A stretch of DNA of 36,095 bases from Gemmatimonadota bacterium (GTDB taxonomy: Bacteria > Gemmatimonadota > Gemmatimonadetes > Gemmatimonadales > Gemmatimonadaceae): the NCBI GenBank assembly GCA_016218305.1, contig JACREJ010000031.1, positions 1 to 36,095 of the forward strand. The letters are read 5' to 3'. The notes under the pieces were generated by a model that did not search any database, had not been told where the DNA came from, and was given only the letters and a program-made list of their open reading frames with translations. Of this stretch, positions 1 to 36,095 are shown piece after piece. Within the stretch, counting starts at the first letter, position 1. The number at the start of each line of letters is the position of its first letter. The position numbers and the translations under genes were made by a program.

Positions 1-189
1 AAGGCCGTAGAGGCGCTTCAACCCATTCATCACGCTCAGTTGCTGACGTACCTCCGGCTGGGCAACTACCCAATGGGGTTGTTGCTCAACTTCGGCCAAC
101 CGACCCTGAAAGCGGGGCTCCGCCGTTTCGTGAACTCGCCCCAGCGCGGTCTCTTCGCGCCCCTTCGCGCCCGTCGCCCTTCGCGGTAG
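1..189 (+). CDS. GxxExxY family protein, C-terminal fragment (5' end off window)
   Basis: Reading frame 1 is open from the first base to a TAG at 187-189 and gives 62 residues. The stretch KAVEALQPIHHAQLLTYLRL followed by GNYPMGLLLNFG matches the C-terminal half of GxxExxY proteins, a family of about 130 aa related to PD-(D/E)XK nucleases whose role is not established. The K at the first codon would belong to the family's E-x-K motif. The N-terminal part that carries the name-giving motif lies outside the window. The last 12 or so codons, from about residue 51, are made from a copy of the TTCGCG-rich intergenic repeat (153-187), so the tail SPQRGLFAPLRARRPSR is repeat-encoded and probably has no selected function. 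The gene ends 34 bp before the squalene synthase start. The family call is from memory of its conserved C-terminus and is fairly secure; the function is unknown. Confidence 0.75.
   Translation, partial: KAVEALQPIHHAQLLTYLRLGNYPMGLLLNFGQPTLKAGLRRFVNSPQRGLFAPLRARRPSR
153..187. repeat. Half-copy (right arm) of the TTCGCG intergenic palindrome, copy C
   Basis: These 35 bases differ from the right arm of copy B (8276-8310) at only two positions. They consist of back-to-back variants of TTCGCGCCC ending in TTCGCGGT. The matching left arm and the GGGGGAACT core are not present just upstream; that space is occupied by the GxxExxY coding sequence, which runs into the arm and stops at its end. The missing left arm may lie upstream of the gene, outside the window. 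Confidence 0.8.
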
Positions 190-223
190 CAGTAGCACCA
201 GCGTACCCCGTAGATTCTCGCAC

Positions 224-1279
224 ATGCCCACCGCCGACTCCCCCGCGCGCATCCGCGACGCCGAGCGCTTCGGCCGGGAGATCCTACCGGCGGTGTCGCG
301 CACCTTCGCACTGTCGGTGCAGCTGCTGCGCGGCGAACTGGGACGCTCGGTGCTCTGCGCCTACCTGCTCTGCCGCATCGCCGACACCATCGAAGATGAC
401 GGGCATGCAACCCCCGAGGACAAGGCGCGCCTGCTTGGCGAGTTCCTCGGTTGCCTCGACGACGCCTCCACCGCCGATGCCTTCCCCGCCCGCGCGGCCG
501 GCATCCAGGGCGACGCGGCGCACGTGCAGCTGCTGCGCCGCACCGACCTGGTCTGCGTGCTCTTTCGCTCGCTGCCGACCGGATCGCAGGACCGCGTGGC
601 CCACTGGGTCCGCGAGATGGCGCGCGGCATGGCCGAGTTCACCCTGCGGCACCCCAGCGGGCTCCGCATCCAGACCATCGAGGAGTATCGTGAGTACTGC
701 TACTACGTCGCCGGCACGGTGGGGTGCATGCTCACCGAGCTCTGGCGCGAGGACGGCCAGGTGCCGCCCGCGCGGTACGATGCGCTCTGGGCGCGCTGCA
801 CCAGCTTCGGCGAGGCACTCCAGACCGTGAATATCCTCAAGGACATCGCGACGGATGCGGAGCGCGAGAACGCGGTCTACGTGCCGGAGCGTACGCTGCA
901 GGCCCACGGCGGGTCGCACGCGACTCTGCTCGATCCGTCGCGCATCGCCGAAAACCGCGCCGCCGTCGGCGAGTTCATCGCGCTGGCCTGGACCGACCTC
1001 GACCAGGCCTTCGAGTACCTCCTGCTGCTGCCGCGCCGCGCCGTCTCCATCCGCGCGTTCTGCGTCCTTCCGCTGCTCTATGCGTACGCCACCCTGCGCG
1101 AGCTCACGCGCACCGACGCGATGCTGCGTCCCGGCGGCGCGGTGAAGATCTCGCGCGGCGAAGTGAAGTCTCTCATGGTCGCCGGCCTCGCGGCGCTCGG
1201 CAGCAATGCGCTCCTGCGCCGCCTCGTGGCGTCCGTGCGCGAGCGTCCGTTTGCACCGCTCGCCGGACTGGCGGGGTGA
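224..1279 (+). CDS. Squalene/phytoene synthase family protein (squalene synthase-like)
   Basis: Predicted to condense two prenyl diphosphates head to head, FPP to squalene or GGPP to phytoene, as a cytoplasmic or membrane-associated enzyme. The 351-aa length is usual for the family. Both Asp-rich Mg-diphosphate motifs are present: DTIEDD at residues 54-59, and NILKDIATD at 203-211 (N203, D207, D211). The surrounding residues resemble squalene synthases of the eukaryotic/FDFT1 type (DTLEDD and NIIRDYLED) more than bacterial phytoene synthases, so squalene is the likelier product. No other hopanoid, sterol or carotenoid gene is in view to decide this. The ATG at 224 has no clear Shine-Dalgarno sequence. 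The stop lies 4 bp before the proposed TTG start of the FAD oxidase, so the two are probably cotranscribed. A repeat half-copy lies just upstream. Confidence 0.85.
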   Translation: MPTADSPARIRDAERFGREILPAVSRTFALSVQLLRGELGRSVLCAYLLCRIADTIEDDGHATPEDKARLLGEFLGCLDDASTADAFPARAAGIQGDAAHVQLLRRTDLVCVLFRSLPTGSQDRVAHWVREMARGMAEFTLRHPSGLRIQTIEEYREYCYYVAGTVGCMLTELWREDGQVPPARYDALWARCTSFGEALQTVNILKDIATDAERENAVYVPERTLQAHGGSHATLLDPSRIAENRAAVGEFIALAWTDLDQAFEYLLLLPRRAVSIRAFCVLPLLYAYATLRELTRTDAMLRPGGAVKISRGEVKSLMVAGLAALGSNALLRRLVASVRERPFAPLAGLAG

Positions 1280-1283
1280 TGCA

Positions 1284-2936
1284 TTGACGACGAGCGCGGG
1301 GTGGGACGACGGGGTATTGCAGGCGCCGGACGGCTTCCGGGGCGTCTTCCGCACGGACGATCGCGCGCGCGCCGTCTATAGTGAGAGCGCGGGCATCGCG
1401 CGCATCCTCCCCGATGCCGTCGCTGTCCCAGCCGACGCTGAGGACGTGGTGACGCTCGTGCAGTGGGCCGCCGCACGGGCCGTGCCGATCGTTGCGCGCG
1501 GATCCGCGACGTCCATGGCCAATGGCGCGCTCGGGCGCGGCGTGGCGCTCGACCTCTCACGACTCAACTGGATCGCCGCGGTGGACGCGGCGAACGCGCG
1601 GGTGGCCTGCGGCCCCGGCGCCCTGCGCGACACCGTAGACGCGGCAGCCCGGGCGCACGGGCTGCGCGTCGCGGTGGACCCATCGTCGGGCGCGTTCTGC
1701 ACGATCGGCGGCATGGTGGCCACGAACGCCGCCGGGTCCCGCAGCGTGAAGCTGGGCGCGATGCGCCCCTGGGTGCACGGCCTCGACTGTGTGTTCGCCG
1801 ACGGCACGCGCGCCTGGGTGCGGCGCGGCGAGCCGCGTCCCCGCACCGAGGTGCTGCGCACGTTCCAGCATGATGTCGCGCGCGACCTGCACGACCGCGG
1901 CGCGACGTTGGCGCGCCCGGGCGTGCGCAAGGAATCGAGCGGCTACGCGCTCGCCGACTACGCCCGCAGCGAAGACCTCGTGGACCTGCTCGTGGGGAGC
2001 GAGGGCACGCTGGTCATCTTCGTCGGCATCGAACTGGACCTCGCACCGGTGCCGCCGGCGCGCAACGCGGTGTTGGCTTCCTTCCTTTCGCTTGAGGAGG
2101 CCGTGCTGGCCGCCGGGCGCGCCACGGCGCTCGGCGCGAGCGCGGTGGAGCTGCTCGACCGCACCTTCCTCGACGTGGTGCGCGCCGAGGCGTCGGCACT
2201 GTCGATTCCGTCCGGCGCGGACGCGGTGCTGCTGATCGAGGCGGAAGGGGAAACGGCGGCCGACGCTGACACGCTCACGCTGCGACTGGCCGACGCCTGC
2301 CACCACGCGCGGGCCGCGCACGTCGTGGCGGCCCCGGACGAGCAGACGGCAACGCGCATCTGGCGCATCCGTCATGCGGCGAGTCCCATCCTCAACGCGC
2401 TCGATCCCAACCTCGCATCCATGCAGCTGATCGAGGACGGCGCCGTGCCGCCGGAGAGCTTCCCCGACTACGTGCGCGGCGTGCGCGCCGCGCTCGAGCG
2501 GCACGGGATTCGCGGCGTGATCTTCGGACACGCCGGCGACGCCCACGCGCACGTGAATGCGATGGTGGATGTGCGGCACCCCGACTGGCGCTCGCGCGCC
2601 CGCGCCCTGATGGATGACGTGACGGGGCTCGTGGCGCTGCTCGGCGGCACGCTCGCTGCCGAGCACGGCGACGGCCGGCTTCGCACGCCGCTGATGTTCC
2701 GCGTGTGGGACGCGCGCGCCATGGCGCTGTTCGCGCGCGTCAAGCAGGCCTTCGACCCGCTGGGCGTGCTGAATCCGGGCGTGAAGGTGCCGCGCGCCGG
2801 CGACGATCCATTGGCGTCCGTGAAGTACGATCCGACGCTGCCACCGCTGCCGGCGGACGCGCGAGCGGTGCTCGACCGCATTGTCCGCGAGCGTGACTGG
2901 GCGGCGTACAGGCTGGGCGAGCTGCCAGACGTCTGA
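1284..2936 (+). CDS. FAD-binding oxidase, GlcD / D-lactate dehydrogenase type
   Basis: A flavoprotein of the vanillyl-alcohol oxidase/PCMH fold that oxidises a 2-hydroxy acid such as glycolate or D-lactate. The N-terminal FAD_binding_4 domain covers about residues 30-215, with the PIVARGSATSMANGA diphosphate-binding stretch, the GGMVATNAAGSRSVKLG segment and a VGSEGTL segment. The FAD-oxidase C domain follows, with the family signature FGHAGDAHAHVN and AAEHGDGR near the C-terminus. No C-terminal 4Fe-4S/CCG domain is present, unlike some relatives. The frame is open back to an ATG at 1206, but that start would overlap squalene synthase by 74 nt. A TTG at 1284, preceded by GGCGGGG, leaves a 4-nt gap and about 550 aa, so I prefer it. 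The substrate cannot be read from sequence. Functional linkage to squalene synthesis is not evident beyond cotranscription. Confidence 0.8.
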   Translation: MTTSAGWDDGVLQAPDGFRGVFRTDDRARAVYSESAGIARILPDAVAVPADAEDVVTLVQWAAARAVPIVARGSATSMANGALGRGVALDLSRLNWIAAVDAANARVACGPGALRDTVDAAARAHGLRVAVDPSSGAFCTIGGMVATNAAGSRSVKLGAMRPWVHGLDCVFADGTRAWVRRGEPRPRTEVLRTFQHDVARDLHDRGATLARPGVRKESSGYALADYARSEDLVDLLVGSEGTLVIFVGIELDLAPVPPARNAVLASFLSLEEAVLAAGRATALGASAVELLDRTFLDVVRAEASALSIPSGADAVLLIEAEGETAADADTLTLRLADACHHARAAHVVAAPDEQTATRIWRIRHAASPILNALDPNLASMQLIEDGAVPPESFPDYVRGVRAALERHGIRGVIFGHAGDAHAHVNAMVDVRHPDWRSRARALMDDVTGLVALLGGTLAAEHGDGRLRTPLMFRVWDARAMALFARVKQAFDPLGVLNPGVKVPRAGDDPLASVKYDPTLPPLPADARAVLDRIVRERDWAAYRLGELPDV

Positions 2937-2940
2937 GCGA

Positions 2941-3069
2941 ACTGATACCGCGAAGGACGAAGGGCGCGAAGGACCGCGAAGGACGACAACAGCGTGGGGG
3001 AACTGCGGTGTCCACGCAGTTCCCCCGGTCGTTTCTTCGCGCCTCTTCGCGCCCTTCGTCCTTCGCGGT
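2941..3069. repeat. Intergenic palindromic element, copy A (129 bp)
   Basis: A large imperfect hairpin fills the gap between the FAD oxidase and thyX. The outer arms 2947-2971 and 3045-3069 are 25-bp perfect inverted repeats built from GAAGG/GCGCGAAGG units. The inner arms 2996-3007 (GGGGGAACTGCG) and 3015-3026 are 12-bp perfect inverted repeats around a 7-nt loop. The left end begins ACTGATACC, which is shared with copy B and has no counterpart on the right end. No open frame inside looks coding; the shadow translations are Arg/Glu/Ala-rich. Confidence 0.9.
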
Positions 3070-3151
3070 GGAAGTCCACGTGAGACTAGCCCTCACGCTT
3101 GGACATCACCCGCAATAAATTCCCCGTTCGCCACCCCTCACCACGCCTCCG

Positions 3152-3907
3152 ATGCCGCATTTCTACACCGAGCCCAGGGTCACCGTCCTCGCGCGTCCCG
3201 CCTTTGCCGAGCCTGCGCACCTGCCGGTGGCGTGGCAGGGGGAGAGCACCGACGGTGAGCGGCTCGCGGAGTTCGCCGGCCGGCTCTGCTACATGAGCCA
3301 GAAGAACCCGGCGAGCCGGACGACGCGCGACTATCTGGAGAACATCAAGAAACAGGGGCACGGGTCGGTGCTCGAGCACGCCAACTATTCGCTGCTGCTC
3401 GAGGGGATCAGCCGCTCGCTGACGCACGAACTGGTGCGCCACCGCGCCGGGTTCGCCTACTCGCAGCTGTCGCAGCGCTACGTGGACGAGAGCGACGCAA
3501 ACTTCGTCGTGCCGCCGGCGATCATCGGCGACGACGCGCTCGTGGCGCAGTGGAAGGCGCAGGTGGAAGCCGCACAGGCCACGTACGTGGCGCTGGTCGA
3601 GAAGCTCATGGAGCGCTACGCCTGGGTCGCCGACAAGGTGCACCGCCGCAAGATGGCGCGTGAGGCGGCGCGCGGCGTGCTGCCGAATTCCACGGAGACG
3701 AAGATCGTGGTCACGGCCAACGCCCGCGCGTGGCGCACGATGCTCGAGCTGCGCACTGGCGAGGGAGCCGAACAGGAGATTCGCCGGCTGGCCGTGCTGG
3801 TGCTGCGCACGCTCCAGGCCGAGGCGCCGGGGTTCTTCGCGGACTTCGAGGTGTACACGGCCGAAGACCGCGTCGAGTCGGCGCGGATCTCGTACCACAA
3901 GGTCTGA
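3152..3907 (+). CDS. thyX: FAD-dependent thymidylate synthase ThyX
   Basis: Makes dTMP from dUMP using methylene-tetrahydrofolate, with FAD and NAD(P)H as reductant; the active form is a homotetramer in the cytoplasm. The 251-aa length is normal. The signature region reads THELVRHRAGFAYSQLSQRY, with R96-H97-R98 and S107. The family motif is RHRX7S, whereas here eight residues separate RHR from the S of the SQRY segment, a one-residue insertion relative to the M. tuberculosis-type RHRHFSYSQLSQRY. Upstream HGSVLEHANYSLLL and downstream REAARGVLPNSTETKIVVTANAR are typical of the family. The ATG at 3152 has no clear Shine-Dalgarno. The gene stands between palindrome copy A and the large regulator. 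No thyA is in view. Confidence 0.93.
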   Translation: MPHFYTEPRVTVLARPAFAEPAHLPVAWQGESTDGERLAEFAGRLCYMSQKNPASRTTRDYLENIKKQGHGSVLEHANYSLLLEGISRSLTHELVRHRAGFAYSQLSQRYVDESDANFVVPPAIIGDDALVAQWKAQVEAAQATYVALVEKLMERYAWVADKVHRRKMAREAARGVLPNSTETKIVVTANARAWRTMLELRTGEGAEQEIRRLAVLVLRTLQAEAPGFFADFEVYTAEDRVESARISYHKV

Positions 3908-4025
3908 TCGGCGTCGGCCCCCCCGACGCCGCCCACCTCCGTCGCCGCGGCGGGGCAAGGCCGGCCACGTCGGCGCGCGACGCCCTCGTCCTCTGCGCGC
4001 CGTGCCTCCCCCAGCGCGCGACGCC

Positions 4026-4073
4026 TGAAGTGCGTAACATAGAGTGACATCGCAGACGCCTTTGACGCACTTC
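4026..4073. promoter_or_regulatory. Inverted repeat upstream of the BTAD regulator, possible operator
   Basis: GAAGTGCGT at 4027-4035 and ACGCACTTC at 4065-4073 form 9-bp perfect inverted arms 29 bp apart. They lie about 100 bp before the start of the 1331-aa regulator, inside a 264-bp gene-free stretch. A TTGACG at 4062-4067 overlaps the right arm and could be a -35 box, but no good -10 follows at 16-18 bp. An operator, perhaps autoregulatory, is a guess from position alone. Confidence 0.3.
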
Positions 4074-4171
4074 TGACGACACCGTCGGAACGTCGCCGCC
4101 GGATTGCATTTCCTGCGCAGGTCATCTGCGGTGCTGCTCGTACCTTCGCGCACCTTCCGGTTCCGCACGGC

Positions 4172-7100
4172 ATGCAGCTCACGCTCAGTACGCTCGGCAC
4201 GCTACAGGCGTCGACCACCGACGCGCAGGGCACCACGCGCACGCTGTCCCGGGGCAAGCCCGTGGCGATGCTGGCGTACCTGGCGTGCATTCCGGGGCAC
4301 AAGGCGAGCCGAGAGCACCTGTCCGCCCTGCTCTGGGGCGACGTCGACAGCGACGCCGCCCGGCAGAACCTGCGGCAGACCGTCTGGTACCTGAAGAAGA
4401 AGCTCGGGGATGGGTTGCTCGAGGTGAGCGGGGAGGTGCTGGGACTCGCGGCCACCTTTACTTGCGATCGCGACGAGTTTCTCGCCGCGGCCCATCATGC
4501 CGACTTCGTCGGCGCCGTGCAGCGTCATGCGGGCCCGTTCATCCCCGACTTCGCCGCCCCGGGCGCGTCGGAGTTCGAACAGTGGTGTGAGCTCGAGCGC
4601 CGGCGCGTGACCGTTACGTTCTTGCGCTGCGCGGATGCGCTCGCGCGGCAGTGGCTCAGCGAGGGGAAGTTCCGCGACGCGCAGGAACTCGCCCGGCGCG
4701 CGCGCGACGTCGACCCGATGGACCAGGCGACCTGGCGCCTGCTGCTCGAGGCACTCATCGCGGGAAGCGACGGGCTCGGCGCGGCCAGCGAGGCCGAGCA
4801 TTTCGAGGCCTTCCTCGCGCGCGAGGAGCAGGAGCCAGACTCCGCGTCAGTGGCGGTGATGCGCGCCGCGCGGCGCTCCCCCGTTGCCCCGGCGCCCGAT
4901 GCCACCGGGTACGCATCGTCGATTGCCGCCGAACTGGTGGGACGCGAAGCTGAGTTCAGCCATGTGCTCTCGGCGTGGGAGCAGGCGCGCAACGGAACGC
5001 CGCGCGTGATTTTGGTCGCGGCGGCCGCTGGCCTCGGCAAGAGCCGCCTCTTGCGCGACGTGCGGGCGCGGCTCCGCGGCTCGCGTTCCCGTTGCATCCT
5101 GGTGCGGGCCAACCCGGGTGACCGGCATCTCACCGACGGGTTCCTCGCCGAAGTCGCGTCGCAACTGGCGACGCTCAGCGGCGCGGCCGCGGTGTCTACC
5201 GGGTCGGCGGGCGTGCTGGTGGCGCTGGCACCGGCGCTGGCCTCTCTCTACGCGTCAGCGACCCCGGACAACTCCGAAGGAGAGGAAGCGGTGCGGCGGC
5301 GTGCGCTGGCCATGGTGGACCTCATTCACGCGGTCAGCGAGGAGCATGCGGTGGCGCTGCTGCTCGACGACCTGCACTGGGCCGACGACCATTCGGCGCG
5401 GGTGATCGCGGCGGCACTCTCCCGGCTGGAGCACGCACGGCTGATGGTCGTGATGACCAAGCGTCCCGTGCCCGACCCGCGCGCGCTCTTTTCGACCTTC
5501 GAACGGCTCGAGCTCCCGCCGCTCGACCTGGCGGCGGTGCATGCGTTCGTCTCCCACGCCGCGGAACTACCGTCGGCCCCGTGGGCGGACATCCTGCCGC
5601 AGCAGTTGCTGCTCGCCACGGGCGGGTCACCGCTGTTGCTGGTCGAGACGCTGCACGACGCACTGGAACAGGGGTGGCTGTCGTGCTCGGCCGTCGGTGT
5701 CTGGCAGTGCCCCGACCCATCGCGCGTCACGGCATCGCTGCGAGAAGGGAGCGCGGTGCGTCAGCGCGTCCTGCGCCTGTCGCCCCCGGCGCGCCAGGCG
5801 CTGCTCGTCCTCGCAGTGGTGGGGCGGCCGATTGAGGTGGACGACCTGTCGGCGATGGTCGGCGCGGAGCCGCGCGTGCTCGAAGAGCAGCTCGAGCTGC
5901 TCGAACGCGGCGGGTTCCTCACGCGGAATGCAACGCAACTGGTGGTGGCGCACGACGAGATCGCGGACGCGGTGATTGCCGCGTCCCTGGAGGACCAGCG
6001 GCGGACGGCGCATGCGAGCATCGCCCGCACGCTGCTGTCACGGGCGGACGACGAGTACGCCCTGCGGCGAGCGGCGGAGCATGCCGTTGCCGCGGGCGAG
6101 GACACGCTGCTGGCGATGGCGTGGCGGCGTTTCCTCGGACTTCGCCGGCGCGCGCGCGACCGGCGCGCGACGCGCAGCATTGCCGTGGATTTCCTCGGAC
6201 TCGACGCCGCTTCGCCCAAGGTGCAGCAGTTGGTGGCGGCGACGCCGCTGTGGAAGCGGAAACGGGCGCGTTGGCTGACGGCTGCCGCGGCCGTGCTGGT
6301 CACGGCGTCGGCGTCCGTTGCCACGTTGGCGCGCCGTCCGGCCCCGCCGCTGACCTCCGACTTCACCTTTCTGACGGTCGACAGCGCGACGGGCGAACAC
6401 CGGTACGTTGGCGTACGCATCCGCCCCGACGAACCGTGGGAAGCGGGCGTGCCGCTCGAGGCCACGGAGCTCGACTCCACGGCGTATCCGAAACGCCCGC
6501 CCGGGGCAAATGCGCTCCTGCAACGCGGGCCTGACGGAAAGCGCTGGTGGACTATGGTGACGGGGAGGGAGAACGGCGACGAGGTGGTTTGGATCGATTC
6601 GCTCGGCCGCATGCAGTTCCCCATGCCGAGTGCCGGCGACGATGTCGTCGAGAGCGTCTCTCCCGATGGTCGGCTCCTGCTCGCCTCGACCGGTCGGTTC
6701 GACACGATCACCGACCACCTGCAACAGGTCATCGTCGATCCGGAGCGTCGGACCGTGCGGCGTCTCACGAATTCGACGGAGGGGGATCGCGAAGGACGGT
6801 GGAGACCGGACGGCACTCAGATTGCATTCAGGCGGCACCATTTCTCCGTGGTGAGCAGCGACAGTCTATGCCTGGTGGACTTCGACGGAGGCAACGAGCG
6901 CTGCCTGCCGACCGAGGTTTCCGATCGCTGGGGCCTGATCGGTTGGCTGGACGAAGACCGCCTTCTGGTCAACGCATCCGACGGTCGTGTGTTCGGCGTG
7001 GACGCACGGAGCGGCGAGGCACGGCAGCTGACCGAGATGCGCGGGGCGTACTCGACATTCAACGGCTCGTTGCTGCTCTGCCGATGCGGCACGGCAGCAG

Positions 7101-8167
7101 ATGCGAACCGCCTGTTCTACCTCGCGCCGACGTCCAACCCAGCGGCGGCGCGCCCGGTCCTTTACGAGGGCCGCCCGCTCGTGGGATACGGAATTGTCGC
7201 CGCGCCGCGCTACCCGGAGCGCCAGTGGCTCGCCACCCTGCGCCTCGTGCTTCCGACGGGTGGACTGTCGGTAGAGCACGCGCATCAACTGCGCGCCGAT
7301 GGGCGTCGCGCGAACGGGGCGCCCGCGCCGTTGCATGATCTGCGCTGGACGTCGCGTGATACCACGGTGGCCACCGTGGACTCGCTTGGCCGCTTTCGCC
7401 CACGCCGTCTCGGCGCCACGTGGATTGTGGTCTCGGCTGGCGGCTGGCGTGTCGATTCGGCGCTGGCGCGTGTGACGCCCGCGACGTCCCACACGCTGGT
7501 GCGCGAGTTCTGGGACACGTCGTGGGTGACGCGTTGGCGCGCGTTTGGCGAGCCACGCCCGCGCCTCGTGGAGACGGCCATCGGACCCGCCTTCCTGCCG
7601 AATGGGGACGGCTCGTACCCGTCCGGGGCGTATCTGCCGCTGGTGATTCCGAGCGTCTCGGGCGCCGGCGTGGAAGCGGTGGTGAGCATGCCAATCACCC
7701 GTTCGCAGTGGCAGACCCTCAGTGTCTCACTCATGCCGGCGCGAGCGCTCCAGGGGCTGCGACGGTGGGACCACGTCACTGGCGACGCAGTGATGCCAGA
7801 CGGCTACGTCTGCTGGGCCGTCTTCCCGGGAGGTGAAGGGGGGCGGGCGATTGAAACGGCGGCGTACGGCGGCCGCCAGAACGACGAGACGTACTTCGTG
7901 CCACCCGGGCTGTACAATGGTCGCTGGCATCGCGTTCGGCTGCAGCTGCTCCCCGACGGCCGCTGCGCCCTCGCCATTGACGGCCGTCCCATCGGCGCGC
8001 GGCGCGGACGAACTCCGCCTCCTGCTTCGGGCGTTTTCGTGCACGTCATCGGCAACTCGCGATTCAATGGGCGCCTCGTGGTGGGTCCGCTCGAGGCGTG
8101 GACCGGCGTCCGCGGCGGCGTGGACTGGACGCTCGTGGATGACGATTCAATGACCAGGAAACCGTAG
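4172..8167 (+). CDS. Membrane-anchored BTAD/SARP-type regulator with AAA ATPase and large extracytoplasmic region
   Basis: A 1331-aa multidomain protein. Residues 1-95 look like the OmpR-type winged helix of SARP regulators, with the typical RQNLRQTVWYLKKKLG segment. Residues about 100-235 are a bacterial transcriptional activation domain (GASEFEQWCELERRR near 132, then TPR-like helices). Residues about 250-560 are an AAA/STAND-like ATPase: ELVGREAEF, Walker A AAAGLGKS (K290), Walker B LLLDDLHWAD (D399-D400). A single membrane segment at about 701-720 follows KRKRAR, so the N-terminal part should be cytoplasmic. Residues about 725-1035 resemble a TolB/PD40 beta-propeller (RWRPDGTQIAF near 875). 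Residues about 1040-1100 resemble a BIG2 Ig-like domain (WTSRDTTVATVDSLG), and about 1105-1318 look like a concanavalin/LamG-type sandwich. This implies ToxR/CadC-like one-component transmembrane signalling. DNA targets and ligand are unknown. The LamG and propeller calls are weaker than the rest. Confidence 0.8.
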   Translation: MQLTLSTLGTLQASTTDAQGTTRTLSRGKPVAMLAYLACIPGHKASREHLSALLWGDVDSDAARQNLRQTVWYLKKKLGDGLLEVSGEVLGLAATFTCDRDEFLAAAHHADFVGAVQRHAGPFIPDFAAPGASEFEQWCELERRRVTVTFLRCADALARQWLSEGKFRDAQELARRARDVDPMDQATWRLLLEALIAGSDGLGAASEAEHFEAFLAREEQEPDSASVAVMRAARRSPVAPAPDATGYASSIAAELVGREAEFSHVLSAWEQARNGTPRVILVAAAAGLGKSRLLRDVRARLRGSRSRCILVRANPGDRHLTDGFLAEVASQLATLSGAAAVSTGSAGVLVALAPALASLYASATPDNSEGEEAVRRRALAMVDLIHAVSEEHAVALLLDDLHWADDHSARVIAAALSRLEHARLMVVMTKRPVPDPRALFSTFERLELPPLDLAAVHAFVSHAAELPSAPWADILPQQLLLATGGSPLLLVETLHDALEQGWLSCSAVGVWQCPDPSRVTASLREGSAVRQRVLRLSPPARQALLVLAVVGRPIEVDDLSAMVGAEPRVLEEQLELLERGGFLTRNATQLVVAHDEIADAVIAASLEDQRRTAHASIARTLLSRADDEYALRRAAEHAVAAGEDTLLAMAWRRFLGLRRRARDRRATRSIAVDFLGLDAASPKVQQLVAATPLWKRKRARWLTAAAAVLVTASASVATLARRPAPPLTSDFTFLTVDSATGEHRYVGVRIRPDEPWEAGVPLEATELDSTAYPKRPPGANALLQRGPDGKRWWTMVTGRENGDEVVWIDSLGRMQFPMPSAGDDVVESVSPDGRLLLASTGRFDTITDHLQQVIVDPERRTVRRLTNSTEGDREGRWRPDGTQIAFRRHHFSVVSSDSLCLVDFDGGNERCLPTEVSDRWGLIGWLDEDRLLVNASDGRVFGVDARSGEARQLTEMRGAYSTFNGSLLLCRCGTAADANRLFYLAPTSNPAAARPVLYEGRPLVGYGIVAAPRYPERQWLATLRLVLPTGGLSVEHAHQLRADGRRANGAPAPLHDLRWTSRDTTVATVDSLGRFRPRRLGATWIVVSAGGWRVDSALARVTPATSHTLVREFWDTSWVTRWRAFGEPRPRLVETAIGPAFLPNGDGSYPSGAYLPLVIPSVSGAGVEAVVSMPITRSQWQTLSVSLMPARALQGLRRWDHVTGDAVMPDGYVCWAVFPGGEGGRAIETAAYGGRQNDETYFVPPGLYNGRWHRVRLQLLPDGRCALAIDGRPIGARRGRTPPPASGVFVHVIGNSRFNGRLVVGPLEAWTGVRGGVDWTLVDDDSMTRKP

Positions 8168-8186
8168 CCGCGCGGACGCGAACAGC

Positions 8187-8310
8187 ACTGATACCTCGAA
8201 GGCCGAAGGGCGCGAAGGACCGCGAAGAGACAATCGGGGGGAACTGCATCGTCTCGCAGTTCCCCCCAGTCGTTTCTTCGCGCCCCTTCGCGCCCTTCGA
8301 CCTTCGCGGT
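8187..8310. repeat. Intergenic palindromic element, copy B (124 bp)
   Basis: A second full copy of the element at 2941-3069, between the convergent ends of the regulator gene and the EF-G gene. The outer arms 8193-8218 and 8285-8310 pair over 26 bp with two mismatches. The inner arms 8236-8247 (GGGGGGAACTGC) and 8256-8267 pair perfectly around an 8-nt loop. It starts with the same ACTGATACC as copy A. The transcript would be a long stable hairpin and could end or protect both flanking mRNAs, but there is no U-tract. Confidence 0.9.
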
Positions 8311-8322
8311 TGAAGGTGGAGG

Positions 8323-10428
8323 TTACTCCTCCGCCTCCTCCTTCTTCTCCTTCTCCGCCTCCGCGATCACCTTGGCCGCCGCCTCGTGCGGCATCAGCTC
8401 ATAGGCGTGGAACCGGTGCTGGAACGTGCCGCGTCCCTGCGTCATGGACTGGAGCTTCGTCGCATAGAGGTACAGCTCCGCCTGCGGCACGATCGCCTTC
8501 ACCTTGGTCCCCAGCCCCTCAATGTTCTCGGACCCGAGGATCTGCCCGCGACGGCCGGAGATGTCACCCATCACGTCGCCGAGATAGGCGTCCGGAGTCA
8601 GGATCTCGACCTCGTGCAGCGGCTCGAGCAGCACCGGGCGGCACTTGGGCGCGATGTTCTTGAAGGCGAGGATGCCCGCCATCTTGAAGGAGGCTTCATT
8701 TGAATCCACCGAGTGCGAGGATCCGTCGAAGCACTCGCAGATGAAGTCCACGACCGGGTAGCCGGCGAGAATGCCGCGCTCCGAGGCTTCCTGCACGCCC
8801 TTGTCCACCGCGGGGATGTACTGGCGCGGGATCACGCCGCCCTTGATGGCATCGATGTACTGGTAGCCGGTGCCGCGCGGAGCCGGGCGCAGCTTCACCC
8901 AGCAGTCGCCGAACTGTCCGCGGCCGCCCGACTGCTTCTTGTGGCGTCCCTGCCCCTCGGCCGCCGCCGTCAGCGTCTCGCGATACGCAATGCGCGGCGT
9001 CTTCAGCTCTGCCGAGACGTTGAGCAGGCGCTTGAGCTTGGCCATCGCCACTTCGACGTGCCGCTCGCCCATGCCGCTGAGGATGGTCTCGTGCGTCTCC
9101 GAGTCGTAGTGCGTCTCGAACGTCGGGTCCTCGTCGTGGATCCGGTGCATCCCAACCTGCAGCTTCTCCTCGTCGGCATGCACCGTGGCGCGCACAGCGT
9201 ACGTCACCAGCGGCGGCGGGAACTCGATCTGCGGCATGCGGACCGGGTGTTCCTTCGTCGAGAGCGTGTCGTTGGTGTGCGTGTTCTTCAGCTTCGCCAC
9301 GCAACCGATGTCGCCGGGGAAGAGCCGCGGCACCTCGATGCGCTCGCGCCCCTGCGGGATCGACAGGTGCATGAGCTTCTCGGACACGTCGCGCGTGGCA
9401 TTGAAGACTTCCTGCCCGTTGGCCACCGTGCCGCTGAACGTGCGGAAATACGTCACCTCGCCCACGTGGGGCTCGGCCATCGTCTTGAAGCAGAGCGCGG
9501 TGAACGGCGCGTCGTCGTTGGGATGGATGTCGACCGTCTTGGCCCCTTCGGCGCCCTTGAACGCCTTCTGCTCCTCCATCTCGTACGCGGAGGGCATGAG
9601 CTGCACGAGGAAGTCGAGCACCGTGCGCACGCCCCACGTGAGCTGGGCCGAGCAGCAGAGGAGCGGGAAGAGCTCCTGGCGCTTCATGGCCTGCTTCATG
9701 GCGGCCATCTCCTCGTCGCCCGGGATCTCCTCGCCGCTGAAGAAGCGCTCGAGGAGCGCATCGTCGGTGGCGGCGATGGCCTCGACCATCTCCTGATGGT
9801 ACTTCTCGAAGCGGGCCCGCTCCGACTCGGGGATGTCCGTCTCGGTGTACTCGCCCGTCTTGGTGCCGGGGGCGAAGAGGTGCGCCTTCTTGGTGAAGAG
9901 GTTGATGATCCCCTTGAAGCCGAGGCCGGCGCCGATGGGGATTTCCACCGGGACGACCTTCGTCGTGAGGCGCTCCTTGATGGCCTCGTACGCCGCGTCG
10001 AAGTTGGCGTGCTCCTTGTCCATCAGCGTCACGGCAAAGAGCACCGGGTCGCGGCGGGTGATGGCCTCGCGGAACATGCGCTCGGTGCCGACCTCCACGC
10101 CGGCCGCGGCGGCCACCGTGATGAGCGCGCCGTCGGCGGCGGTAAGGCCGGCAATCGCGTCGCCCTGGAAGTCGAGGAACCCGGGCGTGTCGATCATGTT
10201 GATCTTGGTGTCACGCCACTCGGCGAATGCGCAGCCCATGGAGATGGAAAAACCGCGTTCGACTTCCTCTGGAGAGGTGACCGTCAACGCGGTTCCGTCC
10301 TTCACCTGGCCATGTCGCTTGCTGCTGCCGGACACGAAGGCGAGGGCATCTACCAGAGTAGTCTTGCCACTCGTCCCGTGTCCCACTACAGCGACATTTC
10401 TGATTGCCTCACTCCGGTACTCTTTCAT
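8323..10428 (-). CDS. Elongation factor G-like translational GTPase (EF-G paralogue)
   Basis: A 701-aa protein with the full EF-G architecture: GTPase domain (about 1-275), domain II, domain III, domain IV (RHKKQSGGRGQFGDCWVKL) and a domain V ending in an Ala/Glu/Lys-rich tail. G1 is GHGTSGKT (residues 16-23), switch I carries ERGFSI instead of the ERGITI of canonical EF-G, and G3 is DTPG (80-83). The G4 guanine-specificity motif NKxD is replaced by TLMD (134-137). These features place it with EF-G paralogues (EF-G2/FusA2-like) rather than the main fusA; it is not next to rpsL, rpsG or tuf, as fusA usually is. The ATG at 10428 is preceded by GGAGG with 5-nt spacing. The precise role, whether translocation, recycling or stress, cannot be told from sequence. 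Confidence 0.85.
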   Translation of the reverse strand: MKEYRSEAIRNVAVVGHGTSGKTTLVDALAFVSGSSKRHGQVKDGTALTVTSPEEVERGFSISMGCAFAEWRDTKINMIDTPGFLDFQGDAIAGLTAADGALITVAAAAGVEVGTERMFREAITRRDPVLFAVTLMDKEHANFDAAYEAIKERLTTKVVPVEIPIGAGLGFKGIINLFTKKAHLFAPGTKTGEYTETDIPESERARFEKYHQEMVEAIAATDDALLERFFSGEEIPGDEEMAAMKQAMKRQELFPLLCCSAQLTWGVRTVLDFLVQLMPSAYEMEEQKAFKGAEGAKTVDIHPNDDAPFTALCFKTMAEPHVGEVTYFRTFSGTVANGQEVFNATRDVSEKLMHLSIPQGRERIEVPRLFPGDIGCVAKLKNTHTNDTLSTKEHPVRMPQIEFPPPLVTYAVRATVHADEEKLQVGMHRIHDEDPTFETHYDSETHETILSGMGERHVEVAMAKLKRLLNVSAELKTPRIAYRETLTAAAEGQGRHKKQSGGRGQFGDCWVKLRPAPRGTGYQYIDAIKGGVIPRQYIPAVDKGVQEASERGILAGYPVVDFICECFDGSSHSVDSNEASFKMAGILAFKNIAPKCRPVLLEPLHEVEILTPDAYLGDVMGDISGRRGQILGSENIEGLGTKVKAIVPQAELYLYATKLQSMTQGRGTFQHRFHAYELMPHEAAAKVIAEAEKEKKEEAEE

Positions 10429-10472
10429 CCAGCCCTCCGCCGGTTATTTCGGCGAGCGTTAATAGGTACGGG

Positions 10473-10501
10473 AGCATCCAATTAGTTCAGGCGGACGTCA
10501 A
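10473..10501 (-). promoter_or_regulatory. Possible promoter for the EF-G-like gene
   Basis: On the minus strand TTGACG (10496-10501) is a good -35 box, followed after 17 bp by GATGCT (10473-10478), a poor -10. It lies 45 bp before the start codon in the only AT-richer stretch between this gene and the upstream terminator. Support is limited to the -35 match and the position. Confidence 0.3.
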
Positions 10502-10534
10502 GGGTTGGCGACCCTGACGAGACTGTAGGGGATT

Positions 10535-10657
10535 GAGGAGGGGTGCAGGGGTTCAGGAGGAGAAAGGAGTGGAGAGAGGGGATGCGGGAGAGGCGGCCTC
10601 CTCTCGCATCCTCCTCTCTCCACTCGTCCCTCCTGCCAAGCCCCTGCACTCCTCCTC
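10535..10657. repeat. Purine-rich long inverted repeat
   Basis: A nearly all-purine left arm (10535-10593) and a nearly all-pyrimidine right arm (10597-10657) form a hairpin of about 59 bp with a 3-base centre. By eye roughly 85% of positions pair, with small bulges; for example GTGGAGAGAGG at 10569-10579 pairs with its exact complement near 10614-10624. The arms share no sequence with the TTCGCG palindromes, so this is a separate family or a one-off. It sits between the EF-G promoter region and the terminator of the upstream gene. Confidence 0.85.
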
Positions 10658-10671
10658 ACACCCGAAAACAC

Positions 10672-10698
10672 CTGCGGCCCGCCAAAGGCGGGCCGCAG
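10672..10698 (-). terminator. Rho-independent terminator of the 181-aa gene
   Basis: A 12-bp perfect GC-rich stem (10672-10683 with 10687-10698) closes a 3-nt loop, 18 bp after the stop codon. On the minus strand the stem is followed by GTGTTTTCGGG, a short U-tract. It separates this gene from the EF-G-like gene transcribed in the same direction. Confidence 0.85.
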
Positions 10699-10716
10699 TG
10701 CGCTTCCAAGAGGGGC

Positions 10717-11262
10717 TTAGTTCTCGTCCGACTCCAGATCGAACGTCAGCCCTTCCGCCTCGCGCATCACGGCGAGCACGGCCTCCGAGTTCGCCGCATG
10801 CGTGGCGAAGGCCGGCATCGGGGTGAACGAGAACGAGACCGCGCGGCGCGTCCCCTCGGGCCAGTCGGCCATCAGCAGGCCGCCCACGAGCCGACGGATC
10901 GCCTGGCCGCACTCCGACAGCAACGCCTGGGCCGTCTCGGCCAGCACCGCCAGCGGAATCTGCAGGTCGCGGGTCACCATCTCCCCGGTCATTTCGTCCC
11001 GCCAGGCCGCGTCACCCACCGCGCCGCGCTCGGGCCAGACCCCCACGTGCCGCACCGTGTCCACCCGATCGTCGGACGAGCGCCGCGACTCGAGCGCCGC
11101 GGCCAGCGCCAACGCCAGGGACTCCGGGCTGGGAATGCCATAGAGCGTCACCACTTCCCGTGATGGGCGTTCCATCGTCAGCGGCGAGGGCACCGAACTG
11201 ACGTGCGCGAGCACGCTCGAGTGTTCGGGCGGCTGCTCCTCTACCATCACGAGAACATCCAT
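10717..11262 (-). CDS. Hypothetical protein, 181 aa
   Basis: I do not recognise a family. The frame could begin at 11304, but the ATG at 11262 has a strong Shine-Dalgarno (GGAGG on the minus strand from 11267-11271, 4-nt spacing), so I start there. The product begins MDVLVMVEEQPPEHSS and ends in an acidic tail (TFDLESDEN). It has no signal peptide, membrane segment or cysteine-rich motif; the middle is mixed alpha/beta in composition, with an Ala/Leu-rich stretch (SLALALAAALESRR) that should be helical. Codon usage matches its neighbours. It has its own terminator and is divergent from the DUF1800 gene. It is probably cytoplasmic; function unknown. Confidence 0.75.
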   Translation of the reverse strand: MDVLVMVEEQPPEHSSVLAHVSSVPSPLTMERPSREVVTLYGIPSPESLALALAAALESRRSSDDRVDTVRHVGVWPERGAVGDAAWRDEMTGEMVTRDLQIPLAVLAETAQALLSECGQAIRRLVGGLLMADWPEGTRRAVSFSFTPMPAFATHAANSEAVLAVMREAEGLTFDLESDEN

Positions 11263-11605
11263 GAAACCTCCAGGGGGCGATCCTTCATCTAGAATTACCT
11301 GCAAGGACCGGGCCGCGTCACCGCAGAATTGTCACGGGCCAGTCACGATCGCTCGGTCGCGTGACCCTCGCCTCTGTGTCGCTCATATCACGGACCGCTT
11401 GAGCGCGAAGGGCGTCACGCGCGGCCTTGCAGCTGGGCTCTTATACACCGAGGCACTGTGCGTTGCTCCATGCACAACGCATGACTGGCCGCCTGCTCGG
11501 CATTCCGCGCCGACGCGTTACCGCTTGACGGCGCGACATGCCGACGAGGGATTAACAGCGGGTACCCGGTGACGTCTGTCATCGCAGCCCACTTCCGAGC
11601 CATCC
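11263..11605. other. Gene-free divergent promoter region
   Basis: This 343-bp stretch lies between the 181-aa gene (-) and the DUF1800 gene (+), so it should hold both promoters. A TTGACG at 11525-11530 could be a -35 for the + gene, but the nearest AT-rich hexamer (GATTAA) is 19 bp downstream. A small inverted repeat, GTCACG at 11342-11347 with CGTGAC at 11360-11365, is the only other structure noted. I see no small ORF with a convincing ribosome-binding site and no RNA gene. Confidence 0.4.
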
Positions 11606-13378
11606 ATGCGTTGCGCCGCCCCCTTCCTCGCCCTTGTCGTCGCCGGATGCTCCAGCGCCCTGCCGCGGCCGCTGCCGCCGTCGCCCGCGCCGCCCGCCGC
11701 CGACCTGCGCACGCAGACCGCGGATCAGCAGGCCGTGCACGCGCTGTCTCGGCTCACCTTCGGCGCGCGCCCCGGTGACTTGGAGGCGGTGCACGAGATG
11801 GGGGTGGACCGGTGGATCGACCGGCAGCTTCATCCGGAACGCATCGACGACGACAAAGCCGAGGCGTGGGTGCGGCAGTTCGAGGTGGTGCAGAAGACGT
11901 CAGCCCAATTGGAGAGCGAGTACCAGAACCCCGGGGCGCTGGTGAACCAGCTCTCCGCACGCAACACCGGCGGACTGACGCGGGACGATTCCCTGCTGCT
12001 GCGCCAGGCGCGGCTCAACCTGCGGCGCATCACCGAAGAGGTGCAGGCGGCGCGCGTGGGACGCGCCCTGCTCTCGGAGCGGCAGCTGCAGGAGGTCATG
12101 ACCGACTTCTGGCTCAACCACTTCTCCGTCTTCGCCGGCAAGGGTATCCGCGAGCAGTACTACCTGGCCGACTACGAACACCGGGTCATCCGGCCGCTCG
12201 CGCTCGGCCGGTTTCGCGACCTGCTGGGGGCGGTGGCCAAGAGCCCCGCGATGCTCTTCTACCTCGACAACTGGGAGAGCGCGGCAGACAGTGCGCGCCC
12301 GCGCCTCGTGGACCCGCGCTCCCCGGTGGTGCAGCGCGCCGTACGGCGCCGGTTTCCCGACGCGGCGAACCCGCAGTCGCCCATGGCGCAGCAACTGCAG
12401 CGCCGGCTGCGCGCCGGGCTGAACGAGAACTACGGCCGCGAGCTGCTCGAACTGCACACGCTCGGCGTCGACGGCGGCTACTCTCAGCAGGACGTGATCA
12501 ACGCGGCGCGCGCCCTCACCGGCTGGACCATCGCCGGTCCGCGGCAGGGCGGCGGGTTCACTTTCACGCCATTCATGCATGACGCAGGCGAGAAGCGGGT
12601 GCTCGGCCGGACGCTCAAGGCGGGACGCGGCGTCGAGGACGGCGAAGAACTGCTCGACATCGTCGCGCGCCACCCGAGCACCGCCCGCTTCATCGCATTC
12701 AAGCTGGCCCGCCGCTTCGTCAGCGACACACCGAGCACCGCTCTCGTGGAACGGGCCGCGGCCACGTTCACGCAGACGGACGGCGACATCCGCGCCGTGG
12801 TGCGCACGATCGTGACCAGCCCCGAGTTCTTCTCGCGGGAGGCGTTCCGGGCCAAGGTGAAATCGCCGTTCGAAATCGTGCTGAGCGCGCTCCGCGCCCT
12901 CGATGCGGCCCCCGACCGCACCGCACGCACCGCGCAGGTCATCGCCGGCCTGGGCCAGCCGATCTTCGGCCGGCAGACTCCGGACGGCTGGCCTGAAACC
13001 GCCGACGGCTGGATGGGGACCGGCGCGATTCTCAATCGCATCAACTTCGGGCTCGTGCTGGCTGCGGGTCGCGTGCCGGGAGTGAACCCGATGGCGTTTC
13101 CCGGCGTGGAGTCGCTGCGCCAGGCGCCGCGCGAGCAGCAGGTGGACGCCGTCGTGCAGGCATTCCTCGGCGGGGACGCCTCGAGCGTCACGCGCTCCGT
13201 GCTGCTGACGGGAAGGAACCCTCTGCTCGACGCCGCGGCGCCCAGCGATTCGTCGGCATCGATGCGTCCGACGCAGGCCGCCGCGACGGGGCGCGCCAGC
13301 GCCCCGGTGCCTCAGCTTCGCGGCCTCGCGCAGGTGGTGGGCCTCGCGCTCGGCAGTCCCGAATTCCAGCGGAGGTAG
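11606..13378 (+). CDS. DUF1800 domain-containing lipoprotein
   Basis: A 590-aa exported protein. The N-terminus MRCAAPFLALVVAGC ends in a lipobox with the lipidated Cys at 15, followed by a Pro/Ala-rich linker. The DUF1800 domain starts near residue 48 with the characteristic HALSRLTFGARPGDL and the WIDRQLHPERIDD segment, then FWLNHFSVFAGKG, NYGRELLELHTLGVDGGYSQ and DVINAARALTGWTI. Members occur widely in Gemmatimonadota, Planctomycetes, Verrucomicrobia and Proteobacteria, nearly always beside a DUF1501 gene, as here (8 bp downstream). Their biochemical role is not established; an envelope function is inferred from the export signals. The ATG at 11606 fits the signal peptide, though no strong Shine-Dalgarno is visible. 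Confidence 0.88.
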   Translation: MRCAAPFLALVVAGCSSALPRPLPPSPAPPAADLRTQTADQQAVHALSRLTFGARPGDLEAVHEMGVDRWIDRQLHPERIDDDKAEAWVRQFEVVQKTSAQLESEYQNPGALVNQLSARNTGGLTRDDSLLLRQARLNLRRITEEVQAARVGRALLSERQLQEVMTDFWLNHFSVFAGKGIREQYYLADYEHRVIRPLALGRFRDLLGAVAKSPAMLFYLDNWESAADSARPRLVDPRSPVVQRAVRRRFPDAANPQSPMAQQLQRRLRAGLNENYGRELLELHTLGVDGGYSQQDVINAARALTGWTIAGPRQGGGFTFTPFMHDAGEKRVLGRTLKAGRGVEDGEELLDIVARHPSTARFIAFKLARRFVSDTPSTALVERAAATFTQTDGDIRAVVRTIVTSPEFFSREAFRAKVKSPFEIVLSALRALDAAPDRTARTAQVIAGLGQPIFGRQTPDGWPETADGWMGTGAILNRINFGLVLAAGRVPGVNPMAFPGVESLRQAPREQQVDAVVQAFLGGDASSVTRSVLLTGRNPLLDAAAPSDSSASMRPTQAAATGRASAPVPQLRGLAQVVGLALGSPEFQRR

Positions 13379-13386
13379 GTGCCGCC

Positions 13387-14637
13387 ATGCAGCGACGCGT
13401 TTTCGTCCGCGATTCCGCCCTGGCACTGGTCACGATGGGGCTCAGCCCGACCTTCCTGCGCCGCACGGCCCTCGGCATGGCGCTGCCGCAGGGCGCGCGG
13501 GGCAAGATCCTCATCTGCCTGTTCCAGCGCGGCGCTGCCGACGCGCTGAACATCGTGGTGCCGTTCGGCGAGCGCGCGTACTACGGCATGCGCCCCGCCA
13601 TTGCCATCGCGCCACCGTCCCGGTCGGCGGGTGGCATCGGCGCCATTGACCTCGATGGCTTCTTCGGTTTGCACCCGGCGCTCGCGCCGCTCAAGCCGCT
13701 GTGGGACCGCGGACTGCTGGCTCCCATCCATGCGGTCGGGAGCCCGAGTGCGACGCGGTCGCATTTCGATGCGCAGGACTACATGGAGAGCGCGACGCCC
13801 GACAACAAGGGGACGAGCGACGGCTGGCTCAACCGCTACCTCGCGACCTCGCGCACCTGCGAGCAGTGCGCGGCGACGCCATTTCGCGCCGTGGCGATGA
13901 CGCCGCAGACGCCGCGCGTCCTGCAGGGAAGTGCGCCGTCGGTCGCCATGAACTCCGTCGCCGACTTCACGGTCCGCAGCGGCGGCGCGCAGGCCGCCCA
14001 GCTCGAGGCGCTGTATCGCACGGGATCGGCCGACCTGATCCACGGCGCTGGCACGGAGATGTTCGAGGCGGTGAAGATGCTGCGTGCCGCGAATCCCCAG
14101 CGATATCAGCCGGAGCACGGCGCCGCGTACCCTTCGACGCAGTTCGGCCAGCGGCTGCTCTCCATCGCGCAGCTCATCAAGTCGGGTGTCGGTCTCGAGG
14201 TGGCGTTCGCCGACATCGGTGGATGGGACACGCACGTCAATCAGGGAGGCGCCACGGGACAGCTGGCGCAGCTCCTCGGTGATTTTGGCGCCTCCATCGC
14301 CGCCCTCGTGACCGACCTCGGCGACCGCATGAAGGAGGTCGTCATCCTCACCATGTCGGAGTTCGGCCGCATGGCGCGGCAGAACGGCAGCGGCGGCACC
14401 GACCACGGCCACGCCGGTGCGATGTTCGCCATCGGCGGCGCGGTGAAGGGGCAGCGGGTCGTTGGACGCTGGCCGGGACTGGCGCCGGAACAGCTGTACG
14501 AGGGACGCGACCTGACGCTCACGACCGATTTCCGCGCCGTCTTTGCGGAGGTCGCGTCGCGGCACCTCGGGGCGACAAAGCTGGATGCGCTCTTTCCCGG
14601 GTACACGCCGGCCGCGATGCCGGGGGTGCTCCGGTAG
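13387..14637 (+). CDS. DUF1501 domain-containing protein with Tat-like signal
   Basis: A 416-aa protein of the sulfatase/alkaline-phosphatase-like DUF1501 family. It starts MQRRVFVRDSALALVTMGLS, a twin-arginine signal (R3-R4) followed by a weakly hydrophobic stretch, so it is probably exported folded. Family features are LICLFQRGAADALNIVVPFG near residue 40, GLHPALAPLKPLWDRG, DAQDYMESATP, DIGGWDTHVNQGG and TMSEFGRMARQNGSGGTDHG; the last resembles a metal-binding site of the alkaline phosphatase fold. A GGAGG ribosome-binding site overlaps the end of the DUF1800 gene 8 bp upstream, so the two are translated from one message. The pair probably forms a functional unit in the periplasm, but the substrate is unknown. 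Confidence 0.88.
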   Translation: MQRRVFVRDSALALVTMGLSPTFLRRTALGMALPQGARGKILICLFQRGAADALNIVVPFGERAYYGMRPAIAIAPPSRSAGGIGAIDLDGFFGLHPALAPLKPLWDRGLLAPIHAVGSPSATRSHFDAQDYMESATPDNKGTSDGWLNRYLATSRTCEQCAATPFRAVAMTPQTPRVLQGSAPSVAMNSVADFTVRSGGAQAAQLEALYRTGSADLIHGAGTEMFEAVKMLRAANPQRYQPEHGAAYPSTQFGQRLLSIAQLIKSGVGLEVAFADIGGWDTHVNQGGATGQLAQLLGDFGASIAALVTDLGDRMKEVVILTMSEFGRMARQNGSGGTDHGHAGAMFAIGGAVKGQRVVGRWPGLAPEQLYEGRDLTLTTDFRAVFAEVASRHLGATKLDALFPGYTPAAMPGVLR

Positions 14638-14705
14638 GCGCGTCGAAGACGAGAACGGTGGCACGCTACAAATCGCGCAACGCACTCGGATAGATTCCCG
14701 GCATC

Positions 14706-15599
14706 ATGCGTTGCACTCGTTTCTTCGCGCTGGCGGCGCTGCTCGTGGCGCGCCCGGCGCTGTCGCAGGCGCCGGCCCCGAGCCTGCCGTACAAGATCCC
14801 GGTCCTCCAGTATCACCTCATCGGCGACACGGACAGCCGGTGGAAGCGCTCGCGCGACGGGTTCCGCCGCGACTTGCAGCTGCTGTACGACCGCGGCTAC
14901 CGGCCAATCACCGTTGCCCAGCTCGTGGATCGCAAGTTCGACATCCCGCCGGGCACGTCACCGGTCGTCATCACGTTCGATGACGCGTCCCCGGGACAGT
15001 TCTCCTACATCGAGCGGAACGGCAAGCTCGAGATCGATCCGAACAGCGCCGTGGGCATCTGGCTCGACTTCGGCCGCAAGCACAAGGACTGGAAGCCGCG
15101 CGCCACGTTCTGCCTGCTGCCCGCGGCGAGCGAGGGGCATGCGTTCTTCGGCGACACGGGCGTCGCCGGACAGAAGTCGGAGTGGCGCTTCCCCAAGCTG
15201 CGCTTCCTCGTGCAGCAGGGCTTCGAGCTGTGCAACCACACGCTCTGGCACGGCCGACTCGACAAGCGGAGCGACGCCGCGGTGCAGGAGCAGATCGGGC
15301 GCGGCCTGCTGGCCGTGGACTCGGCGGTCGCCGGATATCGCGTGCGCACGTTCGCCCTGCCGCTGGGCCTGTGGCCGAAGAATCGCGCGCTTGCACAGGC
15401 CGGCCGCTGGACCGACGAGAAGAGCGGGCGCGCGATCACCTATCGGTTCGATGCGATCCTCGAGGTGACCGGCGCACTGGCCGGCACGCCGTACGGCCCG
15501 GCCTTCAACCCGCTGTCGATTCCGCGCACGCAGGTGATTGGCGACAACCTGGCGAAGCTGCTCGATCAGATCGAGCGCAAGCGCTTCCGGCCGAGGTAG
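14706..15599 (+). CDS. Secreted polysaccharide deacetylase (NodB-like)
   Basis: A 297-aa carbohydrate esterase family 4-type protein. A Sec signal peptide covers about residues 1-21 (MRCTRFFALAALLVARPALS). Motif 1 is TFDDAS with D92-D93; motif 2 is HTLWH with H178 and H182, the usual zinc ligands with one Asp. A roughly 85-residue gap between the motifs, including a WKPRATFCLLPAAS segment, is longer than in minimal NodB domains. It should remove acetyl (or similar) groups from an extracytoplasmic polysaccharide or peptidoglycan. It follows the DUF1501 gene by 68 bp on the same strand and may share its transcript or have its own promoter. The specific substrate is not predictable. Confidence 0.85.
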   Translation: MRCTRFFALAALLVARPALSQAPAPSLPYKIPVLQYHLIGDTDSRWKRSRDGFRRDLQLLYDRGYRPITVAQLVDRKFDIPPGTSPVVITFDDASPGQFSYIERNGKLEIDPNSAVGIWLDFGRKHKDWKPRATFCLLPAASEGHAFFGDTGVAGQKSEWRFPKLRFLVQQGFELCNHTLWHGRLDKRSDAAVQEQIGRGLLAVDSAVAGYRVRTFALPLGLWPKNRALAQAGRWTDEKSGRAITYRFDAILEVTGALAGTPYGPAFNPLSIPRTQVIGDNLAKLLDQIERKRFRPR

Positions 15600-15619
15600 C
15601 CCCTAGGCGGGCGCTCGCG

Positions 15620-16210
15620 TCAGCGGCGGTTCCGCAGCGCGTCGATGGCCTGGTCGAGCGCGACTCGCTGGGCGGGATGCGGCGCCCGCTTGCGGAGTTC
15701 GCCGAACGTGTCGAGGGCGAGCCGGAGCGCCACCGGGTCGTCTTCCGCCGCGCCGACCGATGCGGCGTTGTCCGCGAGATTGGCGCGCGCGAGGTCGTCG
15801 TCCGGAAAGCGCTCCGTCACCTGCATCCAGCGCGTCATGCGCGCGCGCGGGTCTGACTCGGTGAGCGCCCAGAGATGCCAGGCCCCCCGGTGTGAGGGGT
15901 CGGCCGTGATGGCGCGCGACGCCAATTCACCGACCACGTCGGGACCCCGTCCCGTCAGCCAGTAGGCGTTGGCGAGGCGCACGAGAGCGCGCGCATGCTC
16001 GGGCTCGCGATCGACCACGACTTCCATCAGCGGGCCAAGCACTTCGGGCATCGCCGCGAATGCATCGGCCGCCTCGAACAGCTCGTCGGTGGGCGCCTGT
16101 CGCGCGAGCGTCGCGAGGGAATCGAGGAGGCGGGGCGTGCTCCCGTCTTCCTGATATGACGCAACGATGGCCGTGAGCTGCGTCAGCGTGCGATCGTGAG
16201 GGGTATGCAT
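15620..16210 (-). CDS. TPR-like repeat protein, 196 aa
   Basis: An alpha-helical protein with tetratricopeptide character. Units resembling TPR helices A and B are visible around EHARALVRLANAYWLTGRG, HRGAWHLWALTESDPRARM and PDDDLARANLADNAASVG. No signal peptide or enzymatic motif is present. The frame is open to a TTG at 16219, but the ATG at 16210 (MHTPHDRTLTQL) is the more natural start; neither has a strong ribosome-binding site. The gene is convergent with the deacetylase gene (20 bp between stops) and divergent from rho. A protein-protein interaction role is the usual expectation; the partner is unknown. Confidence 0.7.
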   Translation of the reverse strand: MHTPHDRTLTQLTAIVASYQEDGSTPRLLDSLATLARQAPTDELFEAADAFAAMPEVLGPLMEVVVDREPEHARALVRLANAYWLTGRGPDVVGELASRAITADPSHRGAWHLWALTESDPRARMTRWMQVTERFPDDDLARANLADNAASVGAAEDDPVALRLALDTFGELRKRAPHPAQRVALDQAIDALRNRR

Positions 16211-16642
16211 TGATTCCAATTTACCCGGTCGGCCCTGACGGGAGGGGTGTTGGAGGGTTGCGCGAAAGCCCCTCCCCCACCATACTCAACTCCAGTCGGT
16301 ACTGCGCGCTGCGCACGCCGATGAATGCACCCCTCAGCCTCTGCCGCCCGTTGGCGGCACGCGACTCCGGCGCTGAGCGCCGCGAGTGACGGTGTGTCCG
16401 TTCGACCCTGCCGGGCCTCGTGACGTTCCGTGGCCTGGGATGCCGAGGCGCCTTGAGCGCCCAGTCTCGTCCGCTTTCAGCAAAGGTTTTCCATTCAGCG
16501 CGCCACGGGTGCGCGCAGTCCGTGGAAGTCACGGGCCCTTGTCCCAAGAGGAAGCAGTCGGAGTGCCCACTCCCAGCCTGGCCGGACCGCGTGCGCGCGG
16601 TGCAGGCCCCTATCGTTTTCGAATCAACTCACAGACAGACGC
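16211..16642. other. Gene-free leader region of rho
   Basis: This 432-bp stretch separates the TPR-like gene from rho. Apart from two adjacent hairpins (16342-16382), a weak GGGAGGGG/CCCCTCCC inverted pair near 16240-16277 is visible. I found no convincing small ORF, tRNA or known riboswitch. The region must contain the rho promoter, and a long rho leader is plausible because rho is autoregulated by attenuation in several bacteria. Confidence 0.4.
16342..16382. promoter_or_regulatory. Tandem hairpins upstream of rho
   Basis: TGCCGCC (16342-16348) pairs with GGCGGCA (16353-16359) around a CGTT tetraloop. Nine bases later CGGCGC (16368-16373) pairs with GCGCCG (16377-16382) around TGA. They lie about 260 bp before the rho start. 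Whether they are transcribed depends on the unidentified promoter. Stems this short are common by chance in such GC-rich DNA. Confidence 0.3.
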
Positions 16643-18187
16643 ATGAGCGAGAATCGTCGTCCTCGCCGTCGCGGCCGCCCGGCGCGTTCGCGCGGGCAGA
16701 CCGCCCCCGAGTCCACATCGGCTGAGCCCGATCCGTACCTCGATACCGCCGCCTCCGAGGCACCGGCGGCGACCGAGGCTCCTCCTCCGGCGCCGGAAGC
16801 TGCCCCGGCAACACCGGAACCCACTCTCGAGGCTGCGCCACCGAGCGCACCTGTCGAGACGGGATCACCCGACGGAAACGGCTCCGGGCGTCCCCAGTTT
16901 GACGGGCGGCGCGAGGGTCGCGACGGACGCGAGGGCAGAGAGGGACGGGAGGGGCGGTTCGGCCGGCGCGGTCGCCGGCATCGCGGACGCAACCGCGGCG
17001 GCGAGCCGAATCAGCAGCAGGGCGGAGGGGGCGGCGGCGGTGGTGCGCCGCCGCAGCCGATCATCGCCGACGGCGACACGATTGGCTGGTACGATCCGTC
17101 GCGCGACGCCGGCTTCATCCGACGTCCGAACGCGAGCTACCTGGAAGATCAGGGCGACGCGTACATGCCGGCGTACCTGGCGCGGCAGTTCGGACTCCGC
17201 AAATCCGACGAAGTGCGCGCCACGACGGGGCGCGATCACCGCGGGCGCTCCACCTGCGTGGACATCCTCTCCATCAACGGGCATGATCCGGCCGAGGCGG
17301 CACGCCGCCCCGACTTCGCGTCGCTCACGGCGAGCTATCCCGACCGGCGCCTGACGCTCGAAACCGGCCGGCCGGCCAAGGTCGGCCCCGAGCTGACCCG
17401 CCGCTGCATCGACCTCATCGCGCCCATCGGCTACGGACAGCGTGCGCTGATTGTCGCGCCGGCCCGTGCCGGCAAGACCATGCTCCTGCAGGCCATCACC
17501 GAGGGCGTCGCGCTCAAGCACGCCGACGCGACCCTCCTCATCCTCCTCGTGGACGAGCGCCCGGAGGAAGTGAGCGAAGCGATCTCGTGGGGCGTGGGCG
17601 AGGTAATCGCGTCGTCCTTCGATCAGCCGGCCCGTCGCCACGTCGAGGTCACCGAAATGGTGCTCGAGCGCGCGCGTCGCCTGGTGGAGCTGGGCAAGGA
17701 CGTGGTGATCGTGCTCGATTCGCTCACGCGCATGGCGCGTGCGCACAACACCGCCGAGCGCGGCACCGGTCGCACGATGTCGGGCGGCCTCGACACGTCG
17801 GCGATGGCCAAGCCGAAGGCGTTCTTCGGCTCGGCGCGCAACATCGCGCCGGAGCATGGCGGCGGCTCGCTGACGATCATCGCCACCGCCCTCGTGGAAA
17901 CTGGCTCGCGCATGGACGACGTGATCTTCGAGGAGTTCAAGGGCACGGGCAACTGCGAGATCAAGCTCGACCGGGGTCTTGCCGAGAAGCGCATCTTCCC
18001 CGCCTTCGACATTGCGAGTTCCGGCACGCGCCGCGAGGAGAAGCTGTACAAGACGGGCCAGCTCGACGCGATCTACAGCCTGCGTCGCGGCCTCCAGCAG
18101 ATGCCGCCGCAGGCGGGCATGGAGTGGCTCATCAAGCGCATCGGCAGCACGCCCGACAACGACACGCTGCTCGCCGGGCTGTTGTAG
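16643..18187 (+). CDS. rho: Transcription termination factor Rho with long low-complexity N-terminus
   Basis: A hexameric RNA-dependent ATPase/translocase that ends transcription. The 514-aa length exceeds the E. coli protein (419 aa) because about 144 residues precede the RNA-binding domain. This part begins with Arg-rich SENRRPRRRGRPARSRG, continues Pro/Ala/Glu-rich, then has GREGR repeats and RRGRRHRGRNRGG, a QQQ and a Gly run, and should be disordered and RNA-binding. The helical Rho N domain is not recognisable. The OB-fold RNA-binding domain starts near D145 (GFIRRPNASYL resembles GFLRSADSSYL of E. coli). The ATPase core has Walker A PARAGKT (K278-T279), LLVDERPEEV, VLDSLTRMARAHN, GRTMSGGLDT and EFKGTGNCEIKLDR. 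The ATG at 16643 follows a long leader. Confidence 0.95.
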   Translation: MSENRRPRRRGRPARSRGQTAPESTSAEPDPYLDTAASEAPAATEAPPPAPEAAPATPEPTLEAAPPSAPVETGSPDGNGSGRPQFDGRREGRDGREGREGREGRFGRRGRRHRGRNRGGEPNQQQGGGGGGGGAPPQPIIADGDTIGWYDPSRDAGFIRRPNASYLEDQGDAYMPAYLARQFGLRKSDEVRATTGRDHRGRSTCVDILSINGHDPAEAARRPDFASLTASYPDRRLTLETGRPAKVGPELTRRCIDLIAPIGYGQRALIVAPARAGKTMLLQAITEGVALKHADATLLILLVDERPEEVSEAISWGVGEVIASSFDQPARRHVEVTEMVLERARRLVELGKDVVIVLDSLTRMARAHNTAERGTGRTMSGGLDTSAMAKPKAFFGSARNIAPEHGGGSLTIIATALVETGSRMDDVIFEEFKGTGNCEIKLDRGLAEKRIFPAFDIASSGTRREEKLYKTGQLDAIYSLRRGLQQMPPQAGMEWLIKRIGSTPDNDTLLAGLL

Positions 18188-18209
18188 CCAATCAGGCGAT
18201 GGAACGAGC

Positions 18210-18238
18210 CGAGGGCCCGAGACGCCGTCTCGGGCCCT
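18210..18238. terminator. Bidirectional hairpin between rho and dipeptidase genes
   Basis: A 14-bp perfect stem (18210-18223 with 18225-18238) with a one-base centre, so the real loop must open a few pairs. It sits 22 bp after the rho stop and 24 bp after the stop of the convergent dipeptidase gene, so it can serve both. Neither side has a U-tract, so factor-independent termination would be weak. Confidence 0.65.
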
Positions 18239-18262
18239 CATCGCATACGGGCCAATCGGTGC

Positions 18263-19642
18263 CTACTTGGCCGCGCCCAGCTCCTCGAACAGCGAAGCGA
18301 TGGCCCGCATGCCGAGCTTGAAATTGTCCACGCTCATCCATTCGTCGGGCGCGTGGGCGTTCTCGCCCGGCAGGCCAAAGCCCATGAGGAGCACCGGCAC
18401 GCCGAGGATGCGCTCGAAGTCCCCAACGACCGGAATGGAGCCGCCCTCGCCCGTCACTTCGGGCGTGCGTCCGAACGCCGCCGCCAGCGCCTTCTTGGCC
18501 GCCTCAAACAGCGGCCCCTCGAGGTCGGCACGCCACGGCTTGCCGCCGTGCAGGTGCGTCACCGTGACCTGCACGCCCTTGGGCGCCACCTTGGCCACGT
18601 GGGCCTTCATCAGGGCCTCGATCTTCGCGGGGTCCTGCCTGGGCACGAGGCGGCAGCTGACCTTGGCCATGCTCACGCCCGGCAGCACCGTCTTGGCGCC
18701 CTCACCGGTGTATCCGCTCAGCAGGCCGTTCACTTCGCACGTCGGACGCGTCCAGAGCTTCTCGAGCACGGTGAATTGGGGCTCGCCGCCCAGGGACGTC
18801 GCGCCGACTTCCTTGCGGAAGTTCTCCTCGTCGAACGGCAGCTTGCGCATGCCGGCGATCACGTCGGGCGGGAACGGCAGCACGTCGTCGTAGAAGCCGT
18901 CGATCATGATCTTGCCGTTGGCGTCGTGCATCGTGGCGAGGATGCGCGCGAGCGCCATCGCCGGGTTCACCACGGCACCGCCGTACGAGCCGGAGTGCAG
19001 GTCCTGCGCCGGGCCGCGCACGTTGATCTCGAAGTAGGCGAGCCCGCGCAGCGAGCTCAGGATGCTCGGAATGCCCGGCGCGAACATCGACGAGTCGGAG
19101 ATCACCACGCCGTCGCACGCCAACCGTTTCTTGTTCTTCTCGATGAAGGGCGCGAGGTTCTCGCTGCCGACCTCCTCCTCGCCTTCGGCGATGACGATCA
19201 CGTTGACCGGCAGCTTGCCGCGCACCTCGAGCATCGTTTCAAGCGCCGCGATGTGCGCGAAGAGCTGTCCCTTGTCGTCCACGCTGCCGCGGGCGTAGAG
19301 CTTGCCATCGCGAATGGTCGGCTCGAAGGCGGGCGTGGTCCAGAGGTTGAGCGGCTCGGCCGGCTGCACGTCGTAGTGGCCGTAGACCAGGAACGTGGGC
19401 GCGCCGGCCGGCGCCTTGCGCCACTCGGCCAGCACCACCGGGTGTCCGGGCGTCGGGCACGTCTCGACGGCAAAGCCCATCTTCTCGAACCGTCCGTGCA
19501 CCCAGGCGGCGGCACGCTGCGTGTCGGCGTTGTGCTCCGCTTTCGCGCTGACGCTCGGAATGCGAAGGAAGGCAAAGAGGTCATCAAGCAGCTGCGCTTC
19601 GCGTGCGGCAAAGCGTTTTTCGAGGTCGGCCGCAATCGTCAT
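18263..19642 (-). CDS. M20 family dipeptidase
   Basis: A 459-aa di-zinc metallopeptidase of the carnosinase/CNDP-like M20 branch. Motifs in order: YGHYDVQP with metal ligand H89 and catalytic D91, GSVDDKGQ with bridging D122, AEGEEEVGS with catalytic and metal Glu at about 155-156, SDSSM with a metal Asp, the lid/dimerisation domain starting NVRGPAQDLHSGSYGG, and FGLPGENAHAPDEW with the last metal His. No signal peptide, so cytoplasmic. The frame runs back to 19693, but the ATG at 19642 has GGAG upstream and its ATGA overlaps the stop of the glycosyltransferase gene by 4 nt, a sign of translational coupling. It should cleave dipeptides or N-acyl amino acids. Confidence 0.92.
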   Translation of the reverse strand: MTIAADLEKRFAAREAQLLDDLFAFLRIPSVSAKAEHNADTQRAAAWVHGRFEKMGFAVETCPTPGHPVVLAEWRKAPAGAPTFLVYGHYDVQPAEPLNLWTTPAFEPTIRDGKLYARGSVDDKGQLFAHIAALETMLEVRGKLPVNVIVIAEGEEEVGSENLAPFIEKNKKRLACDGVVISDSSMFAPGIPSILSSLRGLAYFEINVRGPAQDLHSGSYGGAVVNPAMALARILATMHDANGKIMIDGFYDDVLPFPPDVIAGMRKLPFDEENFRKEVGATSLGGEPQFTVLEKLWTRPTCEVNGLLSGYTGEGAKTVLPGVSMAKVSCRLVPRQDPAKIEALMKAHVAKVAPKGVQVTVTHLHGGKPWRADLEGPLFEAAKKALAAAFGRTPEVTGEGGSIPVVGDFERILGVPVLLMGFGLPGENAHAPDEWMSVDNFKLGMRAIASLFEELGAAK

Positions 19643-21222
19643 CGAGACTCCGGAATGGACGGTGTGGAATGCCCGGGCCAGCCGCCGCGCCAATCACGGA
19701 GCAGCCAAGCGCGCTGTCGGCCGAGCAGGAGCCCGTGGGCGGTGCGCACCACGGGAGGCCCTTCATCAATGCGTGAAAAATACGGCGCCAGCGCCACGAT
19801 GGGTGCCGGTTCGGTCGTGGACTCGTCGAGGATGAGCACGAGCACGTCGCCGGGCACCGCACGCTGCCGGAACCCGGCCCACAAGTCGTACTGGTTGCGG
19901 CGCCCCCCGAGGTTGGTCGCAAAGACCCGCAGCGTGTCCGTGCCCGGGCCGCGCAGGCCCCACGCAAGTTGCGCGGCCTGCTGATAACGATCGGCCGCCA
20001 CCCAGACAGTGCGGGGCGTCGGCTCGCCTCGTCCGGCGTGCTGGCCGGTGCGCACCACATCGGAGACGCTGCCCGCCACGGCATCCCAGCCATACGCCTG
20101 GCTCACGGGATCGCGGCCCGGGCGCAGGCCGAGCCGGGGTGCGAGCAGCGTGGCGGCGTCCACGTAGACCAGCACGACCAGCGCGCCACCCAACCAGAGG
20201 CCGCCGCGGAGCCAGGCTCGGCGGGCCCCGTGTGCGGCCTCCACGGAAAGCAGCAGGATGGCCGGCAGCCACGCCGAGGCCGGCCAGTTGGCTTCCACGT
20301 TCTTGCGCGTCGCACTCCAGGCGAAGAACAGAAGCACGAAGACACTGACCGTGCCGAGCATCCGCATCACGGCGTCGTCGCCCTGGCGCAGGGCGCGCCA
20401 GATGGCGCCGACGAGGAGCACGAACAGGATGGGGGAGGTGAGCCCCGCCTGCCCGCCAACGAGGTTGAGTTCGCGGTTCAGCACCGCGCCAAAACCAGCC
20501 TGCTTGGGCGCGCCGAGTCCGTGCCCGAGTTGGAAGGCGAAGGACGTCCAATCGTGCGTGGCATTCCACCAGAGGTTCGGCGCAAGCACGAGCGACGCCA
20601 CGCCGACGGCCACCCACGGACCGGGTTCACGGAGACGCGCACGCAGCGGGGCGTACAGCGCGCAGGACACCGCGATCGCGGTGGGGACGAGGACGGCCGT
20701 GTACTTCGAGAGCATCGCCACGCCGATGGCGACGCCCGCGATGCTCCACCACCGGAGCGACGCGCGAGATCCAACGGGCGATTCGAGCGCCTCCACGACC
20801 GCATGCAGCGTCCACGCGAGCGCGCAGAAGAGTGGGGCGTCCGGCGTGGCAAGCACGTATCCGGCGGCGGCGAGCGGCAGGCAGGCGAAGATCAGCGAGG
20901 CCCACAACGCCGCTTCGTCCCCACCCAGCCGGCGGGCGGTGCGCAGCAGCGCCAGGCCGGCCAGCCCACCCGCGAGCACGGAGCCAAGGCGCACCCCGAA
21001 CGGCGTATCGCCGCCCAACGCCACCAGCCAGGCAATGGCCGGCGGGTGGTCAAAGTAGCCGGCGGCGAGTCGGCGGCTCCACTCCCAGTAGTACGCCTCG
21101 TCGTTCGTGAGCGGCACGAGTGCGGCCATGACCAGCCGCACCGCGGTGCCGGCCAGCAGGATCTGCCAGGCCCGGGTCCACGGTTTGCCGACAGGAGACG
21201 AGGCGGATGCGAAAGTGGTCAT
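19639..21222 (-). CDS. GT39/PMT_2-type membrane glycosyltransferase
   Basis: A 527-aa integral membrane protein of the ArnT/dolichyl-phosphate-mannose transferase superfamily, which moves sugars from a polyprenyl-phosphate donor to a lipid or protein acceptor outside the membrane. The first periplasmic loop contains the family motif [14 protein letters not shown], with D41-E42 as the expected catalytic acids, followed by [11 protein letters not shown]. About ten hydrophobic segments fill residues 20-365, and a soluble C-terminal domain (about 385-520) follows. The gene overlaps the dipeptidase start by 4 nt. It is divergent from the DUF255 gene with only 19 bp between the proposed starts, so promoters must overlap coding sequence. 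The acceptor is unknown. Confidence 0.85.
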
Positions 21223-21241
21223 GGAACGGACGCAAGGATCA

Positions 21242-23332
21242 ATGACATTAGCTTGCAGAATCTACGCTCCCGCACCTCTTCCCGCCCCCGACGCCACCGT
21301 GCCCAATCGCCTCGCGCTCGAGACCTCCCCGTACCTCCTGCAGCACGCGCACAATCCCGTGGACTGGCACCCGTGGGGCGATGACGCCTTCGCGCGCGCG
21401 CGCGCCGACGACAAGCCGGTGCTGCTGAGCGTCGGCTACGCCGCGTGCCACTGGTGCCACGTGATGGCGCACGAGTCGTTCGAGGACGCGGAGACGGCGG
21501 CGCTGATGAACCAGTGGTTCATCAACGTGAAGGTGGACCGTGAGGAACGCCCCGACGTCGACGCGATCTACATGCGCGCCGTCCAGGCACTGACGCGGCA
21601 GGGAGGCTGGCCGATGACGGTCTTCCTGACGCCCGATGGTGCGCCGTTCTACGGCGGCACGTACTTCCCGCCCGATGACCGGCACGGACTCCCGTCCTTC
21701 CGCCGGGTGCTGGCGAGCGTCGCCGAGGCCTGGCGCACGCGACGGGCCGAGATCGCCGACGGTGCCACGGCGATGTTGCGCATCTACGACAACCCGCCCG
21801 CGCCACCGCGCGCCCCGGTCGGCCCGTCGCTCATGCACCGCGCGGTGCACGCGGCGCTCGCCCGATACGACCGGACGTACGGCGGGTTTGGCGGCGCACC
21901 GAAGTTCCCGCCGACGATGACGCTGGACTTCCTGCTGCGGCGCTGGGCGCGCACGGGAGACGACGCGCTGCTGGACGCGGTGCGGCACACTTGGGACCGC
22001 ATGGCCCACGGCGGCCTGTTCGACCAGCTGGGCGGCGGCTTCCATCGCTACACCGTGGATGGCGAGTGGCTCGTGCCGCACTTCGAGAAGATGCTGTACG
22101 ACAATGCGCTGCTCGTGCGGCTCGGCGCGCACCTCTGGCAGGCCACGGGCGATCCGGAGGTCCGTGCGGTGACGGAGCGCACGCTGGCCTGGCTCGCGCG
22201 CGAGATGACGTCGCCGGAGGGCGGATTTTACGCCTCCCTCGATGCCGACTCGGAGGGGCATGAGGGGCGCTTCTACGTCTGGTCGCTCGACGAATTGCAG
22301 CAGGTGCTCGGCGCGGATGCCGCGCCGCTCGCTGCCTACTGGGACGCGACCGCCGCGGGCAATTTCGAAGGGCGCAACATCCTCTGGTGCCCGAAGCCGG
22401 CCGGTGCCTTTGCCGCATCACGCGCTCTCGACCTCGCCGCCTTGCAGGCGACCATCGCGCGCGGTCGGGACGCGCTGCTCGCCGCGCGCGACCGGCGTGC
22501 GCGTCCGGCGCGCGATGACAAGGTCATCGCCTCCTGGAACGGGCTGATGCTGCGCGGCCTGGCGGAGTGCGCGCGGGTGTTCGGTGAGCCGAAGTGGCGG
22601 GTGTTGGCGGAGCGCGCGGCCGGATTCCTTGCCGATACCATGGTCCGCGACGGACGTGCGTTCCGTGTCTTCGCCGGCGGCGAGGCGCGCATCGGCGGCT
22701 TCCTCGAGGATCACGCGGCGCTTGGCCTTGGCTTCCTCGCCGTGTACGAACTGACGTTCGACGCGCGATGGCTCCACGAGGCGCTCGCGCTCACGGACGC
22801 GTGCGAGCGGCACTTCTGGGACGACGCAACGGGTGCCTTCTTCGATGCCGCGGCCGACGCACCGCCGCTGGTGACCCGTCCGCGTGACACATACGACAAT
22901 GCGATGCCGTCCGGGACGTCGCTCGCCGTCGAGCTGCTGCAACGCATCGGCACGCTGACCGGAGACACCGCGCGCACCGCACGGGCTCAGGACGTGCTGT
23001 CCTCGCTGGCGGAGTACATGGGATCGGCGCCGCTCGCCTTCGGGCACCTCCTGGGCGCGGCCGACTTCGAGACCGACGGCGACGTGAGCGTCGTGCTGGC
23101 CGGGACGCCGGGCGCCCCGGACTTCGCGCGGCTCGAGCGCGCGCTGGCCGCCCGCTATGTGCCGTCGCTGGTCATCGCGGGCGGCGTGTCGGCGCCGCCG
23201 GCCATTCTGGACGGCAAGACACGCCTCGGCGACAGCGCAACGGCCTACGTCTGCCGCGGCTTCACCTGTGATGCGCCGACGACGGACGCCGCCGAACTCG
23301 CGGTGCAGCTGGACGCGGCAGGGCGGTCCTAG
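21242..23332 (+). CDS. DUF255 thioredoxin-fold protein with six-hairpin (N-acylglucosamine 2-epimerase-like) domain
   Basis: A protein of the YyaL/SPATA20 family: an N-terminal thioredoxin-like domain followed by an alpha/alpha-toroid resembling cellobiose 2-epimerases. The N-terminal signature is [20 protein letters not shown] and the active-site-like CHWCH is at residues 69-73. [32 protein letters not shown] and the toroid motifs [20 protein letters not shown] and [17 protein letters not shown] follow. From ATG 21242 (AAGGA just upstream) it is 696 aa; a GTG at 21299 would give 677 aa and start at the conserved [10 protein letters not shown], so the start is uncertain. The function of the family is not settled. 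It is convergent with the zinc-ribbon gene, 3 bp apart. Confidence 0.88.
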
Positions 23333-23335
23333 CCG

Positions 23336-23494
23336 CTACAGGTCCGCGCACGATTTGTTGATCTGCCGGCACTGCTCGCAGATCAGCTTGCACTTGCGCC
23401 AGACGAGCGGGCCGGCGCCGCAGTAGTCGCAGGGCAGGTCTTCGGCACGAGCAGCCGGGCGGGGCCGATCGTCCCCCGCAGGGTCGGATGCCAT
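23336..23494 (-). CDS. Small zinc-ribbon protein, 52 aa
   Basis: A short gene directly after nadC: its ATG shares one base with the nadC stop (TGATG), a strong sign of translational coupling. The product starts [20 protein letters not shown] and then has cysteines C22, C25, C35, C39, C42 and C49, in the pattern CDYCGAG, KCKLICEQC and KSCADL. C22, C25, C39 and C42 fit a four-Cys zinc ribbon. The composition is clearly protein-like and its end leaves only 3 bp to the convergent DUF255 gene. I recall similar unnamed small proteins ending in SCADL or SCSDL in other phyla but cannot verify that here. The function is unknown; position suggests a link with NAD synthesis or simply use of its operon. 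Confidence 0.75.
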   Translation of the reverse strand: MASDPAGDDRPRPAARAEDLPCDYCGAGPLVWRKCKLICEQCRQINKSCADL

Positions 23495-24408
23495 CACTCG
23501 AAATCGAGCGCGAGGTTCAGTGCCGGTGCCGAGTGGGTGAGCGCCCCCACCGAGATGCGGTCCACCCCGGTCTCGGCAATGGCGCGCACCGTCTCGAGCC
23601 GTACGCCACCCGACGCTTCCGTGAGCACGCGGCCGGCCGCGATCTGCACGGCGTCGCGCATCATCTCGAGGCTCATGTTGTCGAGGAGCACCGCGTCGGC
23701 CCCGGCATCGACGGCTGCGTGCACCTGCGCGAGGTGATCGCACTCGATCTGCACGAACGTGCCCGGGCGCGTCTGTTCGCGGGCGCGCCGCACCGCGACG
23801 GTGACGTCGCCATCGAGCGCGACCAGGTGGTTGTCCTTCACGAGCACCGCGTCGGCGAGCGTCTCGCGGTGGTTGACGCCGCCGCCGCAGCGCACGGCGT
23901 ACTTCTCCAGGCGCCGCCATCCCGGCGTCGTCTTGCGCGTGTCCACAATGCGGGCGCGCGTGCCGCGGACCGCGTCCACGTACCGCGCCGTGAGCGATGC
24001 CACCCCCGAGAGGCGCTGGAGGAAGTTCAGGGCCGTGCGCTCGGCAGCCAGCAGGCCGCGTGCGCGGCCGCTGATGAAGAGGACCGTCGTGCCCGCCTCG
24101 ACGCGGTGCCCGTCCTCGACGTCGATGCGGATCTCCACCCGGTCGTCGCACTGGCAGAAGGCGGCGAGGGCGAGCGGGACGCCGCAGATCGCGCCGGCTT
24201 CGCGCGCCACGAGTGCGGCGCGGGCGCGTCGCGTCGGAAGGACGGTCGCGAGCGTCGTGATGTCGTTCGCGGCTTGGTCCTCGTCGAGCGCCGTCTTCAC
24301 GAGCCGGGCGGTCTGCGCTTCGGTGAGCGGAAAGTCCGATTCACCGCCGGCGAAAGCCGGCGCATCCATCGCGGCGATGCGCCGCGGGGGAACGCGACCC
24401 GGGGTCAT
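23494..24408 (-). CDS. nadC: Nicotinate-nucleotide pyrophosphorylase (quinolinate phosphoribosyltransferase)
   Basis: Converts quinolinate and PRPP to nicotinic acid mononucleotide, CO2 and PPi, the third step of de novo NAD synthesis. The 304 aa include the NadC N-terminal domain (residues about 30-130, ending [18 protein letters not shown]) and the barrel with DTRKTTPG (156-163), the RCGGGVNHR stretch and LVKDNHL (K191, H194), which bind the phosphates and quinolinate. The near-C-terminal [20 protein letters not shown] is typical. The ATG at 24408 overlaps the nadA stop by 4 nt (ATGA); an internal ATG at residue 14 is an alternative start. It is downstream of nadA and upstream of the zinc-ribbon gene, all one operon. 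Confidence 0.95.
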
Positions 24409-25421
24409 TCGCCCGGGTCCACGCCCTCGGACGCCGGCGCCGGAGTGCCGCCGCCGATGGACACCATGCGCTCGATCGCCAGCCGGGCCCGGTCGGCAAT
24501 GTCACGCGGCACGGTGATGTGGTGCTGCAGGTGCAGCAGCGCATCGCGGACCTTGGGAAGCGTCGTGACCTTCATGTAGGCGCACGATGCCCGCTCGTTG
24601 GCCGCGAAGAAGTGCTTACCGGGGTACGCCCGCTGCAGCCGATGAAGGATCCCCACCTCGGTGGCGACGATGAAGGTGTCCGCCGCGCTCTCGCCCGGCC
24701 GCTTGATCATCCCCTCGGTGGAGAGGATGTGCACGCCGCGGGGATCGACATCGCCCGCCGAGACGGCCTCGACGACGCTCGTCGCGCAGCCGCACTCTGG
24801 GTGAATCAGGAACTCGGCGTCGGGGTGCAGCGACCGCTGGAGCCGAATATTCTCCGGGTCGATGCCCGCATGCACGTGGCACTCGCCCATCCAGACGTGG
24901 ATGTTCGTCCGTCCCGTGATGCGGCGTACGTGCGCCCCAAGGAACATGTCGGGCAGGAACAGGATTTCCCGATCGGCGGGAATCGCGTTCACCACCTCGA
25001 CGGCGTTGCCTGACGTGCAGCAGTAGTCCGTCTCCGCCTTCACCTCGGCGGTGGTATTGACGTAGGACACGACGACGGCGCCCGGATGCTCGGCCTTCCA
25101 CGCGCGCAGCTGCTCGGCATTGATGGTGGCCGCCAGTGAGCATCCCGCTGCGAGGTCGGGCAGCAGCACCACCTTGGACGGCGACAGGATGGCTGCCGTC
25201 TCGGCCATGAAGTGCACGCCGCAGAAAACGATGACATCGGCGTCGGTGCGCGCCGCTTCCCGGGACAGGCCCAGCGAATCCCCTACATAGTCGGCAAGAT
25301 CCTGGACTTCGGGACGCTCGTAGTTGTGCGCCAGGATCACCGCACGGCGCCGCCCGGCCAGCGTGCGGATTTCCTCGACGAGCGCGGCCGTTGCCGTCGC
25401 TTCGGGCTGGTCAATCGACAT
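24405..25421 (-). CDS. nadA: Quinolinate synthase A
   Basis: Condenses iminoaspartate with dihydroxyacetone phosphate to quinolinate, using an oxygen-sensitive [4Fe-4S] cluster. The 338-aa protein contains [20 protein letters not shown] near the N-terminus and the three cluster cysteines expected from family spacing: C94 (AAGCSLA), C181 (MGECHVH) and C280 (RASCAYMK). Other conserved stretches are [29 protein letters not shown] and HPECGCA. The first gene of the nadA-nadC-zinc ribbon operon; it is divergent from a CopD-like gene with 82 bp between starts. A short palindrome lies in that gap. Its substrate is supplied by NadB, encoded 1.1 kb upstream on the same strand. Confidence 0.95.
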
Positions 25422-25460
25422 GGCGGAAAGCTAGCCGAGACCGCGTCCTGCTGCGAGGCG

Positions 25461-25489
25461 GGGGGAACTGGCGCGCGACGCGTTCCCCC
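25461..25489. repeat. Short GGGGGAAC palindrome between nadA and copD-like gene
   Basis: GGGGGAAC (25461-25468) pairs with GTTCCCCC (25482-25489) across a 13-nt loop. The arms match the inner core of the two large palindromes (GGGGGAACT), but the TTCGCG outer arms are absent. It could be a remnant of that element or an operator in the divergent promoter region; the shared core may also be chance. Confidence 0.45.
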
Positions 25490-25503
25490 GCGATCATCCA
25501 CAG

Positions 25504-26502
25504 GTGCAGATCTTCCTTGGGCTCGCCGCTGAACTGATTGCGCTGCTGTGGCTCCTCGCCATCGCGGTGCTCGTGGGCGCCATCGCGTTCCATTTCTTGA
25601 TCTGGCGCAGGACGCCGCTGCCGGCGGGTCCGGTGCGAGTCGCGACAGACGACCAGATGTTCCGGCTCGTCATCCGGTGGGGAACGTGGAGCGCGGCCGC
25701 GCTGCTGCTGCTCGCCGGGCCGCGCGCGGTGGGCGTCGCCTCGCTGCTCGATGATCGCTTCACGCTCACGAGCCGGCTGACCGCCATGCTGGTGCGGTCC
25801 GAATGGGGGATCGGCTTTGCCGCGATGGCGGCGGCTGGTGTCCTGACCCTCGCGGGCTTCGTTCTCGCCGGCAGGCGGCAGGCCGTCGGCTGGTGGCTGG
25901 TGCTCGCCGGGGTCCCACTGGTCACCGCGGGCACCGGATTGCAGAGCCATCCCTTCGATGCCTTCTCGACGCTGACGCTGGCACCCATCTTCGACGGGCT
26001 GCACGCGGTGGGCATCGGATGCTGGCTCGGCTCGTTCTTCTTCCTCATGCTCGCCGAGCGACGACTGCAGGCGCACGCCTCGTCGCCGTGGACGGACCCG
26101 CTGGGTGCCATGATCGAACGCTACTTCCGCTTGTCGGGAGCGCTCGTGGCGGTGGTGCTCATCACCGGCCTGTTCAGCTCGGCCACGCACCTGACCGGGT
26201 TCGACGACATCCGGGGCTCGCCCTACGGACGGCTGCTGGCGGGCAAGGTGGCCATCGTAGTCATCGTCCTGGCGTTCAATGAACACATGCGGCGCCACGC
26301 GGAACGGCAGGCCCGGACCTCCGAGCGATCAGCGCTGGTGCACACGATGCGATTCCAGGCCGGTCTCATCCTCCTCGTGATGGCGCTCACCACGCTGCTC
26401 GTGGATACGCCGCCGCCTGGGGTGAACGAGGTGCGCTCCGAGGTGTTCCGCAGCAGTCCCAGGGGGTCCGTGGAGTCGCGCGACCTGGAGATGCCGCGCT
26501 AG
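25504..26502 (+). CDS. CopD-like membrane protein
   Basis: A 332-aa protein with about eight hydrophobic segments, beginning at once with a membrane helix (QIFLGLAAELIALLWLLAIA). The C-terminal half resembles the CopD copper-resistance domain: FDGLHAVGIGCWLGSFFFLM, YFRLSGALVAVVLITGLFSS, RLLAGKVAIVVIVLAFNEHM and a final helix. CopD proteins are inner-membrane proteins implicated in copper transport, usually with the periplasmic CopC, but no CopC gene is in view. The start is a GTG at 25504. The tail is soluble and charged. It lies on + between nadA and nadB, both on -, and converges with nadB with 13 bp between stops. A second CopD-like gene is at 28203. The substrate is not proven. Confidence 0.75.
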   Translation: MQIFLGLAAELIALLWLLAIAVLVGAIAFHFLIWRRTPLPAGPVRVATDDQMFRLVIRWGTWSAAALLLLAGPRAVGVASLLDDRFTLTSRLTAMLVRSEWGIGFAAMAAAGVLTLAGFVLAGRRQAVGWWLVLAGVPLVTAGTGLQSHPFDAFSTLTLAPIFDGLHAVGIGCWLGSFFFLMLAERRLQAHASSPWTDPLGAMIERYFRLSGALVAVVLITGLFSSATHLTGFDDIRGSPYGRLLAGKVAIVVIVLAFNEHMRRHAERQARTSERSALVHTMRFQAGLILLVMALTTLLVDTPPPGVNEVRSEVFRSSPRGSVESRDLEMPR

Positions 26503-26515
26503 GGACCTGCTCCGG

Positions 26516-28027
26516 CTAGAACTCGATGTGGCGCCCGCGCCACTTGTGCTTGGCGCGTGGGAAGTCGCGACGGAAGTGGCCGCCGCGCGACTCGCGGCGC
26601 AGCAGCGCCGCGCTGGCGATGACCTGCGCCGTCTCTATCATGTTCGCCTCCTCGGTGGCGCCTGCCGGCAGGCGGGCCACGAGTTCATCGAGGCGTTCCA
26701 CGCAGGTCCGGAGTCCCTTGGCCGTGCGGTCGATGCCGGCATAATCCCACATCAGCATGCGCACCGTGTCGGCGGCGACCTGCGCCGCACCCCGGTCGCG
26801 CAGCACGGGGACACGCCAATCGGACTTGCGGGGCAGGCGCGGCAGGTGCGGCAGTGTTCCCATGTCGCGCGCCACGCGTTCGGCGAAGACGAGCCCCTCG
26901 AGCAGCGAGTTCGAGGCCAGCCGGTTCGCGCCGTGCACGCCCGTGCACGACACCTCGCCGCACGCATACAGCCGGTCCAGCGACGAGCGGCCGGCGAGGT
27001 CCGTGACGATGCCGCCCATCATGTAGTGCGCGGCGGGAGTCACGGGAATCCGGTCGTGCCGCGGGTCGATGCCGCGGGCCACGCAGAGCGCGAAGATCCC
27101 CGGGAACCGCTTCGCGAATGCGCGCTTGATCGCCCGCGCGTCGAGGAAGACGCGCCGCCCCGCCTGCTGCTCGCGGAAGATGGCGCGCGCCACGACGTCG
27201 CGCGGGGCCAGTTCCGCGGCGCGATGGACCTTTACCATGAAGCGCACGCCTGCCTCGTTCACCAGCGTGGCTCCTTCGCCGCGCACCGCTTCCGACACGA
27301 GCTGCAGCGGGTTTTCCGGTGTGTCGAGCGCCGTGGGGTGAAACTGCACGAACTCCATGTCCGCGAGCTTCACGCCCGCCCGGTGGGCGATTGCATACCC
27401 ATCACCCGTCGCGACGACCGGGTTGGTGGTGTGCCGGAAGAGCTGCCCGCAGCCGCCCGCCGCGAGGACGGTGGCGTCGGCAATGATCTCGACCGCGGCG
27501 CCAAGCACACTGGCGCGCACCCCGCAGCAGCGGTCCGCGTGCACGATGAGATCGAGGACGCGCGCACTCTCGAGAACGTGGATGTTCGGCGTCTCGCGCA
27601 CGCGTTGGATCAGCGTCCGCGCCACCTCAGCGCCCGTCTGGTCGCCGTGCGCATGCACGATGCGATGGCGCGAATGCGCGGCCTCCTTGCCCAGCGAGAG
27701 GCGGCCGCGAAGATCCGTGTCGAAGCGCGCGCCGGCGCTCGCGAGATCTCGCACTCGCGCCGGGCCCTCGCTGGTGAGCACCTCGACCGCCTCGGCGTCG
27801 CAGAGGGCCGCTCCCGCGGCCAGCGTGTCCTTGCGGTGCAGCTCGGGCGAGTCGCCGGCGCCGAGGGCGGCCGCGATGCCACCCTGCGCGTATGCGGTGG
27901 CGGAGTCGAACAGGGTCCGTTTGGTCAGGACGTACACCTCGCCGTGGGCGGACGCCCGCCAGGCCGTGTGAAGGCCGGCGACGCCGGAGCCAATGACGAG
28001 GAATCGGGTGCGGATGCGCTGGGCCAT
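26516..28027 (-). CDS. nadB: L-aspartate oxidase
   Basis: The FAD enzyme that oxidises L-aspartate to iminoaspartate, the first step of de novo NAD synthesis, related to succinate dehydrogenase/fumarate reductase flavoproteins. The 503 aa start MAQRIRTRFLVIGSGVAG with the dinucleotide fold GSGVAG (13-18). AYAQGGIAAAL, AAHSRHRIVHAHGDQTG, EFVQFHPTAL, SEAVRGEGATLVNEAG, PRDVVARAI, HYMMGGI and LYACGEVSCTGVHGANRLAS are all family features, and a helical C-terminal domain follows. The frame extends to 28177, but the Met at 28027 matches the family N-terminus. It is on the same strand as nadA and nadC but separated from them by the opposing CopD-like gene, so it needs its own transcript. Confidence 0.94.
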   Translation of the reverse strand: MAQRIRTRFLVIGSGVAGLHTAWRASAHGEVYVLTKRTLFDSATAYAQGGIAAALGAGDSPELHRKDTLAAGAALCDAEAVEVLTSEGPARVRDLASAGARFDTDLRGRLSLGKEAAHSRHRIVHAHGDQTGAEVARTLIQRVRETPNIHVLESARVLDLIVHADRCCGVRASVLGAAVEIIADATVLAAGGCGQLFRHTTNPVVATGDGYAIAHRAGVKLADMEFVQFHPTALDTPENPLQLVSEAVRGEGATLVNEAGVRFMVKVHRAAELAPRDVVARAIFREQQAGRRVFLDARAIKRAFAKRFPGIFALCVARGIDPRHDRIPVTPAAHYMMGGIVTDLAGRSSLDRLYACGEVSCTGVHGANRLASNSLLEGLVFAERVARDMGTLPHLPRLPRKSDWRVPVLRDRGAAQVAADTVRMLMWDYAGIDRTAKGLRTCVERLDELVARLPAGATEEANMIETAQVIASAALLRRESRGGHFRRDFPRAKHKWRGRHIEF

Positions 28028-28202
28028 CTCACTAATGGTCGCATGGATGCCGGTGCTACGACAGTGCATCGGTCCGTCGCGGCGGCTATTTTTCGCGCAT
28101 GCGGACTGCGCGCCCCCACTCCGTGCCATGCTCCATGCGGGTCTCCTCGGCCGTGACGCCGGGGATGTGTCGTGCACTCGGAGCTGCGGGGCGCGGACGC
28201 AC

Positions 28203-29108
28203 GTGATCGAGAGCGCCGGCGGGTTCTACGCCATCGCCCTGCGGGGCGCAGCCTTGGCCGGCACCCTCGCGATTATCGGCGGCTGGGCGTTTGCGCAGTT
28301 CGTCGTCGCCCGTGCGAAGGGCCAGGCGGTGGATCCGTATCGCGCCTCGCTGGCCAACTTCAGCAACCGTCTGGCGATGGCGGGAGCGGCGCTTCTCGCG
28401 GCATTGATGGTGCCCCGCGCCCTGGTCCAGGCGCTCGCGTCGGCCACGCCAGACGACCCGACCGGTGTGCTCGTGCTGGAGGTGCTGCGGTCCCCGTGGG
28501 GCATCGCGCTGGCGCTGCAGGCCGCAGCCGCCGCCATGGTCTACGCCGGGCTGCGATACGATGGCAGGGCGCGCCTGTACGCGCGCCTCACCGACGCCGG
28601 CATCGCCGTGCTGCTGGTCGCACCGGCCTTCCTCGGGCATGCCGCGGCGGATCCCGACCGCGCGCTGGCCTCGATCATCGTCAACACGCTGCACGTCGCG
28701 GCGGCCGGGGGCTGGATCGGGGCGCTCCTCGTGCTCACGCTGATCGCGCGCACGCTGCGCACGCGCGAGGATGGCGGTCCCCTGCTGGCGGCGCTCATTG
28801 TGTCGTTTCACCCGCTGGCGCTGGCCAGTGCGGGCACCGTCTTTGTCACCGGGCTCGCCACGGCGTGGCTGCGCATGGGAGCACCCGAGGGCATCGCCAA
28901 CTCCACGTATAGCGGGCTGTTCGTCGCCAAGGTGGTGCTGGTGTTCGTGACCGGGGCCGTCGGAGCGGGGCATGCGAAAGTGGCGAAGAAACGCGTGGCG
29001 ACGGTGGACCGTGTTGCCGTGGCCCGCACGCTGCTCGGTGAAACGCTGCTCGCCGTGCTGGTACTGCTCGTCACGGCCGTGCTGGCTGGCACCGTCCCCA
29101 TTGGCTGA
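28203..29108 (+). CDS. Second CopD-like membrane protein
   Basis: A 301-aa protein with about eight predicted membrane segments. SIIVNTLHVAAAGGWIGALL, IVSFHPLALASAGTVFVTGL, and GLFVAKVVLVFVTGAVGAGH are the arrangement seen in CopD domains, where His residues in the helices are thought to bind metal. I start at the GTG at 28203 (MIESAGGFYAIAL), where the first membrane helix follows closely; an ATG at 28128 in the same frame would add 25 residues without family resemblance. Its stop is 3 bp before the MFS gene, so the two are coupled. It shares fold and order of motifs with the CopD-like protein at 25504 but is not a close copy by eye. Role in metal transport is inferred from the family. Confidence 0.72.
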   Translation: MIESAGGFYAIALRGAALAGTLAIIGGWAFAQFVVARAKGQAVDPYRASLANFSNRLAMAGAALLAALMVPRALVQALASATPDDPTGVLVLEVLRSPWGIALALQAAAAAMVYAGLRYDGRARLYARLTDAGIAVLLVAPAFLGHAAADPDRALASIIVNTLHVAAAGGWIGALLVLTLIARTLRTREDGGPLLAALIVSFHPLALASAGTVFVTGLATAWLRMGAPEGIANSTYSGLFVAKVVLVFVTGAVGAGHAKVAKKRVATVDRVAVARTLLGETLLAVLVLLVTAVLAGTVPIG

Positions 29109-29111
29109 CCA

Positions 29112-30386
29112 ATGACTGACACTGGCCGGCCGCGCAACGACGCGCACGCCCGGGGCAAGCTCGTCGTCCTGATGATCACCGCCTTCATGGACATGGTGGG
29201 GATCCTGATGGTCGTGCCGCTGCTCCCCTTCTACGCCCAGGACCTCAACGGCTCTGGCTACGTGTCGCGGACGCTGGCGGCGCTCCACATGAACGGCGAC
29301 GGCGCCGTGGTCTCGCTGCTCATCGCGACCTTCGCGATCGTGCAGCTGGTGAGCGCCCCGATCTGGGGGCGCGTCTCCGACCGGTTTGGCCGGCGCCCGG
29401 CGATGATGATCGGCCTCGGCGGATCCGCACTGGCATACCTCGTCTTCGCCTACGCCCCCACGCTCGACTGGCTCTTCCTCAGCCGCATCGTCCAGGGCGC
29501 TGGCGGAGGCACCGTCGGCGTGATCCAGGCGTATGTCGCCGACTCCACGCGCCCCGAGGATCGCGCAAAGGCGCTGGGCTGGCTGTCCGCGGCCACCAAT
29601 GCCGGCGTCGCCCTTGGTCCGGTGATCGGCGGCGGCGCAATGCACTTCCTGGGGCGGAGCGGCCCCGGCCTGTCTGCTGCGCTGATGTCGTGCATCACCA
29701 TGCTCTTCGCCTACCACTACCTCACCGAATCGCACGACGCGGCCGCGGTGAAGGCGGCGGGCAAGGTGGTCCGGAAGTCCAGCGAGGCCGTGATGCGCGT
29801 CGTGTCGCACGGCGCCGAGCCCGCGTCGCGGCTGATCTGGATCTACGCGATCACGATGGGGTCGTTCCAGGCGATGTCCACCACGCTGGCGCTCTTTCTC
29901 GCGTGGCGATTCGGCGTGACGGCATCGACCATCGGCTTCTTCTTCACCTACATCGGCACCATCTCGGTAATCACGCGCGCGCTGGTGCTCGGCAAGATGG
30001 TGGATCGGTTCGGTGAAGCGCGGCTGTCGCGGCTGGGAATGGTGCTGCTTGCGTGCGGACTCGGCGGCATGCCCCTCGCACCGAACATCCCCATGCTGGC
30101 CGTGGCGGTGGCGCTCGTGCCGTTGGGCACCGCGTTCACCTTCCCGTGCGTGACCGGCCTGCTGAGCCGCGTCGTCGCGTCGCACGAGCGCGGCCTGTAC
30201 ATGGGCGTGCAGCAGACCTTCGGCGGCATCGCCCGGGTGGCGGGCCCGCTCTACTTCGGCTGGGCGTACGACCACCTCGGCCAGCGTGTTCCCTTCCTGA
30301 CGGCCGCCGTGGTCGTGCTGCTGACCATCACGCTCGGACTCAACATGGAGTCCTACGTCAAGCCAGCGGAGCGCCAGGCGGCGTAG
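29112..30386 (+). CDS. MFS transporter, TetA/multidrug efflux-like
   Basis: A 424-aa, 12-helix major facilitator superfamily protein. It begins with a soluble Arg/His-rich tail, then LVVLMITAFMDMVGILMVVP. Motif A, GRVSDRFGRRPAMM, lies between helices 2 and 3 (residues 86-99). LFLSRIVQGAGGG is motif B-like, and GWLSAATNAGVALGPVIGG is motif C, the hallmark of proton-coupled drug antiporters. A second motif-A-like GKMVDRFGEARLSRLG marks the half-repeat. The start lies 3 bp after the CopD-like stop with no Shine-Dalgarno, so translation probably depends on the upstream gene. The substrate is unknown; the CopD neighbour does not settle whether it is a metal, a chelate or a drug. It converges with the SSS symporter gene, 49 bp apart. 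Confidence 0.88.
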   Translation: MTDTGRPRNDAHARGKLVVLMITAFMDMVGILMVVPLLPFYAQDLNGSGYVSRTLAALHMNGDGAVVSLLIATFAIVQLVSAPIWGRVSDRFGRRPAMMIGLGGSALAYLVFAYAPTLDWLFLSRIVQGAGGGTVGVIQAYVADSTRPEDRAKALGWLSAATNAGVALGPVIGGGAMHFLGRSGPGLSAALMSCITMLFAYHYLTESHDAAAVKAAGKVVRKSSEAVMRVVSHGAEPASRLIWIYAITMGSFQAMSTTLALFLAWRFGVTASTIGFFFTYIGTISVITRALVLGKMVDRFGEARLSRLGMVLLACGLGGMPLAPNIPMLAVAVALVPLGTAFTFPCVTGLLSRVVASHERGLYMGVQQTFGGIARVAGPLYFGWAYDHLGQRVPFLTAAVVVLLTITLGLNMESYVKPAERQAA

Positions 30387-30435
30387 CCCTCGCGCGCCAC
30401 GCGTGGCAGGCGCAGCGCACCCCGCCGGCGCTTGG

Positions 30436-32103
30436 TCACACCGCTGCCTCGCGCGGCGTCCGCCCGAACATCACGCCCACCAGCACCACCGTCACCGCGC
30501 CGATGACGTTGAACCAGAGGAACGCCACAGATGGCGCCCAGTAGTTGACCGCGCCCACCGTCGCCATGCCGGCGATCAGCCCGTAGAACGCGCCGCTCCC
30601 GCGGGTGCGCGGGATCATCGCGAGCAGGAAGACGCCGAGGATCGAGCCGTAGAAGTACGAGCCGAAGCGATTGACCACCTCGATCAGCGACCCGAGATCG
30701 GCCGCGAACGTCGCGACGACGCAGGCGAACACGCCCCACGCCCCGGTGGCAGCGCGCGAGACCTTCAGGAAATGCGCGTCATCGGCCTCCGGCCGCACCC
30801 AGCGGCGATAGAGATCGATGACGGTGGTGCTCGAGAGCGACGCCAGCTCACCGGCCACCGCCGACATGGCCGCGGCGATCACCGCGGCGATGAAGATGCC
30901 GGTGAGGCCGATGGGGAGCTCCGTGAGGACGAAGTGCGGGATGATGTAGTTCACGTCGGCAACGGACTTCGCGCCCGGCACCGTGGCCGCCTTCATCGCG
31001 TCGGCACGCACCGCGGCGACTTCCCTGTCCCCGTCACGCAATGCCTGGCGGGCCGCGGCCTCGCCCGCGCCCGATGCCCCGGCGAGGGCGCGCGCCGCGT
31101 CGGCGCGCTGCGCCAGGGCGACGTCGTAGCGCTGTGTCGTCGCCGCATAGGCCACCGGATCCACGGCGCGCATGCGCTCGGCCTGCGCCGGATTGTAGTA
31201 GAGCGGCGGCGGCGTAAAGACGTAGAAGACGAAGACGAGGACGCCGACGAGGAGCACCAGGGCCTGCAGCGGGATCTTCCAGTAAGCGCTGATCAGGTGC
31301 GAACTGCGCGCCTCGTCCACCGACTTCGCGGTGAGATAGCGCTGCACCTGGCTCTGGTCGGTGCCGAAGTACGACAGCATCAGGAAGGTGCCGCCGATGA
31401 TGCCGCTCCAGAACGTGTACTGCTTGGTGAGCGTGAACTCGAAATCGAAGATGTCCAGGCGACCGGCCGCGCCGGCGATGCGCAGCGCATCGTCCGGGCT
31501 CACCGGAATCCGCACGAGCAGGACGATGATGACGGCCACGATCGCGGTGATGACGAGGACCATCTGCTTCACGTCGGTCCAGGCCACGGCCTGCACGCCG
31601 CCGATCATCGTGTAGAGCACGGTCGGCGCGCCGATGAGCGCCACCGACCAGACCACCGGCCAGCCGAAGATCGAGGAGAAGACCACGGCGGGCGCGGCGA
31701 TGATGGTGCCGCAGGCGAGGCCGCGCGAGAGCAGGAAGAGCAGCGACGTGAGCGAGCGCGTGCGCGCATCGAAGCGCCGCTCGAGGAACTCGTACGCCGT
31801 GTACACCTTGGCCCGGTGCAGGAACGGCACGAGCGTCACGCCGAGGATGACAAGCGCCACCGGGAGGCCGAAATAGAACTGCACGAAGCGCATGCCGTCA
31901 TTGGCACCCTGCCCCGTGGTGCCGATCATCGTGATGGCCGACAGCTGCGTGGCCATGACCGACAGGCCCACCACCCACCACGGCAGGCTGCGATTGCCGA
32001 GGAAATACCCCTCCAGCTTCTTCGTTCCCTTGGCGCGCCGGATCCCGTCGATCGAGATGTACGCGAGGTAGCCGAGGACGATCGCCCAATTGATCCAGTG
32101 CAT
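30436..32103 (-). CDS. Sodium:solute symporter (SSS family)
   Basis: A 555-aa LeuT-fold transporter that uses the Na+ gradient to import a solute. Family features: YFLGNRSLPWWVVGLSVMAT (residues 33-52), SAITMIGTTGQG, YEFLERRFDARTRSL (104-118), MIGGVQAVAWTDVKQ (166-180), FGTDQSQVQRYLTAKS (246-261), and AAVIAAAMSAVAGELASLSS, which holds the Na2-site-like serines. Between two helices, residues about 302-384 form an Ala-rich, charged, probably helical insert not found in basic members. The nearest relatives are the NIS/SMVT-like and sialic acid/sugar symporters, but the solute cannot be assigned. The start is 4 nt after the stop of the 32-aa membrane peptide; the PIG-L gene precedes that. Confidence 0.9.
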   Translation of the reverse strand: MHWINWAIVLGYLAYISIDGIRRAKGTKKLEGYFLGNRSLPWWVVGLSVMATQLSAITMIGTTGQGANDGMRFVQFYFGLPVALVILGVTLVPFLHRAKVYTAYEFLERRFDARTRSLTSLLFLLSRGLACGTIIAAPAVVFSSIFGWPVVWSVALIGAPTVLYTMIGGVQAVAWTDVKQMVLVITAIVAVIIVLLVRIPVSPDDALRIAGAAGRLDIFDFEFTLTKQYTFWSGIIGGTFLMLSYFGTDQSQVQRYLTAKSVDEARSSHLISAYWKIPLQALVLLVGVLVFVFYVFTPPPLYYNPAQAERMRAVDPVAYAATTQRYDVALAQRADAARALAGASGAGEAAARQALRDGDREVAAVRADAMKAATVPGAKSVADVNYIIPHFVLTELPIGLTGIFIAAVIAAAMSAVAGELASLSSTTVIDLYRRWVRPEADDAHFLKVSRAATGAWGVFACVVATFAADLGSLIEVVNRFGSYFYGSILGVFLLAMIPRTRGSGAFYGLIAGMATVGAVNYWAPSVAFLWFNVIGAVTVVLVGVMFGRTPREAAV

Positions 32104-32107
32104 GTCG

Positions 32108-32206
32108 TCAGCCCGCGTAGCGGTATTGGAGCGCGAAGAGCAGCGCCCACGCCACGAGTTCCGCGGCGAGGACGCGCAGGAGCACCTTCCGGAATGGCGT
32201 GCTCAT
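32108..32206 (-). CDS. Small single-span membrane protein, 32 aa
   Basis: A very short gene placed exactly between the PIG-L and symporter genes. Its ATG overlaps the PIG-L stop by 4 nt (ATGA), and its TGA is followed after 4 nt by the symporter ATG. The product is MSTPFRKVLLRVLAAELVAW plus ALLFALQYRYAG: a basic N-terminus, one hydrophobic helix at about 8-26 with an acidic E16 inside, and a YRY end. The basic start predicts an N-in orientation. No family is recognised. The architecture suggests an accessory subunit of the symporter, in the manner of other small transporter peptides, but the sequence gives only position and hydrophobicity as evidence. Confidence 0.7.
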   Translation of the reverse strand: MSTPFRKVLLRVLAAELVAWALLFALQYRYAG

Positions 32207-34896
32207 GGCTGCACCCGCGCCGGCACGGGCCGCGCCGGCACGGGCCGCGCCGGCGTGCGGCCGGCGGAGAGCAGGTTGACGAACAGTCGCGCACTCCCCG
32301 GCACACCCGCCGGGAACTGGCGGAAGAGCGACAGCGTGGTATACACGTAGGTCCCCTTGCCGTATCGGGTCGTCAGGATGGCTCCCGTGTTCTCCGGTTC
32401 GCCCGGGTCATGCATCTCCAGCGGCGCCGCGTATTGCGGGTCGATGACACTCGGCATGTAGAGCGAGCGTTCCTGCACCCAGTCGGCCCAGTCGCGCTCG
32501 CCAATGCGATTCGGCCAGTTCAGCACGTGCGCCTTCGGATCGCGCACGGTCACCGGCGCCTCCTCCAGGGTAACACGCTGCGCCGAACGCGCGAACGACA
32601 CAGGGTACGGCATCAGCCCCGGGCGCGCCATCTCCTGCTGTCCGTACTGCACCAGCATCGTCCCGCCATCCTTCACGAACTGGAGCAGTCGTGGGTTGTA
32701 TGCGCGAAGTTCCGGAGACGCCTGGTACGCGCGCGGCCCGACAATCACCGTAGTCACCCTCGTCAGGTCGACAAGCGGCAACTCCTGTGGCGTGACGACG
32801 GTGACCGGAACGCCGAGCTGGCGCAGGCCGGCCGCCGACAAGTCGCCGACTCCCTGGACGTAAACGGTCTGCAGGCCGACTGGCACCGTGATCGCCACCG
32901 ACTGCAGCCACAGTCCCGACGTCCGGTACAACCGGATGGGGTGGATGTGCGAGTACTCGATGGTGCGGAAGCCCTCGGCATACTTGCCCATCTCGCCCTC
33001 GGCGATCACCCCGAACTGGTAGCGACCCTCAGCGAGCGTGCCGCGCACGCGGAGGAACAGCTCACGCGATTCGAGCGGCTCGAGCGTGACCTTGCGCGTT
33101 GCCGAGTCCACGGTGAGCCCATCTGGCGAAACGACGTTCAGCGTGTAGGTGCGCGCCGTCGTGGAGTACGACTGCAGGGTGAGTCGGAGCATCTTGTCCA
33201 CCGGTTTGCCCGCCTGCATCCACTCGAGGCCGCGGTCGAAGGACAACGAAACCGCAGGGGCCCCGCCCACCGGGCGGTTCTGCTCGCCAAGCACCGGATC
33301 GGCGAACCGGTAAACGACCGGTGCGCGCGGCGACTCCACCGTGACACTGCCGACGGTCACGGTAACGCCAGCCTCCGTCTCGCGGCGCACATCCTCGCGG
33401 ATCGCCACCCCGCGCAGCAACCCGCTCGAGACGGCAGACACGCGCCCCAAGCCGTCCGACGGCGAGCGCTTGTCGGCGAACAGGTCGCCTTTCCTGCCGC
33501 CCAGCCACCAGGGACGCGTGTCGAGCAGTCCCACGAGCATGCGCGACGTGCGCCACGAACTATCGGGCGCGAGCACCACCGGATTCGGCAAATGCGATGT
33601 GTAGCCGTTGAGCCTGACCGCCGAGACCACCACCGGCTGTCGGCCACGATTGTACACCGTTATCGTGGCAGGCATCGAGTCGCCGAAGGCGAGCAACTCA
33701 CGTTCCGCAGTCGCTTCGACCACGACGCCCGCGGCCTCGAGCAGCGCGGCGGAGCTCCGTGCGTGCATCTGTTCGATTGCGGCATCGGCGTCGAGTTGCG
33801 CCGGCGTGCAGTTGACGAAGTCCTGCCGTCGGCGATACCCCACGGGCAGCTGGCAGTACGGCATCCGCGAGCGCACCGCCTCCACCGACGCGGCGACCAT
33901 CGACAGATGCGGGATGGCCTGTTCCGGACGCCGGAAGTCCAGCATCGCCCCGGCCGAATCGGCGCGCACGAGCGCCGTGCGGAGCAACTGCCGTTGGTCG
34001 GGGGTCAGGCCCGCGTCGATGCGCGCAATCGTGGTATCGATGCCGTCGAAGAGCGAGCGCTCGCTCGTCGCCGGCGTCGCCTCGTTGACGCGCGACGCCT
34101 GACGGGCTACGGCGTTCATGGCCACGCCCCGCCGCTGGAGCACACCAAAGCCCTGTGACCGATGCTGGCTGCGGCTCTCGCCGGCGATCTCCGCATAGCT
34201 GCGTCCCGCCACCGGATTGTACTCGCCGGTGTTGAACGACAGCGTGGCCTGCACGCCGGTGAAGCGGGCGCCGCGATAGAACTTCTGGGCCTCCCAGACC
34301 GGACCAAACGCCTCCACCGGGAAGCGCACGGTGTCCGCGGAGAGGTCGTACGCTTCACGCGCCACGATTCCAGACACCTGATGATGGCCGTGGCCGTCGC
34401 GCTCCGTGCCCGAGAAGACCGCGACGATGACGTGCGGCCGGAAGGCGCGCACGACCGTGACCACGTCGCGCAGCACCTCCTCGTGGTCCCAGTGCTTGAA
34501 CGTCTCCTCGGCCGATTTGGAGAAGCCGAAGTCGTAGGCGCGCGTGAAGTACTGGTGGCCGCCGTCGATGCGGCGCGCCGCGAGCAGTTCCTGCGTGCGG
34601 ATGGCGCCCAGCGCCTCGCCGAGTTCGTTGCCGATCAGGTTCTGCCCGCCGTCGCCGCGGGTCAGCGAGAGATACGCCGTCTCGACGTGGCGCCCGCGGC
34701 TCAGCCATGCGATGAGCTGCGTATCCTCGTCATCTGGATGCGCCGCAATCACGAGCACGCGCGGCGTGACCATCAGCCCGTGCACGAAGTGGTCCAGCGC
34801 GGCAGCGCCGCGCTCCTGCCCGAGGGCGGGACGCGACGTCGCGAGCTGGCACAGGACGGCGCACGCGACGAGCGTGCGCGGCAGGCGCATCGTCAT
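32203..34896 (-). CDS. Secreted PIG-L family deacetylase with Ig-like and ThuA-like C-terminal regions
   Basis: An 897-aa exported protein. A Sec signal covers about residues 1-27 (LVACAVLCQLATSRPALG). The PIG-L/LmbE zinc hydrolase domain (about 44-300) has AAHPDDED with ligands H53 and D56, a TRGDGGQNLIGNELGEALG stretch, and GHGHHQVSG near 168-176 with H172 as a probable ligand. Such enzymes remove N-acetyl groups from amino sugars and related compounds. The middle (about 400-680) is beta-rich and NEW3/Ig-like. The C-terminus (about 680-880) resembles a ThuA/GATase-1-like fold (VTTVIVGPRAYQ, GGTMLVQYG). It ends in a repeat-derived ARPVPARPVPARVQP tail. I choose the ATG at 34896 because GGAGG lies 7 nt upstream and the signal peptide fits. 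It lies 23 bp after sucA. Confidence 0.85.
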   Translation of the reverse strand: MTMRLPRTLVACAVLCQLATSRPALGQERGAAALDHFVHGLMVTPRVLVIAAHPDDEDTQLIAWLSRGRHVETAYLSLTRGDGGQNLIGNELGEALGAIRTQELLAARRIDGGHQYFTRAYDFGFSKSAEETFKHWDHEEVLRDVVTVVRAFRPHVIVAVFSGTERDGHGHHQVSGIVAREAYDLSADTVRFPVEAFGPVWEAQKFYRGARFTGVQATLSFNTGEYNPVAGRSYAEIAGESRSQHRSQGFGVLQRRGVAMNAVARQASRVNEATPATSERSLFDGIDTTIARIDAGLTPDQRQLLRTALVRADSAGAMLDFRRPEQAIPHLSMVAASVEAVRSRMPYCQLPVGYRRRQDFVNCTPAQLDADAAIEQMHARSSAALLEAAGVVVEATAERELLAFGDSMPATITVYNRGRQPVVVSAVRLNGYTSHLPNPVVLAPDSSWRTSRMLVGLLDTRPWWLGGRKGDLFADKRSPSDGLGRVSAVSSGLLRGVAIREDVRRETEAGVTVTVGSVTVESPRAPVVYRFADPVLGEQNRPVGGAPAVSLSFDRGLEWMQAGKPVDKMLRLTLQSYSTTARTYTLNVVSPDGLTVDSATRKVTLEPLESRELFLRVRGTLAEGRYQFGVIAEGEMGKYAEGFRTIEYSHIHPIRLYRTSGLWLQSVAITVPVGLQTVYVQGVGDLSAAGLRQLGVPVTVVTPQELPLVDLTRVTTVIVGPRAYQASPELRAYNPRLLQFVKDGGTMLVQYGQQEMARPGLMPYPVSFARSAQRVTLEEAPVTVRDPKAHVLNWPNRIGERDWADWVQERSLYMPSVIDPQYAAPLEMHDPGEPENTGAILTTRYGKGTYVYTTLSLFRQFPAGVPGSARLFVNLLSAGRTPARPVPARPVPARVQP
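32217..32246. repeat. 15-bp tandem repeat inside the PIG-L 3' end
   Basis: Two exact copies of a 15-bp unit (GCGCCGGCACGGGCC at 32217-32231 and 32232-32246) and a degenerate third copy that follows. In frame it encodes PARPV-type pentapeptides at the extreme C-terminus. The unit length of a whole number of codons preserves the frame, so copy number could vary between strains without breaking the protein. Confidence 0.85.
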
Positions 34897-34919
34897 ACAG
34901 CTTCCTCCGGATACTCCTG

Positions 34920-36095
34920 CTACTTGGCGAGCGCCGCGGAGCGCCGCAGGCCCGTGCCGCCGCGCGGCGGGGGCACCTCCAGCGCTTCCTGCACGATGCG
35001 GCCCTGCTCGTCGGCGTGCGCCTTCGGATACCCTTCCGCCGGACTCGCGCGTTCCGGTCGCCCGATGTACCGGATGACCAGCGCATTCCCCGCCGCGACC
35101 CGCAGCCGCGGGGCAATGTAGCTCCACGCGCCCATGTTCTTGGGCTCTTCCTGGACCCACGCCACTTCGTCGATGTTCGGATACCGATCCACGAGGCGCG
35201 ACACCTCGTCGAGCGGCCACGGATACAGCGCCTCGACGCGCACCACGGCCACATGGCTGCCGGGCTCCTTCGCCATCAGGTCGTAGTAGACCTTGCCCGT
35301 GCAGAAGACGAGGCGGCGCACCTGCTCGCGCTTCGCCTCGCCGGCCGGATCGTCAATCACCGGCTGGAACGTGCCCGTCGCCAGGTCGGCGAGGCGCGAC
35401 GCGGCCTGCGGCAGGCGCAGCAGCGACTTGGGCTGCATCAGCACGAGCGGGCGCCGCGGCTGACGGTGCGCCTGCCACCGCAGCAGGTGGAAGTACTGCG
35501 CCGGCGACGTGGGGTAGGCCACCATCATGTTGTTCTCGGCGCACAGCTGCAGGAACCGCTCAAGGCGCGCACTCGAGTGTTCCGGCCCCTGCCCTTCGTG
35601 GCCGTGCGGCAGCAGCAGCACGAGACCGCTGTCCTGTCCCCACTTGGCGCGGTCGGCGGCGATGAACTGGTCAATCGTCGCCTGCGCCACGTTCACGAAA
35701 TCACCGAACTGCGCTTCCCACAGCGTCAGCGTGTCGGGCGCCGCCACGCTGAACCCGTACTCGAAGCCGAGCACCGCCATCTCGCTGAGCGACGAGTTGT
35801 GAATCTCCAGCGTCGCGCTCGCGCCCGGCAGGTGCTGCAGCGGCACGAACTTGCGACCGGACTTCACGTCGCTGAGGACGGCATGGCGATGCGAGAACGT
35901 GCCGCGTTCGGCGTCCTGCCCGGTGAGGCGCACCGACGTTCCGCTGGCGATCAGCGACCCGAACGCCAGCGCCTCCGCGTGTCCCCAGTCAATGCCGCCC
36001 GACTCGCCGAGCGCGTCACGCCGGCGCTCGAGCTGCTTCGCGAGGCGCGGGTGCGGTGAGAAGTCGGCCGGGTACTGCAACAACTGCTCGTTGAT
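34920..36095 (-). CDS. sucA: 2-oxoglutarate dehydrogenase E1 component, C-terminal part (5' end off window)
   Basis: The frame is open from the window edge (INEQLLQYPADF) to a TAG at 34920, giving 391 residues of a protein that is normally about 900-1000 aa. The thiamine-diphosphate enzyme decarboxylates 2-oxoglutarate in the TCA cycle and passes the succinyl group to the E2 component. GQDAERGTFSHRHAVL is the hallmark of SucA; it is followed by EMAVLGFEYGFSV, WEAQFGDF, LLPHGHEGQGPEHSSARLER and the C-terminal VFCTGKVYYDL, RVEALYPWP and WVQEEPKNMGAW. The pyrimidine-binding and C-terminal domains are present; the N-terminal ThDP-binding part is not in the window. It appears to be the first visible gene of the operon with the PIG-L, peptide and symporter genes. 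Confidence 0.93.
   Translation of the reverse strand: MNEQLLQYPADFSPHPRLAKQLERRRDALGESGGIDWGHAEALAFGSLIASGTSVRLTGQDAERGTFSHRHAVLSDVKSGRKFVPLQHLPGASATLEIHNSSLSEMAVLGFEYGFSVAAPDTLTLWEAQFGDFVNVAQATIDQFIAADRAKWGQDSGLVLLLPHGHEGQGPEHSSARLERFLQLCAENNMMVAYPTSPAQYFHLLRWQAHRQPRRPLVLMQPKSLLRLPQAASRLADLATGTFQPVIDDPAGEAKREQVRRLVFCTGKVYYDLMAKEPGSHVAVVRVEALYPWPLDEVSRLVDRYPNIDEVAWVQEEPKNMGAWSYIAPRLRVAAGNALVIRYIGRPERASPAEGYPKAHADEQGRIVQEALEVPPPRGGTGLRRSAALAK

Follow-up and report, generated by a model that had tools for sequence, protein, structure and literature searches.

Periodic inverted arms around GxxExxY genes suggest a REPIN/RAYT-like genetic system built on an unrelated nuclease

What connects a GxxExxY gene with the palindromes that lie scattered in the DNA around it? 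The question arises in a stretch of 36,095 nucleotides from a Gemmatimonadota bacterium (the window), which opens within such a gene and carries two intergenic palindromes further on. A sequence-only reading of this DNA had proposed that the full unit is left arm, GxxExxY gene and right arm, and that the intergenic palindromes are its short gene-less derivatives. The relevant features are as follows:

1 to 189, plus strand: 3' end of the GxxExxY gene (PF13366/TIGR04256), with its 5' part on contig C11
153 to 187, no strand: right arm of the GxxExxY element, coding for the gene's last codons, 33/35 identical to 8276-8310
2941 to 2981, no strand: left arm of element A, with the ACTGATACC end and periodic CGAAGG units
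2996 to 3026, no strand: core hairpin of element A, GGGGGAACTGC/GCAGTTCCCCC, terminator-like (evidence including folding)
3035 to 3069, no strand: right arm of element A
8187 to 8227, no strand: left arm of element B
8236 to 8267, no strand: core hairpin of element B (evidence including folding)
8276 to 8310, no strand: right arm of element B, adjoining the convergent gene 8323-10428

The two full palindromes had been placed correctly at 2941-3069 (copy A) and 8187-8310 (copy B), and the observation from which the question started is confirmed as real. Copy A consists of 35-nt arms (2947-2981 and 3035-3069; 91% complementary) with the core hairpin between them, and copy B of 55-nt arms (8193-8247 and 8256-8310; 85% complementary) around an 8-nt loop. 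Folded as single-stranded DNA they reach z scores of -12.0 (A) and -11.3 (B), with none of 200 shuffles as good. The arm pattern matches 39 times in the 2.0-Mb genome and not once when run backwards, and is therefore not due to chance.

The gene at the window start continues on C11, whose last 141 nt are the start of the window (an overlap of exactly 141 nt), and the join is backed by gene order in nine genus mates. Residues 1-44 of the window ORF match TIGR04256 (E 2.4e-11; 44 bits against a cut-off of 35), so that the fragment meets the curated threshold for family membership, and the two parts of the gene score 126.7 and 44.4 bits against a cut-off of 22 for the PF13366/TIGR04256 family. 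By a count made by eye, the half-copy at 153-187 does share 33 of its 35 bases with the right arm of copy B, as the sequence-only reading had reported, and its likeness to other arms extends to about 193. Since the TAG stop (187-189) begins on the final base of the arm, the arm forms the last codons of the ORF, and the stop position and the TIGR04256 match both agree with what had been claimed. A missing left arm upstream would have spoken against the proposed unit; it is present at C11:13198-13232, immediately 5' of the domain.

This arrangement is not peculiar to the window. Inward-facing periodic arms with the unit CRCNRAK stand on both sides of 56 of 77 testable GxxExxY loci, drawn from many phyla and including Archaea, against 3 of 465 control ORFs, which bears out the expected enrichment around other GxxExxY genes; two-sided arms are missing at the other 21 loci. 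A flank inverted-repeat score of at least 40 is reached at 40/77 loci, as opposed to 0/468 control ORFs and 11/603 mixed pairs. A set of 80 loci chosen for GxxExxY contains 123 inward-facing arm pairs, of which 63 are short palindromes, 49 enclose GxxExxY and 11 are other pairs; in these 80 loci GxxExxY was the only gene class observed repeatedly between arms, the 11 other pairs not having been annotated singly. GxxExxY loci with AT-rich flanks carry the same arms, as judged by eye. Often a half-palindrome lies on each side of the gene, and the gene-less palindrome then corresponds to the site without interruption; some genes stand between two complete palindromes instead of inside one. In Gemmatirosa, elements were seen nested in the loops of other elements.

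Gene-less units (arm, short hairpin, arm; roughly 70-230 bp) are dispersed through intergenic DNA of the same genome as many genome-specific inverted doublets, which is one of the criteria for a REP/REPIN-RAYT system. One relative holds 320 matches of its own GxxExxY arm, while the other 59 genomes have at most one each, and the arm core of the window genome has 25 matches of its own and none in 56/60 genomes; arm families therefore differ by genome. Across 40 diverse genomes, 928 generic arm matches stand against 11 control matches, with zero in seven of these GxxExxY genomes, and between 1 and 15 GxxExxY matches were found in each of 40 diverse genomes, all previously known to hold one copy. 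PF13366 is present in 14 of the 15 genomes with at least 20 net arm matches, compared with 96/298 overall. The association is incomplete in both directions: 82 of the 96 PF13366-positive genomes stay below 20 net generic arm matches, four genomes (G028, G151, G225, G278) have at least 10 without a PF13366 match, and G006 contains other periodic arm families to which no GxxExxY is assigned.

Arm sequence tracks the GxxExxY protein subfamily across phyla (partial rho 0.33 between phyla; 0/500 permutations as high). Copies with GLLE have 64 AG to 8 AT, and copies with GF.E 7 AG to 20 AT (p 3e-9), a rule broken by G065 and G077. Within genomes the correlation of protein and arm is borderline, with 103/2000 shuffles reaching the observed value (11 duplicate gene entries left out).

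The protein itself is a compact PD-(D/E)XK nuclease of the Cas4/lambda-exonuclease/RecB type, for which binding and cleavage are inferred. The nuclease-fold kinship stated at the outset fits the best structural match (4ic1 SSO0001, Z 9.7), and Hjc-type resolvases are among the other structural matches; a PDB profile search by sequence gave no match at E<=1. Both the GxxExxY motif and the PD-(D/E)XK residues are in place: G20, E23, Y26, D63, E73, K75, Q87 and Y91 are invariant in 22 aligned sequences, and D63, E73, K75 and Q87 are intact together in 203/211 copies. All 22 aligned members match PF13366 in the domain of the bracketed gene; their weak extra matches include PF01930 (Cas4) in six and no transposase family. 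The family has no assigned function in the records examined. It was not put forward as a defence system: two proteins run through PADLOC yielded nothing beyond a weak Cas4 match for one of them. A role as ordinary plasmid or phage cargo is rejected, since one query protein (E<=1e-5) found 4/72,556 plasmid records and 0/50,697 phage records.

Of the empty sites with target duplications that a mobile unit was expected to leave, the empty sites are found. At conserved junctions, some species carry the GxxExxY element and several palindromes and others do not (a comparison between species, not strains of one species): several relatives lack the window GxxExxY element and palindrome A at the corresponding junctions, the whole of element A is absent in six, and the elements missing from close relatives are absent entire, core included. 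No target-site duplication was seen by eye at the compared sites, where flanks differ by some 10% or more, and classical transposition remains an inference. Whether element B is a simple insertion is undecided, because relatives (G003 and G009) have a similar bare hairpin without arms at that junction.

We suggest, as the more probable though by no means settled explanation, that GxxExxY genes belong together with the periodic inverted arms in a single REPIN/RAYT-like genetic system built on an unrelated nuclease. We observe the arms, the code, the dispersal, the differences between species and the retained active site; binding, cleavage and a causal part in dispersal are inferred. The gene-bearing unit would be arm-GxxExxY-arm, and its gene-less counterparts the units scattered between genes elsewhere in that genome. 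Most likely the protein would recognise 7-bp units that are specific to its subfamily and recur at about one per helical turn, either as duplex or as an extruded hairpin, and would nick or trim them. The palindrome would thereby come to be copied into further intergenic positions, much as has been proposed for RAYTs and REPINs. In the absence of binding or cleavage data, action on hairpins is inferred, as is the derivation of gene-less copies from gene-bearing ones, whose direction has not been shown. With these limits the sequence-only interpretation is supported overall, none of the three conditions set for refuting it having been fulfilled, and its REP/RAYT analogy fits.

Other explanations must be weighed against this one. 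The palindromes could be spread by another agent, with GxxExxY a homing-type parasite that cleaves those that are intact and inserts a copy of its gene at their middle; the half-palindromes on both sides of many genes, the intact nuclease residues and the nesting in Gemmatirosa are compatible with this, but complete palindromes on both sides are not, and an independent palindrome would not predict GxxExxY in 14 of the 15 palindrome-rich genomes. We consider this reading unlikely. We are similarly doubtful that the palindromes are hairpins useful to the host (terminators, mRNA 3' ends or nucleoid sites), stabilised by GxxExxY as a resolvase or processing nuclease, with mobility incidental. Terminator-like cores would suit that role, as would the positions of the window genome's own elements between neighbours (12/24 convergent, 12/24 codirectional, 0/24 divergent; 5/24 calls weak), the bare hairpins at B's junction and the Hjc-type structural matches; however, the absence of whole elements with their cores in close relatives and the genome-specific arm families argue against it.

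Less plausible still is an ordinary REP/TIR tyrosine transposase encoded elsewhere, with GxxExxY hitch-hiking. In other taxa, going by the portions of PMC3733652 available, RAYT/TIRYT genes are bordered by REP and TIR repeats, and Y1 transposases in these genomes are not excluded, but arm sequence follows the GxxExxY subfamily across phyla and no other gene class recurs between arms in the 80 loci, subject to the unannotated pairs. To a compositional artefact or chance likeness of GC-rich repeats we give practically no credence: the units are short and degenerate, yet the near-zero reversed-pattern and ORF controls already refute it, and loci with AT-rich flanks share the arms.

Whether GxxExxY and CRCNRAK-type palindromes amount to a third, domain-wide prokaryotic class of repeat dispersal beside IS/MITE and REP/RAYT, with each protein subfamily reading in hairpin DNA a 7-bp letter code of its own, stacked at about one unit per helical turn, is to us an evenly balanced question; if true, it would account for many of the periodic repeats that lie, so far unexplained, between bacterial and archaeal genes. 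The open-access literature searched held no report of a link between GxxExxY and palindromes, the printed repeat words occurred there for bacteria only in a PCR primer, and work on Gemmatimonas repeats was unrelated among the matches listed, which suggests a gene-and-repeat partnership so far undescribed. Tying GxxExxY to widespread orphan repeats would give each a testable role, would offer a natural protein/DNA recognition code readable from many genomes, and would add an enzyme superfamily to REP-like dispersal, in which, to our knowledge, PD-(D/E)XK proteins are not known. There is also a warning for annotators: the final residues of some GxxExxY proteins, including the one in the window, are translated arm DNA.

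Several known systems resemble this one in part. Geobacter multicopy intergenic sequences are likewise palindromic and direct-repeat families with many copies, but no link to a GxxExxY gene was found in the main text of PMC2700814 and PMC2996986, as far as available. MITEs share gene-less units with the ends of a gene-bearing unit and presence or absence between species, whereas here there are empty sites but no DDE transposase and, by eye and between flanks so diverged, no duplication was seen. TIRtrons (TIRYT genes with long terminal inverted repeats) also have inverted repeats around the gene and dispersed families, but encode a tyrosine (HUH) transposase and carry GGGGWSAS motifs in their TIRs, according to the accessible parts of PMC3733652. 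Cas4 and lambda-exonuclease/RecB-type nucleases have the fold and D-ExK-QxxxY residues in common with GxxExxY, whose domain is only about 117 aa and whose partner is a dispersed palindrome, not a CRISPR or helicase. The closest likeness is to REPINs and REPs, which with RAYT (TnpA-REP) genes form ‘REPtrons’ (PMC3116915, PMC3733652; both available in part). On that partial basis, RAYTs differ in being HUH tyrosine transposases whose substrates are REPs with a GTAG tag: here the bracketed gene, to which alone this applies, encodes a PD-(D/E)XK protein and no Y1 (HUH) transposase, and the arms are repeated CRCNRAK units without a GTAG (or CGTC) tag as defining feature of the stem-loops, as judged by eye. 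Both systems combine short, intergenic, genome-specific multicopy palindromes with a nuclease gene flanked by them and with nested elements, and both favour 3' ends and convergent junctions.

Copies A and B and a right half-copy of the same repeat lie exactly where the sequence-only reading had placed them. A and B are palindromes with arms (the periodic outer halves) in common and a hairpin core, GGGGGAACTGC, and the half-copy supplies the last codons of the GxxExxY gene, a member of a small PD-(D/E)XK nuclease family (PF13366/TIGR04256). Such repeats show up in databases as odd translated tails. Folding was strong for both palindromes (z = -12.0 for A and -11.3 for B), with 0/200 shuffles as good in either case.

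Repeat features in the window
2941-3069, palindrome (copy A), core at 2996-3026
8187-8310, palindrome (copy B), core at 8236-8267
153-187, right-arm copy of the GxxExxY gene, 33/35 bases identical to the right arm of B

The window begins within the GxxExxY gene, and its first 141 nt are the last 141 nt of contig C11, an overlap that we infer to be typical of a k-mer assembly break. The join is supported because the C11 gene on the left and the window gene on the right, presumably a synthase, are neighbours in nine genus mates (the labels “synthase”, “oxidase” and “elongation-factor-like” are our own sequence reading without database support, whereas the thyX label is supported). The left arm, looked for upstream of the gene, is present at C11:13198-13232, ahead of the gene's 5' part; with its counterpart at 153-187 in the window, this gives the unit that had been proposed, left arm-GxxExxY-right arm.

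Across the 2.0-Mb assembly (116 contigs, the window being C96), the arm pattern with up to 3 mismatches gave 39 matches, against 0 for the reversed pattern. Half of 24 elements of this genome lie between convergent genes and 12 between codirectional genes, with 0 between divergent ones, gene orientation being judged by codon-position GC (5/24 calls weak). The core of A and B recurs in elements L015 and L059, while a second terminator-like core, GCGCGCCACGC, is found in L035, L038 and L047; at the B junction, armless cores of the first kind occur in the relatives G003 and G009 and of the second kind in G002. Both cores could belong to a distinct family of dispersed terminators. At two places (C42:9629-9852 and C8:76257-76487), AAG-type arms surround a GAT-type palindrome (CCGCGGATCACGCGGATG) resembling the family upstream of this genome's second GxxExxY gene, at C87.

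Palindromes proved polymorphic between species. Nine relatives were compared at the GxxExxY site: an orthologous gene between inward arms is present in two (G007, G010), both gene and palindrome are absent in six (G001, G002, G003, G004, G005, G009), and G006 has a GAT-type gene-less palindrome instead. By eye, letters like the outer end of an arm remain at the empty site in G004 and perhaps G001. Element A is absent from all six relatives in which both neighbours align (G002, G003, G006, G007, G009, G010). At the B junction 0/8 relatives have arms and most, by eye, show only a hairpin, whose core in G003 and G009 is almost that of B; because of these armless hairpins, B may be an older terminator that came to be enclosed by arms, or the hairpins may be the leftover of an element. 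A large ORF lies at 4172-8167, downstream of thyX (1331 aa, weak TOMM kinase/cyclase match); it also follows thyX in some genus mates, but nothing matching it occupies this position in G001, G003, G006 and G009.

Fourteen further elements gave 20 comparisons, 13 with G006 and 7 with G009, of which six, from five elements, were clean empty sites with at most 27 nt left (C86:53849; C7:7590; C81:2104, in both relatives; C92:12028; C98:4929). Four G006 sites hold other arm families around a hairpin (GGTAGATG at two of them, the GAT type at one and an 11-bp repeat, AACAGAGAGAC, at one). Of the other G006 sites that are not empty, one holds a GTCTGCC-type repeat, three keep only shortened remnants, and two can be aligned over their whole length at 76%. 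In G009 the four sites that are not empty have 53-110 nt in place, one with short AAG-type arms. By eye, no target duplication was visible at the compared sites, whose flanks diverge by about 10% or more. In G006, the hairpins at L325, L329 and L332 (orthologous to C92, C7:14078 and C75) are bracketed by periodic GGTAGATG or 11-bp AACAGAGAGAC arms, families for which no GxxExxY partner was identified.

Bracketing of GxxExxY genes is also seen elsewhere in the phylum. PF13366 is present in 27 of 60 genomes (this one and 59 relatives), and for 70 copies the 350 bp on the left were aligned with the reverse-complemented 350 bp on the right, two being untestable at contig ends. Inverted similarity exceeded the 99th percentile of 651 mixed-genome pairs at 28/68 loci, and direct-orientation similarity exceeded it at 16/68, an excess expected where complete palindromes occur on both sides, though not confirmed locus by locus. 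Gemmatirosa (G025) has five copies with five distinct arm families, four of them (L073, L112, L127, L129) having, by eye, a complete palindrome on each side. Palindromes or arms are kept around broken genes, frameshifted or internally deleted, at L127, L129 and, in G059, L131.

For a cross-phylum sample, a profile built from ten Gemmatimonadota proteins was run in a single scan that yielded 570 loci, of which the best 80, from many phyla and including two archaeal records, were taken; 77 were testable (L163, L176 and L196 left out). Inverted flank scores of at least 40 occurred at 40/77 of these, against 0/468 other ORFs of the same loci, 11/603 mixed pairs and 14/77 in direct orientation. The arms have one architecture across phyla: a repeated 7-bp unit, CRCNRAK, often ACCRC at first, with spacers mostly of 1-3 nt (0 nt, 1; 1 nt, 67; 2 nt, 145; 3 nt, 39; 4 nt, 14). 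The expected enrichment around GxxExxY genes is clear among these best-scoring loci, at least two inward units lying on the left at 66/77, on the right at 59/77 and on both sides at 56/77, against 17/465, 16/465 and 3/465 control ORFs; outward units occurred at 13/77 and 18/77 loci and 23/465 and 17/465 controls. Since the unit was derived from the same loci, this count is descriptive, while the flank alignment is independent of it. Some of the 21/77 loci without arms on both sides carry inverted repeats of other units (by eye, L170, L183, L190, L209, L210, L217). To judge from their letters, units look homogenised, because neighbours within an arm have 3.35 of 4 variable letters in common against 2.34 between loci. 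Sequence lying over 1,500 bp away from the gene (886 kb) contained 63 three-unit arms, compared with 3 when reversed. Among 123 inward-facing arm pairs, 63 had gaps below 250 bp, 49 enclosed GxxExxY and 11 were other, a tally over loci selected for GxxExxY.

Gene-less copies are dispersed and genome-specific. This genome's arm core (at most 1 mismatch) occurs 25 times at home, 10 in G010, 4 in G007, 2 in G001 and 0 in the remaining 56, while 18 bases of one Gemmatirosa GxxExxY arm gave, at the same stringency, 320 matches in Gemmatirosa (reversed control 0), a single match apiece in 7 other genomes and none in the remainder of the 60. Matches are not elements, as one arm may match twice and a palindrome has two arms. 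Of 20 Gemmatirosa sites inspected, 18 had facing arms with 39-162 nt between pattern ends and 2 had arms on a single strand only; by eye, a different element is nested inside the loop at four (L344, L348, L350, L359).

Across 298 Gemmatimonadota genomes, 96 with PF13366, generic three-unit matches net of the reversed control tracked the gene: PF13366 was present in 21/25 genomes with at least 10 matches (Fisher p 3e-8), 14/15 with at least 20 and 11/11 with at least 40. Against the link stand G278 and three genomes with at least 10 matches, all lacking PF13366, and the 82/96 PF13366 genomes with fewer than 20. G278 (95% complete) has 26 matches, three pairs being 134-137 bp apart; its gene may have been lost, its contig may be missing, or the arms may have a different partner. 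In 40 diverse genomes, from 40 of the 80 loci, there were 928 matches against 11 in the control, with any match in 33/40 and at least 10 in 21/40.

Protein type and arm letters go together. A second-type protein as BLAST query gave 1-15 matches in each of the 40 diverse genomes, and 70 such copies, some being genes already among the 80 loci, were examined. Judged by eye, and not without exceptions, the units beside GPGLLES proteins end in AG, those beside GFLEKVYEN and GFLEAVYQ proteins are mostly CACAGAT, CACGGAT or CACGAAT, those beside GFLESVYEKS proteins are ACAGGAT/ACAAGAT, and GNGFQEV proteins go with other GATT-type arms. For a formal test, 220 loci (209 testable, 208 without one duplicate) were reduced to 127 with short arms and flank scores of at least 33, and to 116 from 73 genomes on removal of 11 further duplicates. 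Over 5,790 between-phylum pairs (phyla assigned by us from record titles), arm 4-mer similarity tracked protein identity with a partial rho (on GC) of 0.33, reached by 0/500 free and 0/500 within-phylum permutations. GLLE proteins had 64 AG and 8 AT arms and GF.E proteins 7 AG and 20 AT (17 others or undecided; p 3e-9, or 2e-10 without Gemmatimonadota). Among nine genomes with both types determined, six obeyed the rule throughout, G062 was mixed and G065 and G077 broke it; the within-genome all-pairs correlation was weak (81 pairs, rho 0.30, null mean 0.16, 103/2000 shuffles).

All 22 aligned domains match PF13366, with weak extra matches (E up to 0.1) to Cas4 in 6 and to each of four further families in a single domain. 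Among the invariant residues are E23, D63, E73, K75, Q87 and Y91, forming D-ExK-QxxxY, a mark of the RecB/Cas4 group, and the nuclease seems kept, since D63, E73, K75 and Q87 are all intact in 203/211 copies without stops. Foldseek with a confident AlphaFold model (pLDDT 96.2, pTM 0.87) gave no match at E 0.001, the best being 4ic1 SSO0001 (E 2.2e-3), which we take to be a Cas4, and lambda exonuclease next. A second structural comparison again placed 4ic1 on top (Z 9.7, rmsd 3.2, 96 residues), followed by BpuSI (Z 7.5) and Hjc, AddAB and Cas4 Pcal_0546 (Z 6.4-6.6); the predicted structure is thereby consistent with the nuclease-fold relationship first suggested.

We observed bracketing, dispersal, the code, presence and absence between species and a retained active site; from these we infer that the protein may bind its own arm units, perhaps as an extruded hairpin, and would cut or trim them, thereby spreading or maintaining the palindromes. 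The accessible parts of open-access papers naming GxxExxY contain no link to repeats, one describing a GxxExxY domain at a place that a different program had annotated as cas4. Open-access literature on PF13366, REP-like nucleases and related terms yielded no link to palindromes, nor did the available portion of a Cas4 phylogenomics paper (PMC5704561). In the consulted text on the multicopy intergenic sequences of Geobacter (PMC2700814, PMC2996986), those repeats are likewise not tied to GxxExxY, and novelty is claimed only within the open-access literature searched.

A close parallel is the RAYT/REPIN system of transposase gene and dispersed palindromes. The likeness lies in the rarity of GxxExxY on plasmids and phages (4/72,556 and 0/50,697 records with one query), in this genome's own copy, whose site is common to three species, and in the intergenic 3' placement. 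The difference, as far as the consulted parts of the defining papers go (PMC3116915, PMC3733652), is that neither the RAYT enzyme nor its tags define the gene-and-arm unit seen here. By analogy, the GxxExxY system would function like a REPtron, but by that definition it is not one.

Follow-up and report, generated by a model that had tools for sequence, protein, structure and literature searches.

A Gemmatimonadota family of SARP-STAND regulators with a predicted membrane helix and a propeller, Ig and lectin-fold ectodomain

Results

The gene and its surroundings

The window, the whole 36,095-nt stretch of DNA from Gemmatimonadota bacterium (GCA_016218305.1) that we analysed, carries at 4172-8167 on the forward strand (+) an intact open reading frame of 1331 aa. 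The frame runs from the ATG at 4172 to the stop codon at 8167 without interruption, and its GC3 is of the coding type. Full-length relatives and synteny also mark it as a whole gene, for what we predict to be a membrane-spanning SARP-STAND regulator; all of its features given below lie on the same strand (+).

In the orthologs, the syntenic order is squalene/phytoene synthase, ThyX, the regulator, a convergent EF-G-like gene, a 195-aa ORF, DUF1800, DUF1501 and polysaccharide deacetylase, and four neighbour families of the window recur in each of the five syntenic loci. The convergent gene for the EF-G-like GTPase (window 8326-10428, -) is kept beside the syntenic orthologs, and the 195-aa ORF (10720-11304, -), for which there is no Pfam match, in all six syntenic loci, while the DUF1800-DUF1501 pair (11606-14634) has kept its synteny within the genus and at a single locus from a neighbour genus. 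Most paralogs lie among different genes. Since the neighbouring genes look like general surroundings and differ at most paralogs, they suggest no target for the regulator. The 264-bp gap upstream of the gene is not conserved between orthologs and yielded no shared operator, and in the window this gap has no exact heptamer repeats spaced by 10-12 or 21-23 bp.

The inner half: SARP unit and STAND ATPase

With the window protein alone, Pfam found AAA_16 at residues 254-427 (E 9e-21), and weaker BTAD (109-198) and Trans_reg_C (30-80) matches, both below the curated cut-off; in the genome search, BTAD scored over its cut-off (25.3 versus 22.1 bits). As several of the single-protein matches were weak, the domain assignments were tested across the family, where AAA_16 was found in 25 of 25 members, Trans_reg_C in 18 and BTAD in 17 (best 2e-11). 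An AlphaFold2 model built on the family alignment has a mean pLDDT of 90.7 over residues 1-720, and Foldseek matched this part to the SARP domain of AfsR in its transcription complex (8k60; about 250 residues, TMt 0.71, rmsd 3.8), as well as to EmbR (2fez), MalT, CED-4, NLRs and the STAND protein PH0952.

The chain opens with a predicted OmpR-type, DNA-binding winged helix (residues 1-98; 4172-4465), for which Trans_reg_C, AfsR and EmbR are the matches, directly followed by the BTAD, the SARP activation domain (residues 99-235; 4466-4876), recognised by Pfam and by the match to AfsR. This is the order that characterises SARPs, weak by sequence in the window protein, firm in the family and in the predicted structure. 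The STAND/AAA_16 NTPase domain follows (residues 254-427; 4931-5452). Its Walker A region, ILVAAAAGLGKSRLL (residues 280-294; 5009-5053), has G287, G289 and K290 invariant in the family alignment, and its Walker B region (residues 393-412; 5348-5407) has D399, D400, H402, W403 and D405 invariant. Both motifs are intact in all 26 correctly framed sequences, i.e., the window protein and 25 relatives, on which the family counts of Walker motifs and cysteines are based. As is typical of STAND proteins, the P-loop NTPase is succeeded by a predicted ATPase lid, winged helix and helical arm (residues 431-690; 5462-6241), seen as helices in the AlphaFold2 model and matched to STAND proteins by Foldseek. 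STAND proteins typically end in a repeat sensor (TPR, WD40 or LRR); the predicted propeller in the C-terminal part of the window protein might correspond to it, but lies beyond the membrane helix and has blades of the PD40/TolB type. Sequence and model together support a putative SARP unit (residues 1-235) and a putative STAND unit (residues 254-690) within one half of the protein.

The membrane helix and its expected orientation

Between the two halves lie a juxtamembrane element with invariant P692 and R696, recognised by its conservation (6245-6259), and the predicted single membrane helix (residues 701-720; 6272-6331). Residues 702-720 are the most hydrophobic 19-mer of the window protein (mean hydropathy 1.83), an alanine-rich segment of modest character that, in this protein alone, does not rise above composition-preserving shuffles (P = 0.54). 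Because the single-sequence test did no better than shuffles, we turned to the family. The mean hydropathy of 27 aligned sequences has a single outstanding peak, at 701 (1.73; next peak 1.20). The 15 positions before the helix contain a mean of 3.9 lysines and arginines and the 15 after it 1.3, the N-terminal side being the more basic in 24 of 26 sequences, and AlphaFold2 places a helix at residues 699-719.

The number of cysteines in the outer part is even in 26 of 26 sequences, with the pairs C900/C911 (6869-6904) and C1214/C1265 (7811-7966) invariant throughout; C970 and C972 (7079-7087) are in most cases present or absent as a pair. The cytoplasmic half has an odd number in 16 of the 26. 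Even parity in the outer part is to be expected if disulfide bonds form there, outside the cytoplasm, although the sequences are related, so that the count gives no independent-sample probability. One relative (L015), in which alone the cysteine rule seemed to be broken, is read in the wrong frame and was left out of the family counts. The family evidence supports a membrane helix at residues 701-720, with an expected orientation of N-terminus in and C-terminus out. Transmembrane transcription regulators are defined as proteins that combine a DNA-binding domain with one or more membrane helices (PMC10269533), and the window protein agrees with that definition, its membrane location being predicted from sequence.

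The outer half: propeller, Ig-like domain and lectin fold

In the window protein alone, Pfam found PD40 at residues 862-887 (E 1e-4, over its cut-off) and a weak Big_2 match at 1039-1076, below the curated cut-off. Among the 26 ectodomains of the family, PD40 occurs in 24, Big_2 in 12 (best 3e-8) and LamG in only one, wherefore "lectin-like" is here a statement about the fold. A sequence profile of the ectodomain retrieved TolB and BIG-domain structures from the PDB. The AlphaFold2 model of residues 727-1331 (mean pLDDT 83.8) was matched by Foldseek to the TolB propeller, to GH181/GH43 enzymes that combine a propeller with a jelly roll and to the L-type lectin domain of Emp46p (TMt 0.63-0.64). 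TM-scores taken over whole models are low, as expected of multi-domain chains.

From these matches, residues 727-1015 (6350-7216) would form a beta-propeller of the TolB/PD40 type, residues 1019-1109 (7226-7498) a BIG2-type Ig-like domain, whose profile matches LigA/B, intimin and the S-layer protein Sap, and residues 1110-1325 (7499-8146) a concanavalin/LamG-fold, L-type-lectin-like domain. The last, with its conserved GDG, W and DGRC motifs, resembles a concanavalin-like beta-sandwich by the Foldseek match to the carbohydrate recognition domain of Emp46p. It is not a full-length TolB, propeller plus N-terminal domain, that is fused here: about 300 columns align, and the TolB equivalog scores 19.8 against a cut-off of 343. 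Sequence profile and model support the combination of propeller, Ig-like domain and lectin fold in residues 727-1331. Identity within the genus is 72-74% for the inner half and 48-53% for the outer half, which evolves faster, as a fast-evolving sensor would.

The order first proposed for this chain, winged helix, BTAD, ATPase, membrane segment, propeller, BIG2-like and LamG-like region, was confirmed by family-wide Pfam searches and by AlphaFold2 and Foldseek. Judged by the family, the segment at 701-720 behaves like a membrane helix; the C-terminal half, rather than a cytoplasmic fold, appears as a propeller, Ig and lectin-fold region with cysteines of the extracytoplasmic type. As for the lectin-like end, the original prediction holds for the fold, by the match to Emp46p; the carbohydrate or polymer ligand suggested with it is an extrapolation from that fold.

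A family throughout Gemmatimonadota, with alternative ectodomains

Matches to the protein occur in 362 of 395 genomes of the phylum, many of them full length (1-1320 of 1331). A scan of a genome collection returned 50 loci, the full-length ones being nearly all titled Gemmatimonadota or Gemmatimonadetes. The architecture is a large Gemmatimonadota family and not a one-off, and it is apparently undescribed. We did not accept a spread to Planctomycetes or Acidobacteria suggested by three loci (L113 and L123, "Kuenenia"; L119, "Bryobacterales"): these lie on short contigs of metagenome bins, may be misbinned and are probably Gemmatimonadota contigs. One ortholog (L096, G222:C40) is split between BTAD and ATPase into ORFs of 297 and 1118 aa by a frameshift, either in the genome or in the assembly.

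The source genome (2.0 Mb, 92% complete) also encodes a full-length paralog (C72, 33% identity) and a third BTAD protein (L003:1498-3495; G000:C11), in which winged helix, BTAD, membrane helix and Kelch propeller follow one another without an ATPase. All three BTAD proteins of this genome have a predicted helix after the regulator part. A simple hydropathy scan of 29 BTAD-type proteins from eight genomes found a helix shortly after the BTAD, without ATPase, in 15, the SARP-STAND-helix order in six (for two of these, the helix is at the very border of the sequence scanned and is documented by longer loci) and no helix in eight. Soluble relatives of about 640 aa (L066-L068) consist of the same SARP-STAND chassis without the helix.

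In 14 sequences, which we call type B (the window protein being type A), the same SARP-STAND-helix chassis carries an unrelated ectodomain of about 300 aa. It has an invariant TNW and an invariant W.DG within a TNW...W.DGND motif, has either no cysteine or two in 14 of 14 sequences and matched no Pfam family convincingly. A P-W-x-x-R similar to the juxtamembrane P692/R696 occurs in many sequences of this sister group. Type B ectodomains are found in L054-L065 (e.g., L056:4046-4966), and L055 and L063 each have two such genes near one another. When a tree is built from the inner part, types A and B form one chassis clade (support 100/98), outside of which stand remoter relatives, likewise with propeller-Ig ectodomains. 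As A and B group apart from these other propeller-Ig relatives, at least one exchange of the ectodomain has probably taken place, and the outer part appears to be exchangeable on a shared chassis. In a search of 150 genomes with the ectodomain, strong multi-domain matches sit in long ORFs, contig ends excepted, and no stand-alone ectodomain gene was among the matches listed. The phylum-wide survey that had been advised at the outset has yielded the same architecture throughout Gemmatimonadota, at least two alternative ectodomains and cousins lacking the ATPase; the expected conserved neighbours do not extend to most paralogs.

Discussion

Both SARPs, as activators of antibiotic clusters, and STAND proteins, as switches, are known in soluble form. 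To our knowledge, regulators of the ToxR/CadC type have no ATPase. SARPs of medium and large size that contain an NTPase have been described (PMC12692060), and transmembrane transcription regulators are widespread according to the main text of a survey which, as far as that main text goes, names neither BTAD nor Gemmatimonadota and has AAA/ATPase in its reference list only (PMC10269533). In the main texts of the largely open-access literature searched, no union of these two classes came to light, and no paper joined SARP, BTAD, a transmembrane segment and a Gemmatimonad, or BTAD, a transmembrane segment and Kelch; one paper that combines SARP with "membrane-anchored" (PMC5819245) proved unrelated. 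Each of the two classes is known, and what appears to be new is their union, phylum-wide, with what would be a new signalling logic.

In AfsR, the NOD and TPR domains inhibit the SARP domain until ATP binding releases it, and it activates as a dimer that bridges DNA and sigma region 4 (PMC10936776). Given this precedent, the simplest model for the window protein keeps this switch and puts a membrane helix and an outer sensor where AfsR has its TPR sensor, and the intact Walker motifs and the conserved P692 and R696 support it. We consider the protein to be, probably, a one-component transmembrane transcription regulator in which the outer sensor, standing in for the TPR sensor of AfsR, gates the STAND switch. 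The propeller, Ig and lectin-fold ectodomain would pick up a signal in the periplasm, outside the cytoplasmic membrane, the likeliest being a polymer from the envelope or the environment, or a protein partner. The state of the ectodomain would pass via the single membrane helix and the juxtamembrane P..R element to the STAND NTPase, which would keep the N-terminal SARP unit inactive, like the NOD and TPR domains in AfsR. The signal would release the switch by nucleotide exchange and the formation of a dimer or oligomer, and a pair of SARP units could then bind direct repeats in the promoter, which in SARPs lie near -35, and recruit RNA polymerase from the membrane. The original prediction of a receptor that reads the outside and acts through its ATPase on DNA is upheld in its architecture and topology signals; for sensing, ATP gating and action from the membrane, the mechanism just outlined is the best reading.

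That the chain should lie wholly inside, as a soluble cytoplasmic protein with 701-720 as an internal helix, seems very improbable: the single-sequence hydropathy, no better than shuffles, would allow it, but the family-mean peak, the charge asymmetry, the even-cysteine rule confined to the outer part and the extracytoplasmic type of the predicted folds argue against it. We also think it improbable, if to a lesser degree, that the protein is a membrane-tethered precursor, from which regulated proteolysis upon an ectodomain signal would free the SARP-STAND part as a soluble regulator. The helix-less relatives of about 640 aa do imply that the inner part can work alone, and proteolysis controls some transmembrane regulators, e.g., TcpP (PMC11323476), but the P..R element next to the helix suits transmission as well as cleavage.

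Somewhat better chances, although still those of a minority view, may be given to an ectodomain that reads the state of the envelope (a Tol-like partner, peptidoglycan, S-layer or outer membrane) instead of a soluble ligand. The best relative of the propeller is TolB, which is periplasmic and binds Pal and colicins, and the Ig/BIG2 matches include S-layer Sap and LigA/B. PD40 propellers, however, occur in many proteins with other roles, and the fold cannot separate partner from ligand. As such envelope sensing differs from our preferred reading only in the kind of signal, the two overlap.

Returning to the transmembrane, AfsR-like switch as the preferred reading, we tentatively extend it to the phylum, a generalisation to which we would give a little less than an even chance. 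Gemmatimonadota may possess a dedicated class of transmembrane STAND receptors, with a fixed SARP-STAND chassis and interchangeable sensors, as a major extracytoplasmic one-component system. The sensors would be the propeller-Ig-lectin array, the TNW...GDGND domain and, in the ATPase-less cousin, Kelch, and the NLR-like ATP switch would be driven from outside. If this is true, a STAND switch can be driven in a new way, through a single membrane helix by an extracytoplasmic sensor, and there is a handle on signalling in an abundant, mostly uncultured phylum of soil and water. The alternative ectodomains on one chassis amount to natural domain swaps, by which this logic is directly testable.

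Comparison with known systems

The window protein shares the OmpR-type winged helix and BTAD, followed by a STAND/NOD NTPase, with the large and medium SARPs (AfsR of Streptomyces coelicolor; Fzm_SARP). For published SARPs, no membrane segment is described, and their C-terminal sensor, where there is one, is of the TPR type (PMC10936776, PMC12692060), whereas here a predicted membrane helix and extracytoplasmic ectodomain stand in the place of the TPR sensor. With MalT, GutR and PH0952, it has in common the STAND fold of ATPase, winged helix and arm, with intact Walker motifs; their sensor is cytoplasmic (MalT binds maltotriose), while that of the window protein likely lies across the membrane. 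The predicted ectodomain folds are those of TolB/PD40 propellers and of L-type lectins such as Emp46p, but the TolB N-terminal domain is missing, the ectodomain is fused to a regulator and the likeness to lectins is one of fold. In ToxR, CadC and TcpP, too, one chain unites a winged helix on the cytoplasmic side with an outer sensor by way of a single membrane helix; the window protein differs from them by the BTAD and STAND ATPase inserted between the DNA-binding domain and the membrane, and by an outer part, about 600 aa long, that is predicted to be an array of three domains (propeller, Ig and lectin).
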